A DNA stretch of 64,000 nucleotides from assembly GCF_000816145.1 (NCBI RefSeq), contig NZ_CP007141.1, positions 558,001-622,000 on the forward strand, given 5' to 3'. The notes under the pieces were generated by a model. It made no database searches. It was not told the DNA's origin and saw nothing but the letters and a program-made list of their open reading frames with translations. The stretch is from Pseudothermotoga hypogea DSM 11164 = NBRC 106472 (GTDB taxonomy: Bacteria > Thermotogota > Thermotogae > Thermotogales > DSM-5069). Position numbers and translations under genes: made by a program. This document shows positions 1 to 64,000 of the stretch, piece after piece (positions within the stretch are counted from its first letter, which is position 1; each line of letters begins with the position of its first letter).

Positions 1-2352
1 CGCTCTGGATACCATCTTTGTCGCTCGAAGGATGCGTCGCAACGATCCGTTTCAAAGTACCAGACAGCATCACCACGTTTCGAGCCACGGCCTACGGATT
101 CTCTCGCTCGCTCTTTTCTCAAGGCTTTGGTTCCATGACCGTGACCAAACCTTTCTACGTTCGACCGCATTTGCCCAGCTTCTTCAGAGAAGGCGACGTG
201 GTGCGCATCGGCGCAACGATCTTCAATCAGACTGAAGAACCTCTGAAAACCAACTACTGGGTTGAACTGCCCGACTCGGTGAAAGCCATGCAAGGTGTGG
301 CAGGTGAAACGATCGTCCAGCCGAACTCTTCGTTCACGCAATCTTATCTCGTTCGAGCGGTTCGACCTCTGGATCCATCCACGCTCACCTTCTATGCGGT
401 ATCGAATCTGACAGACGCAGTTGCCCTGAACGTACCCGTCAAGCCTTTTGCCTTCGAGAGGGAGTTCTATTTCCTCGAAAAAATCGATGGAAAGAGAAAG
501 CTCACATTGCCTGAGGGAGAGTACGTTCAAGCGAGGCTGAGGATCCTGACGAGCGTCATGCCTATCCTTAATCAGAGCATTCAAAAGCTCATCCACTATC
601 CCTATGGGTGCACCGAGCAGACGATGAGTAGCTTTCTGCCGGCGGTCGTTGCCACTAAGATGGGACTAAAGATTGCAGATCTGGATGACATCGTTCAGAA
701 AGGCTTGTTCAGACTTTACGATCATCAGCATTCAGATGGAGGATGGGGCTGGTGGAAGACGGATGAAAGTCATCCGTTGATGAGCGCCTACGTGATGGAA
801 GGGCTGTACCACGCGATCAAGGCAGGTTACCATGTGCCGGATGCCGTCGTTCGGAGGGGCATAGACTATCTCTCGAATAACATGTCTGGTTATGGTGTTC
901 ACGTTCTCGCACTGTATGGACTCAACGTCGAAAGTTTTGAACCTCAGAGCGATGTGGATCTCATTTTCAGCGCAATGGTATCGGCTGAGGCTTTGCAGAA
1001 AGCACTCAAGTTGGTCGAAGAGAGCGAAAGGTTTGCGCATGTGAAGATCAAACCCGAAGATCATTTTCTGAGCGAGGTTCAACTGTCTGCCGTTCTGCTC
1101 AGGTCACTGCTGAAATGGCAAAAAGATTCTTCCCTCATCTCGAAGCTGATCAACTATCTGCTGACCAGAAAAGACGGATACTTCTGGTACTCGACGAAGG
1201 ATACCTCCTACTCCGTGCTCGCGCTCCTCGAGGCTCTGCCGACGTATGACAGACCACAAATTTCGATCAGAAACAACGACAAAGAATTCTTCCTCAACAC
1301 AGAAGGAGAGATATCGTTGGAAAAGGGTTTCCTCGAAATCGAAGGTGATGGACTCGTCGAGGTACACGTGGTTTATCTGGAACGTCCCGTCGGACCGGTC
1401 AGTGAAGGCTTGAAGATAGAGAGGCAAATCTACAAGAGATACGAACTTTATCTGGAAAAAGACAAACAAGTCGTTGATGCGTTCATACCGCTCGGGACAG
1501 ATCTGGTACCGGTCAAAATTGAGCGGGCTGAAGTAACGGACGAAATGCTCCGTGCGTACGCTTATGAGTACCGGAAAGCGAAGAACTTCGAGTACAACAA
1601 AGTCAGATTCTCAGTGATTGACAACTTTCTCACGCTGTTCGATGTGAACTACAATTTCGAAAAGCTCACCGCAGGCTCGGGACTGATCGTCGTAAAACTT
1701 GAAGGCAACGCTGCTCTGGTATGCGATACGGGAAGCAAAAGGATCGTTATTCACCAAGGCGTGAGAGACATCGCGCTGCTCGGTCCGAACGTTTTGATCT
1801 TGAAAGAAAACACACTTTGGCTGAACGAGGCTCCCTTCACAACCATTCCAGACGATGTCGAAGAGATAACCTGCACCGAGCGGGAAATTCTCCTGAAAGC
1901 ACGCGACAAAACGTACTGGTTGAAGGATGGAAAATTCATTGCGCTTCCTTTCACTGCGCGGAACATCTATCACTGGGATGGAGAGAACCTTCTGGCAAGT
2001 GGAATCAAATTTTCAGGAAACGACTCAGAACTCGAGAATGCAACGTTCCGCGTCACCTTCAAACCTGAACCTGTGAAACTTCGATCAGGCGACATTGCGA
2101 AGACGATCTTGAAGGTGAGTGAGTGTGATGGTCAGTACCTTGTGGTCGAAGACTTCTTCGCATCCTGCGCTCAGCTACTCACCAACTACCGTGAGAAGAA
2201 CTTGGAGGAATATTACGAAAAGTTCGACTATGGCTGGTACAAACGGTGGGACCTCTGGTACTCTGCCAGGGAACTCCACATGGACAGGATAGCTTTCTTC
2301 GCCACATACTGTTGGAACGACACGTTCAGTTACATATGGAGGGTTACCGCGG

Positions 2353-3817
<1,465 letters not shown>

Positions 3818-4074
3818 GAGTCTGAAGAACCACGTTTCGGCATTTCTTTTGAATGTGGACGACACTGTGTGCTGCGGACTGCCATTGTTCGTCGGGTCAA
3901 CAACCCGGACGAGCATAACCGTGGTAGAATATAAACAGTATAATGGGTTAACTTTAGGCTTGTTCACGGTAACTGACGAGCCTTTTTGAGATGCCGACAG
4001 TTCATCAGATTTAGCATGATTTAGAATATTCTTTTTTGTGGTTCATAGACCGAGTTCGAATGGAGGTGGGTTGG
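3818..4074 (+). other. Intergenic region with two hairpins, no gene seen
   Basis: No coding region is supported. An imperfect hairpin pairs TCGTCGGGT (about 3887-3895) with ACCCGGACGA (3902-3911) over the loop CAACA. A second pairs AGGCT (3956-3960) with AGCCT (3979-3983), followed by TTTTT, which may terminate the alpha-2-macroglobulin operon. Sequences resembling -10 boxes occur at 3939-3944 (TATAAT) and 4022-4027 (TAGAAT), but neither has a convincing -35 box. The downstream protease promoter is probably one of these. Confidence 0.35.
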
Positions 4075-5628
4075 ATGAACAAGAAGATGATTCGGCGTTC
4101 GTTCACCTTGCTTGTCCTCGCTTTCATCATCGCAGGTTGTAGTCAGTTGGCGAATCACCAGGACGAGACGACGAAATCTCTCTTCACCAATGACCTCAGT
4201 GAATTCGAGTTCGTGAACGGAGAAGCGAAAGTGCTCATCAAGTTCCGCTCGCTTCCAGGTCCAGCTGAGGAAGCTCTGGTTCGCGCGCTGGGAGGGAAGG
4301 TGCGATTCACTTACTGGATCGTTCCGGCGATCGCAGCGACTGTGCCAGAGCCGGCGATCAGCGCGTTGCGATCTAACCCACGCATAAGCGTGGTTGAACC
4401 AGACGTTACGATCCACGTTCTCGATTACACATCCGAGCTGGACAACACGTGGGGTGTGAAACGCATCGGTGCGGGAAACGTACACAGCGCTGGAAACGAA
4501 GGAGATGGTATCAAGGTCGCGGTACTCGACACCGGCATCGACTACAACCATCCAGAGCTTTTTGGTGTGTACGCTGGTGGCTATGACTTCGTCAACAACG
4601 ATGACGATCCGATGGACGATGAAGGACACGGCACCCACGTTGCTGGAACGATCGCCGCCGCGCGCGATGGATACGGAGTGGTGGGTGTAGCACCAAAGGT
4701 GAAACTGTACGCACTCAAGGTACTTGATGCCAAAGGTAGTGGTAGCTTTTCCAACGTCATCGCCGCCCTGCAGTGGTGTGTAGAAAACGGTGTTCAGATC
4801 ACAAACAACAGTTACGGCAGCTCCCAAGATCCCGGGACAATCGTGAAAGAAGCATTCGATGCTGCTTACAACGCAGGTATACTCCATGTAGCGTCAGCAG
4901 GAAACAGTGGGAATCCTGCCGGGCGTGGGGATAACGTGGGCTATCCAGCACGTTACACGTCGGTGATCGCAGTGGCGGCAACCACCAAGACGGACAGCCG
5001 AGCGAGTTATTCTTCCACCGGGCCGGATGTGGAGTTGGCTGCACCCGGTTCGGCGATCAAATCCACACTTCTGGGTGGTGGCTACGGAGAAATGAGTGGA
5101 ACGTCCATGGCATCCCCGCACGTTGCTGGGGCAGCTGCACTCGTGTGGTACGCCAATCCGACGTGGTCCAACGAACAAGTTCGCCAGCGCTTGATCGAAA
5201 CCGCTGAAGACTTGGGACCATCAGGTCGCGATCCGTACTACGGATATGGCTTGGTGCGTGCCGATCTCGCGGTGGGCAGTGCACCTTCCCCAGAACCTGA
5301 ACCTCGCACAATGCACGTAGGTGATATCACGATGTCGCTGGCTTACCAAGGATCTTGGGTGAGGGCGCGTGCCACTGTCACTATCGTTTCAAGCGATAAT
5401 CAGCCTGTGGAAGGTGCCACCGTGTACGGAAAATGGGGCGGCGCTACCACCGGTGACGTCTCCGGTACAACGGACAGCAACGGTAAAGTGACCTTCACTT
5501 CAGCCCGCGTGCGGAGTCCATCGTCTGGAACTACGTTCACTTTCTGCGTAACGAACGTGGTGAAGGATGGCTGGGTCTACGATTCAGATGCAAACGTTGA
5601 GAGTTGCGATAGCATCTCTGTTCCTTAA
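4075..5628 (+). CDS. Subtilisin-like serine protease, lipoprotein (S8 family)
   Basis: The 517-residue precursor begins at the ATG with GGAGGTGG 5-7 bases upstream; the longer frame from 4036 lacks such a site. A lipobox signal (LAFIIAGC) predicts a lipid anchor on the cell envelope. An I9-like propeptide follows (about residues 40-120, with KVLIKFRSLPG and ISVVEPD). The catalytic domain has Asp152 (VAVLDTGIDYNHPEL), His185 (GHGTHVAGT), the oxyanion Asn277 (SAGNSG) and Ser344 (MSGTSMASPHVAG). After a PEPEP linker comes a ~100-residue beta-sandwich-like C-terminal domain (SDNQPVEGATVYGKW) of the type appended to many thermophile proteases. It is a single gene closed by its own terminator. It lies next to a protease-trapping protein, which may be coincidence. 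Confidence 0.93.
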   Translation: MNKKMIRRSFTLLVLAFIIAGCSQLANHQDETTKSLFTNDLSEFEFVNGEAKVLIKFRSLPGPAEEALVRALGGKVRFTYWIVPAIAATVPEPAISALRSNPRISVVEPDVTIHVLDYTSELDNTWGVKRIGAGNVHSAGNEGDGIKVAVLDTGIDYNHPELFGVYAGGYDFVNNDDDPMDDEGHGTHVAGTIAAARDGYGVVGVAPKVKLYALKVLDAKGSGSFSNVIAALQWCVENGVQITNNSYGSSQDPGTIVKEAFDAAYNAGILHVASAGNSGNPAGRGDNVGYPARYTSVIAVAATTKTDSRASYSSTGPDVELAAPGSAIKSTLLGGGYGEMSGTSMASPHVAGAAALVWYANPTWSNEQVRQRLIETAEDLGPSGRDPYYGYGLVRADLAVGSAPSPEPEPRTMHVGDITMSLAYQGSWVRARATVTIVSSDNQPVEGATVYGKWGGATTGDVSGTTDSNGKVTFTSARVRSPSSGTTFTFCVTNVVKDGWVYDSDANVESCDSISVP

Positions 5629-5650
5629 CATGGAACTGCAGAGAAGATGA

Positions 5651-5677
5651 AGGGCCGGGCGTGTGTCCGGCCTTTCG
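5651..5677 (+). terminator. Rho-independent terminator of the subtilisin gene
   Basis: A hairpin AGGGCCGG / CCGGCCTTT with loop GCGTGTGT lies about 25 bases after the stop codon and is followed by a T-rich stretch. Confidence 0.75.
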
Positions 5678-5781
5678 TTCAATGAGAATGAGTTGATGAA
5701 ACATGGCGCTCTTTTCGTCGCGACAAATATGCGATTTTTTGCGGACATGTCCTCTTAAGAATTTCTTTAGGACTGTGAAAT

Positions 5782-5809
5782 AAAAAACGCCGGAGCTTTC
5801 GCCCCGGCC
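5782..5809 (-). terminator. Terminator of the oxoacid fermentation operon
   Basis: On the minus strand GCCGGGGC pairs with GCTCCGGC around the loop GAAA and is followed by a run of six T (A run at 5782-5787 on the plus strand). It lies about 20 bases beyond the last gene of the operon. Confidence 0.85.
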
Positions 5810-5825
5810 AATGGGTGGGTCTATC

Positions 5826-6365
5826 TCATCCGCCTACGTGCTTGATACCTGCTTCTATGGCCTCGATGTTGAGTTTCAAAAGGGAGGAACCTTTCTCACC
5901 GAGCTTGTACTGCAAAGCAGACACGATAGAATCTTTTCTCACGCAATTCGTCACAGCGATGATCGCACCGAGCATCACCATGTTGGCGACCCTGAGGTTA
6001 CCAATCTTATCTGCGATCTCGTTTGCAGGTACTTCGACTATTTTGATGTCGTTTCGGTTCGGCCTTCGATCGATCACAGAAGAGTTCAGAAAAAGAAAGC
6101 CACTCTTCTTCAACCTGGGTTCGAACTTCAAAAGTGAAGGTATGTTCATGGCAACAACTACATCCGGATTGTCAACAATCGGCGATGCAACAGGTTCATC
6201 GCTTATGACCACCGTGCAGTTCGCCGTGCCACCGCGCATCTCTGGACCATAGGAAGGAAACCAAGTCACGTTCTTGCCTTCCTGCATTCCAGCCTGAGCC
6301 AAGATCTGACCCATCAACATGACGCCTTGTCCACCGAAGCCAGCAAGTACGAAGCTCAACGTCAT
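5826..6365 (-). CDS. korC: 2-oxoacid:ferredoxin oxidoreductase, gamma subunit
   Basis: The 179-residue product is the gamma (domain III) subunit of a heterotetrameric 2-oxoacid:ferredoxin oxidoreductase. The enzyme decarboxylates a 2-oxoacid to an acyl-CoA and reduces ferredoxin in the cytoplasm. The N-terminal [18 protein letters not shown] and the [19 protein letters not shown] block are typical. The start ATG overlaps the stop of the beta gene (ATGA), so the two are translationally coupled. It is the last gene of the operon before a terminator. The substrate cannot be read from this subunit; the butyrate-type kinases upstream favour branched-chain or other amino-acid-derived oxoacids over 2-oxoglutarate. 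The symbol is used in the generic Kor/Vor sense. Confidence 0.9.
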
Positions 6366-7117
6366 TTCTCTTCACCGACCTTGTCGATGAACACTCCCAA
6401 GGGATACTCTTTCACCATGTGCTCGTCGACCCATCGACCCGCTTTGAGCGGATCCATACCCCAGTTCGTTGGACACGTGGAGAGCACCTCAACCAAACCG
6501 AAACCGATGTCTTTCAGCTGCGCGAGAAATGCTTTCTTGATGTGTTTCTTCGTGTTGATCACATCTTTCGGTGTGTTCACCTTCGTACGTGCCAGGTAAG
6601 CAACACCCCTCAGTTCTTTCAAAACTTCGCACACGTGTATGGGATAACCTTCGCGCTCGGGAGTCCGACCGTAAGGAGACGTCGTCGTCTTCATGCCCAG
6701 GAGGGTCGTCGGTGCCATCTGGCCTCCCGTCATACCGTATATGGCGTTGTTGATGAAGATCGTTGTCACTCTTTCTCCACGGTTCGCCGCATGGATCGTT
6801 TCGGCGGTACCTATGGCTGCGAGGTCTCCATCGCCTTGATAGGTGAAAACCACCAGATCAGGTCTTGCCCTCTTCATGCCTGTCGCCACGGCGAGTGCCC
6901 TTCCATGTGCAGCCACCGTACCATCCAAATCGAAGAATTCGTAAGCGAAAACAGAACAACCAACCGGAGCAACGATTATGGTCTTCTCCCTTATTCCGAG
7001 CTCGTCAATAACCTCTGCGATGAGCCTGTGCACGATGCCGTGGTGACAGCCCGGACAGTACGAAAACTGCTTCTTACTCAACGACTCAGGCATTTTGTAA
7101 GCAACTTTGTATTCCAT
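6362..7117 (-). CDS. korB: 2-oxoacid:ferredoxin oxidoreductase, beta (TPP) subunit
   Basis: This 251-residue subunit binds thiamine diphosphate and the catalytic-core [4Fe-4S] cluster. The cluster ligands are visible as CPGCHHG near residue 20, a Cys in PVGCSVF and a late Cys in STCPTNWG. The TPP/Mg site is GDGDLAAIG followed by [11 protein letters not shown]. The length fits the short Kor/Vor-type beta subunit rather than the longer pyruvate enzyme (compare the gene at 19587). The ATG follows the alpha stop by two bases, with GGGAGGC as ribosome site. Confidence 0.92.
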
Positions 7118-7119
7118 CG

Positions 7120-8172
7120 TCAGCGCCTCCCAACGAGTTGCATCAAGTGGTCGAGAATCTCTCCAGGTGTTGGAACGACTCCGGCCATGCGGCCGTAAAA
7201 CTCTATGCGGGTCAATCTCAACGCCGCGAGTTTCACATCTTCGAGCATCTGGCCCGAACTCATTTCAACGGTGAGGATCAGAGAGACGCGCTTCGCAAGC
7301 TCTTCGAGAGGCTTGTAAGGATACGGGTACAAGGTTATGGGTCTGAACAAACCAACCTTCAAACCGGCCTCTCGCGCCATCTTCACCACACTCTTGCATA
7401 TTCTTCCCACGGTTCCATATGCGGCAAGAAGTATTTCGGCGTCCTCGGTCTGGAACTCCTCCCACCTTGGCTCTTCCTGCTCCATCTTTCTGTACTTTTC
7501 CTGAAGTTGAAGATTCATCTTTTCAAGCTCGTAAGGGTCTATGTTGAAAGACGTCACCTTTCTCGGTGGCCTGTCCTTTGCACCTGTGAGTGCCCAGCTG
7601 CTGTTGTCGTAACTGACCTGTTTTTCTTCGATCTCCACCGGTTCCATCATCTGACCGAGTAAGCCATCTGCAAGTACCAGCGCGGGGTTTCTGTACTTGT
7701 CAGCCAACTCGAACGCAAGTTCGGTGAGAGTCACTGCCTCTTGAACCGTGGAAGGTGCCAAGACGATCAATCTGTAATCACCGTGACCTCCACCTTTGGT
7801 CGCTTGAAAGTAGTCTCCTTGAGAAGGCTGAATGTCTCCAAGGCCCGGTCCACCGCGGACGATGTTTACAAACACTGCTGGGAGCTGCGCACACGCTATG
7901 TAAGAGATTCCTTCTTGCATGAGACTGAAACCGGGAGAAGAAGTCGAAGTCATCGCACGCTTTCCGACGCTCGCCGCACCGTAGATCATGTTCACTGCTG
8001 CGACCTCGCTCTCAGCCTGCAGGAAACAACCTCCCACCTCGGGCAAGCGCCTGGCCATGTACTCCGTCAGTTCGTTCTGGGGCGTGATGGGATAGCCAAA
8101 GAAATTCCTGCAGCCTGCCATGATGGCAGCTTCACCAATCGCTTCTGTACCTTTCATCATGATCTTCTTCAT
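7120..8172 (-). CDS. korA: 2-oxoacid:ferredoxin oxidoreductase, alpha subunit
   Basis: The 350-residue alpha subunit carries the domain that, with beta, forms the active site. Recognisable blocks are the N-terminal [26 protein letters not shown] (read as two adjoining parts), the [23 protein letters not shown] region and [17 protein letters not shown]. It overlaps the ferredoxin-like delta gene by four bases (ATGA). The order delta-alpha-beta-gamma is the one common in archaeal and thermophile 2-oxoglutarate or 2-oxoisovalerate enzymes. Confidence 0.92.
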
Positions 8173-8404
8173 TGTGTTTCACCTCTCACGGGTGTGAGCC
8201 TGTAGACGGTTATGCACACATCCGGGCACATCATGTAACAAAAACCACAACCAATGCACTTGCCTTCAGGATCGTTCGGTTCCGCGGGATGATAACCTTT
8301 GCTGTTGAAACGTTCGGAAAACCTTATGATCCTCTGTGGACAAACGTTTATGCACAGTCCACAACCCTTGCACCTTTCTTCATCTATCTCGATGTAAGCT
8401 TTCT

Positions 8405-8408
<4 letters not shown>
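8169..8408 (-). CDS. korD: 2-oxoacid:ferredoxin oxidoreductase, delta (2x[4Fe-4S]) subunit
   Basis: This 79-residue ferredoxin-like subunit has two full cluster motifs, CKGCGLCINVCP and CIGCGFCYMMCP. It should relay electrons from the TPP site to external ferredoxin. The start is TTG at 8408, overlapping the stop of the upstream ATPase gene and preceded by GGAGGAACC. The overlaps on both sides show tight coupling with the ATPase and the alpha subunit. Confidence 0.9.
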
Positions 8409-11027
<2,619 letters not shown>

Positions 11028-11035
<8 letters not shown>

Positions 11036-12095
11036 TCGGACCACCCCAGATCTTCGCCTTCTCTTCACCTTTCATAACCCTGAGAGTTCCCAAAGCCAGC
11101 GCTTCCATCTCGAACTCGCCAGGCAAAACGAAAATGGGCGCAAATTTGTAGACGTGTTCCTTTATCATCTCGACGAACTCGTTGCTGTGTGCCATGCCAC
11201 CGGTGAGAATGATCGCATCTACTTTTCCTTTCAGCACCGCACACATGCCACCAATTTCCTTCGCAATCTGGTAGGCCATGGCTTTGACAACGAGCAAGGC
11301 GTTACGATCTTTCTTCGCCATCTCCAACGCCTTTCTCAAATCGTTCGTACCAAGGTACGCGACCAGACCACCACGACCGACGAATTTCTTCTTTAGCTCA
11401 TCCTTCGTGTATTTTCCACTGAAACACATGCGAACAACATCACCCACGGGAAGCTCCCCGGTTCGCTCGGGGCTGAACGGTCCTTCATCGTTGGCGTTGT
11501 TGACGTCTATGATTTTGCCCTTTTCCACCGCAGCGATGGATATCCCACCGCCGAGATGTGCCACAACGGCGTTCAGTTCTTCGAGTGCCTTACTGAGTTC
11601 TGTTGCCACTTTTCTACACACGATTTTTATGTTCAGTGCGTGTGACAGGCTCTTTCTCTCTATCTCGGGAATGCCAGAAAACCTCGCCTCAGGCACCATC
11701 TCGTCGACTGAAACGGGATCGGTGGTGTAGACAGGGACTTTCCCGTTAGCCAGTTCGTACGCAATCACACAGGCAAGGTTTGAAACGTGCTTCACAGGTG
11801 ATTCATGCTTTAAGTAGTTCACCATACGTTCGTCAACGACGTAGGTTCCACTCTCCAATGGAGGAAGAATACCGCCTCTCGCGGCAATCGCATCGAAGTC
11901 TTCGATCTTGAAACCCGCCTTTTCCAAGGCCGACAGGATGCAGTTTCTTCTCAACGGTTCCTGGTCCATCAACGTTTCACATTTCGCGAGCTCTTCAGGA
12001 CTGTGTTCGTACGTTTCCAGGAAGATACACCGTTCGTTTTCGTAGATAGCCACTTTAGTGGATGTTGAACCTGGGTTTATGACCAAAACCTTCAT
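11028..12095 (-). CDS. Butyrate kinase (paralogue 2)
   Basis: This 355-residue kinase is a close relative of the one at 9031. It has the same [15 protein letters not shown] opening, VAHLGGGISIAAVEKGKIIDVNNA in the middle and VDAIILTGGMAHS near the end. It makes ATP from an acyl phosphate. Its start overlaps the aminotransferase stop (ATGA). The two kinases diverge enough in the region between the motifs to suggest different acyl preferences, which cannot be resolved from sequence alone. Confidence 0.9.
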
Positions 12096-13324
12096 CTACA
12101 TCTCAACCCCTTGGCTTCGATGTAGTCCAGATAAGCCTGTTTCAATCTGCGAACGCCTTCCCTTATTTGCTCGAAGCTTGGCAGGCAGAAAGACATGCGC
12201 ATCGAACTTGAAGGTTCCTCGTAGGGCTTGAAGGCTTCACCTGGAATGTAGAAGACCTTCCTTTGTTCAGCGTATTTGAACATCTCCATCGTGTCCACAT
12301 CGGGCAAGGTGGTCCAAACGAAGAGGCCTCCGTCCGGATCCGTCCACTGAGCATCCGTCACGTCGGAAAACTCTTCTTTGAGCGCTTCTATCATCGTCTC
12401 TTTCTTCTTTCTGTAGAGTTCTATCGCTGGTTTTATCTGCTCAAGCACGTCGTAACGTTCCAGATAACGCGCGGTGAGTCTCATGGTCAAAGAGGGACTG
12501 CAGAGATCGGTCCCCTGTTTCGCTAAAACCATCTTTCTGACGATCTGCCTGTCTGCCACCACCACGCCTATTCTCAAACCAGGACAAAGAATCTTGCTGA
12601 AGGTGTTGAGCAGAATAACCCTGTCGGTACCCCCAAAGTTCATGATAGATGGCAGCTGTTCTCCTCGGAACCTCAAAACACCGTAAGGATCGTCTTCAAC
12701 AATTAAAACGTTGTATTTTTCCGCAAGTTCCACCAGATTTTTTCTTTTTTCCAGTGAGGTGGTTATGCCAGACGGGTTTTGAAAGTTCGAAACGACATAG
12801 ATGAACTTCACCCTCGACAGTTCGTTCTCTCTCTGTGCACGTTTCAGATGGTCCTCCACTTGGTTCAGATCTGGACCATCCTTTTCAAACTTAACAACCA
12901 AGAATCTCGCATCTCTCATTCTGAAAGCGCTGAGCGCACCGAGATATTCAGGATCACCCACGATCACGTAATCTCCGGGATCGAGCAAGACTTTACCCAC
13001 TAACTCGAGCGCCTGCTGTGAACCAACGGTTATGAGCACGTTTTCAGGCAACAATCCATCGAGGTTGTAGACTCTTTTCAGCAGAATCAGGATCTGTTTT
13101 ATCAGCTCGGGATCACCCTCGGTGGTAGCATACTGGAGGGTATATTTGTACTCTTTCTCGATCACTTCCCTGGCGAGTTCTGCGAGCTCGTGTCTGGGGA
13201 AGGTTTCAGGATCCGGAGTGCCACCTCCGAACGAAACCGCTCCGGGCACGCTCGCATACTTGAGCAGTTCCCTGATCATGGACGACTTCAACTTGTTCGC
13301 GAGCATGGAAAAGCGATATTCCAC
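12092..13324 (-). CDS. PLP-dependent aminotransferase (class I/II, LysN/MocR-catalytic type)
   Basis: The 410-residue fold-type I aminotransferase is closest in pattern to 2-aminoadipate/branched-chain/aromatic aminotransferases. It shows PGAVSFGGGTPDPETFP at the N-terminus, ENVLITVGSQQALELVGKVLLDPGD, VSNFQNPSGITTS, the DDPYG cofactor motif and the Schiff-base lysine in LNTFSKILCPGLRIG. The start is the GTG at 13324 with GGGGTGA upstream; the longer frame lacks a ribosome site. As the first gene of the operon it would produce the 2-oxoacid that the oxidoreductase later decarboxylates, so branched-chain or aromatic amino acids are the likely substrates. Confidence 0.88.
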   Translation of the reverse strand: MEYRFSMLANKLKSSMIRELLKYASVPGAVSFGGGTPDPETFPRHELAELAREVIEKEYKYTLQYATTEGDPELIKQILILLKRVYNLDGLLPENVLITVGSQQALELVGKVLLDPGDYVIVGDPEYLGALSAFRMRDARFLVVKFEKDGPDLNQVEDHLKRAQRENELSRVKFIYVVSNFQNPSGITTSLEKRKNLVELAEKYNVLIVEDDPYGVLRFRGEQLPSIMNFGGTDRVILLNTFSKILCPGLRIGVVVADRQIVRKMVLAKQGTDLCSPSLTMRLTARYLERYDVLEQIKPAIELYRKKKETMIEALKEEFSDVTDAQWTDPDGGLFVWTTLPDVDTMEMFKYAEQRKVFYIPGEAFKPYEEPSSSMRMSFCLPSFEQIREGVRRLKQAYLDYIEAKGLRCR

Positions 13325-13387
13325 AGCGTTCACCCCAGAACATGATATCAAATTCGTGCCACTCCATACCAGCAAGGCCCTTGCCAC

Positions 13388-13415
13388 ATCATAAGCGAAA
13401 AAGCGTTCTTTGCAA
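13388..13415 (-). promoter_or_regulatory. Promoter of the oxoacid fermentation operon
   Basis: On the minus strand a -35 box TTGCAA (13410-13415) and a -10 box TATGAT (13388-13393) are separated by 16 bases, about 65 bases upstream of the aminotransferase start. The -35 box is part of the palindromes listed next. Confidence 0.6.
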
Positions 13416-13432
13416 CGAGTTGCACAGTGCAA
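13410..13432. promoter_or_regulatory. Compound palindrome, candidate repressor operator
   Basis: Two overlapping perfect inverted repeats are seen: GCAACGAGTTGC (13412-13423) and TTGCAC-A-GTGCAA (13420-13432). A further TTGCAA follows at 13437-13442. The first covers the -35 box of the fermentation operon, as expected for an operator. The cognate regulator is not in the window. Confidence 0.55.
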
Positions 13433-13473
13433 AGTCTTGCAAGCACATTTTTGCTAAGGAAAAACCAAAAAGA

Positions 13474-13500
13474 TTGTCACAAGAGATGGTAGACTAATTG
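13474..13500 (+). promoter_or_regulatory. Weak promoter candidate for the class V aminotransferase-serA operon
   Basis: TTGTCA (13474-13479) is followed after 15 bases by TAATTG (13495-13500), about 30 bases before the start codon. The spacing is short and the -10 match poor, so this is only a suggestion. Confidence 0.3.
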
Positions 13501-13531
13501 TGTCTGAGAACTCTGAGCTGGGGGGATGCGC

Positions 13532-14683
13532 ATGTTCAAACTGAAGAAACACTACATCATGGCGCCGGGTCCCACACCGGTTCCGGTGGATGTGTTGCTG
13601 GCAGGAGCGAAGGAAACCATACATCACAGAACTCCTCAGTTTCTTGAGATCATGGAAAAAACGCTGGATGAGGCGCGCTATCTGTTCCAAACGTCAAACC
13701 GTGTCTACGCGTTCGTTTCCTCGGGAACTGGTGCTATGGAGGCAGCCGTCACGAACTTAGTCAATCCCGGTGAAAAAGCCATCGTCGTCGTCGCAGGAAA
13801 GTTTGGAGAACGGTGGAAGGAGATTTGTGAAGCTTACGGAATCAACGTCGTTGAAATAGCCCTCGAGTGGGGAGAAGCCGTCACACCTGAACAGATCGAG
13901 AAGGCGATGAAAGAACATCCAGATGCGAAGGTGATATTCACCACGCACAGTGAGACCTCCACCGGAACGGTGATCGACCTACAAGCTATAGCACAGATCA
14001 CGAGGAATACCGACAGAGTACTCGTGACCGACGAGGTCAGCGGTCTGTTAGCTGAGCCTTTGAAGATGGACGAATGGGGCGTTGACGTCGTGGTGGCCGG
14101 TTCACAGAAAGGCATCATGATGCCACCGGGTCTGGCATTCATCACGCTCAGCAAGAAAGCTTGGGAAATCGTCAAGAACAACAAGTGTCCAAGGTACTAC
14201 TTCGACTTGAGATACTACGAAGAGAACTATCCGGACAACCCTTGGACACCAGCAGTCAACATGATCTACATGTTGAATCAGAGCATAAAGATGATCAAAG
14301 AAGAGGGAATAGAAAACGTTTGGGAAAGGCATAGAATCTTAGGCGAAGCAACGCGAAACGCTGTTAAAGCGCTCGGTTTGGAGCTGTTTTCGAAAAGGCC
14401 TGGGAACGTGTGCACAGCCGTCAAAGTCCCCGCAGGACTGGAGTCAAAGAAGATAACCAAGCTCATGAGGGACAAATACGGTGTGACCATAGCGGGTGGT
14501 CAAGGCAAGATTTCGAACACCATCTTCAGGATCGCACACCTTGGCTATGTGTCTCTGTTCGATACGATATCGGCCATCAGCGCTCTGGAGTTCACTCTGC
14601 ACGAGCTGGGTTATCCGGTGAAGTTCGGTGAAGGTGTCAGGGCCGCCATGGAAACGTTCCATAAAGAAGGTGTCGCCGGATGA
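13532..14683 (+). CDS. Class V aminotransferase (serine/alanine-glyoxylate type)
   Basis: The 383-residue PLP enzyme has MAPGPTPVP at the N-terminus, [28 protein letters not shown] and the Schiff-base lysine in [14 protein letters not shown]. It belongs to the alanine/serine-glyoxylate aminotransferase group. The ATG at 13532 is chosen because the GGGGGG run (13520-13525) is directly adjacent to the alternative ATG at 13526 but six bases from this one. It is translationally coupled to serA (ATGA). The pairing suggests it serves as a phosphoserine- or serine-forming aminotransferase in place of SerC, or in serine-glyoxylate exchange; which one cannot be decided here. Confidence 0.88.
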
Positions 14684-15591
14684 TAAGGGTCCATGTGAAC
14701 GATCCACTGGAAAAGGAAGCCATGGAGGTTCTCAAATCGAAACCCCAACTCGAGGTCACCTGCGAACATCTCGACAAGGACAAGCTCCTCGCTGTCATGC
14801 CAGAAATCGAAGTTCTCATAGTCAGAAGTGCAACGAAGGTAACCTCCGAGTTGATAGAGAAAGGCACCAAGCTCAGGCTGATCTGCAGGGCAGGTGTGGG
14901 CTTGGACAACATAGACGTCGAAGCTGCTCAAAAAAGAGGAATAAAAGTTCTGAACACGCCTGGTGCGAGCGCGATATCGGTGGCCGAACTCACCTTCGGT
15001 TTGATGCTCTCGGCCGCAAGGCACATCGCCAGGGGAACGATGGACCTGAAGAACGGCTTGTGGACGAAGAAAGAACTCGAGGGAGTCGAGTTGTTCAACA
15101 AGACGCTGGGCATCATAGGGCTTGGAACGATTGGCAAAGAAGTCGCGAAGAGGGCCATCGCTTTTGGGATGAGCGTCGTGGCTTACGATCCGTACGTCAA
15201 GCACTTCGAAGGAGTCAAACTTACCAATTTGGATGAACTCTACGCTGTTTCCGATTTCATCACTCTACACGTTCCTCTGACGAAGGAGACGAAGCATCTG
15301 ATAAACGCCGACACGATAGCGAAGATGAAGGACGGAGTCATCATCGTGAACGCGTCACGTGGCGGTGTCATAGATGAAGCAGCACTCTACGATGCGCTCG
15401 TTGCTCGAAAAGTTTACGCCGCTGCGCTGGACGTCTTTGAAGTTGAACCACCGAACGATGAGCTGAGAAAGAAACTGCTGCAATTACCCAACGTGGTTGC
15501 GACACCACACATTGGTGCATCAACGATCGAAGCACAATCAAGGGTGGCGAAAGAATTGCTGCAAAAGCTCTTTGAGGAACTGAAAATATGA
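14680..15591 (+). CDS. serA: D-3-phosphoglycerate dehydrogenase (short form)
   Basis: The 303-residue D-2-hydroxyacid dehydrogenase oxidises 3-phosphoglycerate to phosphohydroxypyruvate, the first step of serine synthesis. Visible are the catalytic region [16 protein letters not shown], the Rossmann motif [26 protein letters not shown] and the catalytic His in [12 protein letters not shown]. It lacks the C-terminal ACT/regulatory domain of longer enzymes. The four-base overlap with the aminotransferase and a terminator right after it define a two-gene operon. A glyoxylate or hydroxypyruvate reductase activity remains possible. Confidence 0.85.
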
Positions 15592-15615
15592 AGGGGGCAC
15601 ACGCCCCCTTCTTTT
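15590..15615 (+). terminator. Terminator after serA
   Basis: A perfect GAAGGGGGC / GCCCCCTTC hairpin (15590-15598 with 15603-15611) with loop ACAC is followed by TTTT. It overlaps the serA stop codon. It lies between converging genes and may also slow transcription from the minus strand. Confidence 0.85.
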
Positions 15616-16280
15616 CAAGCTAACACGATTCTCTGCCCCGTCTGGATCGCTCTTTCGATAATAAACTTAAGCTTGCCAAGCAGATCAAACGCCTCATCGT
15701 CCCGTGAAACTTGAGCTACGGAAATGACCAGTTCAGGCGTTTTCCCGCTGTAGTTTACGGTTCTCGATCTCCTCAGCACTCTCTTGGCAAAAACTTTTGC
15801 GCCTTCCAAGTCTGTGTAGGGAAGAACCCCGATTATTGAGCTGTCATGGACAAAGAGTTTGTCGGACTCACGTGCTTGGGTCTTGAAAACGTTGTAGATT
15901 CTCTGCAGAAAGTGAACGTCGAAATTCATCAATCGAGCCATGAGAACACTCAGTGGAAAGTTGTACCTGTGCGATTTGTAGATCTCTTCGTTCAGAAAGT
16001 CTTCCAAACTCACTCCGTACGCCAAGCTGTAAAATATCATTCTGAACTTGAGCAAATAGTATTCGAGCGACCGTGATGGCAGCAAAACATCGATCACGCC
16101 AGTGAGATCTTCCGGCACTTCGTTCGCAATGAGCACTGTGCCGAGAAACGAATGAATCTTTTCACCAACAAACAAGTCTGCATCGATCTGGCGCGCAACG
16201 ACCACTCCGCCACTCAAAGATATCGCTGAGCAAAGCTTTTCAAAAGTATCTTTGTCCGACAGTTCAACGTACACTCTCAT
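15615..16280 (-). CDS. Degenerate GGDEF-like protein with a receiver-like N-terminus
   Basis: No clear family hit by eye, but the layout of this 221-residue protein is suggestive. Residues 1-85 alternate strands and helices and end in VLLPSRSLEYYLLKFRMI, like a receiver domain without the phospho-acceptor Asp signature. Residues 105-221 follow the diguanylate cyclase pattern: a YNFPLSVLMARLMNFD-like first strand, VLPYTDLEGAKVFAKRVLR, a VISVAQVS strand and a final AIQTGQRIVLA. The GGDEF signature itself is absent (HDSSIIGVLP stands near its place), so it should not make c-di-GMP. It is the last gene of the long minus-strand train and overlaps pdxT by 17 bases. Confidence 0.5.
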   Translation of the reverse strand: MRVYVELSDKDTFEKLCSAISLSGGVVVARQIDADLFVGEKIHSFLGTVLIANEVPEDLTGVIDVLLPSRSLEYYLLKFRMIFYSLAYGVSLEDFLNEEIYKSHRYNFPLSVLMARLMNFDVHFLQRIYNVFKTQARESDKLFVHDSSIIGVLPYTDLEGAKVFAKRVLRRSRTVNYSGKTPELVISVAQVSRDDEAFDLLGKLKFIIERAIQTGQRIVLA

Positions 16281-16848
16281 GACGATCAGCTACCATCTTG
16301 ACAAAATATTCATGTATCCTCAGATCGTCCGTGAGTTCTGGATGGAAAGAACTTGCGAGCAGATTGGCTTGCTGAACCAAGACGGGTGTGTTGTCATAAC
16401 TTGCCAAAACTTCGACGTCCTTGCCCAGTTCCACTATTTTCGGTGCCCTAATGAAGACAGCCTTCACTCTGCCAAATTTTGCGACATCGAGGTAGACCTC
16501 GAAACTTTCGATCTGTCTTCCATAAGCGTTTCGCTGAACGTTGATGTCCATGAGACCAAAAGTGTACTGATTCGGGTGATCCACGATCTTCTTTGCCAAC
16601 AGGATCATACCGGCGCAGGTTCCGTATATGGGGAGACCTTCCTTTGCGAGTTGAACTATCCGCTCTCCGATACCAGTCACCTGTGCGATCCTGCCGATGC
16701 TCGTCGATTCACCACCGGGTATAATCAGGCCATCGACCTTCTCCAGTTCTGAGAGACTCTTAACGGCAAACGCTTCAACACCAAGCCTCTGTAACGCCCA
16801 AATGTGTTCTCTGAAATCTCCTTGCAGTGCGAGCACGCCAATGAGCAA
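16264..16848 (-). CDS. pdxT: PLP synthase glutaminase subunit PdxT
   Basis: The 194-residue class I glutaminase supplies ammonia from glutamine to PdxS for pyridoxal 5'-phosphate synthesis. The catalytic triad is Cys78 (YGTCAGMI), His169 and Glu171 (SSFHPELTDD); GGESTSIGR is the family signature. It starts with TTG three bases after the pdxS stop, with GAGGGTGG as ribosome site. The pair makes PLP for the several PLP enzymes around it. Confidence 0.95.
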   Translation of the reverse strand: MLIGVLALQGDFREHIWALQRLGVEAFAVKSLSELEKVDGLIIPGGESTSIGRIAQVTGIGERIVQLAKEGLPIYGTCAGMILLAKKIVDHPNQYTFGLMDINVQRNAYGRQIESFEVYLDVAKFGRVKAVFIRAPKIVELGKDVEVLASYDNTPVLVQQANLLASSFHPELTDDLRIHEYFVKMVADRHESVR

Positions 16849-16851
16849 GCT

Positions 16852-17736
16852 TTACCACCCTCTCTCCTGCATGTGTACTTCGAGAGTTCCTATTTCCAGA
16901 CCCGGCATTGGTTCACCTATGTCTTCAGAGATCTTCAACAACATCTCTGGATCGTTCCAGTACGTCACGGCAAGGACCATCGCCCGTGCCATCTTTGCGG
17001 GTTCCTTGGATTTGAATATTCCCGAACCGACGAATACACCGTCTGCACCGAGCATCATCATGAGCGCCGCATCCGCTGGTGTTGCGATACCACCCGCTGC
17101 AAAGTTCACCACGGGTAGACGCCCGAGCCTTTTCACTTCCCTGACCAATTCCACGGGCGCTCCTATTTCCTTAGCATAGCTCACGAGTTCCTCATCGGCC
17201 ATGGTTTGAACACGCCTGATCTCGTCCATCACTCTTCTCATGTGTTTCACAGCTTCAACCACGTTACCCGTACCTGCCTCACCCTTCGTCCTGATCATGG
17301 CTGCACCTTCTGCAATCCTTCTCAGTGCTTCTCCGAGGTCTCTGGCACCGCAAACGAATGGAACCTTGAACTCGTGTTTGTTGATGTGGAACCTATCATC
17401 GGCAGGCGTGAGAACCTCGGATTCATCGATGAAGTCCACCCCGAGTGCTTCGAGAATTCTTGCCTCCGCAATGTGTCCTATTCTCACTTTCGCCATAACC
17501 GGTATGCTCACAGCATCCATGATCTCTTTTATCTTCGCTATGCTTGCCATCCTTGCAACACCGCCGGCTTTCCTTATATCAGCCGGGACACGCTCTAAAG
17601 CCATAACTGCGACCGCTCCAGCTTCCTCGGCTATCTTCGCCTGCTCTGCATCGGTGACGTCCATGATGACGCCACCCTTGAACATTTCAGCGAACCCCTT
17701 TTTCACAAGCCACGTGCCTTTCTCTATCATGTTCAC
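16852..17736 (-). CDS. pdxS: PLP synthase subunit PdxS
   Basis: The 294-residue (beta-alpha)8 barrel condenses ribose 5-phosphate, glyceraldehyde 3-phosphate and ammonia to PLP. Key residues are Asp26 ([12 protein letters not shown]), the Schiff-base Lys83 (VMAKVRIGH) and the second lysine in [30 protein letters not shown] is the phosphate-binding part. The length is exactly that of the family. It overlaps pncB by four bases. Confidence 0.97.
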
Positions 17737-19034
17737 ACCTCCTCCCAGTAACGTTTCGGTACCAATTCGAGACGAGACAGATCCCGTTTGAACCTACCAG
17801 CCTTCGCACAAGGTTTACCGTTTACTTCCACCACGTCCGCCGTGATGTCCACCTTCTGCCTCAAGAGTTTTGAGCCAACCGCATAAACGTCCGCTGGAAC
17901 GTTGAGTATTTCAAAAAGCTCTATTTTCTTCGCATCGAATCCACCGGAAACGACTATCTTCAGATCCTTCAAACCCACCCTATCGAATTCCTGACGCGCG
18001 CGCCAGACCAATTCGGGGCACACACCGAGTGAAGATTCGTCTCTCGGTACGACCGAAGCGTCCCTCATGTTTCCAGAAGTATCGAATCTGACGCCCCAAA
18101 TCTTCCCCTTACCCTCACCAATGATAGGCGAGGGGTCTGTCTCGCCGAGTTTGAATGGTCTCTTCATGTGGTACTCGTAAAACGCCTTCACGACTCTGAA
18201 CGTTGTGCCTATCACGTCATTGTCCCAATCCACGAGTACGATTCGTTTGACGTTCTCAGGCATGTGCTTGTCGAAAGCTATGGCCGCTGCCTCCGTGCTC
18301 CCGTCGTAAGCAGCAATGAGCGCATGAGGCATCGTACCCATGGATTCCACGCCCCAATAATCGGCGTTCGCATCAGTGGAGACACCGAAAGCGCCTCCGC
18401 AGAGTGCGGCGTAACCGTCGGTAGCCTGCACCCAGTAATGGTCGAACCGGGCGCTGAAATACAGCACAGGCTTTCCACGCGCAGCTTTGACCACTTCTCT
18501 CACAGCCGTGGCCGTGCTCGTGGCTCGCGATATGACCCCGAGCAGAACCGTTTCCAGATAGCCAAAGTAAGTCGGGTCACCCTCTATGACCATGATCGGT
18601 TCCCACTCTTTGGCCTCTTCACCATCGTAGAGGGCACGAACCTCTATCTCTTCCCATTTGTCGACCCAGAGGCTATCGAGTTTGAGTCTCAGATCCCATT
18701 TTCTTTTCGTGCAGCTGATGACTGCGTCCGTATCCATCTCCACCGCAGCCGCTTGGATCATCCGGTCCAGACTCAGGATCTCCTTGAACAGTTCTTTCGC
18801 TTTTTCCTCATCTTTGTAATAACCCGTGGCGAACCTCAGTATGGCGAGCGCTTCATCCACGCCTGCAACCACACAATCTTTCCTCGGGAAGAACTGGTAC
18901 AGTACCCTTGGATGCCTGTTGTCTTTCTTGAGAACCTCCACGTACCTGACGAAATATATGTCCGAATAGTAGTGGCCCCGAATCCTGTCTATTGGAACCT
19001 TGAAAACCTTGGGATCGAGCCTTTTTTTTCTCAT
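17733..19034 (-). CDS. pncB: Nicotinate phosphoribosyltransferase
   Basis: The 433-residue enzyme joins nicotinate to PRPP in NAD salvage. It shows the N-terminal [11 protein letters not shown] pattern, a [27 protein letters not shown] region, the catalytic-core stretch [13 protein letters not shown] and the late [12 protein letters not shown]. It starts on the last base of the pncA stop region (TGATGAG), so the two salvage genes are coupled: PncA makes nicotinate, PncB uses it. Confidence 0.88.
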
Positions 19035-19558
19035 CAGATCACCTCGGCACGCAGGACCTCACGCATCAACTTCAGCGCACAGGCATGGAAGCCCTCATCG
19101 TAAGAGGCAACGGCGTCCTTCCTCACTATCGTCCTGATGCCTCTGTTTCTCAGCTCTTCCACCGTGAAGAGCACACATATGTGTGTTACGACCCCGCAAA
19201 CCTCAACTTCGTCTATCCCATAAGACTCGATTATTTCCTCAAAGTTCGTCCCGTAGAAGGCACTGTAACGGGTCTTACGCACAGTTAAATGTTTCTCATA
19301 ACCTGAAAGGGATTCCTTCAAGGCCTTCACAAGCTCGGCACCGGCGCCGTCCTTAACACAGTGCTTGGGCCAGATCTGGAATTCAGCGTCGTTTTCTTCA
19401 TGCCAGTCCTGCGTGGTGATGATCGGCAGGCTTTGCTCCCTGTATTTTTTGACCAGGTCCAGAACAGGTGGGAGCACAGACTCCGCACCCGGGAAATACA
19501 GTGCCCCACCTGGTTCCACAAAATCTCTCTGCAAATCGATCAACAATAAAGCACGCAC
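19034..19558 (-). CDS. pncA: Nicotinamidase (isochorismatase family)
   Basis: The 174-residue hydrolase deamidates nicotinamide to nicotinate. The catalytic Asp8 (LLLIDLQRDFV), Lys in WPKHCVKD and nucleophile Cys in VVTHICVLFT form the triad, and TTQDWHEEND holds metal ligands. The start is GTG at 19558, with GGGTGG six bases upstream. That ribosome site lies inside a hairpin (next entry), which may make its translation dependent on ribosomes finishing porB. Confidence 0.9.
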   Translation of the reverse strand: MRALLLIDLQRDFVEPGGALYFPGAESVLPPVLDLVKKYREQSLPIITTQDWHEENDAEFQIWPKHCVKDGAGAELVKALKESLSGYEKHLTVRKTRYSAFYGTNFEEIIESYGIDEVEVCGVVTHICVLFTVEELRNRGIRTIVRKDAVASYDEGFHACALKLMREVLRAEVI

Positions 19559-19564
19559 GGCACA

Positions 19565-19582
19565 CCACCCGCCTTCGGTGGG
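19565..19582 (-). promoter_or_regulatory. Hairpin masking the pncA ribosome-binding site
   Basis: On the minus strand CCCACC pairs perfectly with GGGTGG around the loop GAAGGC. GGGTGG is the pncA Shine-Dalgarno sequence. No T-run follows, so it is not a terminator. Confidence 0.45.
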
Positions 19583-19586
19583 ACCG

Positions 19587-20561
19587 TCATCTCACTGGCT
19601 TGTCCTTCGTGGCCTCCTCAAACGCGAGCAACCTTTCCCAGCGTCTGTCAACGTAGTTCTGAAGTTCGTTTATTATTTGTTCAGCGTCAGGTCTCTGTAG
19701 CAAGAGCCTGAACCTACCCTGTGCTTTGACGAACTCGGCAACCGGTTTGAAGCTCGTGGGTTTTCTGGTGACTCTGTAAACACCCCTCTCAACCTCGTAC
19801 AAAGGCCAGTATTTGGTTTGAACTGCAAGCTTTGTTATATCAACAGATTTGTTCTCGTCTATTCTCCAGAATCTCACGCACGGGCTCAAAGAGGCTATAA
19901 AGGCTGGCCCGTCGAACTGCAAGGCTTTCTCCACTTTGTTTATGAAATCCATGGGTTCTCCAGGAGTAACGGTGGCGGCGTACACATTCTCGTGTGCGGC
20001 GACTATCTCAACGATGTTTTTCTTCAACTGAAGTTTACCAGCAACGGCTTTACCAACGGGCGCCGTTGTGGTGTCGGCACCGGGAGGCGTGGATCCTGAA
20101 CGCTGGTTACCCGTGTTCATGTAACCTTCGTTGTCGTACAGAACGTACAACATTTTGTGTCCTCTTTCCAAAGCTCCAGAGAGTGCCTGCAAACCTATGT
20201 CGTACGTACCGCCGTCCCCACCGAAAGCAATGAACGCGTACTTCTTGTCCGAAGGAATCTTTCCGGCCTTCTTCAACGCCCTGTAAGCTGTCTCCACACC
20301 ACTGATGGTGGCTGCAACGTTCTCGAAAGCGTTGTGTATGTAAGGCACGCTCCACGAGGTGAATGGAAATATGGTGGAGGAAACCTCCATACAACCTGTG
20401 GCGAAACCTATGACCGGCTCATAACCCAAAGCTTTAGCGACCATGAGCACAATCTTCACAGTCATCGGTGCGGCGCAACCAGGACACATTCTATGTCCTT
20501 GAGTCAAACCTGTTTCTCTATCTGTGAAAACCTCTGCCAGTTTCTTCATTGTCAAAGGCAT
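19587..20561 (-). CDS. porB: Pyruvate:ferredoxin oxidoreductase, beta subunit
   Basis: The 324-residue TPP subunit of the four-subunit pyruvate enzyme oxidises pyruvate to acetyl-CoA and CO2, reducing ferredoxin. Cluster ligands are MCPGCAAP, the Cys in FATGCMEV and a late Cys in SLSPCVRFW. The TPP motif is GGDGGTYDIGLQALSGAL ... DNEGYMNTGNQRSG. The longer length and these motifs separate it from the Kor-type beta at 6362. GGAGGTGATGAC precedes the ATG. Confidence 0.95.
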   Translation of the reverse strand: MPLTMKKLAEVFTDRETGLTQGHRMCPGCAAPMTVKIVLMVAKALGYEPVIGFATGCMEVSSTIFPFTSWSVPYIHNAFENVAATISGVETAYRALKKAGKIPSDKKYAFIAFGGDGGTYDIGLQALSGALERGHKMLYVLYDNEGYMNTGNQRSGSTPPGADTTTAPVGKAVAGKLQLKKNIVEIVAAHENVYAATVTPGEPMDFINKVEKALQFDGPAFIASLSPCVRFWRIDENKSVDITKLAVQTKYWPLYEVERGVYRVTRKPTSFKPVAEFVKAQGRFRLLLQRPDAEQIINELQNYVDRRWERLLAFEEATKDKPVR

Positions 20562-20573
20562 GTCATCACCTCC

Positions 20574-21749
20574 TCACTCTCTCAGGCCGAGATACTCTTC
20601 TCGGTCGGCAACCAAATCGAGTGCCATGGCCCTCTCGAACGCGTATCTGACGTGCTCCGGCTTGAGGTCTCTTCCTCCAAGACCGTACACGAACGAGCCC
20701 ATCAACGGCCTCACGGCGACTTCGTAAAGGGCTGACTTCACAGCCTCGTAGAGCGGGGCTTCCGCGCCGAAAGATGCGGCCCTGTCGAGCACCACAACTG
20801 CCTTCCGCGCCGTCAGATACCTCTGAATTTCCGGCTTCGGGAAGGGTCTGAACATCCATATCTTCAAGAGTCCAACCTTTTTGCCCTCGCTCCTCATCTC
20901 GTCAACAACATCCTTGATCGTTCCGTTGGAAGATCCCAGAGCAACCATGACGTACTCGGCATCTTCCATCCTGTACGGTTCAACGTAATCGTACTTTCGA
21001 CCGCTGATCTTGTAGAACTCCTCGGCTATCTGTGGAAATACCCTGTAGGCGTGTTTCATTGCCTCTATTTGCTGTCTCTTGTGCTCGAAGTAGTAATCGT
21101 ACAGGTCCAGTGCACCGTAGGTCACGGGATGGTCGGTGTCAAGTAACGGATAGATGGGTTTCAACTCGCCAACGAATTTCTTGACCACATCATCCGGCAG
21201 GACTTCAACGGGCTCCACCCCGTGCGAGATGATGAACCCATCTTGGTTAACCATGACAGGCAGTCTCACGTCGTCGTGCTCGGCGAGACGAACCGCGAGA
21301 ATCGTCAGATCGTAGACCTCCTGAGCATCCTCACAGAAGAGCTGGATCCAACCCGAATCTCTCACCATCATCGCATCACTGTGATCGCAGTGTATGTTTA
21401 TGGGTGCACTGAGCGCCCTGTTCACCAGGCCCATAACGATGGGCAGTCTCAAAGAAGAGGCAATATAAACTATCTCGCTCATTAAAGCCAGTCCTTGAGC
21501 ACTCGTCGCAGTCATTGCCCTTGCGCCAGCAGCAGCGGCTCCAACGACGGCGCTCATCGCTGAATGCTCACTTTCGACGGGTATCATCTCAGTTCGAACT
21601 TCGCCGTCGGCAACGTACTTGGCAAAGTATTCCACGATGGGCGTCTGAGGAGTGATCGGGTAGGCCGCAACGACGTCTGGCTCTATCTGCTTCATCGCGT
21701 ACGCCGCTGCTTCTGCTCCAGTTATAGCCATTAAATTCTTCGTTTCCAT
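20574..21749 (-). CDS. porA: Pyruvate:ferredoxin oxidoreductase, alpha subunit
   Basis: The 391-residue alpha subunit has the AITGAEAAAYAMKQIEPDVV opening, the AAYPITPQTPIVEYFA motif, ARAMTATSAQGLALMSE and the CoA-side HCDHSDAMMVRDSGWIQL block. It lies between delta and beta in the order gamma-delta-alpha-beta, the standard arrangement of the thermophile four-subunit enzyme. GGAGGAC precedes the ATG. Confidence 0.95.
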   Translation of the reverse strand: METKNLMAITGAEAAAYAMKQIEPDVVAAYPITPQTPIVEYFAKYVADGEVRTEMIPVESEHSAMSAVVGAAAAGARAMTATSAQGLALMSEIVYIASSLRLPIVMGLVNRALSAPINIHCDHSDAMMVRDSGWIQLFCEDAQEVYDLTILAVRLAEHDDVRLPVMVNQDGFIISHGVEPVEVLPDDVVKKFVGELKPIYPLLDTDHPVTYGALDLYDYYFEHKRQQIEAMKHAYRVFPQIAEEFYKISGRKYDYVEPYRMEDAEYVMVALGSSNGTIKDVVDEMRSEGKKVGLLKIWMFRPFPKPEIQRYLTARKAVVVLDRAASFGAEAPLYEAVKSALYEVAVRPLMGSFVYGLGGRDLKPEHVRYAFERAMALDLVADREEYLGLRE

Positions 21750-21752
21750 CGC

Positions 21753-22055
21753 TCAGTCCTCCTTTCCTACGAACTCTGTCTCCGGGCGCATCTCGATGGC
21801 GGACTTTGGACAGACGTTCGCACACACACCACAGCCCTTGCAGTAAAAATAGTCGATTCCTTTCATTACACCTTTTTCCTGGATGATCGCTTGATCAGGA
21901 CAATAGAACCAGCAGAACATACAATCTATGCACTTGGATCTATCGTATACGGGTCTCTTGACACGCCAATCACCGGTTCTATACTTTCGTGCAGTTCCTG
22001 GTTCCACTATCAAGCCCGCTATAGGCAACTCATGCCATTTTTTCAACTCAGCCAC
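21753..22055 (-). CDS. porD: Pyruvate:ferredoxin oxidoreductase, delta (2x[4Fe-4S]) subunit
   Basis: The 100-residue ferredoxin-type subunit has CIDCMFCWFYCP and CKGCGVCANVCP cluster motifs behind a ~45-residue N-terminal arm (TARKYRTGDWRVKRPVYD) typical of PorD. The start is GTG at 22055, overlapping the porC 3' end by eight bases. Confidence 0.93.
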   Translation of the reverse strand: MAELKKWHELPIAGLIVEPGTARKYRTGDWRVKRPVYDRSKCIDCMFCWFYCPDQAIIQEKGVMKGIDYFYCKGCGVCANVCPKSAIEMRPETEFVGKED

Positions 22056-22620
22056 TGCACTGCACCTCCTCGTAGCCGCGTCTGAGCGCCCTGATGTTCG
22101 CCTGAATCATTTCTTCTGGAAGCTTCCGTTCGAACATCTCTCTGATCTTCTTCTCCACCACTTCAAGGTTCACCAATCCTGTAACACGTGCGAGCGTGCC
22201 GATCATGACCGTGTTGGGAACACCTCTTTTGATTTCCTGCAACGCTATGTCCGTAGCGTTCACAATGCATACTTTTCCGTTGAAATTCGTCTTCTTCCTC
22301 ACAAAGTCAAAGGAGTGTTTCGTGTTGACTATGAGAACTCCATCTTCCTTTAGCCCTGAAACTATAGTCGGTGAGAGCAGAGTGTCATCGATGACCACAA
22401 CCACATCGGGATTCTCGACCGAGTAGTGTACCCTGATTTTGCCTTCACTGATCCTGTTGAACGCCCTCATGGGTGCTCCAGATCTTTCTGCACCGTACTC
22501 TGGAAAAGCCTGAGCGTACTTACCTTCGTCGAGAACCGTCTCCGCCACCAACTGAGCCGCACTCTTGGCACCCTGGCCAGCCCTTGAATGCCACCTGATT
22601 TCGAAATATTTTGTAGGCAC
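22048..22620 (-). CDS. porC: Pyruvate:ferredoxin oxidoreductase, gamma subunit
   Basis: The 190-residue gamma subunit has the HSRAGQGAKSAAQLVAE and FPEYGAERSGAPMRAFNR blocks. The start is GTG at 22620 with AAGGAGGG six bases upstream; the longer frame reads back into the GH57 gene. It overlaps no coding sequence but abuts the GH57 stop, so glucan storage and pyruvate oxidation genes appear to share a transcript. Confidence 0.93.
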   Translation of the reverse strand: MPTKYFEIRWHSRAGQGAKSAAQLVAETVLDEGKYAQAFPEYGAERSGAPMRAFNRISEGKIRVHYSVENPDVVVVIDDTLLSPTIVSGLKEDGVLIVNTKHSFDFVRKKTNFNGKVCIVNATDIALQEIKRGVPNTVMIGTLARVTGLVNLEVVEKKIREMFERKLPEEMIQANIRALRRGYEEVQCSG

Positions 22621-22621
22621 C

Positions 22622-24229
22622 TTATCCCTCCTTCCGGGTTTGAAAAGCTGCGTAGTATCGAAATTCAATCCACGGAAAAACGTCGTCTTCTTGCTCAAGC
22701 CTCGCAAGGAACTCTCCATCTATATTATCCTTCACAAGTTGTGTCTCAAGGTCTAAAAAGCGTTTCACATGAGTTTTGATTCTGTTAACTGCGTATTCAA
22801 CGTTGGTGCCCGTAGTCATGATGAAGGGCCAGTCACTCGATTCAGCCAGGAGCAGTTCTCTCAGCATCTGGTTGAGAACCCTCGTTTTCAGCGGGTCCTT
22901 CTCCTCGAAATATGTCTCGGCGAGCCTCTTCATCCTGTCTCTGATCTCGACTAAGTGCAACTGAATCCAGTCGTTTTTACCATTCAACCAGGTATCGAAA
23001 TAGCCTCCGTTACCCCACGAAGAATCTGCGGGAGTAACGATCTGGAAGCTGTCGAACTTTTCCAGCACCTCGGATGGTGTTGCGAACTTGATCTGTCTGT
23101 ATCTGGAAGCCTCAACGAAAAAGTTCTCGAGAAATTCAGGACCCTCAAACCACCAATGTCCGAAAAGCTCCGTATCGAACGGTGCCACGATGACGGGAGG
23201 CTGATTGAACACGTCAGTCAAGCTATTTATCTGGGAGATTTTCTTGTTCAGAAAATCCAGAGCGTGTTCCTTAGCAGCACTGAGTGCCTCATCACGGTTG
23301 TACAACTCTTTTTTTTCGAGTGGTGTTTCCCGCGACGTGACCTTGTGGTACTTTATACCCACGTTCACCCTCACACCGCTCTTGTCTATGTAGGGTTTTA
23401 TGTAGTCGTAATCCCTATCAAATCCGAGATCCCTGTAGAATTCTCTGTACCTTCCATCGCCCGGATAACCCAAGGTTGCGCTCCACACTTGTTCGCTCGA
23501 CTCTGGATCCCTGGCAAACGCGAACACACCAGAAGGAGTCATTACGGGTCTGTACACATCGAAGTATGGTCGCTCATCCGCATACCAGAATGCGTGTGAA
23601 TCAACGAAAAAGAACTCCACACCGTATTTTTTGAGTGTTTCATCGAGACCCGAGTGATAACCACATTCGGCCAGCCATATGCCCTTAGGCTCAAAACCGA
23701 AATGGCGTTTGAAGGTCTCCACACCGACTTTGATCTGAGTGTCGACCGCGAACGGTTGATGACGCATCAATGGGAGAAAACCGTGAGTGGCGTTGCAGGT
23801 TATCAACTGAACATTACCGAATTCGGCATGTTTCTTGAAACCATTCGCCAAGTTGCCGTTCAGCGAGTCGAGGTAATTCAAACACGCCAGAAACCTTTCT
23901 CTGTAGAAACCCGCAAGATCTCTCTCTTGCTGCGTGTTCGCTCTTGCAATTTCTTTCTCACACAGCTCAACGAGTTTCTCAGCATATTTCTTCAGTTTCT
24001 CGGTGAGTGTTGTGTTTCTGAACATTTCGAGCAGCGGAGGGCTGAGTGAGATCGTAACCTTGAACGGTACTTTCTTTTCTTGAAGCCGGTCGAACATCAT
24101 CAGCAACGGCACGTAGGATTCTAAGACCGCTTCCACGTACCATCTCTCTTCCAAATAGAGATCGTGATTCGGATGGTTCACATACGGAAGATGCGTGTGC
24201 AACACGAGCAAGAAGTATCCGTTCATCAT
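22622..24229 (-). CDS. GH57 family alpha-glucan branching enzyme-like protein
   Basis: The 535-residue protein begins with LLVLHTHLPYVNHPNHDLYLEERW, the GH57 N-terminal signature. The catalytic nucleophile Glu is in GIWLAECGYHSG and the acid Asp in VIVAPFDTELFGHWWFEGP. The C-terminal ~120 residues form the helical DUF1957-type cap. The length matches the Thermotoga AmyC/branching-enzyme group (~530). It should remodel alpha-1,4-glucan (glycogen) in the cytoplasm, as no signal peptide is present. Its start overlaps the DUF4912 stop (ATGATG). Confidence 0.88.
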   Translation of the reverse strand: MMNGYFLLVLHTHLPYVNHPNHDLYLEERWYVEAVLESYVPLLMMFDRLQEKKVPFKVTISLSPPLLEMFRNTTLTEKLKKYAEKLVELCEKEIARANTQQERDLAGFYRERFLACLNYLDSLNGNLANGFKKHAEFGNVQLITCNATHGFLPLMRHQPFAVDTQIKVGVETFKRHFGFEPKGIWLAECGYHSGLDETLKKYGVEFFFVDSHAFWYADERPYFDVYRPVMTPSGVFAFARDPESSEQVWSATLGYPGDGRYREFYRDLGFDRDYDYIKPYIDKSGVRVNVGIKYHKVTSRETPLEKKELYNRDEALSAAKEHALDFLNKKISQINSLTDVFNQPPVIVAPFDTELFGHWWFEGPEFLENFFVEASRYRQIKFATPSEVLEKFDSFQIVTPADSSWGNGGYFDTWLNGKNDWIQLHLVEIRDRMKRLAETYFEEKDPLKTRVLNQMLRELLLAESSDWPFIMTTGTNVEYAVNRIKTHVKRFLDLETQLVKDNIDGEFLARLEQEDDVFPWIEFRYYAAFQTRKEG

Positions 24230-24888
24230 CTACCACTCTCCACTTGAGACGATATGTGTATTCGTTCAACTGGTTTCAAGGGAGGTTCACCAATCTTCAC
24301 AGTACGCTTGCCCTTGATGATCCATCTCTGGCGGACAGAAGTTGAAGGTGTGTTCGAGGGGGTGCGTGCAACGTTGGATCTGAGAACGGGAACGAACTTT
24401 CCTTCCGCCTTGAAACCGAGTTCAGCAAGGTAATCGGCGTTTGCCATCGGAACGTGGAAATAATAATTCCTCGTCATCGAAAGATGAACGCCCGCTTCGA
24501 AGATCCGATGGGCGTTGGTTCCATCGAAGACGATGTAGGTCACGTCGTAGAGCCGCAGCAACACCTCTTTCTGTGCTGAAAGCTTTGAGAGAGTTTCGCT
24601 CGAAAGATCCCAGTATACATAAACCAGATTCGGGTTGACCGAGAGCAACACGAGCCTGTCAGAACCGTACGATTGTGGCAGTCCATTTTCACGGATCTCT
24701 TGCGGCGGACTGGCTTTTTCTTCCTTTTTTTGAGAAACCAGCGATTTCGCAAAATCTTGAAGGAGTTTGAGGACCTCGCTTTTCTTCATCCGCTTCTTGA
24801 CCTTCAAGCCCAGTTTCCTCGCAAGAGCCTTGGCTTCCTGAATAGTGGGGTTCTTTGAGAGGAAGACTTCGAGTTCTTCGCAGGTCAT
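24226..24888 (-). CDS. DUF4912 domain protein with Rho-N/SAP-like N-terminus
   Basis: The 220-residue protein has an N-terminal helical block (TIQEAKALARKLGLKVKKRM then KKSEVLKLLQDF) like a Rho-N or SAP nucleic-acid-binding module. A charged linker follows, then a DUF4912-type domain (VLLSVNPNLVYVYWDLSSE ... LLRLYDV ... RNYYFHVPMANADYLAELGF). Similar proteins often accompany GH57 genes in bacteria. DUF4912 resembles a carbohydrate-binding beta-sandwich, so a role beside the branching enzyme is reasonable but untested. It is the first gene of the long minus-strand train. Confidence 0.75.
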   Translation of the reverse strand: MTCEELEVFLSKNPTIQEAKALARKLGLKVKKRMKKSEVLKLLQDFAKSLVSQKKEEKASPPQEIRENGLPQSYGSDRLVLLSVNPNLVYVYWDLSSETLSKLSAQKEVLLRLYDVTYIVFDGTNAHRIFEAGVHLSMTRNYYFHVPMANADYLAELGFKAEGKFVPVLRSNVARTPSNTPSTSVRQRWIIKGKRTVKIGEPPLKPVERIHISSQVESGR

Positions 24889-24921
24889 GTTCTTGCCCCC
24901 TTTTTGAAATTTTCACAAACT

Positions 24922-24950
24922 ATTCTATCATGTTCTCATCTCGTTGTAAA
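24922..24950 (-). promoter_or_regulatory. Promoter of the DUF4912-GH57-por operon
   Basis: On the minus strand TTTACA (24945-24950) and TAGAAT (24922-24927) are separated by 17 bases, 34 bases before the DUF4912 start. This is the only strong promoter seen for the eleven genes down to 15615. Confidence 0.75.
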
Positions 24951-24963
24951 ACGGGGAAAAAAG

Positions 24964-24987
24964 AAAAAAACTCCGCACTTGCGGAGT
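24964..24987 (-). terminator. Terminator of hrcA-grpE-dnaJ
   Basis: On the minus strand ACTCCGC and GCGGAGT pair around the loop AAGT and are followed by seven T. It lies about 45 bases after dnaJ. Confidence 0.88.
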
Positions 24988-25033
24988 ATAAACGGTCACA
25001 ATCGTCACATTTTCCAAAAATCACCTAAAATTT

Positions 25034-26158
25034 TCAAGAAACGTCTATGCCCTTCTCCTTCGCTATTTCCCTCAGTAACTGTGCTTCTTTCATGGAAAGC
25101 CGTTCAGGTATCTTCACGTTCACCGTGACGTAGAGGTCTCCGCGTTTCGCAGTTCTCAGAGATGGAGCGCCTTCTCCCCTGAGCCTGAACACCGTGCCAG
25201 GTTGTGTACCTGCGGGTATTCTGAGCATCGTAGAGCTTCCGTCTGGCAAATCTATGCGCACCGTTGTTCCAAGGATGGCCTGCAGATAGTCTATCGTGAT
25301 CTCGGTGTATATGTCGTCATCTTGACGTTTGAATCTTCTGTCCGGTCGCACATGGACGATAACGTAGAGATCACCGTAAGGTCCTCCGTTATATCCCGCA
25401 TTACCTCCAGCCTCTATCTTGAGTCTGGTCCCATCCATAACACCCGCAGGTATGTTGACTGTCGTTCTGACTTTCTTCTTCAACCTGCCGGTGCCACCAC
25501 AAATGTGGCATCTCTCTTTGACCACACGCCCAGTTCCACCGCAGGTGGGACACGTTCTCGTGCTCACAAAAACACCAAAGATGCTCCTTCTCTCCTCTCT
25601 CAGTATCCCCGAACCGTGACACCTGGGACAAGTTTGATAACCGCTCCCCGGCTCGATCCCATCGCCATGGCAGTGGTCACATACTTCGTACCTGTCGTAC
25701 TCTATGGGCATTTGTTTACCAAGGAGCGATTCTATGAAATCTATTTCGACCGTTACACTGATGTCCTCACCCGCTCTGCGCCTCGCCGTCCTCTGGGCCT
25801 CTTGCGTTGAACCCCTATCGCCAAAGAAAATATCGAAGACATCCCGGCCAAAGAAACTTTCGAAATCTCTGAATATGTCCTCGAACGTGGTGGACGAAGT
25901 CTGCTGTGAAAACTCATGTTCTCCAACGTAACCGAACCTGTCGTACATGGCCCGTTTTTGTGGATCGCTCAGGACCTCGTACGCTTCCTGGATCTCCTTG
26001 AATTTCTCCTCGGCTTGTTTCTTGTTCTCCGGGTGCAGATCGGGATGCCATTGTTTTATCAACTTCTTGTACGCTTTCTTTATTTCCTCTTCAGACGCGT
26101 CCCTCGGAACACCGAGGATCGCGTAGTAATCTTTATACTGTCTGGGCACCGTTGTCAC
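25034..26158 (-). CDS. dnaJ: Chaperone protein DnaJ
   Basis: The 374-residue DnaK co-chaperone has the J domain (residues ~8-72, with HPD in [10 protein letters not shown]). A short Phe-rich linker follows without a marked Gly run. The four zinc-finger repeats are [24 protein letters not shown] and CHICGGTG, followed by two C-terminal substrate domains. It overlaps grpE by 26 bases. dnaK is not in the window, as in other Thermotogales where dnaK is elsewhere. Confidence 0.97.
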
Positions 26159-26672
26159 CTCTCGAAGGTTTCACAGCCACCTTGACCTTCGCTGGCTTTA
26201 GAACCTTAGAATGATACTTGTATCCGTTTTCAACGACTTCGAGCACGTCGTATTCTTCCTTTTCTTTGGTCTCGATTCTCTCAACGGCTTCATGCTCGAA
26301 CGGATCGAACTTTTGACCGACCTCTATTTTGAAAAATCCCTCGTTGTTGAGCAGTTTCCAGAGCTTCTTGTAGATCAACTTCATCCCTTTGTAGAAATCC
26401 TCAAACGTTGCACCCTGTTCAACAGCATTGAAAGCGCGCTCGAGATCGTCGAGCACGGGGATGAGTTTGGTCAGAAGATACTCGTTTGCATTTTTGAGGA
26501 TCATTTCTCTGTCCCTGAGCGTGTCCTTCTTGAAATTCTCGAATTCGGCTTTCAGCTGCTTGAGATATTTTGTGAGCTGTTCCTTCTCTTTTGTGAGCTT
26601 TTCGATCAGGTCCTCCTCGACCGTTTCAGGTTTATTCTCAACCATCTCGTTGAGTTTTTCGTTCTCAGTCAT
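26133..26672 (-). CDS. grpE: Nucleotide exchange factor GrpE
   Basis: The 179-residue protein has the long N-terminal coiled coil ([20 protein letters not shown]) and the C-terminal beta domain with [16 protein letters not shown] and [17 protein letters not shown]. It releases ADP from DnaK. The ATG overlaps the hrcA stop. Confidence 0.95.
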
Positions 26673-27691
26673 CTTTCCACCTCCCGTGTGACCACTGTGA
26701 AGTACTCCGTCAACCTGCTGGTGACGTAAGTCAGGACGTTCATTATCTCCTCGTACTTGATGATCTTTGACGTCACGACAACTATCTTACCCATTGGCTC
26801 ATTCTCCTTGCGATAAGAATCAACGAAAATTGAGAACCTTTCCAGTCCCTGCAAACCGTGCTCACTACCTATAAACACTGCGGGGACTTCCTGAACTCTA
26901 TCCATGAAAGCTTTCAACAATCCGTCGTCAGACAAGAAACGCGAAAGATTCCTTATTTCGTCTATGTTGAACGTCTCACCACTTATGAGAACGTCGAGGC
27001 CGAACTTTATCATGCTGTTCCTCAAATCGTCCTTCAACGAACTGATGAGCTGTTCAGACAAATCTATCAGGGACTCGTCCCAGTCACTTTCGAACACTTC
27101 GCCCGTGAGGCTGTCGATGCTTCTGCCTTTGAGCAATCTGTTCAGCAGATTTTCAAGCATGGAATGATCCACATCAGTGAAACTCCTGAAAGGTATGAAT
27201 TTCATGAGACCCAGTTCCGTTACAACGGAAATCAAGTAATGGTTTTTTGTGATCGGCGTCACGATAGCTCTCAGGATCTTCAAACGGCCTGTGTCAGGTT
27301 TTTCCAGCACCACGGCTCCTTTCGTCATGCGTGCCAAAGCGATCGCCGCTCCTTCAAGAATTCTTTCCATGTCGCCGTACGTCAGAGGATAGCGCACGTT
27401 TATCTGGTGAGACCTCTGCGCGTAGTCTTTGGCGAGCTTCAAGGTTTCGTCCACGTAAAACCTGAAGCCTTTGTCCGTAGGGATTCTCCCAGCAGAGGTA
27501 TGCGGTTGATAAAGATAACCCAGATACTCCAGCTTTCTCAAATCGTTTCTGACCGTCGCAGCACTGCACGAAAGATTCGACACGTTCAAGACGTGCTCCG
27601 AACTCACAGGTTTTTTCGTGATGATGTACTCCCTGACCACGCAGTAAAGGATCTTCTTCTGCCTCTCGTTGACCCGCGCGTCCCGTCTCAT
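26669..27691 (-). CDS. hrcA: Heat-inducible transcription repressor HrcA
   Basis: The 340-residue repressor has the N-terminal winged helix (ERQKKILYCVVREYIITKKP ... SAATVRNDLRKLEYLGYL), the PHTSAGRIPTDKGFRFYV signature and the GAF-like dimer domain. It binds CIRCE and is chaperone-sensitive. The ATG at 27691 is two bases from the CIRCE palindrome, so the repressor shuts off its own gene. Confidence 0.96.
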   Translation of the reverse strand: MRRDARVNERQKKILYCVVREYIITKKPVSSEHVLNVSNLSCSAATVRNDLRKLEYLGYLYQPHTSAGRIPTDKGFRFYVDETLKLAKDYAQRSHQINVRYPLTYGDMERILEGAAIALARMTKGAVVLEKPDTGRLKILRAIVTPITKNHYLISVVTELGLMKFIPFRSFTDVDHSMLENLLNRLLKGRSIDSLTGEVFESDWDESLIDLSEQLISSLKDDLRNSMIKFGLDVLISGETFNIDEIRNLSRFLSDDGLLKAFMDRVQEVPAVFIGSEHGLQGLERFSIFVDSYRKENEPMGKIVVVTSKIIKYEEIMNVLTYVTSRLTEYFTVVTREVER

Positions 27692-27692
27692 A

Positions 27693-27719
27693 TTATCACT
27701 CTCGACATTCGAGTGCTAA
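27693..27719 (-). promoter_or_regulatory. CIRCE operator of hrcA-grpE-dnaJ
   Basis: The plus strand reads TTATCACTC, nine bases, GAGTGCTAA: the CIRCE consensus with one mismatch in one arm. It starts one base after the hrcA start codon's last upstream base and includes the likely hrcA ribosome site (GAGAGTG on the minus strand). Confidence 0.95.
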
Positions 27720-27723
27720 TTTC

Positions 27724-27752
27724 AGCATAGCACAGTTCGTCGTCCTTGTCAA
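27724..27752 (-). promoter_or_regulatory. hrcA operon promoter
   Basis: On the minus strand a perfect TTGACA (27747-27752), a 17-base spacer and TATGCT (27724-27729) place the start of transcription close to the CIRCE element. Confidence 0.88.
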
Positions 27753-27774
27753 GACTGCAAGGTGGTATTAGAAT
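27746..27774 (+). promoter_or_regulatory. murE-murF-mraY promoter
   Basis: TTGTCA (27746-27751), a 17-base spacer and TAGAAT (27769-27774) lie 18 bases before the murE ATG, which has AGAGGTGAT as ribosome site. The -35 box covers the same five bases as that of the hrcA promoter on the other strand. Confidence 0.82.
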
Positions 27775-27792
27775 CTTCATAGAGGTGATCCA

Positions 27793-29274
27793 ATGCACAT
27801 TGAAAAAGTGATCGAATCACTGAGACCCATACTCGTCGTAGCCAATTTGGACGGGAACATGAATCATGGGATCAGCGACATTGTGAACAACTCGAGTCAA
27901 GTCAGACCGAATTGTCTGTTTGTGTGCCACAGGGGTAGAAAGTTCGACTCACACGAGATAGCACAGGAAATATACAACAAGGGAGCCTCCCTGCTCGTTT
28001 CCGAACGACCCCTGAACGGTAGCATCCCCCATTTGATTGTCAGCGACACGCGACTCGCAGAGGCCATGCTGGCGGACGCGTTCTTTGAAAAGCCTTACAA
28101 GAAGCTTCTTACCATTGGTGTCACAGGGACCAACGGTAAGACCACGAGTGTTCATCTGTTTCACCATGTGTTGCAGAGTTTTTCGAGTCGTGGCAGTTTG
28201 CTCGGAACCGTTCATTATGAAATTCTCGGCGAGCCCAAGTTCCATCATGACAACACGACGCCAGGTGCCATCGAGATCCTCAGGGCAATGCGTAAGACTG
28301 TCGATAAGGCTGGTTCACACTTCGTGATGGAAGTTTCCTCACATGCGCTTTCTCTAAAACGTGTTGAAACCGTTAGATTTGACATCGCCGCGCTCACGAA
28401 CATAACGAGGGATCATCTGGACTTTCATCAAACCTTCGAAGAGTACACGCAGACGAAACTGCACATATTTGATCTGCTCAAAGAGAATGGCATCGCATTG
28501 ATAAGTGATGAGTACTCGCACCTGCTGAACAAAAAGGTGAGAAAAATCGTCTATGGCATTTCCCGGCAGAGCCATTATCGGATTCAAAACCTTGAGGTCA
28601 GCAAACGGGGGACAAGGTTTGAGATAGAGTGCCCTGCAGGAAAGTACAAACTCTGGATCAGGATCCCCGGTTACCACAACGCCATGAACGCGACTTTGGT
28701 GTTTGCCGGTTTGGTGGAACTTGGTTATGATCCAAACGACGTTGCCGCTTCCATAGCTTCTTTCCAAGGTGTCGATGGTCGTTTCCAGTTCATTCCCGAA
28801 GCTTCCCTGCTTGGGATAGACGTGGTTGTGGATTTCGCACACAGTCCAGACGCACTGGAAAAAACTCTGGTCACCGCGAGACATTTGACCAGTGGTAGGA
28901 TCATCACGGTGTTCGGGGCTGGTGGACAAGCGGACAAAGGTAAGAGGCCGATGATGGCTCAAATCGTGTGCCGATACTCGGACGTTGCGATCATAACGAC
29001 GGACGATCCCAGGGGTGAAGATCCCATCGAGATACTCAACGAAGTTGAAAGCGGTGTGCCATCAGGGGCGGCGTACCTCGTTATCCCGGATCGGCGTGAA
29101 GCGATCGAAACGGCCATCACTCTTGCAAACAGAGGAGATATGGTCGTCATCGCGGGGAGGGGGCACGAAGAGTATCAGATCTTCTCGGACGAGAGAAAAA
29201 TACCCTTCAAAGATGCGGACGTGGCCAGAGAAATAATCGTTCAGGAGTACCAGAGGGAAAGAAGGCATGTTTGA
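27793..29274 (+). CDS. murE: UDP-N-acetylmuramyl-tripeptide synthetase MurE
   Basis: The 493-residue Mur ligase adds the third amino acid to UDP-MurNAc-L-Ala-D-Glu. It has the P-loop GVTGTNGKTT, the carbamylated-lysine and His region HNAMNATLV, and a C-terminal TTDDPRGEDP motif. DDPR differs from the DNPR of meso-diaminopimelate enzymes and is like the lysine-adding Thermotoga enzyme, so lysine is the more likely substrate (inference). It overlaps murF by eight bases. Confidence 0.95.
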   Translation: MHIEKVIESLRPILVVANLDGNMNHGISDIVNNSSQVRPNCLFVCHRGRKFDSHEIAQEIYNKGASLLVSERPLNGSIPHLIVSDTRLAEAMLADAFFEKPYKKLLTIGVTGTNGKTTSVHLFHHVLQSFSSRGSLLGTVHYEILGEPKFHHDNTTPGAIEILRAMRKTVDKAGSHFVMEVSSHALSLKRVETVRFDIAALTNITRDHLDFHQTFEEYTQTKLHIFDLLKENGIALISDEYSHLLNKKVRKIVYGISRQSHYRIQNLEVSKRGTRFEIECPAGKYKLWIRIPGYHNAMNATLVFAGLVELGYDPNDVAASIASFQGVDGRFQFIPEASLLGIDVVVDFAHSPDALEKTLVTARHLTSGRIITVFGAGGQADKGKRPMMAQIVCRYSDVAIITTDDPRGEDPIEILNEVESGVPSGAAYLVIPDRREAIETAITLANRGDMVVIAGRGHEEYQIFSDERKIPFKDADVAREIIVQEYQRERRHV

Positions 29275-30532
29275 GAATGCGAAGTTTGTGATTGACTCTC
29301 GAGAAGCATTCGATGGTTGTGTTTTTGTCGCACTCAAGGGAGAGAAGACGGACGGACATCTTTACGTACGCCAAGCACTCGAAAAAGGTGCGTCCTTGGC
29401 TGTCGTGGAACGAGACGTCGACGTGCCCAAAGAAAAACTGTACCTCGTGAAGGACACCAGGTATTTTCTCCAACAGATGGCAGCACAAAAACTTGCTATG
29501 TATGATCCTCAAATCGTCGGTATAACTGGTTCGAACGGCAAGACGACCACAAAAGAGATGATACATCACTGTCTTGGAAAGGAGCTCGCGTTCAGAAACC
29601 CAGGCAATCTCAACACGGAAATTGGCCTTCCTTTGTCAATTCTGAACGATTATCACGGTCAACCGTACGCGATCTTGGAAATGGCGATGAACAAACCGGG
29701 GGATATATCCACGCTGTGCCGGATCGCTCGACCCCACGTTTCCGTCCTCTTGAACGTTGGCACCGCACACAGGGGTGTGGCGGGTGGAGACGAACAAATA
29801 CTCAGAGGTAAGTTGGAGATCGTTGAGAACATGAGAGAAGATGGCATCGCCATAGTTCACAGCGATCCAAGGATCTTGGAGAAGATCAAAGAAAAGAAAT
29901 TCCTGGCTTTTGGTTTTTACAGCGGCGACTATAAACTCGTATCTTACAAATATGAAGAGTTCTCAACGATAGCTCATTATGAAACGCCTGAAGGAAAGAA
30001 AAAAGTACGTTTCTCGGCGATCTTAAACTTGGGACAGCTGGTGAACGTTGCCGCAGTTTTAGCGGTGTTCGATGTGCTTGGTCTGGATGTTGATCTTTCG
30101 AAGTTCGAAACTTTTATTCCGGTGGATGGAAGATTCAAAGTTATAAAAGTTGATGACGTTTACGCGGTGGATGACACTTACAACGCGAGCTTGGAATCTT
30201 TCAGGATCGCTGTTGAAACGCTCAAGAAACTTGGTAAGAGAGCCTACGCCGTTGTCGGTTCGATAAAGGAACAGGGTATCTACTCCGAGCAAACTCACAG
30301 ACAGCTCGGAAGGATCCTCGAGCAACTGGACGGGGTCTTGGTCTACAACATCGACCACGAGATAGATGCCATGGAATGTTCCAAGATCATCTTGAAGAGC
30401 GATGAGCCAAAGGCCATAGTTGAACAGTTGAGGAACCTGCTCGAGCCGAAAGATGCGGTTCTGTTCAAAGCCTCGCGCGCAGTTGGCATGGAGAAGGTGC
30501 TCGAACTGTTTCTGGGGGGAAAGAAGGCATGA
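29267..30532 (+). CDS. murF: UDP-N-acetylmuramoyl-tripeptide--D-alanyl-D-alanine ligase MurF
   Basis: The 421-residue Mur ligase has the P-loop GITGSNGKTTTKEM, the GNLNTEIGLPLSIL stretch characteristic of MurF and DDTYNASLESF. It completes the cytoplasmic pentapeptide precursor. It overlaps both neighbours by a few bases and its product feeds MraY encoded next. Confidence 0.94.
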   Translation: MFENAKFVIDSREAFDGCVFVALKGEKTDGHLYVRQALEKGASLAVVERDVDVPKEKLYLVKDTRYFLQQMAAQKLAMYDPQIVGITGSNGKTTTKEMIHHCLGKELAFRNPGNLNTEIGLPLSILNDYHGQPYAILEMAMNKPGDISTLCRIARPHVSVLLNVGTAHRGVAGGDEQILRGKLEIVENMREDGIAIVHSDPRILEKIKEKKFLAFGFYSGDYKLVSYKYEEFSTIAHYETPEGKKKVRFSAILNLGQLVNVAAVLAVFDVLGLDVDLSKFETFIPVDGRFKVIKVDDVYAVDDTYNASLESFRIAVETLKKLGKRAYAVVGSIKEQGIYSEQTHRQLGRILEQLDGVLVYNIDHEIDAMECSKIILKSDEPKAIVEQLRNLLEPKDAVLFKASRAVGMEKVLELFLGGKKA

Positions 30533-31434
30533 GATATTTTGCCATCACATTCCTTCCCTGTGTCGTGCTTTATCCATTCCTCATAGAATTGTTCAAAAGA
30601 CTCCGCGTAGGCCAGTTCATAAGGGAAGAAGGTCCGGATCTTCATGGTTACAAGACTGGAACGCCAACGATGGGAGGCGTACTGTTCTCGATTTTCGGAG
30701 CACTTTCGTGTTTCGCTTTTGGATACACGATCGACGGCTTGACGATCTTTCTGTTTTCGTCGATCGGTTTTCTGGACGACCTTTTGAGTGTGATCAAAAA
30801 GACATCACTTGGTCTGAGAGCTTGGCAGAAGTTCTCCCTGCAGATCATTTTCGCGACGGTTCTGTTGATACTGATCAGACCTGATACAAAACTACAGATT
30901 CCGTTCTTACAGAAGGATTTGGATCTTGGCAGGCTCTATTGGATCTTCGCTGTTCTCTTGATAGCCGGGCTGAGCAACGCTACAAACCTTACGGATGGGC
31001 TCGACGGGCTCGCAGCGAGCGTGTTTTTGACGAGCGCAATACCTTATTGGTTCCTGCTCGGAAAGAGTGCAGATTCACTGATTCTATTTTCGCTTAGTGT
31101 GACGGCTTTTTTGTTTTACAACATCAAACCTGCGAAAATGTTCATGGGCGATACCGGTTCACTCGCACTCGGTGCGTTGATCGCCGTGGTTTCGATAAGA
31201 ACCTCCACGGAGATCATAGCGTTACTGTGTTCGAGCATCTTTGTTGTTGAAACACTCAGCGTGATGATACAGGTGAGCAGTTACAAACTCTTCAAGAAGA
31301 GAGTGTTCAAGATGTCTCCCATTCATCATCACTTTGAGTTGCTCGGCTGGAGTGAAGAAAGAATCGTTCAGATCTTCGCACTGACCAACCTAACAGTTTC
31401 AATATTCGTCCTTCTCGGTGAAAGAGCGCTATGA
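30529..31434 (+). CDS. mraY: Phospho-N-acetylmuramoyl-pentapeptide transferase MraY
   Basis: The 301-residue polytopic membrane enzyme transfers phospho-MurNAc-pentapeptide to undecaprenyl phosphate, giving lipid I. The signatures are ATNLTDGLDGLA, the catalytic KMFMGDTGSLALG and MSPIHHHFELLGW. About ten membrane segments are visible. It is slightly shorter than the E. coli enzyme (360) because of a shorter N-terminal part. Four-base overlaps on both sides show coupling. Confidence 0.95.
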   Translation: MRYFAITFLPCVVLYPFLIELFKRLRVGQFIREEGPDLHGYKTGTPTMGGVLFSIFGALSCFAFGYTIDGLTIFLFSSIGFLDDLLSVIKKTSLGLRAWQKFSLQIIFATVLLILIRPDTKLQIPFLQKDLDLGRLYWIFAVLLIAGLSNATNLTDGLDGLAASVFLTSAIPYWFLLGKSADSLILFSLSVTAFLFYNIKPAKMFMGDTGSLALGALIAVVSIRTSTEIIALLCSSIFVVETLSVMIQVSSYKLFKKRVFKMSPIHHHFELLGWSEERIVQIFALTNLTVSIFVLLGERAL

Positions 31435-32432
31435 AGAAAAGTTTGCTACTTTATCTCTTGCTGACCTGCTCGCTGCTTGCACACAGGATCGAGTCGATCG
31501 GTGTGGGATACGGGTACACGAAGATGACGCTCAACGAAGGTATCGTGTGTTTGATCAGGCCGAAACCAGCCTCGGTCTTGGTTCTGACGGATTCCGGGCA
31601 ATTCCTTTCGGAGATATCTGTAGGTCTTTCGTACCCGGTCTGGGCGGTGCACCACGCAGGAAACGTCTTTGTGAGTGACTATCACAGAGCAAGCGTCGCA
31701 GTCTACACCATCTTCGGACGGCTGGTGAAACGCATCCAGGTGGGAAGTTATCCAACAGTTTTGAAGACCTTCGGTGGAAAACTCTACGTGCTCTGTTCCA
31801 AGAATCCGTCGATTTACAAGGTCGATCTTGAGAAACTCGAAGTCGAGAACACGTTCGTGTTCGATTCACCTACGCTCTACTTCGAACCAACTCACGATGG
31901 AATCGTCTACCTTCACTACTACGCGACGGATAAAACCCTCGAGTTCGTGGGCGCGCAAAGGAAGTCTTTGACGATCAAAGGCTTCAGAACGCCTCTCAAG
32001 TACGTCCAAAAGGGCGGGCGAGCTTACCTGCTCGGCTACATGGACGGTAAGCTCGCCTGTCTGGACTCTTCATGGACAATTCTCTGGCAACAAAACCTGG
32101 ATGACCTTGCAAGGGACATGCTCGTCACGGATGATCTTGTGGTGGTCGGCAGTTTGGTTGAACCAAGATTGACGCTCGTTGACTTTTTGGGTAGAATCGT
32201 GAAATACCTACCTCTGCCTAACACCGTTCACCGACTGGAACAAATCGGGAACTTCATAGTCGCATTGAACCACGTCCCTGGTGAAGTCTACCTCATCGAA
32301 CTTCAGACAGGAAAAATCGACGTTGTCCAGGTCGGTGAGTACGCTGTGGAAATGTGTAAAACAGCAGATGAGAGGCTCATCGTCCTGTGCTCGGACTCGG
32401 GACAACTCTTTTTGATCACGCCTTCACTTTGA
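31431..32432 (+). CDS. Secreted beta-propeller-like protein of unknown function
   Basis: No named family recognised. After a signal peptide (KKSLLLYLLLTCSLLA) the 333-residue protein consists of repeated ~40-residue units of short strands such as VWAVHHAGNVFVSDYHRASV, TVLKTFGGKLYVLCSKN and QIGNFIVALNHVPGEVYLIE. The pattern resembles NHL/WD-type propellers. It is translationally coupled to mraY, so a periplasmic role in wall assembly is possible. Its last 17 bases overlap the 3' end of acpP on the other strand. Confidence 0.65.
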   Translation: MKKSLLLYLLLTCSLLAHRIESIGVGYGYTKMTLNEGIVCLIRPKPASVLVLTDSGQFLSEISVGLSYPVWAVHHAGNVFVSDYHRASVAVYTIFGRLVKRIQVGSYPTVLKTFGGKLYVLCSKNPSIYKVDLEKLEVENTFVFDSPTLYFEPTHDGIVYLHYYATDKTLEFVGAQRKSLTIKGFRTPLKYVQKGGRAYLLGYMDGKLACLDSSWTILWQQNLDDLARDMLVTDDLVVVGSLVEPRLTLVDFLGRIVKYLPLPNTVHRLEQIGNFIVALNHVPGEVYLIELQTGKIDVVQVGEYAVEMCKTADERLIVLCSDSGQLFLITPSL

Positions 32433-32658
32433 CGATGTAATCGATGACGTCTTTCACCGTCGAGATCTTCTGGAGCTGATCGTCCGCTATTTTTACATCG
32501 AACTCCTCCTCCAACGCCATCACCAAATCAACCAAATCGAGCGAATCTGCCCCGAGATCGTCTATGAGCTTGCTGTTTTCCTCGATCTTATCCTGTTTGA
32601 CCCCGAGTTTGTCGGAGAGTATACTCGTAACCTTCTCGAAAACCTCTTTGCGATCCAT
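32416..32658 (-). CDS. acpP: Acyl carrier protein
   Basis: The 80-residue acidic helical protein has the phosphopantetheine Ser39 in LGADSLDLVDLVMALE. It carries acyl chains in fatty acid synthesis. It is monocistronic with its own strong promoter and converges on the propeller-like gene. Confidence 0.97.
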   Translation of the reverse strand: MDRKEVFEKVTSILSDKLGVKQDKIEENSKLIDDLGADSLDLVDLVMALEEEFDVKIADDQLQKISTVKDVIDYIVKVKA

Positions 32659-32693
32659 TTTTTCAACCTCCCTGTGCGCAGTGGTCTGCTGAC

Positions 32694-32722
32694 ATTATAG
32701 ACTGGAACCGAGTTTGCGTCAA
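32694..32722 (-). promoter_or_regulatory. acpP promoter
   Basis: On the minus strand TTGACG (32717-32722), 17 bases and a perfect TATAAT (32694-32699) precede acpP by about 36 bases; GGGAGGTTG is the ribosome site. Confidence 0.9.
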
Positions 32723-32829
32723 ACGCCTTATTTTCTTTCTTTGTGTTTTTCAGATCACATCGGTGTTCGATCGAATTCAGTCGTTTCTTGGGAGGTTTTA
32801 CGAAGGATGAGCGAGCAAAAGCGGGTGAT

Positions 32830-33624
32830 TCAACTTCCCAAAAGAGCTCTTTCAATCATCTGACGCAGTTTCATCGCATCTCTGACAGCGTTACCGCGAT
32901 AGCAGTTGTTGAAAAAAACGAAAGTATCGACGACTTGATGTGAGAGATTGAAAATATCACGGGCAAAGATCGACATCTCCTCATCGCTGTACTTGTAGTT
33001 GTATCGTTCCCCTTCTGGTGCATTGAACCAATCTTTGTTTCTTCCATGGAGCCTGAAGTAAGCAACGGCGCTTGTCACCTTCGGTACGTAAGGAAACAAA
33101 TCGCGAAGATTCGGTTCATCAACGATCACGAGGGTGAAGCCAAGCGTTTTGAGGAATCCATAGACCGACTCGTTGTTCCAAGAAGCGTGTCTGAATTCAA
33201 TCGCGACGGGTGCGTCTATCTTCTCTCGGAGCAACTGCAAGTACTGCCTGTTGCTCGGAGTGTCCTTGAAGGCATATGGGAACTGAGCGAGCAACATCTT
33301 GAGTCTTCCTTCCTCGAACATAGGCGTCAGGGCCTGAAGTGTCTTCTTCACATCTTCTTCGGGGAAGGTGTTGGACTTCCAGGCTTGGTGTGTCACAGAA
33401 GCTGGCAGTTTCACACTGAAGACGAAATCGCTTGGAGTTCTTCTCAGCATCGAGACGATCGTTCTGTACGTGGGTAAAGCGTAGTACGTGAAGTTGAGCT
33501 CAACAGCGTTGAACCTCCACACGCTCGCGTAGTATCTCAGCATGTTTGATCTGGATATACCTTCAGGATAAACTTCTCCTATCCAATCGCTGAACGAATA
33601 ACCGCTCGTGCCAACGTAGATCAA
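32830..33624 (-). CDS. DUF72 family protein
   Basis: The 264-residue TIM-barrel-like protein has IYVGTSGYSFSDWIGEVYP at the start, the FNAVELNFTYYALP motif, FVFSVKLPASVTH, VAIEFRHASWNNE and a C-terminal VDTFVFFNNCYRGNAV. All are DUF72 signatures. The function of the family is unknown. The start is TTG with GGGAGTGG upstream. It is divergent from the endonuclease IV gene, only 44 bases apart, so the two share a control region. Confidence 0.9.
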   Translation of the reverse strand: MIYVGTSGYSFSDWIGEVYPEGISRSNMLRYYASVWRFNAVELNFTYYALPTYRTIVSMLRRTPSDFVFSVKLPASVTHQAWKSNTFPEEDVKKTLQALTPMFEEGRLKMLLAQFPYAFKDTPSNRQYLQLLREKIDAPVAIEFRHASWNNESVYGFLKTLGFTLVIVDEPNLRDLFPYVPKVTSAVAYFRLHGRNKDWFNAPEGERYNYKYSDEEMSIFARDIFNLSHQVVDTFVFFNNCYRGNAVRDAMKLRQMIERALLGS

Positions 33625-33668
33625 TGTACCACTCCCAGGACTATGCTATCATTTTCACGGTGATCGAA

Positions 33669-34517
33669 ATGATAAAGATTGGTGCACACATGCCCATAAG
33701 CCATGGGTTTGAGAAAGTTCCAGAATTGACCGTGGAGATCGGTGGAAACTGCTTTCAGATCTTCCCACACAGCCCAAGAACGTGGAGCGCAAAGATGCCT
33801 ACCAAAAAAACGTGCGATCTCTTTCGCAGCATGATGGAGAAGTATCAGATCGATTACGAGGGGGCGTTTTGTCACACAGGTTATCTCATAAATCTGGCGA
33901 GTCCGAACGACGAGAACTGGAAAAAGTCCGTTCAGCTTCTCTTGCTCGAGGGCAGAATCTGCGAAGCTTTGGGAATAAAGTATCTGAACGTGCATCCGGG
34001 TAGTCACACCGGCGCAGGTGAAGAATTTGGTTTTAAGAGGATAATCACGGCGATCAACGAGTTTCTTAGCGGTACGAAGAACGTCGTGCTCCTTTTGGAG
34101 AACGTTTCCCCCAAAGGTGGAAACATTGGCTATAACTTTGATCAGATCAAGCGTATCATCGACTCTTCAATAGATCCTTCAAGGCTGGGCATCACTTATG
34201 ATACCTGCCATGGTTTTGATGCAGGATACGATATTACAACGAAAGATGCAGTTCGAAGGCTTTTGGACGAGATTGACTCCAAGATCGGTCTTGAAAAGCT
34301 TCGGATGATTCATCTGAACGATTCCAAAGCTCCTCTCGGCAGGCCCACCGACAGGCATGAAAACATAGGCAAAGGATTCATCGGTGAAAAGGGTTTCAAA
34401 GTGTTTCTGAGTTTTGAAGAAATCCGACGTGTAGCCTGGATACTGGAAACCCCGGGTGACGAAGTCGAGCATGCCCAGGACATAGCCAAGGTCAAAGAGA
34501 TACTCGGGTTGATGTGA
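33669..34517 (+). CDS. nfo: Endonuclease IV (AP endonuclease)
   Basis: The 282-residue TIM-barrel nuclease cuts DNA at abasic sites. Zinc-ligand motifs visible are NVHPGSHTG, LLENVSPKGGNIGYNFDQI, TYDTCHGFDAGYDI and HLNDSKAPLGRPTDRHENIG. The ATG at 33669 (GGTGAT upstream) gives MIKIGAHMPIS, the usual family start; the longer frame to 33624 overlaps the divergent gene. It adjoins the RqcH gene without a gap. Confidence 0.96.
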   Translation: MIKIGAHMPISHGFEKVPELTVEIGGNCFQIFPHSPRTWSAKMPTKKTCDLFRSMMEKYQIDYEGAFCHTGYLINLASPNDENWKKSVQLLLLEGRICEALGIKYLNVHPGSHTGAGEEFGFKRIITAINEFLSGTKNVVLLLENVSPKGGNIGYNFDQIKRIIDSSIDPSRLGITYDTCHGFDAGYDITTKDAVRRLLDEIDSKIGLEKLRMIHLNDSKAPLGRPTDRHENIGKGFIGEKGFKVFLSFEEIRRVAWILETPGDEVEHAQDIAKVKEILGLM

Positions 34518-36161
34518 ATGATCGACGCGTTCGTTCTCAAGAAGCTCGTAAGAGAGCTTTCTGAACTGACAGGTGAAGCCTTGAGACAGATCCATCAATG
34601 TGGAAAATTCTGTATCGAACTGATCTTTCATCGAGCCACGATTAGAATATGCGTTGAACCGGGTTTAGCCCACGTGTGTTTGACAAACAGAGAGGATCTG
34701 TCAGGACAGAACCCTTCGAACTTCGTCACGCTCACACGAGCACGTCTTCGCAACGCGAGACTCAAAGAAGTAGGCCAGTTGGACCTCGACAGAGTTCTGT
34801 ACTTCGTCTTCGACAAGGTCGATGAAACCGGAGAAAAACACGAATACAAACTCTACGTGGAACTTTTCGGCAGCAAATCCAACGTCGTGCTGGTCGAGAA
34901 GGAGTTGGTGTTGGACGATCTCAGAGCGTTCCTCGGTAAGAACGCTTCTTACGTTCACACAACGGACAAGATGAATCCATTCGAAGGGTCCGAGCTGAAG
35001 TTCGAAGGTAACGAAATGCTTTCCAGATTCATCGTTGAAAAGATCGCAGGCTTCTCCAAATTAACCGCACAGGAAGTTCTTTACCGTGCGAAGATTGAGG
35101 ACAGACCCCTTTCGGCTCTCGACGACAGAGAAAAAGTTTCTCTCAAACTGGCCTTGGTCTCAATCCTCGATGACTTCGAGAAACCCACCTGTTACGTCTA
35201 CGAAATTCAAGGACGACGTCATGTCTTTGCGTATCCTTTGAAGATGCTGGGTGAACCCACGGAACGTTACGATTCCGTCTCACATGCGGTGGACGAAGCC
35301 TACCATTGGAATTCAAGAAAGATCCAGACAGACAAGCTCCGCCAACAACTTTTGTCGATCGTTGGAGAGCGCCTTAAGAAACAGGAAAGATTGCTTCAGA
35401 CACTCACCGAAGATCTGAAACGTTGCGAAAAGGCAGAAGAGTACAAACGTTATGGGGAACTTCTGAAGTACGCCGACGTGCAAGATTCAGCTCAGGGTGT
35501 CGTCGAATGTTTCGATTGGGAAACGAACCAGAAAGTACTCGTACCACTCGTTTTGGGGAAAGACGCCAAACGGAGTGCACAGTACTACTTTGAACAGTAC
35601 AAGAAACTGAAAGAAAAAGCCCAAATACTGAAGGTCAGGATAGAACAACTTCAAGAACAGAACAGTTACCTTGAACAAACGCTCTACAACATCGAATCTG
35701 CTGAGACATTGGAAGATCTCGAAGAGATAAAAGAAGAACTTGCCGAATTTGGACTCATACAGAAGGGTGCACCAAAGGAGAGAAAATTCGAAGAGGCCAA
35801 CTTCAGAAAATTCATCTACAATGGTTTCACGATCCTCGTCGGCAAGAACAACAAGCAGAACGAAGCGCTCGTCAGGAAGGCCAGTGATTCCGACGTGTGG
35901 CTTCACGTTCAGCAATCGCCCGGAGCACACGTGGTGATACGAACTGATGGAAGAACAGTTCCAAAAGACGTTTTGCTCTACGCCGCTTCAATTGCGGCAC
36001 ACTTTTCCAAGGCACGCTACTCGTCCAACGTGCCAGTCGATTACACACTCGTCAAGAACGTGCACAAACCCAAGGGTTCTCCTCCAGGGATGGTACTCTA
36101 CACGAACTATGAAACTGTCTTTGTGAACCCCCTCGATCCCGAGCCAGCGAAGAAAATTTAA
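34518..36161 (+). CDS. rqcH: RqcH/NFACT family ribosome quality-control protein
   Basis: The 547-residue protein has the NFACT-N domain (with the DR pair in QLDLDRVLYF, matching the tRNA-contacting Asp-Arg of Bacillus RqcH). A helix-hairpin-helix part, a long coiled coil (about residues 270-410) and NFACT-R follow (DVWLHVQQSPGAHVVIR, VPVDYTLVKNVHKPKG). RqcH binds stalled 50S subunits and recruits tRNA-Ala to add C-terminal alanine tails. Older annotations call it fibronectin-binding protein. It starts one base after the nfo stop. The domain set is complete, so the pathway is probably active. Confidence 0.9.
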   Translation: MIDAFVLKKLVRELSELTGEALRQIHQCGKFCIELIFHRATIRICVEPGLAHVCLTNREDLSGQNPSNFVTLTRARLRNARLKEVGQLDLDRVLYFVFDKVDETGEKHEYKLYVELFGSKSNVVLVEKELVLDDLRAFLGKNASYVHTTDKMNPFEGSELKFEGNEMLSRFIVEKIAGFSKLTAQEVLYRAKIEDRPLSALDDREKVSLKLALVSILDDFEKPTCYVYEIQGRRHVFAYPLKMLGEPTERYDSVSHAVDEAYHWNSRKIQTDKLRQQLLSIVGERLKKQERLLQTLTEDLKRCEKAEEYKRYGELLKYADVQDSAQGVVECFDWETNQKVLVPLVLGKDAKRSAQYYFEQYKKLKEKAQILKVRIEQLQEQNSYLEQTLYNIESAETLEDLEEIKEELAEFGLIQKGAPKERKFEEANFRKFIYNGFTILVGKNNKQNEALVRKASDSDVWLHVQQSPGAHVVIRTDGRTVPKDVLLYAASIAAHFSKARYSSNVPVDYTLVKNVHKPKGSPPGMVLYTNYETVFVNPLDPEPAKKI

Positions 36162-36169
36162 ACCACTAC

Positions 36170-36197
36170 TTGACAAAATTGATAGTCATGGTAATAT
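36170..36197 (+). promoter_or_regulatory. Promoter of the ABC-2 transporter pair
   Basis: TTGACA (36170-36175) and TAATAT (36192-36197) are 16 bases apart, 31 bases before the permease ATG. It starts just after the rqcH stop. Confidence 0.75.
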
Positions 36198-36227
36198 ATT
36201 TTCAGAATTGAAAGAGGGGGTTCAAAA

Positions 36228-36998
36228 ATGTGGAGAGCATTTCTCGCAAATCTTGAAAAAACGTTTATCGAAATCAGACGCTATTACTTCAACTCCATCT
36301 CTGGCATCGCCACACTCTTGATTTTCTTTTATTTACTCTTCTTCGGCGTGAAAGCGGTCGGTGGTCCGAGCATAAATTTGTCCTCCACATTGGATGGCAT
36401 CATAGTGGGGTATTTCATGTGGATCGTGTTCATCTTCTCGTTCCAAGGTGTCGCATGGGGTATCATAGAGGAAGCCCAGCGTGGAACACTGGAACAGGTT
36501 TTCGCATCCCCGATCGCGTTCGAATATCAGATGTTGTTCAGGATGGTGTCCGAGTTTCTCTTCAACAACGTTCTTCTCGCAATTCCTCTCATGTACTTTG
36601 CCGCCTTCACCACCGGAAGGAAGATAGGTTTCGATCTTGCCACGCTGCTCTATTTGATGATCGGTGGAACCATCTCCGCGCTGGGTATCGGTATGATACT
36701 CGGTGGAATTGCGTTGATCTTCAAGAGAGTTTCCTCGTTCATTCAGATCGTGACCTTTGGTTCGCTCTCCTTCACGATGTTCGAAACGCAATCCCTCTGG
36801 CACAGACTCCTTCCCATGTCGCAAGCGAGTTCGATGATGAGAGCACTTGCGATCAACAATACGAAGTTCTATCAATTTCAGTTCTCCGATCACGTGGTCC
36901 TCTGGTTGGTCGCAATCGGTTATCTCTCGATAGGCTTCATCGTTTTCCGCGCTTTCGAACGACGCGCGATGATCGTTGGAAGTCTTTCGCAATACTGA
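36228..36998 (+). CDS. ABC-2 type transporter permease
   Basis: The 256-residue membrane protein has six predicted membrane segments and an EEAQRGTLEQVFASPI stretch typical of the coupling helix of ABC-2 exporters. It forms a transporter with the ATPase encoded next. The substrate is not recognisable; drug, lipid or polysaccharide export are the usual options. Confidence 0.85.
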   Translation: MWRAFLANLEKTFIEIRRYYFNSISGIATLLIFFYLLFFGVKAVGGPSINLSSTLDGIIVGYFMWIVFIFSFQGVAWGIIEEAQRGTLEQVFASPIAFEYQMLFRMVSEFLFNNVLLAIPLMYFAAFTTGRKIGFDLATLLYLMIGGTISALGIGMILGGIALIFKRVSSFIQIVTFGSLSFTMFETQSLWHRLLPMSQASSMMRALAINNTKFYQFQFSDHVVLWLVAIGYLSIGFIVFRAFERRAMIVGSLSQY

Positions 36999-37008
36999 GG
37001 TGATGAGG

Positions 37009-37935
37009 ATGATCGAAGTGATGGATCTTGTAAAACTCTATCCGAAGAGAAACTCCAAAGAAAAGATCGTAGCTGTGGACCACGCGAGTTTCAACGTAAA
37101 GAACGGTGAGATCTTCGCCCTACTCGGTCCAAACGGTGCGGGGAAAACTACCACGATCAAGAGCATCTGCGGCCTAATCATTCCAGATTCCGGTGAGGTA
37201 AGAATTAAGGGATTCAGCGTACTGAAAGAAAGATCCAAAGCCTTGTCACAGATCAGCGCAGTTTTGGAAGGCAACAGAAACCTTTATTGGCGCATGAGTG
37301 TGCTTGAAAATATGAGATACTTTGCAGGTATACGCGGTAAGAAACTGAACAAATCACACGCACTCGAGATCCTTGAAAGTCTTGGGCTCAAGGATAAGGC
37401 GAACCAACTTGTACACTCGCTTTCGCGCGGGATGCAACAAAAAGCGGCCATCGCTGTCTGCTTGGCCTGTGATACGGACGTTCTGCTCCTGGACGAACCC
37501 ACGCTCGGACTCGACGTACATTCTGCGGTGGAGTTCAGGTCCATACTGAAATCCTTGAAGGAAAAGGGTAAGACCATTCTGCTTTCGACCCACGACATGA
37601 ACCTGGTCGAAGCCGTCGCAGATAGGATAGCCATAATGAACAAAGGGCGCATCGTCGTGTGCGAGAAAAAGCAGAGACTCATAGACGTCTTCACTGCCCG
37701 TGCCTACAAGCTGAGGCTCGTCTGCGACGAAGAATCCAAGAAAAGACTCAAAGAGCTTGGCTTCAATGGCTGGAACGAGGACGGAAATCTTGTTGAACTG
37801 CAAGTCAATCTCACCTCCTCGCAGAAACTCTACGAACTGATAGATACCCTCAGATCGAACAACATCGAGATAGAAAGCATCGAAAAGGAAATGGTGAATT
37901 TCGAAAAGATCTTCATCAGCTACACGCGCGAATGA
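37009..37935 (+). CDS. ABC-2 type transporter ATP-binding protein
   Basis: The 308-residue ATPase has Walker A GPNGAGKTTTIKS, the Q-loop SAVLEGNRNLYW, the signature LSRGMQQKAAIAV, Walker B VLLLDEPTLGLD and the switch His in LSTHDMN. A C-terminal ~80-residue extension resembles the regulatory tail of ABC-2 exporters. The ATG at 37009 has GAGGTG six bases upstream; earlier in-frame starts lie inside the permease gene. Confidence 0.9.
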   Translation: MIEVMDLVKLYPKRNSKEKIVAVDHASFNVKNGEIFALLGPNGAGKTTTIKSICGLIIPDSGEVRIKGFSVLKERSKALSQISAVLEGNRNLYWRMSVLENMRYFAGIRGKKLNKSHALEILESLGLKDKANQLVHSLSRGMQQKAAIAVCLACDTDVLLLDEPTLGLDVHSAVEFRSILKSLKEKGKTILLSTHDMNLVEAVADRIAIMNKGRIVVCEKKQRLIDVFTARAYKLRLVCDEESKKRLKELGFNGWNEDGNLVELQVNLTSSQKLYELIDTLRSNNIEIESIEKEMVNFEKIFISYTRE

Positions 37936-37950
37936 TGCCTGCCAGCGTCA

Positions 37951-37959
37951 TGGTATAAT
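37951..37959 (+). promoter_or_regulatory. Extended -10 promoter of the frr operon
   Basis: TGGTATAAT is an extended -10 box (TG-N-TATAAT) 38 bases before the frr ATG; no good -35 box is seen upstream, as is common for this class. Confidence 0.6.
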
Positions 37960-37997
37960 CCTCGAGGGTAAGCGATTCAGTGCGAGGAGGGGAACGT

Positions 37998-38552
37998 ATG
38001 CGTCATCCCATCGTGAAGAGTGCCGAGGATCGCATGAACAAATCCATCGAGAAGATCTCCGAAGAACTCAGAAAGATAAGGACTGGTCGTGCGAGTCCGG
38101 CAATTCTCGAAGAGATCAAAGTCGACTACTACGGTGCTCCCACCCCCATAAACCAGCTCGCGACGATCAAGGTCGAAGAAAGGTCCCTCATCATACAACC
38201 CTGGGACAAATCCGTACTCTCTTCCATCGAAAAGGCCATTTTCGCCTCTGACATAGGTCTGACACCCATGAATGACGGCAACGTTATAAGACTCGTCTTC
38301 CCAACTCCAACCACGGAACAGAGGCAGAAGTGGGTCAAAAAAGCGAAGGAGATCGCAGAGCAGGGAAAGATAGCGATCAGAAACATAAGAAGGGACGTCC
38401 TGAAAGAGCTCAAACAGTTGGAAGACGATGGAAAGATCTCTGAAGACGACGCAAAGAGACTCGAGAAAGAGATACAGGATCTTACAGACAAGAAGATCGA
38501 AGAAATAGATAAGCTGTTCGAGAAAAAAGAAAAGGAGATCATGGAAGTTTGA
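37998..38552 (+). CDS. frr: Ribosome recycling factor
   Basis: The 184-residue factor splits the post-termination ribosome with EF-G. The family blocks [20 protein letters not shown] and [18 protein letters not shown] are complete. The ATG at 37998 follows GGAGGGG. It overlaps uppS by four bases (TTGA). Confidence 0.97.
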
Positions 38553-39226
38553 GACCTACCCATGTAGCGATCATAATGGACGGTAATGGCAGGTGGGCCC
38601 AGCGGAGAGGCCTGCCAAGAATCGAGGGACATCGGAGAGGTGCCCTGAAAGCTGAAAAGGTCGTCGAGTGGGCAGCAGAACTATCGATCAAGTATGTCAC
38701 GTTCTACGCTTTCTCGACCGAGAACTGGAAACGACCGAGGGAGGAAGTCGAATATCTCTTTTCGTTACTCTTGAAGTTGCTCAGACAAAAGCTTAAGAAG
38801 ATGCTCGAAAAAGGAGTAAGAATCAGGTTCATCGGTGCGATCGAAGACCTTCCGAAGGAAGTTGTAGAATTCTGTCGAGAATGTGAAGAGAAAACCAGGC
38901 ACAATGATAGGATTCACGCGATATTGGCTCTGAACTACGGTGGCAGACGCGAAATCGTGGATGCTTTTAACAAAGCCATAGAAAACGGTATAACCCGTTT
39001 GGACGAAGCACAGCTTAGAAACTGGCTCTATCTTCCAGACGTTCCGGACCCGGACCTTGTGATAAGGACTTCGGGTGAACTGAGAATAAGCAACTTTTTG
39101 CTCTGGCAGATTGCTTACAGCGAGCTGTACTTCACAAAGGTGTTGTGGCCCGATTTCACCAAGCAAGATTTTCTCAGAGCGATAGAGGATTACGAGAGGC
39201 GTCAGAGGAGGTTCGGGGGGCTGTGA
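38549..39226 (+). CDS. uppS: Undecaprenyl diphosphate synthase
   Basis: The 225-residue cis-prenyltransferase makes the C55 carrier lipid used by MraY and others. The catalytic Asp11 is in [15 protein letters not shown], with [17 protein letters not shown] and the C-terminal [15 protein letters not shown]. It starts with TTG inside the frr stop, with AAGGAG upstream. Confidence 0.96.
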
Positions 39227-40038
39227 CTGTCGAGACGAAGACGAGGCTGGTAACGGCTTTGATTGTGGCACCTTTTGTGGTGCTGTGCTTCGTCAACTAT
39301 AAGAGTCTCATAGGTTTGGTGGCGGCTGTGGTCCTGCTGGCATCTTACGAGCTCTTAAACCTGGCGAGCCAGGAGAACGATAAGGATTTCGTCAAGTACG
39401 CCGTTGCGATATGCGTTGGATTCGTGGTCGTGTACGGTATTATGGGAGCCCAGAACGGTTTACTGCTGTTGAGTCTGGCTTTTGTCCTAACGAACGTGCT
39501 CGCTGTATTGACTCAGAAGAACATCGAGGCTGTCTGGCCCATTGTTGTCGCGACGGGTATCTCACTCGTTTATGTGGCCGGATGTCTCTCCTTTTTCTTC
39601 CCGATCTATCTTCAGTTCGGCGCAGCGAACGCCTTGCTCAATCTGACGGCGGTGTGGTTGTACGACACCGGCGCATACTTTGTGGGTATGAAATGGGGGA
39701 GAACCAAGATCTCGAAAAAGTTCAGCCCCAACAAGAGTTTGGAAGGTATGATCGGTGGCTTTCTCACTGCGCTGGCTTTTTCTTTCCTTTACAAAATCGT
39801 GTTCGGTTTCATCTTCAAGGCGAAGGTCATGCCATTCACTTCCCTGGTGATCTTCTCAGCGGTCATAACCATCCTCGACACGTTCGGTGATCTCTTCGAA
39901 TCGGCGCTGAAAAGATACTTCAAGGTCAAGGATTCAGGCAGTGTTTTACCGGGCCATGGTGGTATGCTGGACAGGATAGACGGATTACTGTTCGTGACAC
40001 CCGTTACTTACTTTCTTTTGTCAATCGGCGTTCTGTGA
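39223..40038 (+). CDS. cdsA: Phosphatidate cytidylyltransferase
   Basis: The 271-residue integral membrane enzyme makes CDP-diacylglycerol. Its signature SGSVLPGHGGMLDRIDGLLF is intact, with about eight membrane segments. The start is GTG at 39223, overlapping the uppS stop (GTGA) behind GGAGG; the longer frame adds an unrelated N-terminus from within uppS. The uppS-cdsA order is widely conserved. Confidence 0.94.
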   Translation: MTVETKTRLVTALIVAPFVVLCFVNYKSLIGLVAAVVLLASYELLNLASQENDKDFVKYAVAICVGFVVVYGIMGAQNGLLLLSLAFVLTNVLAVLTQKNIEAVWPIVVATGISLVYVAGCLSFFFPIYLQFGAANALLNLTAVWLYDTGAYFVGMKWGRTKISKKFSPNKSLEGMIGGFLTALAFSFLYKIVFGFIFKAKVMPFTSLVIFSAVITILDTFGDLFESALKRYFKVKDSGSVLPGHGGMLDRIDGLLFVTPVTYFLLSIGVL

Positions 40039-40049
40039 GGTGAGAAGAT

Positions 40050-42656
40050 TTGAACAGCGACGAAATCAGATCGAGTTTTCTGAGTTTTTTCGAAACTAAG
40101 GGTCACAAAGTTTTACCCAGTGCATCGCTCATACCGGATGATCCACAACTTCTGTTCACGGTTGCGGGAATGGTCCCGTTCAAACCCATATTCTGGGGCA
40201 AGGTGGAGCCAATCTACAGGCGCATAGCCACGTGTCAGAAGTGTCTCAGAACGAACGACATAGAGAACGTGGGACGTACCCCGAGGCACCACACTTTCTT
40301 CGAGATGCTGGGTAATTTCTCCTTCGGAGATTATTTCAAGAAGGAGGCCATACTCTGGGCTTGGGAGTACGTCACGCAGGTGCTGAAGCTGGAGGAAGAG
40401 AAGCTGTGGGTCACCGTTTACAAAGATGACGATGAAGCCTACGGAATTTGGCGAGATCTCGTTGGTGTGCCAGAAAAAAAGATCATTCGCATGGGAAAAG
40501 ACACGAACTTCTGGGGACCTGCGGGTCCCACCGGGCCGTGCGGTCCATGTTCGGAGATACACTACGACCTCGGTATCGTGGAAGATTGTCCTGAGGGTGT
40601 GGAATGCACGCCTGCAAACAGCGACAAGAGATTTCTGGAAATTTGGAACCTGGTCTTCACGGAGTTCTATCAGGACGAAAAGGGTCAGTTGCACCCACTG
40701 CCAAGGAAGAACATAGACACTGGAGCTGGTTTGGAAAGGATCGCCGCGGTTGTTCAGGGTGTGTCCAGCAATTTCGAAACAGATCTGTTCAAACCCATCA
40801 TTCGAAGAGAGGAAGAGCTCTTCGGCGTGAAGTACGGAGAGAGCGAGGAGAAGAACGTTTCTCTGCGCGTCATAGCAGACCATGCGAGGGCGGTCACCTT
40901 CCTCATCGCAGATGGTGTGTTTCCATCGAACGAAGAGAGAGGATACGTGCTCAGACGGATCCTGCGCAGGGCTGTCAGGCATGGTGTTCTGCTCGGTGCG
41001 AGCAAGCCTTTTCTGTACGAAATCTGTGATATGGTGATTGAGAGAATGGGAAAGGTTTACCCAGAAATTGAAAAGAAGAGGAATCTCATCAGGGACGTGA
41101 CGAGAGCGGAGGAAGAGAGATTCTTCAAAACGATCCTTCAAGGTCTTGAGATGTTAAATGAGATTCTCGAACAGTCGAAGGAAATCATAGATGGAGAAAG
41201 CTTGTTCAGACTCTACGACACCTACGGTTTCCCGCCGGACATAGTCGTGGACGTAGCGAAAGAAAGAGGATTGAAAGTAGATTTGGAAGGATTCGAGCGT
41301 CTCATGGAACAGCAGAGAGAGCGTTCGAGGATCTCCAGATCCGATGTCGAGTACGCAAGGGCTGTGAGAGACTACGAGGAACTCGCGAAGACTCAAAAGA
41401 TCTCCTTCGTCGGTTACGAAACGCTCACACACGAATCCACGGTTTTGATGCTTCGAAAAGATACGAGTGTAGACTCGGTCTCTGCCGGCGAAAAAGTAGA
41501 GGTCGTGGTGAAAGAGACGCCGTTTTACGCTGAGAGAGGCGGTCAGGTCAGCGATGTCGGCTGGATGAAGTGGGAAGATGGAGAAGCCTTCGTGGAATAC
41601 GTGTTCATACCGATCGAAGGAGTCATCACACACATAGTCAGAGTTGAGAAGGGAACACTGAAACTGGGACAAAACGTCAGGTTGATCGTTGACGAAGAAC
41701 GCAGGAAATCCACCGCACGCAACCACACTGCCACACATTTGCTACACGCCGCCTTGAAAAGACTTCTGGGTGACCATGTGAGGCAGTTCGGCTCGCTCGT
41801 GGCGCCCGAGAGACTCAGGTTCGATTTTACCCACTACGAGGCGTTGAGCAAAGATCAGTTGATGAAAATAGAGGATCTCGTGAATCAGGTGATCTTCGAA
41901 GCCCTGCCTGTGATCGTCGAGGAAAAGAGTTATAAAGAAGCCGTTGAGGAAGGAGCCATAGCACTTTTCGGGGAGAAGTACGGAAACGTCGTGAGGGTTG
42001 TGAAAGTACCAAACTTCAGCGAAGAGCTCTGTGGAGGAACACACGTTTCGAACACTGGAAACATCGGTTTGTTCAAGATAATCTTTGAAACTGCAGTTTC
42101 ATCAGGCGTTCGCAGGATCGAGGCGGTGACAGGTTTCAATGCACTGAAATACGTAAGAAAGATCGAAAGCACACTCCAGACGGCAGCAGAACTGCTCGGT
42201 TCTTCCACGGATGAAATAGCAGATCGTGTAAAGAACCTGATCGAGAGGAACCAACAGCTCGAAAAAGAGATCGAACAACTGAAGATGAAAACGTTGACCA
42301 TGTACATCAAACAGTTACCTTTCGAAAGATTGGGGAACGTCAATTTCAAAATGTTGAAACTCGAAAACGTTGATTCTTCAACACTCAGAAACCTTTCCGA
42401 CGTTGCGATCGCAGGTCAAGAGAGATCGATCGTCGCCTTGTTCGCCGTTCAAGAGGAAAAGGTGAACCTCATCGTGAGAGTGACAAAAGACATCACGGAC
42501 AAAATCACCGCGAACGAACTGGCGCGAATCGGGGCGAATCTGCTTGGTGGTGGCGGAGGAGGACGATCCGACTTTGCGCAAGCAGGAGGAAAAGATCCAA
42601 AAAAGATCGACGAGGTCGTATCGCAGATGAAACAGCTCATAATGCAGAAAATTTGA
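40050..42656 (+). CDS. alaS: Alanyl-tRNA synthetase
   Basis: The 868-residue enzyme charges tRNA-Ala. The N-terminal class II core (FLSFFETKGHKVLPSASLIP; TCQKCLRTNDIENVGRT), the editing domain with HTATHLLHAAL and CGGTHVSN zinc ligands, and the C-terminal coiled coil plus GGGGGGRSDFAQAGG C-Ala part are all present. The start is TTG, 11 bases after the cdsA stop, with GAGGTGAG upstream. tRNA-Ala(TGC) is encoded in the rRNA operon at 61816. Confidence 0.97.
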   Translation: MNSDEIRSSFLSFFETKGHKVLPSASLIPDDPQLLFTVAGMVPFKPIFWGKVEPIYRRIATCQKCLRTNDIENVGRTPRHHTFFEMLGNFSFGDYFKKEAILWAWEYVTQVLKLEEEKLWVTVYKDDDEAYGIWRDLVGVPEKKIIRMGKDTNFWGPAGPTGPCGPCSEIHYDLGIVEDCPEGVECTPANSDKRFLEIWNLVFTEFYQDEKGQLHPLPRKNIDTGAGLERIAAVVQGVSSNFETDLFKPIIRREEELFGVKYGESEEKNVSLRVIADHARAVTFLIADGVFPSNEERGYVLRRILRRAVRHGVLLGASKPFLYEICDMVIERMGKVYPEIEKKRNLIRDVTRAEEERFFKTILQGLEMLNEILEQSKEIIDGESLFRLYDTYGFPPDIVVDVAKERGLKVDLEGFERLMEQQRERSRISRSDVEYARAVRDYEELAKTQKISFVGYETLTHESTVLMLRKDTSVDSVSAGEKVEVVVKETPFYAERGGQVSDVGWMKWEDGEAFVEYVFIPIEGVITHIVRVEKGTLKLGQNVRLIVDEERRKSTARNHTATHLLHAALKRLLGDHVRQFGSLVAPERLRFDFTHYEALSKDQLMKIEDLVNQVIFEALPVIVEEKSYKEAVEEGAIALFGEKYGNVVRVVKVPNFSEELCGGTHVSNTGNIGLFKIIFETAVSSGVRRIEAVTGFNALKYVRKIESTLQTAAELLGSSTDEIADRVKNLIERNQQLEKEIEQLKMKTLTMYIKQLPFERLGNVNFKMLKLENVDSSTLRNLSDVAIAGQERSIVALFAVQEEKVNLIVRVTKDITDKITANELARIGANLLGGGGGGRSDFAQAGGKDPKKIDEVVSQMKQLIMQKI

Positions 42657-42682
42657 AAGAGGGGCCGTTGTGGCCCCCTTTC
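42655..42682. terminator. Hairpin between converging alaS and permease genes
   Basis: GAAAG-A-GGGGCC pairs with GGCCCC-CTTTC around the loop GTTGT, with one bulged base. No long T-run follows on either strand, so it may be a weak bidirectional terminator. Confidence 0.5.
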
Positions 42683-42684
42683 TC

Positions 42685-43740
42685 TCACATGAGTATCTTC
42701 TTTGCCCTCCAGCCATGCATAGCCAAAGCGAACGCGATGACGGCATATGCGAGAAATTCTCTGAAGAATTCGCCCACCTGTGGTTGACCGAAGAGTTTGT
42801 TTCCCGCGCTCGGTGCCACGACGAACAGTGTGTGGAAGAGCACGACACCCAGTATGGCGTTCCAGATGGTTGCCTTCCTCGTGGTGGCTCCCCCAACCAG
42901 GAGGGCAGCTATGGAGAAGAGACCTATCTGCTCGTGGCTGTTGTAAGTGTTGATCGTTCCTATATCCTGAAGATAGATCACCTGGCCTATAGCGGCGAGG
43001 ACCGTCGACATGATGATCGCTATAATTCGCACCTTGTTGACGTTTATACCTGCGACCTCGGCGATATGCATGTCCTGTCCCACGGCCCTTATGTCCTGAC
43101 CCAGTTTTGTTTTGAAGAGAAATGTTATGAACAGGCACAGACCGACGACTATTAATAACGGCAAGACGAATACCCTGACCGTTCCTATGCGAACCATCCA
43201 AACGTTGTTCAGTGCGGACGCAACCGTACCATAAAGATCTACGGTGTTTCTCAGTCCAACGCCTTCGGGCAGCAAAAATTGCTTAGTTCCGAACGGTATC
43301 AGAGAGCCTATGAAAAACAGGAAGATGAGCTGGTAGATACCGTTGGCGAAGAAGCCAAGGATCATCGATGTTATCATCTCTCTCCCTTTGGCCCTATTGA
43401 GTGTCAAACCCGCGAGCCACCCAAGAACTATCGACATCGCACTCGCCATCAAACACGCCACCAAAATTCCAACCAGACCTTTGATTTTCCAGTCCACGAC
43501 GAAAAACAATGCCGCTTGACCCGCCATCGCGCCCAGAACGATTCCAAAGTTGAGGCCCAGTCCCCCGATGATGGGAATGATCAAGGACAACACGAGGAAT
43601 GTGTTCCTGCTCAACCTTCTCACTATTTCACTCGCCAGAAAGATCGGAGGAATTTGGGCTACCAAAACGCCGGAAACACACAGTATCGAGAAAGCGATCG
43701 GCACAGCGTAAGAGATCAAGATCTTCTTCAGTTTCTCCAT
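42685..43740 (-). CDS. ABC transporter permease, BMP/simple-sugar family (second permease)
   Basis: The 351-residue permease of the BPD_transp_2/RbsC-like family has ten or so membrane segments and the EVAGINVNKVRIIAIIMSTVLA cytoplasmic loop, with the LVGGATTRKATIWNAILGV end motif. It pairs with the permease encoded upstream. Such double-permease systems with a double-domain ATPase import nucleosides or sugars. The start follows the upstream stop directly. Confidence 0.88.
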   Translation of the reverse strand: MEKLKKILISYAVPIAFSILCVSGVLVAQIPPIFLASEIVRRLSRNTFLVLSLIIPIIGGLGLNFGIVLGAMAGQAALFFVVDWKIKGLVGILVACLMASAMSIVLGWLAGLTLNRAKGREMITSMILGFFANGIYQLIFLFFIGSLIPFGTKQFLLPEGVGLRNTVDLYGTVASALNNVWMVRIGTVRVFVLPLLIVVGLCLFITFLFKTKLGQDIRAVGQDMHIAEVAGINVNKVRIIAIIMSTVLAAIGQVIYLQDIGTINTYNSHEQIGLFSIAALLVGGATTRKATIWNAILGVVLFHTLFVVAPSAGNKLFGQPQVGEFFREFLAYAVIAFALAMHGWRAKKILM

Positions 43741-43741
43741 C

Positions 43742-44782
43742 TCATCTCGCCTCCTTTGGGGTTCGCGTGAGCGCGTACAGTATCATCCCGTTGCTCACGA
43801 TGAGCCTCATGACTTCCGTGATATCACCACGAGTCACCTGGCTCAGCACGGGAAGGGAAATCGTCAAGAGCGTTTGGAAGATTGCCGTACCGATGATGAC
43901 GTTACGAACACTCGCTCGTCTTATGGACGCACCGCCTATGAGTATGGAAGCAACCGCGGGAAATGTCATGAACAGCGGGGCTTGGTACAACTGCAGAAAC
44001 CCATAGCTTTGAGCGTAAACGATGATACCAACACCAGCCAGAACGGTGGACAGAATGACCGCGACGAGTCTGGCCTTGTTGGGGTTCACACCTGAACTGA
44101 TCGCGTAACGTTCGTTCTGTCCAACCAGGTCTATCGAAAGACCAATTCTGGTTCTGAAAAAGAGATGAACCAGAAAACAAACACCAGCGAAGAACAGCAA
44201 CAAACCTGTTGGAAACTCGAACCCTCCGATTTTGAACTTCAGGAAATTGTTGAGCACACGACCAAAGTATTTGTCCAACGCCAAAGTGTATCTCAGACCT
44301 TTTCCACCGATGGCCCAAACCATGTCGGGATTGGTGAAAGGTAGCATCAACCACATGATGGACATGAAAGCGACCACGGAATATCCCATGTAAGTTCCAA
44401 CCATCATCTCCTGTCCTCTGACCCTCTCAAGAAGCCAACCGTAACCCAGACCGATACCAAGACAGATCAATACAGCGAACAGGATCGCAGCCCAAAATCC
44501 AGTGAATCCAGCAAGTCCGAGTTGCATGCTTATGAGCGCTCCAAGCAGTCCCCCGATGATCCCGACAGGTAAACCAAAGTTCGGCCCCGTTCCCACCCGG
44601 ATCGTCGGCACCATGGCGAGCACGAGAACCCCGTTCATACCGATACGTCTTATCGAATCACTCAGAAGCGAGGGTATCGAAACCTCGGTGAAGGCTGCGA
44701 GGACGAACAGAGCCACGAGAAACAGAAAGATGATGAGCGTCGGTATGTCCACTCTTTTGAGCCATTCCAGAAGTTTATCCAT
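43742..44782 (-). CDS. ABC transporter permease, BMP/simple-sugar family (first permease)
   Basis: This 346-residue permease is a paralogue of its neighbour, with the SSGVNPNKARLVAVILSTVL loop and LIGGASIRRASVRNVIIGT. The ATG at 44782 has AGGAGGTG upstream and overlaps the ATPase gene end by eight bases; the longer frame lies within the ATPase gene. Confidence 0.88.
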   Translation of the reverse strand: MDKLLEWLKRVDIPTLIIFLFLVALFVLAAFTEVSIPSLLSDSIRRIGMNGVLVLAMVPTIRVGTGPNFGLPVGIIGGLLGALISMQLGLAGFTGFWAAILFAVLICLGIGLGYGWLLERVRGQEMMVGTYMGYSVVAFMSIMWLMLPFTNPDMVWAIGGKGLRYTLALDKYFGRVLNNFLKFKIGGFEFPTGLLLFFAGVCFLVHLFFRTRIGLSIDLVGQNERYAISSGVNPNKARLVAVILSTVLAGVGIIVYAQSYGFLQLYQAPLFMTFPAVASILIGGASIRRASVRNVIIGTAIFQTLLTISLPVLSQVTRGDITEVMRLIVSNGMILYALTRTPKEAR

Positions 44783-46367
44783 GCTGTAACACCTCCTGAA
44801 ACTCTCCAGCCATGGCAAGACCGAACTCTGTATCGCTCGCTTTCGGTGACAAAATCGCGGAAAGTTTTCCTTCCGCGACTATGGCGATCCTGTCACAGAT
44901 GGACCTGAGCTCGGCGAGCTCGCTCGATGTCATGACGATCGTTATGCCATGTTCTCTGTTCATGCGGACCAGATAGTCGAGCACGAGCTTTTTCGCTCCA
45001 ACGTCTATACCTCTCGTCGGCTCAGACACGAACAGAATCTTTGGATTCAGCGTGAACGCCCTTGCAAGACACACTTTTTGCTGGTTGCCCCCACTGAGCC
45101 TTCTGACAATTTGTGCTGGAGATTTGCAACGTATGTCCAGCTTCTTGATCATCTCTAACGCATGTTCCCTGATCTTTTTTCGATCGTACACGGTCATGAA
45201 GAGGAACTTCTTAGTGAACAATCCGAAGGCCTCTATTGCTGTGGCAGCGATGTTCATTTCCACAGACTCGTCCAGGAGCAAGCCGACCCCTCTTCTATCC
45301 TCCGAGACGTAGACGACGCCGTTTTTGAGGGCATAGGAAGGATCGTTCAACCTGTAAGGTTTCCCTTCGAAATAGACTTCCCCTTCGGCGGGGAACATTC
45401 CCACGATGCCGTTCGCCACACCGAGCTTGCCGTGACCGGCAAGACCCCCTATGCCGAGTATCTCGCCCCGTCGAATGTCTATGCTGAAATCTTTCACCAT
45501 CTCACCAGGCATGTAGACCTTCAGATTTCTTATGGACATGATGATGTCTTCATCGGAAGGTTCCTTCGGGTGGGGTGGAAGAACCACGTTTTCGAGTTTC
45601 CTGCCGACCATTTTTTCGGCGATCTCAGAAACGGTGAAAGACGAGGAAGGTCTGCTATCCACAACGGCGCCGTCTCTCAGTATCGTGATCCTGTCTGAAA
45701 CCTTCAAAACTTCGCTCAGTCTGTGCGAGATGAAGATGATTGCGACACCTTTCTTGGTGAGATACCGGATTGTTTCGAGCAGCTTTTCCGCCTCGGCTTC
45801 GGACAGCACAGCGGTCGGTTCATCAAGAACCAGTATCTTCAAATTTTTCTTATCGATCTCGCGAGCGATCTCTATGAATTGCTTGTGTGCAACAGGCAAG
45901 CCAGCGACCACGGCGAGTTCTTCGATAGACATGCCTATCGTACTTATCGCTTGCCTGGCTTCCTTTCTCATGGCCGGAAAATCCAGAGTTCTCAAAGGTT
46001 TTCCGAACACCTTGCTCAGCAAGTTGTCCTTGGTTATCTCCCTGTTGAGTTTTATGTTCTCGGTGACGGTGAAGCCCGGTATGAGCATGAACTCTTGATG
46101 TACCATGCCTATTCCATATTCCATGGCTTTTCTCGGGCTGTCGATGTTCACATGCTCATTGTTGATGAGGATTTCCCCCTCAAAACCACCGGTCGAATGA
46201 ATCACGGGCATACCGAAGAGTATGTTCATCAACGTCGTCTTACCAGCACCGTTTTCACCAACCAAGCCATGTACTTCGCCAGCAGCCACACTGATGTTCA
46301 CGTTCTTCAGCACCTGATTGCCATAGAAAGATTTACTTATATTTCGCATTTCCAGTGCGTACTGCAT
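44775..46367 (-). CDS. ABC transporter ATPase with two nucleotide-binding domains
   Basis: The 530-residue protein is a fused ABC ATPase like RbsA/NupA. The first domain has Walker A GENGAGKTTLM and Walker B ILVLDEPTAVLSEAE. The second has an atypical P-loop region GGLAGHGKLGVANGIVG, with signature RLSGGNQQKVCLARAF and ILFVSEPTRGIDVGAK. Walker B of domain 2 reads SEP rather than DEP, which is common in the family. The ATG at 46367 is seven bases from GAGGAGG; the ATG six bases earlier touches it. Confidence 0.92.
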   Translation of the reverse strand: MQYALEMRNISKSFYGNQVLKNVNISVAAGEVHGLVGENGAGKTTLMNILFGMPVIHSTGGFEGEILINNEHVNIDSPRKAMEYGIGMVHQEFMLIPGFTVTENIKLNREITKDNLLSKVFGKPLRTLDFPAMRKEARQAISTIGMSIEELAVVAGLPVAHKQFIEIAREIDKKNLKILVLDEPTAVLSEAEAEKLLETIRYLTKKGVAIIFISHRLSEVLKVSDRITILRDGAVVDSRPSSSFTVSEIAEKMVGRKLENVVLPPHPKEPSDEDIIMSIRNLKVYMPGEMVKDFSIDIRRGEILGIGGLAGHGKLGVANGIVGMFPAEGEVYFEGKPYRLNDPSYALKNGVVYVSEDRRGVGLLLDESVEMNIAATAIEAFGLFTKKFLFMTVYDRKKIREHALEMIKKLDIRCKSPAQIVRRLSGGNQQKVCLARAFTLNPKILFVSEPTRGIDVGAKKLVLDYLVRMNREHGITIVMTSSELAELRSICDRIAIVAEGKLSAILSPKASDTEFGLAMAGEFQEVLQHG

Positions 46368-46382
46368 GATCATCCTCCTCGT

Positions 46383-46412
46383 AAAAAAGATGTCGGCACG
46401 AGGCCGACATCT
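46383..46412 (-). terminator. Intra-operon terminator after the DUF3798 gene
   Basis: On the minus strand a perfect ten-base stem AGATGTCGGC / GCCGACATCT with loop CTCGT is followed by six T. It lies between the binding-protein gene and the ATPase gene. Partial readthrough would make more binding protein than transporter. Confidence 0.85.
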
Positions 46413-46436
46413 TTCCTATTGTTTCATTCATACAAC

Positions 46437-47552
46437 TCAGAACTGGGTGACTCCAAATATGACGGAACCCATGGTGATCATGTAGTAATTGCCAGCGTTT
46501 GGATACCTCGTGATTGTCTTGATACCGTATCCAGAGATCTTCTCCGAGATCACCCTGTCAAGAACAGCCTTGATAGCCTCAATGTCATTGGCCTTGATCT
46601 TTTTCTGAACGAGTTCGATGGCTATCTCAACGCCAGCCTCAGTGAACACCATGTTGACTGGGACAGGCCAGGTCGCAAACCTCCCCGCACCACCGTTCTC
46701 AACAACTTTCTGATTGATGGCTTTTAGTATGTAGTTGTAGTCACCCTTCTTGTCCGCAGGTATCTCGATTCCAAGTGCTCCTGGATAACCGTGCGTCGGT
46801 GATGGACAACACTGTTCTGGATATATCCCGCCGTGTTGCAGGATCGCTTTGATCAGAGGTTCCTGCATACCACAGTTCGTGGAGAAGAAGGCTGTATCTT
46901 TCCCGTACTTCGCAACTTGTCTGGGAACGTCTTCCAAGATGAACTGTTGAGCGCCGGTCAATCCTTGCTCTCCAAGTGGGTCTGGTGCGGAAACGAAAAT
47001 GAATTCCATACCGAGCTCTTTACAGCGCTGTTCCATGATGTTCCGTCTCTCGGCCAGGAGTTTGTAGCTCATGTGTCGTGGGAAGGAGTAGTGGATGAGC
47101 CTCTTTGCGCCCATTTTGTACGCGAGGTCCACTATCGTGATACCACGACCCGGAGTGTCTGTCTCGAGCGACACGTCAGCCACCGAACCAACCACCTCTG
47201 GGTCTTCGTGTGGCACACCGACAACGAAGATCATGTCTGGCCTGAACTCCTTGACCCTTCTGATCGCGGCAACCGTTCCGGGAACTCCTTGGCAGATCAC
47301 GATTGCCTTGACCTTGGGATCATAAGCGAGCTCCACGATTCTTGCGATCGTGGTTTCCTGCTCCTGCATGAACTTGTCCGGATACGTCACGTGGATGATC
47401 TCGTTACCGTACCTTCTCACGACGTTCTCAGCTCCGCGGTACTCGTCCTCACCCTGCGAGACCGTTCCTGTTACAAGCCCAATCTTGAATCCCAGTGCAG
47501 CGAAGCTCAGGAGTGCGAGCATTAAAATGGCGACCACGAGCAGTTTCCTCAT
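46437..47552 (-). CDS. DUF3798 family substrate-binding protein
   Basis: The 371-residue protein has a signal peptide (MRKLLVVAILMLALLSFAALG, no lipobox cysteine). A type I periplasmic binding fold follows (FKIGLVTGTVSQGEDEYRGAE, AIVICQGVPGTVAAIRRVKEF, MIFVVGVPHEDPEVVGSVAD). It matches DUF3798, a family of ABC solute-binding proteins of unknown ligand. It should deliver the ligand to the two permeases encoded downstream. The ATG at 47552 is preferred because it opens the signal peptide. An unusual NCGMQEPL and QCCPSPTHGYPG contain three cysteines. Confidence 0.85.
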   Translation of the reverse strand: MRKLLVVAILMLALLSFAALGFKIGLVTGTVSQGEDEYRGAENVVRRYGNEIIHVTYPDKFMQEQETTIARIVELAYDPKVKAIVICQGVPGTVAAIRRVKEFRPDMIFVVGVPHEDPEVVGSVADVSLETDTPGRGITIVDLAYKMGAKRLIHYSFPRHMSYKLLAERRNIMEQRCKELGMEFIFVSAPDPLGEQGLTGAQQFILEDVPRQVAKYGKDTAFFSTNCGMQEPLIKAILQHGGIYPEQCCPSPTHGYPGALGIEIPADKKGDYNYILKAINQKVVENGGAGRFATWPVPVNMVFTEAGVEIAIELVQKKIKANDIEAIKAVLDRVISEKISGYGIKTITRYPNAGNYYMITMGSVIFGVTQF

Positions 47553-47590
47553 ACCCAAAAACACCCCCTCGAAAGATTTTACCCTACATA

Positions 47591-47619
47591 ATTCTACCAC
47601 AACGTTCAGCGCACTCGAA
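47591..47619 (-). promoter_or_regulatory. Candidate promoter of the DUF3798 transporter operon
   Basis: On the minus strand TTCGAG (47614-47619), 17 bases and TAGAAT (47591-47596). It overlaps the 3' end of the preceding gene. The -35 box is weak. Confidence 0.4.
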
Positions 47620-47944
47620 ATGAAATCGTCAGTTCATGTTTGCTCTCATCGTAATTCAGTTTGAGCTCTTCCAGCAACATCGCGATGATTGCGAGATCCT
47701 CTTCCGAGCCATACTCACCGACGAGTGGAAGATAGTAGTAACCAACTTCCTGTGGTTGAACATTCAGGTAACTCTTGAGCAAATTCAACTCTTCATCTTC
47801 GAGAAAGACTTTTGATACTATTCTTACCTCGTATTTTTCGGCCTTCGTAATCGAGATGTTCAAACTTTCTGCAGATCTTTCAAGGAGATACTTTGCGAGT
47901 TGTGCACAAACTCGAGTAACGATCTCCTTATCGAGGGTCATCAT
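47606..47944 (-). CDS. Small protein of unknown function coupled to DUF1576
   Basis: I do not recognise this 112-residue acidic protein. It has no signal peptide or membrane segment. The N-terminal half is helical (MTLDKEIVTRVCAQLAKYLLE), the centre has strands and a YYYLPLVGEYGSEED loop, and the end is a helix plus two strands (ELTISFRVR). Its start overlaps the DUF1576 gene stop (ATGA), so it is translated right after the membrane protein. It may be its cytoplasmic partner. Confidence 0.7.
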   Translation of the reverse strand: MMTLDKEIVTRVCAQLAKYLLERSAESLNISITKAEKYEVRIVSKVFLEDEELNLLKSYLNVQPQEVGYYYLPLVGEYGSEEDLAIIAMLLEELKLNYDESKHELTISFRVR

Positions 47945-49239
47945 AAATCCTCCCTTTTATGAACTGCTTTTATGATCGGAATCAGTACGATGGCAACCAG
48001 ACCCCCAGCAAAACCGTTGTTGTAGAGATTGAACCCCGCATGCAGAAAACCCACGTTGTTCACCATCGCATTATGGAGAAAGCCTGCTATGATACCCCAA
48101 ACGATTCCGAACTCTCCAGCGATGGGAGCGACCGTCGTTCCAAAGAGAGCGGCGAGCACGTTGTTCGGACTTCCCAACTCGTAACTGTTCGAGATGCTCG
48201 CTATGGTCACACCGACGATAACAGGTATGACGTTTCTCAAATGTTTTCCGAGCGCCGCGAAACCTGCAACGGTCATTATCCCACCAATTGTTGGACCATT
48301 CAATTGACTTCCGATGAGCAGAACATAAACTGTTGAAATCGTGCCCAAGATTCCGATGTTAACGAGTGTAAGCGGCACACCCTCGAGGATGACGAAGTCT
48401 GTGAGCAATCTTCCAGAGTGTCTCATCAATTTCTTGTAGCCTCGCAAACTCTTGTCGTTCAACAACCAACCAGAGAGCATAACGAACAAGAACAGTGGAA
48501 GCAGAAACAGCGAAAAAACGAGGTTGTTCCCCTCGCTCCAGATTCTCTGCACGGGAATCTGAACACCGTAAGCTCTGAAGAAAGCGGCCGCAACCGTACC
48601 AACCAAACCACAGGTGAAGCCCACGTTGTACAGGTTGTACCCTTTGTGTAACGTAAGAAAATAACCAGCCATCGAAGGCAAAAGGAAGCCAACCAGAATG
48701 CCAACAATGTAAGAGAGCATGAACCTCGGCATGTTCGTTGCAGGAAAATCGAAAGCAACGAAGGATACCAACGGTGAGATCGCCGTACCAAAGTATGCGA
48801 CATAGATGTACCTCTGTATGGGTTCTCTTCGCCAAAACGAATAGAGGAACACTCCTATGAGAATTGGCCAAACGTTGAAGATGTTTTTGCCGAACAACGC
48901 AAAGCCACCCACCGTGAGGATGGAAGCGTAAGAAAGGCCATTGATTGGTACCTTCAAAAGTCTCAAAATCAATGTGAACAGAAACATCAGAACACCTGAA
49001 TTGAAAAAAGCTGCTGAAATACTTCCCACCTTTATATAGTCTGTGAGCAAAAAATCAGGAGTGCGGATTATCTCCCAAAAATCCTTCATGAACTTCACAG
49101 GATGCCAAAGTCCACCAGACAAAAGCCCGAAAGCCAAAAAAGACCACCCGAAGAAGTATAGGCTCAGCGCTTTGAACCTTTCCCTATCCGAGAAAAGCCT
49201 TTTTAGAGTTGACGAGAAAGAATCGAGGAATTTCATCAT
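47941..49239 (-). CDS. DUF1576 family membrane protein, internally duplicated
   Basis: The 432-residue protein has about 12 membrane segments and matches DUF1576, a family of unknown function. Two halves repeat each other. GGFALFGKNIFNVWPILIGV in the first half corresponds to AGFAALGKHLRNVIPVIVGV in the second, and KGYNLYNVGFTCGLVG corresponds to AGFNLYNNGFAGGLVA. The conserved NLYN-x-GF motifs next to membrane segments suggest a transport pathway with pseudo-symmetry. GGAGGAAAG precedes the ATG. Confidence 0.82.
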   Translation of the reverse strand: MMKFLDSFSSTLKRLFSDRERFKALSLYFFGWSFLAFGLLSGGLWHPVKFMKDFWEIIRTPDFLLTDYIKVGSISAAFFNSGVLMFLFTLILRLLKVPINGLSYASILTVGGFALFGKNIFNVWPILIGVFLYSFWRREPIQRYIYVAYFGTAISPLVSFVAFDFPATNMPRFMLSYIVGILVGFLLPSMAGYFLTLHKGYNLYNVGFTCGLVGTVAAAFFRAYGVQIPVQRIWSEGNNLVFSLFLLPLFLFVMLSGWLLNDKSLRGYKKLMRHSGRLLTDFVILEGVPLTLVNIGILGTISTVYVLLIGSQLNGPTIGGIMTVAGFAALGKHLRNVIPVIVGVTIASISNSYELGSPNNVLAALFGTTVAPIAGEFGIVWGIIAGFLHNAMVNNVGFLHAGFNLYNNGFAGGLVAIVLIPIIKAVHKREDL

Positions 49240-49271
49240 CGTCCCTTTCCTCCTTGTTTTTTCTGACCCAA

Positions 49272-49277
49272 ATTATA
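49272..49277 (-). promoter_or_regulatory. -10 box for the DUF1576 gene
   Basis: The minus strand has TATAAT about 33 bases before the DUF1576 start. TTCGAT 16 bases upstream is the nearest and weak -35 match. Confidence 0.4.
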
Positions 49278-49337
49278 GATTAACGGTGTCGGTATCGAAT
49301 CGTGAATTCTGGTCACACGCGTCATACCGTAACCTTC

Positions 49338-49357
49338 TCTTAATAACTAAATTAAGA
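49338..49357. promoter_or_regulatory. Palindrome in the DUF1576 / V-ATPase divergent region
   Basis: TCTTAAT and ATTAAGA form a perfect inverted repeat over AACTAA. It ends 10 bases before a TAGAAT (-10-like, 49368-49373) that could serve the V-ATPase operon, so it would cover the -35 zone. It may be an operator. Confidence 0.4.
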
Positions 49358-49410
49358 ACCTTCCAGGTAGAATTTTATCGTGTAAAAACAACTGTAGGTG
49401 GAGGAAGAAT

Positions 49411-49737
49411 ATGGCGCAGGAAAAGGTGAAGGACGTACTGGAGCTCATCAAGAAGAAGGAAGAAGAAGTACAGAACGAATTTCAAAGAGCTGAAGAACGT
49501 GCCAAGCAAAACCTCCAAAAGCGCGTCGAGGAGTTGCGCCTTCAAATTGAACGTGAAAAGGAAACCTTCGAAAACTGGCTGGCTGAAACTCTGAGGGAGC
49601 GAAGAACGCAGATACAGTTAAAAAAACAACAGTTGCACGAAGACCATCAAAAACAGTTGGAGTCTCACAGAAAACTGTTGCTGGGGAACGTCGATAGAGC
49701 CGTAGACGTTGCGTTAAAATTGATAACAAAAGAGTGA
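49411..49737 (+). CDS. V-type ATP synthase peripheral stalk subunit (G/H-like)
   Basis: The 108-residue protein is almost entirely charged coiled coil, with a continuous heptad pattern from residue 8 to 85. It corresponds to the G/H subunit that pairs with subunit E in the peripheral stalk of archaeal-type ATPases. It is the first gene of the operon, with GGAGGAAG before the ATG. Confidence 0.8.
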   Translation: MAQEKVKDVLELIKKKEEEVQNEFQRAEERAKQNLQKRVEELRLQIEREKETFENWLAETLRERRTQIQLKKQQLHEDHQKQLESHRKLLLGNVDRAVDVALKLITKE

Positions 49738-49747
49738 GTGAAAAGGC

Positions 49748-51697
49748 ATGGCGATACTCAGAGTCGAACGCTTCTGGCTCGTCGTTCCAAAAGAAGAGGA
49801 ATCCAAACTTCTCGAGCTGTTTAAGGCCTTCCCCAAGATACACTGGGAAAGGTCGAGGCACATCGAAACGCAGTCGAGCAAATACAGCGCTCACCTCAGC
49901 AGGATAGAAGAAACCTTCAGGATCACCCTTGAGCTTTTCCCAAACAAGAAAGGCTTGCTGGAAAGCTTCTTCGCAGGCAGAGAGGAAATCGACGAAAAAC
50001 AGTTCCGTGCGCTTTTGAAAGAGATCAGCTGGAAGAAGCTCTACAGAACTGCGAAATGGGCCGAGCGAGCTTTGGAGAACCTGAAAAGACGTAAGGAAAG
50101 ATTGGAGCAACTCGTTCCCGAGATAAAATTCTGGAGTCAACTGGACTGTCCCCTCGACTTTCCAAGAAAGTTCGAGCGATACCATTTGATCTCCGGAACA
50201 ATAACGAAAAAGAACTTCGAGGCGTTTTTGAAGCAAGCCGGTGATCTTCTGGAGGAGAGCTGGGTTTGGTCGACTCAGGACAAGAAAGACGTCAAATGCA
50301 TCTTGTTGGTTAACAAGGAGAACGCCGAAAAGATCGAAAGAACTCTGCAGAAATTTGAGTTCAACTTCAAAAGGATACCTTATCTGAAGACCAACCCGAT
50401 CGAATCGATAAAGCGAGTCGAGAAAGCACTTGAAAACGTTGAGAAAGCGAAGGAACGTGTTCTCAAGAAAGCTTCCGTGCTGAACGAAAAGATCAAGAAT
50501 TTGCAGGCCTGGTACGATTATTTTCTGTCCAGGTCCCTCGAAGAGAAGACGGTCGAATTTCAGCACACGACAACGTACTTTGTCGCTTACACGGGCTGGA
50601 TTCCAGTCATAGACAAGCAGCAGTTCATCAATTTGCTCGAGCGAAAGATCTCTCAGTATGGCTTCGAAAGCCGAGAGCCATTGCAAGACGAAGAACCGCC
50701 GGTCATACTGCACAACCCTCGTTTCATAAAGCCTTTCGAGTTCTTGACAAAGCTCTACGGCATGCCCAAGTACAACGGAGTGGACCCCACTCCCTACGTC
50801 GCACCCTTCTACCTGATATTCTTTGGCATATGCTTGGGTGATGTGGGCTACGGTTTGGTACAACTAATCTTGTCGAGCTGGATCAAGAAAGCCTTCAAAC
50901 CTGAGCGTGGTGCGAAGGAATTGCTCGATCTTTTACAGGTTCTGAGCTTCCCATCGATCCTTGTCGGACTTCTAACTTGGAGCTTTTTCGGTAGCCAGCC
51001 ATTCCTTGGACCGGACGGCAAATTCCTTGGGATATTACCGCTGGTGAACCCGACTGGCGAGCTCATGAAGGCCCTCAGCATTGCGCTCTTCATTGGTGTG
51101 TTCTCACAGATGTACGCACTCGTGCTCAGAATGATAAGTGGCTTCAAGACGAAGGATTACAAGACGGCCATCTACGATGGATTGTTTTGGCTCGTTTTCT
51201 TCGCATCGCTTCTTGCTTATTTTGGCTTGCAGTTACTAACCGGCAGACCTTACAAGATCTTCCTCTACACTTTGGTTGGATCTGCACTCGGTTTGATACT
51301 CACGCAAGGTCGTGACAGGAAAAACATCTTTTCCCGCATCGTGGTTGGTGTCGTCAGTTTGTATGGCATTGTCGGTGCTTACGGAATTTCGTCGTTCGTG
51401 GGTGATGTGTTGTCCTACTCCAGGTTGTTCGCATTGAATCTGGTTGGTAGCGTTTTTGGTTCCGTCATAACCCAACTGGCACAGATGGTGAAGGACTTAC
51501 CTGTGCTCGGATGGGTTATCTTCGCACTGATTTGGATTGGAGGACAGCTTTTGAACTACGTACTCAGTGCCCTGTCTGCCTTCGTGCACTCTACGAGGTT
51601 ACAGTTTCTCGAAATGTTTGGCAAGTTCTACAGTGGCGGTGGAAGGGTTTTCGTTCCTCACGTTTTTGAAGGAAAATACTTCAGGGTTAGGAAGTAG
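49748..51697 (+). CDS. atpI: V-type ATP synthase subunit I (a)
   Basis: The 649-residue subunit has a cytoplasmic N-terminal half (residues 1-340, coiled coils) and a membrane half with about eight segments. It forms the ion half-channels against the K ring. The motifs GICLGDVGYGLVQLI and SFVGDVLSYSRLFALNLVGS, the latter with the essential Arg, are intact. It follows the G/H gene by ten bases. Confidence 0.93.
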   Translation: MAILRVERFWLVVPKEEESKLLELFKAFPKIHWERSRHIETQSSKYSAHLSRIEETFRITLELFPNKKGLLESFFAGREEIDEKQFRALLKEISWKKLYRTAKWAERALENLKRRKERLEQLVPEIKFWSQLDCPLDFPRKFERYHLISGTITKKNFEAFLKQAGDLLEESWVWSTQDKKDVKCILLVNKENAEKIERTLQKFEFNFKRIPYLKTNPIESIKRVEKALENVEKAKERVLKKASVLNEKIKNLQAWYDYFLSRSLEEKTVEFQHTTTYFVAYTGWIPVIDKQQFINLLERKISQYGFESREPLQDEEPPVILHNPRFIKPFEFLTKLYGMPKYNGVDPTPYVAPFYLIFFGICLGDVGYGLVQLILSSWIKKAFKPERGAKELLDLLQVLSFPSILVGLLTWSFFGSQPFLGPDGKFLGILPLVNPTGELMKALSIALFIGVFSQMYALVLRMISGFKTKDYKTAIYDGLFWLVFFASLLAYFGLQLLTGRPYKIFLYTLVGSALGLILTQGRDRKNIFSRIVVGVVSLYGIVGAYGISSFVGDVLSYSRLFALNLVGSVFGSVITQLAQMVKDLPVLGWVIFALIWIGGQLLNYVLSALSAFVHSTRLQFLEMFGKFYSGGGRVFVPHVFEGKYFRVRK

Positions 51698-51714
51698 AAG
51701 AGGAGGTAGATAAG

Positions 51715-52188
51715 ATGCTTGGATTGTCTATCGCTTTGATCGGTGCAGCGCTCGGCGCAGCTTTTGGTGCGATTGGATCTGCCAAGGGTGTAGGAATGGC
51801 AGGCGAAGCGGCAGCCGGCGTTCTCGCAGAGAAACCGGAGCTCTTTGGAACGGTCTTGATCCTTCAGGCGCTTCCCGGAACACAGGGTTTCTATGGCTTC
51901 ATAGGTGCTTTCTTGATATTGCTGCGCCTGGGTATACTGGGCGGAAACTTCCCGGAACTGACCATTGCCCAGGGACTGACCGTGTTCGCCGTCAGCGTAC
52001 CTTTGATATTCGGTCTGTTCGTCAGCGCCATTTGGCAGGGTAAGGCAAGTGTAGCTGCGCTGCAGATGGTCGCCCAAAGACCACAGACAACTGGTCAAGC
52101 TATCATAATACCGGCTCTGGTTGAAACCTATGCGATCCTCTCGTTGATAACTTCCATAATCTTGCTGTTCTTTGGAGTGAAGCTGTGA
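51715..52188 (+). CDS. atpK: V-type ATP synthase subunit K (membrane rotor), sodium-type
   Basis: The 157-residue proteolipid is a tandem of two two-helix hairpins, each with a GAIGSAKG/GLFVSAIWQGK-type loop. Only the second hairpin has the ion carboxylate, Glu137 in LVETYAIL; the first has Gln57 at that place. Leu53, Thr56, Gln57 (LPGTQGFYG), Gln108 (WQGK) and Glu137 correspond to Leu61, Thr64, Gln65, Gln110 and Glu139, the sodium ligands of Enterococcus hirae NtpK. So the enzyme is predicted to move sodium. GGAGGTAG precedes the ATG. Confidence 0.93.
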   Translation: MLGLSIALIGAALGAAFGAIGSAKGVGMAGEAAAGVLAEKPELFGTVLILQALPGTQGFYGFIGAFLILLRLGILGGNFPELTIAQGLTVFAVSVPLIFGLFVSAIWQGKASVAALQMVAQRPQTTGQAIIIPALVETYAILSLITSIILLFFGVKL

Positions 52189-52754
52189 TGTCTCTCCAAA
52201 GAATCCTCGAGAGGCTCGAACGCGAAAAAGTTGAACGAATAAAACAAATAGAGGAAGAGTACGAGAAAAAATTCCAAGAGTTGGCGAAAGTTGAGAGGGA
52301 AAAGTTCAACTCCTGGAAAGAAGAACAACTGAAAAAAATGGAGCAAACCATCGCCGACGAAGAATACGCAATCTTGTCGAAGGAGAGGTTGTTCTTCAAG
52401 AACGAGCTCACGAAGATTGAGAACGAGGTTCTGGAGCAGGTAAAACAGAAACTGATCGATGCCGTTCTCAACCTACCAAACGATGCCTATACGCACATAT
52501 GGGAAAAGCTCGTGGAAAGAGAAAACTTGTCCGAGGCGAGGATCACCTTGGCCAAGGGTGAATCGAAGCTCGATATTGAAAAACTCAGTCGCAAGTACAA
52601 TCTTTCGGTCGCGGAACAGAAGATCGAAGCCAAGGGTGGTTTCGTGGCTGAAAAAGAACGGTTCGTGATCGATCTAACCCTCGACACCCTTGTCAACGAG
52701 ACTGTGGAGAATAATTTGTCTCAGATCGCAAAGATCTTGCGCGGTGAGGCATGA
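52188..52754 (+). CDS. atpE: V-type ATP synthase subunit E
   Basis: The 188-residue peripheral stalk subunit has a long N-terminal helix (about residues 1-80, rich in Glu and Lys) and a globular C-terminal domain ending GGFVAEKERFVIDLTLDTLV, the family motif. The ATG at 52188 overlaps the K stop and is preferred over the GTG three bases before because GGAGTGA lies eight bases upstream. Confidence 0.9.
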   Translation: MSLQRILERLEREKVERIKQIEEEYEKKFQELAKVEREKFNSWKEEQLKKMEQTIADEEYAILSKERLFFKNELTKIENEVLEQVKQKLIDAVLNLPNDAYTHIWEKLVERENLSEARITLAKGESKLDIEKLSRKYNLSVAEQKIEAKGGFVAEKERFVIDLTLDTLVNETVENNLSQIAKILRGEA

Positions 52755-53620
52755 TGTACGAAAGGTATCTGTTCTCATCGACGAACTTGAAAGCCAAGGC
52801 AACCAAGTTCATCGATAAGGCGCAGTGGCAGTGGTTGGCGGATGCAAGTTATGAGGACTGCGTCGATTGGTTGAAAACCACCTGGTACAAGCCAATCGTT
52901 GACCAAGCGCCAGAAATCGCTTTCCATCAGATGCTTCTGGATGAGCTGAGTTTTCTCTCGAGGAATTTGGAAGAAACGTACCTGAAGTTGCTCGTCTGGG
53001 ACAGCTGGTTCCATGCGCTCAGATACAGGCGAGAAGGTTTGAAAAATCCACTGATCATCTTCGCAGAAAAGATGCAGTGGCAGTTCGAAAAGGAACTGCT
53101 CAAGACACTCGAACAAATCTGGTCGTCGCGTACATCTACAACAGAGCTGAAAATCGATGTTCTCAATCTGAACGTCTCTTTCGAATACGAAAGTTCTCTC
53201 AAAAGTGAAAACATTAGATCTTTTTGGAAACTGAGAAACCAACTGTTGCTCTTGAAGTTAATTCTGAGATGTAAAACTCTCAGCCTGCCTTGCGACGAGT
53301 TGAGCAAGTTTGAATGGTTCAAGACGAAGGATCTCATCGCGAGGCCAGTTGAAGACTGGCCAAGTTTGGTTCCATCACAGCTGAAAGAGCCTCTACTACG
53401 AATGATCGAAGGAAAAGACGTGGATCTTGCCATCAGAGCTGAACTCTATCGCTTCGCGCAAAGGGCCTTCAAGACGATCGTGAGTGGTCCTGAAGTGCTC
53501 GTGTATTACTTCTATCACAAGCTTTGGGAAATCGAGGATTTGATGAGCCTGCTCGAGTGTAAGAAGAACAATGTGCCCAAGCAAGTTTGGCAAGAAAGGA
53601 TGTTGAAACTGAATGTCTGA
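52751..53620 (+). CDS. atpC: V-type ATP synthase subunit C
   Basis: The 289-residue helical subunit is the funnel that links the central stalk (D, F) to the K ring. Sequence is weakly conserved; identity rests on length, helical character and its place between E and F. It overlaps both neighbours by four to eight bases. Confidence 0.8.
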   Translation: MMYERYLFSSTNLKAKATKFIDKAQWQWLADASYEDCVDWLKTTWYKPIVDQAPEIAFHQMLLDELSFLSRNLEETYLKLLVWDSWFHALRYRREGLKNPLIIFAEKMQWQFEKELLKTLEQIWSSRTSTTELKIDVLNLNVSFEYESSLKSENIRSFWKLRNQLLLLKLILRCKTLSLPCDELSKFEWFKTKDLIARPVEDWPSLVPSQLKEPLLRMIEGKDVDLAIRAELYRFAQRAFKTIVSGPEVLVYYFYHKLWEIEDLMSLLECKKNNVPKQVWQERMLKLNV

Positions 53621-53933
53621 AGCCAAAATGATCATTATAGGTCCTGAAAAACTGGTGAGTATTTTTGCCGTATTTGGAGTGGAAGTACGTCCAGTTTCTG
53701 ATGCGAAAGAAGCCTTCGAGGTGTTCATCAGAGTTCAGAACGAATATTCCCTGATCGTTGTTCTCGAGAGTGTGGCGGAGAAGATCTTACAGAACGTCAA
53801 GGAAAATCTGCCATTGATACTTCCAGATACCTTCAGTCATGAAAAGAAGAGCGAGAAAGCTCTGAGAAGACTGTTCGAAAAGATCCTCGGGGTGGATTTG
53901 CTTGCCGAAGGAGAGGGATACTATGGAAGGTAA
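53613..53933 (+). CDS. atpF: V-type ATP synthase subunit F
   Basis: The 106-residue central-stalk subunit begins [20 protein letters not shown] and contains the [13 protein letters not shown] strand-helix, both typical of AtpF. It binds subunit D. It overlaps subunit C by eight bases and subunit A by eleven. Confidence 0.88.
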
Positions 53934-55692
53934 AATCATCCGAGTCGCCGGTCCCCTTGTAGTAGCCAAAGGCCTTCAGAACGTCAAGATGTACGAAATG
54001 GTAAGAGTCGGAGAATTGAAACTCTTCGGCGAAATCATAGGTTTGGACAAGGACATTGCCTACATACAGGTGTACGAGGAAACCCAGGGTATCGGACCTG
54101 GAGAGCCAGTGTACGCACTCGGTGAGCCTCTCAGCGTCGAGCTCGGCCCGGGCATCGTTGGACAGATATACGACGGTATCCAGAGGCCGCTGAACAAGCT
54201 TGCGGAACAAGCCGGAGATTTTCTCAGCAGGGGGCTCTCGCTACCCGCGCTCGATCGGAACATCAAGTGGGACTTCGAGGCCTTGGTGAAAGCTGGAGAC
54301 GAGGTCGTCGGTGGAGACATATTGGGAGTGGTTCAGGAAACTTCGGCGCTCCAGCACAGAATATTGGTACCTCCAAATTTGCGAGGAAAAATCCTTGAGA
54401 TAAAGAGTGGTTCCTACACGATCGAAGAACCCATCGGAATCCTTCTGGATCCGGAAGGTAAGAAGATCGAACTGAAGCTCATGCACAAATGGCCCGTCAG
54501 ATACCAAAGGCCCGTTAGAGAAAAGATTCCACCGCGAGTACCACTCATAACCGGTCAAAGGGTTCTTGACACCTTCTTTCCCGTCGTTAAGGGAGGAACA
54601 GCTTGCGTACCAGGACCCTTCGGAAGCGGTAAGACGATCATACAGCACCAGCTCGCAAAGTGGGCTGACGCAGATGTCATCGTCTACGTCGGTTGTGGGG
54701 AACGCGGTAACGAGATGACGGAAGTTCTCATAGAATTTCCGGAACTCACCGACCCGAGGACGGGTAAGCCACTCATGGAAAGGACGATACTCATCGCAAA
54801 CACGTCCAACATGCCCGTGGCTGCAAGAGAAGCTTCGGTTTTCACCGGCATAACGATAGCCGAATACTTCAGGGACATGGGTTATAACGTGGCGCTCATG
54901 GCCGACTCGACGTCGAGGTGGGCAGAAGCCATGAGGGAAATCTCGGGTCGACTCGCCGAAATGCCTGGCGAGGAGGGTTATCCAGCTTACCTGGCGTCCA
55001 GAATAGCGAGTTTTTATGAACGCGCCGGTTACGTGAAATGCGTTGGTAGTGACGAAAGAATGGGATCTGTCAGTATCATAGGCGCCGTGTCACCCCCGGG
55101 TGGAGACCTGTCCGATCCGGTCGTCCAGGCTACGCTCAGGGTTGTCAAGGTGTTCTGGGGGCTGGATGCGAGCTTGGCGTTCAGTAGGCATTTTCCGGCT
55201 GTCAACTGGTTGATCAGTTACTCACTTTATCTGGACGTTATAAAAGATTACTGGTCTGAACACGTGTCACCAGACTGGTACGAGCTGAGACAAGAAGCCA
55301 TGAGTCTTCTTCAAAGGGAAGCCGAACTGCAGGACATCGTTAGGTTGGTAGGTATGGAAGCGCTCTCGCCACAGGACAGACTGGTGCTCGAGACGGCCCG
55401 CTCGATCAGGGAAGACTTCTTACACCAGAACGCTCTGCACGAGGTCGACACTTACACGTCTCCGAAAAAGCAATATCTGATGCTCAAGAATATAATGAAT
55501 TTCTACAGAGTCGCTTCCAAGTTGCTCGAAGAGGGTGTTCCGCTACAAAGCATCCTCAAACTACCCGAACGCGAGAAGATCGCGAGAATGAAGTTCGTGA
55601 GCGAAGGAAGGATCTCTGAAATCGAACAACTCGTTAAAGAGGTTGAAGAAAAGCTTTTGTCTCTGAAGAAGGGGGCTGAAGAAGTTGCCTAA
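53923..55692 (+). CDS. atpA: V-type ATP synthase catalytic subunit A
   Basis: The 589-residue catalytic subunit has the P-loop [17 protein letters not shown] (Lys237), the family-specific non-homologous region (about 110-190), the Glu of [13 protein letters not shown] and [18 protein letters not shown]. The ATG at 53923 follows GGAGAGGG and gives [15 protein letters not shown], the usual start. It overlaps F by 11 bases and B by eight. Confidence 0.97.
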
Positions 55693-57061
55693 GGAATACA
55701 CAACCGTTTCAAGAATCAGTGGCCCTCTCATGCTTGTGGAAGGTGTCGAAGGTGCGAAGTACGGTGAGGTCGTTGAAGTTAAACTCGCCAATGGTGAGAT
55801 AAGACAGGGTCAGGTGCTCGAGGCACACGAAAGCGCAGCATTGGTGCAGATGTTCACCAGCACGCAGGATTTGTCGCTCAAAGGCATGCGTGTGAAGTTC
55901 CTCGGTAGAGTGCTCGAAGCTAATCTTTCTCCGGCCGTCTTAGGTCGAACCTTTGACGGTTTGGGAAGACCGAGAGACGGTGGTCCACAGATCGTTCCAG
56001 AAAAGAGACTTGACATAAACGGAAGCCCCATAAATCCGTACGCGCGTGCTTATCCATCCGAATTCATTCAGACTGGCATATCTGCCATCGACGGCATGAA
56101 CACACTCGTGAGGGGGCAGAAACTACCGATCTTCTCTGGAGCGGGCTTGCCCCACGCAGCACTTGCTGCTCAGATTGCGAGGCAGGCCAGGTTGTTAAAA
56201 GAAGAAGAAAAATTCGCGGTTGTCTTTGGTGCGATGGGAATCACTTTCGAAGAAGCGAACTTCTTCATAGAAGATTTTAGAAGAACGGGTGCGATAGAGA
56301 GAACTGTTATGTTCGTGAACCTCGCGAACGATCCGGTGATAGAGAGGATCGCCACACCGAGGTTCGCACTCACTGCTGCGGAATACTTGGCATTCGAGCT
56401 GGACATGCACGTGCTTGTGATTCTCACGGACATGACCAACTACGCCGAAGCGCTCAGAGAGATCTCCGCGGCGAGAAAGGAAGTTCCCGGAAGACGTGGT
56501 TATCCTGGATATCTCTACACAGACCTCGCAACACTCTACGAGAGGGCCGGCAGAATCAGAGGCCGAAAGGGTTCGATAACCCTCATACCGATCCTGACGA
56601 TGCCGGAGGACGACAGAACCCATCCGATTCCCGACCTTACAGGTTACATCACCGAAGGGCAGATCTTTTTGAGTCGAGATCTTTACAGAAGGGGTATTTA
56701 TCCTCCCATAGACGTGCTGCAGTCTCTGTCCAGGCTCATGCGTGGTGGAATAGGTGAAGGAAGAACGAGAAAAGATCATGGAGATCTTTCCAACCAGCTG
56801 TACGCCGCCTACTCGAGAGGCTTGGAGGCAAAGGAACTGGCAGTCGTCCTCGGTGAGGCAGCTTTGACGGAGGAAGATCTGTTGTTCTTGAAGTTCTCGC
56901 AGCGGTTCGAAGAGGAGTTCATCAAGCAGGGAGAGTACGAAAACAGGAGCATCTTCGAAACACTCGAGATAGGCTGGAAGCTTTTGAGAATGCTCCCGAG
57001 AGCGAGCTTGAAGCGTATTAGACCTGAGTTTCTTGAAGAATTCCTTGGAAAGGAGCAATAA
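55685..57061 (+). CDS. atpB: V-type ATP synthase subunit B
   Basis: The 458-residue non-catalytic subunit has [20 protein letters not shown] at the start, no P-loop ([17 protein letters not shown] stands there) and [17 protein letters not shown] near the end, giving the Arg finger region. It starts with TTG inside the A stop region. Confidence 0.96.
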
Positions 57062-57066
57062 GTAAG

Positions 57067-57669
57067 ATGCCTCTGAGGGTCAATCCAAACAGAATGGAGC
57101 TTCTCAAGCTCAAGAAGCGCTTGGTGCTCGCGCGGAGGGGCCACAAGCTTCTCGAGGATAAACTCGAGGGCTTGATACAACGATTCCTTCAGGAGTCCAA
57201 GGATTACAGAACGTTCAGGGACCAGGTGGAATCGGAGTTCCTCACGTTCCTCGCAATCGGTGCCTACACAAGAACCAGAATAAGGGATGAGTCCTGGCAA
57301 CTCATCGTGCAATCCTCGCAAGGCAGTGTCAAGCTCAAGCATCGCACAGAGAAAAGGATGAACGTACCGGTTGAAGTCTTGTCCGTAGAGGAAGTTTCTC
57401 TGCCGACCTACAGCCTTGTTGAAACGCCAACGGTTCTGGATGAGATCACGAGAAAATGGGAGGAGTTGCTCAAAAAGATGGTTGAGCTATCCAACAGAGA
57501 GCATTATTTGATCGCTTTAGCTATGGAGATCGAGAGAACAAAAAGAAGGGTCAACGCACTCGAGTACAAACTCATACCACAGCTTCAGGAAACGATAAAA
57601 TTCATCAGCACGAAGCTCGAGGAACTCGAAAGGAGCAACTTCTTCAGGTTGTTGAGGTTGAAGGAATGA
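57067..57669 (+). CDS. atpD: V-type ATP synthase subunit D
   Basis: The 200-residue central stalk subunit is mostly two long antiparallel helices, starting with the family signature VNPNRMELLKLKKRLVLARRGHKLLEDKLEG and ending TKRRVNALEYKLIPQLQETI. It is the last gene of the operon. Confidence 0.95.
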   Translation: MPLRVNPNRMELLKLKKRLVLARRGHKLLEDKLEGLIQRFLQESKDYRTFRDQVESEFLTFLAIGAYTRTRIRDESWQLIVQSSQGSVKLKHRTEKRMNVPVEVLSVEEVSLPTYSLVETPTVLDEITRKWEELLKKMVELSNREHYLIALAMEIERTKRRVNALEYKLIPQLQETIKFISTKLEELERSNFFRLLRLKE

Positions 57670-57689
57670 AAACAAAGCCGTTACTGATT

Positions 57690-57717
57690 GGGGATGACCT
57701 CGAGTCATCCCTTTTTT
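57690..57717 (+). terminator. Terminator of the V-ATPase operon
   Basis: GGGATGAC / GTCATCCC with loop CTCGA is followed by six T, about 20 bases after atpD. Confidence 0.93.
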
Positions 57718-57880
57718 GAGTTTTGAGAGAACCTGCCTGAAAATTTCAAAGTCATCCATCGGTTAGCTCGTGCTGTTTTTCAGGGTTCGTTCAACACGTT
57801 TTCAACGCTCAAAGCACTGAATCAAAAGCTTCGATTCAAATTTGTCCAGCAAAGAGAAGATTTCGCCAAAACACCATTCC
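57718..57880. other. Spacer between V-ATPase and rRNA operons
   Basis: No gene, repeat or clear regulatory signal is seen here. Confidence 0.5.
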
Positions 57881-57915
57881 ACAAAAACAAAGGGGGAAGC
57901 TTACGCTTCCCCCTT
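57881..57915 (-). terminator. rRNA operon terminator
   Basis: On the minus strand AAGGGGGAAGC pairs with GCTTCCCCCTT around GTAA and is followed by TGTTTTTGT, five bases after 5S. Confidence 0.93.
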
Positions 57916-57919
57916 GAAT

Positions 57920-58039
57920 CCCCGGGCACTACCTACTCTCGCATGGGGCTGCCCCCATACTACCATCGGCCCAGAGCGGCTTAACGGCCGGGTTCGGAAT
58001 GGGACCGGGTGTTTCCCGCTCTGGTATCGGCACCCGAGG
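57920..58039 (-). rRNA. rrf: 5S ribosomal RNA
   Basis: 120 bases with the closing helix CCTCGGGT / GCCCGGGG, the loop region CCATTCCGAACCCGG and GAGAGTAGG. It lies 41 bases downstream of 23S. Confidence 0.93.
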
Positions 58040-58052
58040 AAATCTCGAAGAG

Positions 58053-58080
58053 TCCTTCAAAACTGCACAGGAAGCTACGA
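58053..58080 (-). other. 23S processing stem, 3' arm
   Basis: Just after the mature 23S end, GCTTCCT-G-TGCAGTTTTG complements the CAAAG/GAAAACTGCA-T-AGGAAGC region at 61779-61806, forming an imperfect stem of about 22 pairs that brings the two ends of 23S together (RNase III-type substrate). Confidence 0.7.
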
Positions 58081-58709
58081 GGTCAAGGCCTCGGCCGATT
58101 AGTACCGGTTGGCTCAACGCCTTACGGCGCTTACACCACCGGCCTATCAAGGTCCTGTTCTCGGACCGGCCTTACTCCCTTAACGGGATGGGAGGTCTAA
58201 TCTTGGGGCGCGCTTCCCGCTTAGATGCCTTCAGCGGTTATCGCTCACGGGCATAGCTACCCGGCTAATGCCCTTGGCAGGACAGCCGGTACACCAGAGG
58301 CCCGCTCACCCCGGTCCTCTCGTACAAGGGGTGACCCCCCTCAAACCTCCTGCGCCTGCGGCCGATAGGGACCGACCTGTCTTGCGACGGTCTGAACCCA
58401 GCTCACGTACCCCTTTAATAGGCGGACAGCCTAACCCTTGGGACCTGCTTCAGCCCCAGGATGGGATGAGCCGACATCGAGGTGCCGATCCTCGCCGTCG
58501 ATGTGAACTCTCGGGCGAGACTAGCCTGTTATCCCCGGGGTAACTTTTGTCCGTTGTCGACGACCCTTCCACCCGGAGTCGTCGGGTCACTAGGGCCGGG
58601 TTTCCCCTCTGCTCGGCCCGTCGGCCTCACAGTCAGGCCGGCTTATGCCCTTACACTCAACGGTGGATTTCCAACCCACCTGAGCCGACCTTCGCGCGCC
58701 TCCGTTACA

Positions 58710-58755
<46 letters not shown>

Positions 58756-58995
58756 CCCAACCTGCTCTTCACAGGTTCAGGTTAGAATTCCGACACACCG
58801 AGGGTGGTATCCCACCGGTGGCTCCCCCGACCCTGGCGAGCCGGGTTCACAGCCTCCCACCTATCCTGTACACGGTGTGCCAGAATCCAATACCAGGCTG
58901 CAGTGAAGCTCCACGGGGTCTTTCCGTCTAGCCGCAGGTTGAGGGCATCTTCACCCTCACTGAAATTTCACCGGGCCCCTCGCCGAGACAGCGCC

Positions 58996-59040
<45 letters not shown>

Positions 59041-59049
59041 TATTTCGCT

Positions 59050-59791
<742 letters not shown>

Positions 59792-59815
59792 GGTCGGAGC
59801 TACGCCTTACGGCCT

Positions 59816-59857
<42 letters not shown>

Positions 59858-61217
59858 CCTATACATCCTCTTTACGAGTTTGCAGAGGCCTGTGTTTTTG
59901 GTAAACAGTCGCCAGGGCCTGGTCTCTGCGACCGCCTCGGGCTCCCCCAGTTTCCGGGTTGCCCCTTCCCCTGGGTTCACCCTACCGCGGCACCCCATCT
60001 CCCGAAGTTACGGGGTCAACTTGCCGAGTTCCTTGGCGAGGGTTATCCCGCTCCCCTGAGCCTTCTCAGCCCGCCCACCTGTGTCGGTTTGCGGAACGGT
60101 CACCTGCAATCTCAAACGGTGCACGAGGATTTTCTCGGCAGTGTGGGGTCAGCACCGTTGGACCCTCACGGGCCCTCCCCATCACGGCTCAGGCTCCGGG
60201 TGCGGATTTACCTACACCCATCAACGCCCTAACCGCTTGGAAGGGAATGCCACTTACCCTCGGCGCTTACCCTCCTGCGTCACCCCTTGCACCTCGATTG
60301 CAGGTGGCGCTGGAATATTAACCAGCTTCCCTTCGGCTACCCCTTTCGGGTTTACCTTAGGGTACCGGCTAACCCTGGGAGGACGACCCTTCCCCAGGTA
60401 CCCTTGGGCTTACGGGGGGAGAGATTCTCACTCTCCTCTCGCATACTCATGTCCGCATTCTCACTTCCGCCTCGTCCAGCAGCCCTCGCGGGTCTGCCTT
60501 CGCCCTACAGCGGAAAGCTCCCCTACCGCCTGCACCTCGTCGGTGCAGACCCGCGGCTTCGGGGGGTGGCTTGAGCCCCGTTACATCTTCGGCGCAGCGC
60601 ACCTCGACTGGTGAGCTGTTACGCACTCTTTAAAGGATGGCTGCTTCTAAGCCAACCTCCCAGTTGTCTTAGGTGCGCCACATCCTTTACCACTTAGCCA
60701 CCTCTCCGGGCCCTTAGCCGGCGGTCTGGGCTGTTCCCCTTTTGACCATGGAGCTTATCCCCCACAGTCTTTCTCCCGGGCTTTATGTGCAGGGATTCGG
60801 AGTTTGACAGGGTTCGGAGGTTACCCCCCTAGCCCTATCAGTGCTCTACCCCCTGCACAGACCACCCGAGGCCGCACCTCAATGCGTTTCGGGGAGAACC
60901 AGCTATCACCGGGTTCGGTTAGCTTTTCACTCCTACCCCCAGGTCATCCGAGGACTTTTCACTGTCCACCGGTTCGGACCTCCAGTGGGGTTTAGCCCAC
61001 CTTCATCCTGCCCAGGGGTAGCTCACCCGGCTTCGGGTCTGCCGCCAGTGACTAACGCCCTATTCGGACTCGCTTTCGCTACGGCTACGCCTTGTTCGGC
61101 TTAACCTCGCCACTGACGGCAACTCGCGGACTCATTAAGCAAAAGGCACGCCGTCACCCTTACGGGCTCCGACTTAGTGTAGGCATGCGGTTTCAGGTTC
61201 TGTTTCACTCCCCTCCC

Positions 61218-61248
<31 letters not shown>

Positions 61249-61778
61249 AGTGCGCTATCGGACGGCGGGTAGTATTTAGCCTTGGAGGGTGGTCCCCCCT
61301 GATTCCCGCAGGATTCCACGGGTCCCGCGGTACTCGGGGTCGCAACCCAGGAAGTCCTCTACCTTTCGCCTACGGGGCTTTCACCCTCTCTGGCGTGCCA
61401 TCCCAGGCACTTCGGCTAGATAGAGGATTTGTAACTTCCCGGCGAGTCCGTGGCCTCGCCCGGTTGCGCCCCACAACCCCAGTGCAACAACGCCCACGGG
61501 CTTGAGCATTGCACTGGTTTAGGCTCCTCCCCTTTCGCTCGCCGCTACTCAGGGAATCTCGTTTGATTTCTTTTCCTCGGGGTACTGAGATGTTTCACTT
61601 CCCCCGGTGTCGCACCGCCTTTCGGCGGCAACTGGTCTCACGACCAGTTGGGTTTCCCCATTCGGGAATCCCCGGATCAACGCCTGTTTGCGGCTCCCCG
61701 GGGCTTATCGCAGCTTACCACGCCCTTCGTCGCCTCCCGCCGCCAAGGCATCCACCGCATGCCCTTAGTACCTTGACC

Positions 61779-61806
61779 TCTTCGCTTCCTATGCAGTTTT
61801 CAAAGA
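61779..61806 (-). other. 23S processing stem, 5' arm
   Basis: GAAAACTGCATAGGAAGC directly upstream of 23S pairs with the 3' flank at 58053-58080 with few mismatches. Confidence 0.7.
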
Positions 61807-61815
61807 CCCTTCCCT

Positions 61816-61891
61816 TGGTGGAGACGAGGGGATTCGAACCCCTGACTTCCTGCTTGCAAAGCAGGCGCTCTCCCAGCTGAGCTACGTCCCC
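61816..61891 (-). tRNA. tRNA-Ala (anticodon TGC)
   Basis: 76 bases including encoded CCA. The acceptor stem GGGGACG / CGTCTCC contains the G3-U70 pair that marks alanine tRNA; the anticodon loop is CTTTGCAAG; the T loop is GGTTCGAATCC. Confidence 0.98.
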
Positions 61892-61895
61892 TCCA

Positions 61896-61972
<77 letters not shown>

Positions 61973-61985
61973 TCTCGAGTCACTC

Positions 61986-62006
61986 AAAAACGGATAGCAG
62001 TCCCGC
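61986..62006 (-). other. 16S processing stem, 3' arm
   Basis: GCGGGACTGCTATCC followed by GTTTTT complements the leader sequence at 63616-63636: 15 perfect pairs plus six more with one wobble. Confidence 0.85.
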
Positions 62007-62017
62007 TTCACTCCCTA

Positions 62018-63569
<1,552 letters not shown>

Positions 63570-63615
63570 TAAGCAGAAGGTTTAGATCCTTGACCCTTTG
63601 GATTCTTTATGATTG

Positions 63616-63636
63616 GCGGGACTGCTATCCATTTTT
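63616..63636 (-). other. 16S processing stem, 5' arm
   Basis: AAAAATGGATAGCAGTCCCGC in the 16S leader (minus strand, split here as AAAAAT and GGATAGCAGTCCCGC) pairs with the trailer at 61986-62006, giving an RNase III-type processing stalk. Confidence 0.85.
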
Positions 63637-63746
63637 CAATGACCCGACGACAAAACAATGTGAGTCTTCCTCAGACCCTCTGTCGTTCTATTCATTTTCC
63701 AAGACCCTGCTTCTTACAACTGCTCTCACACGAGCGACCGTATATC

Positions 63747-63775
63747 ATGGTACCACCTGTCAAAACGCGTGTCAA
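63747..63775 (-). promoter_or_regulatory. rRNA operon promoter
   Basis: On the minus strand TTGACA (63770-63775), 17 bases and TACCAT (63747-63752). A second TTGACA lies at 63758-63763 inside the spacer, without a matching -10 box at normal distance (GATATA is the nearest, too close). Confidence 0.6.
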
Positions 63776-63811
63776 GTTACGAAAAAGTTAAGGCCAAAGA
63801 AAACTCAGCGT

Positions 63812-64000
63812 TCAACCACCCAGGTAAGCACGCTTAACCTCCTCATTGGCGAGTAATTCTTTTCCGGTACCCTGCAAGACTATCCGTCCAGTCTCGAGTA
63901 CATAAGCGTAATCTGCTATGTTCAAGGCCGCATAAGCATTCTGTTCAATCAGAAGTATTGTCTTACCCTCACTGTGAATCTTGTGAATCACCTCGAACAA
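63812..64000 (-). CDS. ABC transporter ATP-binding protein, LivF-like (C-terminal end; start outside window)
   Basis: Only the last 62 residues are present; the frame is open to the right edge. GKTILLIEQNAYAALNIADYAYVLETGRIVLQG (in two parts) and the terminal AYLGG are typical of LivF, the second ATPase of branched-chain amino acid importers. Its neighbours would be livG, livM, livH to the right. The stop is about 40 bases from the rRNA promoter region, on the same strand, so the transporter is transcribed towards the rRNA operon. Confidence 0.85.
   Translation of the reverse strand: MFEVIHKIHSEGKTILLIEQNAYAALNIADYAYVLETGRIVLQGTGKELLANEEVKRAYLGG

Follow-up and report, generated by a model that had tools for sequence, protein, structure and literature searches.

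In Pseudothermotoga hypogea the heat-shock gene hrcA and the cell-wall gene murE are transcribed divergently from a gap of 101 bp, in which the −35 elements predicted for the two promoters fall on the same bases. This raises the question of whether one −35 can genuinely serve both promoters and, if so, whether competition between polymerases would couple heat shock to cell-wall synthesis. The window analysed here is a 64,000-nt stretch of contig NZ_CP007141.1 (the genome is this single contig, of 2,165,416 bp).

Layout of the hrcA/murE control region

The genes and control elements, with the evidence for each, are as follows.

24987–24970, after dnaJ: intrinsic-terminator-like hairpin (terminator scan)
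25034–26158, minus strand: dnaJ (TIGR02349, 433.7 bits)
26133–26672, minus strand: grpE (best NCBIfam models GrpE, E 3e-33, under their equivalog cut-offs)
26669–27691, minus strand: hrcA, heat-inducible transcriptional repressor (TIGR00331, 218.9 bits, cut-off 197.2; ATG at 27691)
27693–27719: CIRCE operator, predicted HrcA site, TTATCACTC-N9-GAGTGCTAA (one mismatch; 0.02 expected in the window)
27724–27729, minus strand: predicted hrcA −10, TATGCT, with a TGC (TGn) extension (sequence inspection; 95% mean column identity in the Pseudothermotoga-type family)
27752–27747, minus strand: predicted hrcA −35, TTGACA, 17-nt spacer to TATGCT
27746–27752, both strands: predicted shared −35, TTGTCAA, 7 bases inside the 9-bp palindrome-like CTTGTCAAG (invariant in 10/10 Pseudothermotoga-type and 16/16 Kosmotogaceae loci)
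27746–27751, plus strand: predicted murE −35, TTGTCA, 17-nt spacer to TAGAAT
27769–27774, plus strand: predicted murE −10, TAGAAT (sequence inspection; family conservation of TANAAT at 17 bp)
27793–29274, plus strand: murE (NF001126, 481 bits, and TIGR01085, 479 bits, both above cut-off; ATG at 27793)
29267–30532, plus strand: murF (TIGR01143, 348.7 bits; 8 nt overlap with murE)
30529–31434, plus strand: mraY (TIGR00445, 253 bits; 4 nt overlap with murF)
31431–32432, plus strand: fourth gene of the murE operon, 333 aa (assigned by its 4 nt overlap with mraY)

The leftward operon is hrcA-grpE-dnaJ, with hrcA first, an overlap of 4 nt between grpE and hrcA and the terminator-like hairpin at its end; the solved structure nearest to its HrcA is that of an HrcA homolog (1stz, E 3.6e-77). 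The rightward operon consists of murE-murF-mraY and the fourth gene, its members overlapping by 4–8 nt. The 333-aa product of this last gene had no match in NCBIfam or Pfam, and its sequence, judged by eye, is beta-propeller-like. A gene for a DUF4912 protein (PF16258; 24226–24888) lies just past the dnaJ terminator and has a promoter-like site of its own.

Read from left to right, the gap holds CIRCE, the hrcA −10, the shared TTGTCAA, the murE −10 and a Shine-Dalgarno sequence abutting murE. The original prediction, that TTGACA of hrcA and TTGTCA of murE cover the same bases on opposite strands, each with a 17-base spacer and a good −10 box, was borne out in its coordinates, strands and spacings. 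Transcription of hrcA is predicted to start at ∼27717 (a leader of ∼26 nt) and that of murE at ∼27781 (∼12 nt, mostly the Shine-Dalgarno AGAGGTGATC), i.e. 64 bp apart. Both leaders fit the classes mapped in T. maritima (11–17 and 26–32 nt), where the sigma motif likewise combines a 17-bp spacer with TGn −10s (PMC3636130). The murE −10 of P. hypogea is without the TG extension carried by most relatives. By sequence, the pair are back-to-back overlapping divergent promoters, with overlapping polymerase footprints, a common TTGTCAA and spacers of 17 bp on both sides.

Essential to the interpretation, and absent from the original prediction, is the CIRCE operator. It conforms to the inverted repeat TTAGCACTC-N9-GAGTGCTAA with one mismatch, lies at the promoter of the operon that itself encodes HrcA (TIGR00331 above cut-off) and is conserved in relatives. 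Relative to the predicted hrcA start it spans about −2 to +25, and relative to that of murE −88 to −62; since it sits at the hrcA start and clear of murE, HrcA would be able to shut the hrcA side only. Promoters under CIRCE control are typically derepressed in heat. The genome holds two CIRCE sites, at hrcA and at groESL, and the latter was rejected as a second shared case, its promoter showing no shared −35. In the arm nearest hrcA (27693–27701), GAGTGATAA replaces GAGTGCTAA in the Pseudothermotoga-type family and in a third family (f10), as it does at groESL here (L003, 1501–1527); at hrcA a few bases at most separate this arm from the start codon, and it could also serve as a Shine-Dalgarno element.

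Chance and conservation

The overlap of the two hexamers was rejected as evidence in itself. Any TTGACA followed by A automatically gives TTGTCA on the opposite strand, so that the overlap alone is weak evidence: TTGTCAA, read opposite TTGACAA, matches the −35 consensus at five of six positions, and among 50 Thermotogota loci without adjacent murE, 25 still read TTGTCA opposite the hrcA −35. Judged from the sequences, the telling evidence is the predicted murE −10 at the right distance, the overlap being uninformative by itself. In the 2.17-Mb genome, the only match to the strict symmetric pattern ANNNTA-N16-TTGTCAA-N16-TANNNT is the one at hrcA/murE, and a reversed-pattern control has 0 occurrences genome-wide; a first-order Markov model, with looser spacers allowed, gives a chance expectation of ∼0.1 per genome.

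We located hrcA in 98 of 103 Thermotogota genomes and analysed 97 upstream regions. A divergent murE adjoins it in 10/10 Pseudothermotoga-type loci (f1), in 15/16 Kosmotogaceae loci (f9) by alignment, in 20/20 loci of f10 and in 1/3 of f11; families f2, f3, f4, f5, f7 and f8 have no such case. The sixteenth Kosmotogaceae locus is cut by a contig edge and has the same control region. The 26 loci of the first two families, from nine genera, all have an unchanged TTGTCAA and, at exactly 17 bp, a murE −10 of the form TANAAT, with a TG extension in most of them. The search for this overlap in other Thermotogota, suggested originally as a check, was positive at 26/26 loci in these two families and to some extent in the third. 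In the Pseudothermotoga-type family the mean column identity is 100% for the shared box and 95% and 92% for the two −10s, versus 56–59% for the spacers (intergenic length 101–107 bp; mostly 126–137 bp in Kosmotogaceae). The shared promoter is also the top-scoring murE candidate in 10/10 Pseudothermotoga-type loci and in the 15/15 Kosmotogaceae loci with an alignable murE.

Loci without adjacent murE had no murE-type −10 (0/50, including the 25 with TTGTCA opposite); within TTGTCA loci, Fisher's test gives p ∼1e-10, relatedness being ignored. The murE-type −10 depends on murE being the neighbour of hrcA. Conservation in relatives places the predicted shared promoter beyond chance and bears out the earlier claim that the putative promoters of both genes are real.

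The trees of HrcA and of MurE agree with the families (f1, f2 and f3 group together), so the arrangement looks inherited rather than transferred, and horizontal transfer was rejected on this match. Most simply, the hrcA/murE neighbourhood would be ancestral to the class and lost where murE moved off. The predicted shared −35, kept in two families, is a deeply conserved form of overlapping divergent promoters.

The third family provides partial forms and separations, with 12 of its 20 loci lacking a strong shared murE promoter. The full shared form is retained in G046, and seven genomes of one genus (g32) have a weakened shared box with TGTAAAAT, reading TTGTAA for murE and TTTACA for hrcA. In G053 (L085) a TTGTCAAATAA-like sequence occurs twice in tandem, the hrcA −10 and the murE −10 each having a copy of their own at a distance of 17 bp; this is a natural separation of the predicted shared −35 by duplication. 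In G054 and G055 a murE promoter, TTGTCA-17-TAAAAT, lies ∼100 bp off the hrcA promoter. As the −35s are split or the murE promoter moved in several genomes of this family, coupling is not indispensable; the separations suggest that each predicted promoter functions as its own unit and need not be shared. At five loci of the family (L090, L092, L086, L095 and L096) an inverted repeat near TTTAC-N6-GTAAA occupies the place of the murE −10 of other families, and could represent either an operator or a promoter that has degenerated.

Polymerase exclusion and its possible consequences

We regard it as highly probable that the gap is a compact bidirectional control region, in which two housekeeping-sigma promoters are fused at the pseudo-palindromic −35 CTTGTCAAG, one holoenzyme fits and HrcA gates the hrcA side. 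Sigma region 4 would dock on CTTGTCAAG in either orientation, with a single holoenzyme bound at once. HrcA on CIRCE would block hrcA-grpE-dnaJ and leave the murE-murF-mraY side accessible; once it let go in heat, the hrcA promoter would begin to compete for the shared −35. If a holoenzyme covers, as is usual, about −55 to +20, the footprints from starts at ∼27717 and ∼27781 are calculated to overlap by ∼47 bp, and binding would therefore be exclusive. Mutual exclusion of the hrcA and murE polymerases, as originally predicted, is thus likely from footprint geometry, with the predicted starts so close together.

For murE, such exclusion would carry a low cost in heat as long as hrcA fires modestly, and a high one only with many hrcA firings a minute. 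In a steady-state occupancy calculation with assumed firing rates and dwell times, the modelled murE loss is 1–4% at 0.5 hrcA loadings/min and ∼50–70% at 30/min, or 30–70% for hrcA firing at 12–30/min with 2–5 s per event. The model agrees with experiments on E. coli bidirectional promoters that share a −10, in which basal strength brought no interference and strong repression appeared only once one direction was strongly activated (PMC12825309). A physiological trade-off between heat shock and the cell wall is possible, if on balance doubtful.

The arrangement could simply be economical. The bases would be common to both promoters since the gap is small (∼100–135 bp), they would be entrenched by mutations hurting both genes, and firing would be too low for a trade-off. 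This account, to which we give slightly less than an even chance, gains from the short intergenic regions of both families, from the very short promoter regions of Thermotoga genomes (PMC3636130) and from E. coli, where bidirectional promoters at basal activity did not compete (PMC12825309). It gains as well from G053, G054 and G055, which dismantled the sharing with neither gene lost. On the other hand, two families have retained the sharing despite free change in the spacers, and a CIRCE promoter, typically freed by heat, is the type of case in which interference was seen.

In the reciprocal switch of the original prediction, seen with HrcA included, heat would free the hrcA promoter from HrcA and occupancy of the shared −35 would substantially lower murE-murF-mraY. 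The geometry, the one-sided action of CIRCE, the modelled losses at 12–30 hrcA firings/min (assumed rates) and the acrA/acrR precedent (PMC12825309) make this a serious possibility, albeit one that we would expect to fail somewhat more often than hold. The loss of sharing in some relatives weighs against it, as does the main text of a K. olearia temperature study, in which just two known heat-shock genes were up at 77 °C and neither hrcA nor murE is named (PMC5674127).

A coupling of the opposite sign, with both operons rising in heat, would follow if negative supercoils between divergent polymerases firing alternately helped both promoters. Twin-domain behaviour of close divergent promoters is established and, with the short distance between the predicted starts, speaks for such help; steric exclusion opposes it, and we consider it improbable.

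It is very improbable that CTTGTCAAG is an operator for some dimeric regulator instead of a shared −35. It is indeed a near-perfect 9-bp palindrome, invariant in ten Pseudothermotoga-type loci. Yet it stands exactly 17 bp from both −10s, its duplicate copies in G053 each stand 17 bp from their own −10, and loci without murE keep the TTGA of hrcA while the other half partly decays (TTGACT, TTGAAT); the two-way spacing and the G053 duplication in particular disfavour the operator. Least probable of all is a coincidence, with TTGTCA a mere mirror of the hrcA −35 and murE driven elsewhere, e.g. from the plus-strand TTGACC-16-TATTAT at 27669–27696: the mirror effect is real and this alternative matches 10/12 positions, but the murE-type −10 in 26/26 versus 0/50 loci speaks against coincidence, and the alternative was rejected as it never outscores the shared promoter and is present in only one or two close relatives, being absent in most of the family.

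Related systems and biological meaning

The nearest relatives of this layout are the bidirectional promoters described by Warman, Grainger and colleagues (PMC12825309), in which symmetry likewise allows engagement in either orientation and one binding excludes the other. Those promoters have a common −10 and starts ∼10, 18 or 23 bp apart; hrcA and murE have a common −35, a −10 each (27724–27729 and 27769–27774) and a distance of ∼64 bp between the predicted starts (27717 and 27781). The present pair thus falls outside the shared −10 definition, from which its authors explicitly leave out separate divergent promoters. The Pc/Pr pair of plasmid pLS20 (PMC4207663) also has opposed housekeeping promoters on common DNA, with polymerase possibly a regulator itself. 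However, the favoured reading there places the −10 of one promoter over the −35 of the other, not −35 on −35, and a DNA-looping regulator binds across both promoters, whereas the repressor here touches, as far as the sequence indicates, one side only. With HrcA/CIRCE operons (hrcA-grpE-dnaK-dnaJ, groESL) the locus has in common CIRCE at the hrcA start, the order hrcA-grpE-dnaJ and a housekeeping-sigma promoter; unlike them, it lacks dnaK, and its promoter is merged with the one of a divergently transcribed cell-wall operon.

When 84,980 species genomes were scanned for CIRCE, the shared box and TANAAT, every CIRCE match flanked by both hrcA and murE belonged to Thermotogota; scattered matches elsewhere lie beside other genes, without murE, and could be due to chance. 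CIRCE or CIRCE-like promoters with an opposite-strand TANAAT at 17 bp from the −35 were seen in Patescibacteria (L162, L165, L166, L177), Lachnospiraceae (L161, L184), Bipolaricaulota (L195, L211, L214) and Atribacteria (L224). No murE was found beside the matches of these four groups, which may reflect chance or independent origins. A literature search for a shared −35 retrieved overlapping promoters, none with this geometry, a weak absence in a search that covered few subscription papers.

Overall, overlapping divergent promoters are a known class, in which the −35-shared layout represents a new arrangement. In the bacterial bidirectional promoters known so far the common element is the −10; at this locus it is the −35, and only one of the two sides is gated by a repressor. 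We hold it unlikely, if conceivable, that the −35-sharing promoter has been selected since before the split of the Pseudothermotoga- and Kosmotoga-type lineages as a polymerase-only switch, by which HrcA would indirectly license peptidoglycan precursor synthesis and heat would withdraw the licence. The locus offers a clean test case for a link between chaperone supply and cell-wall synthesis made by nothing but competition between polymerases, and natural controls are built in, namely relatives in which the promoters are shared, are separated by duplication or belong to genes that are not neighbours.
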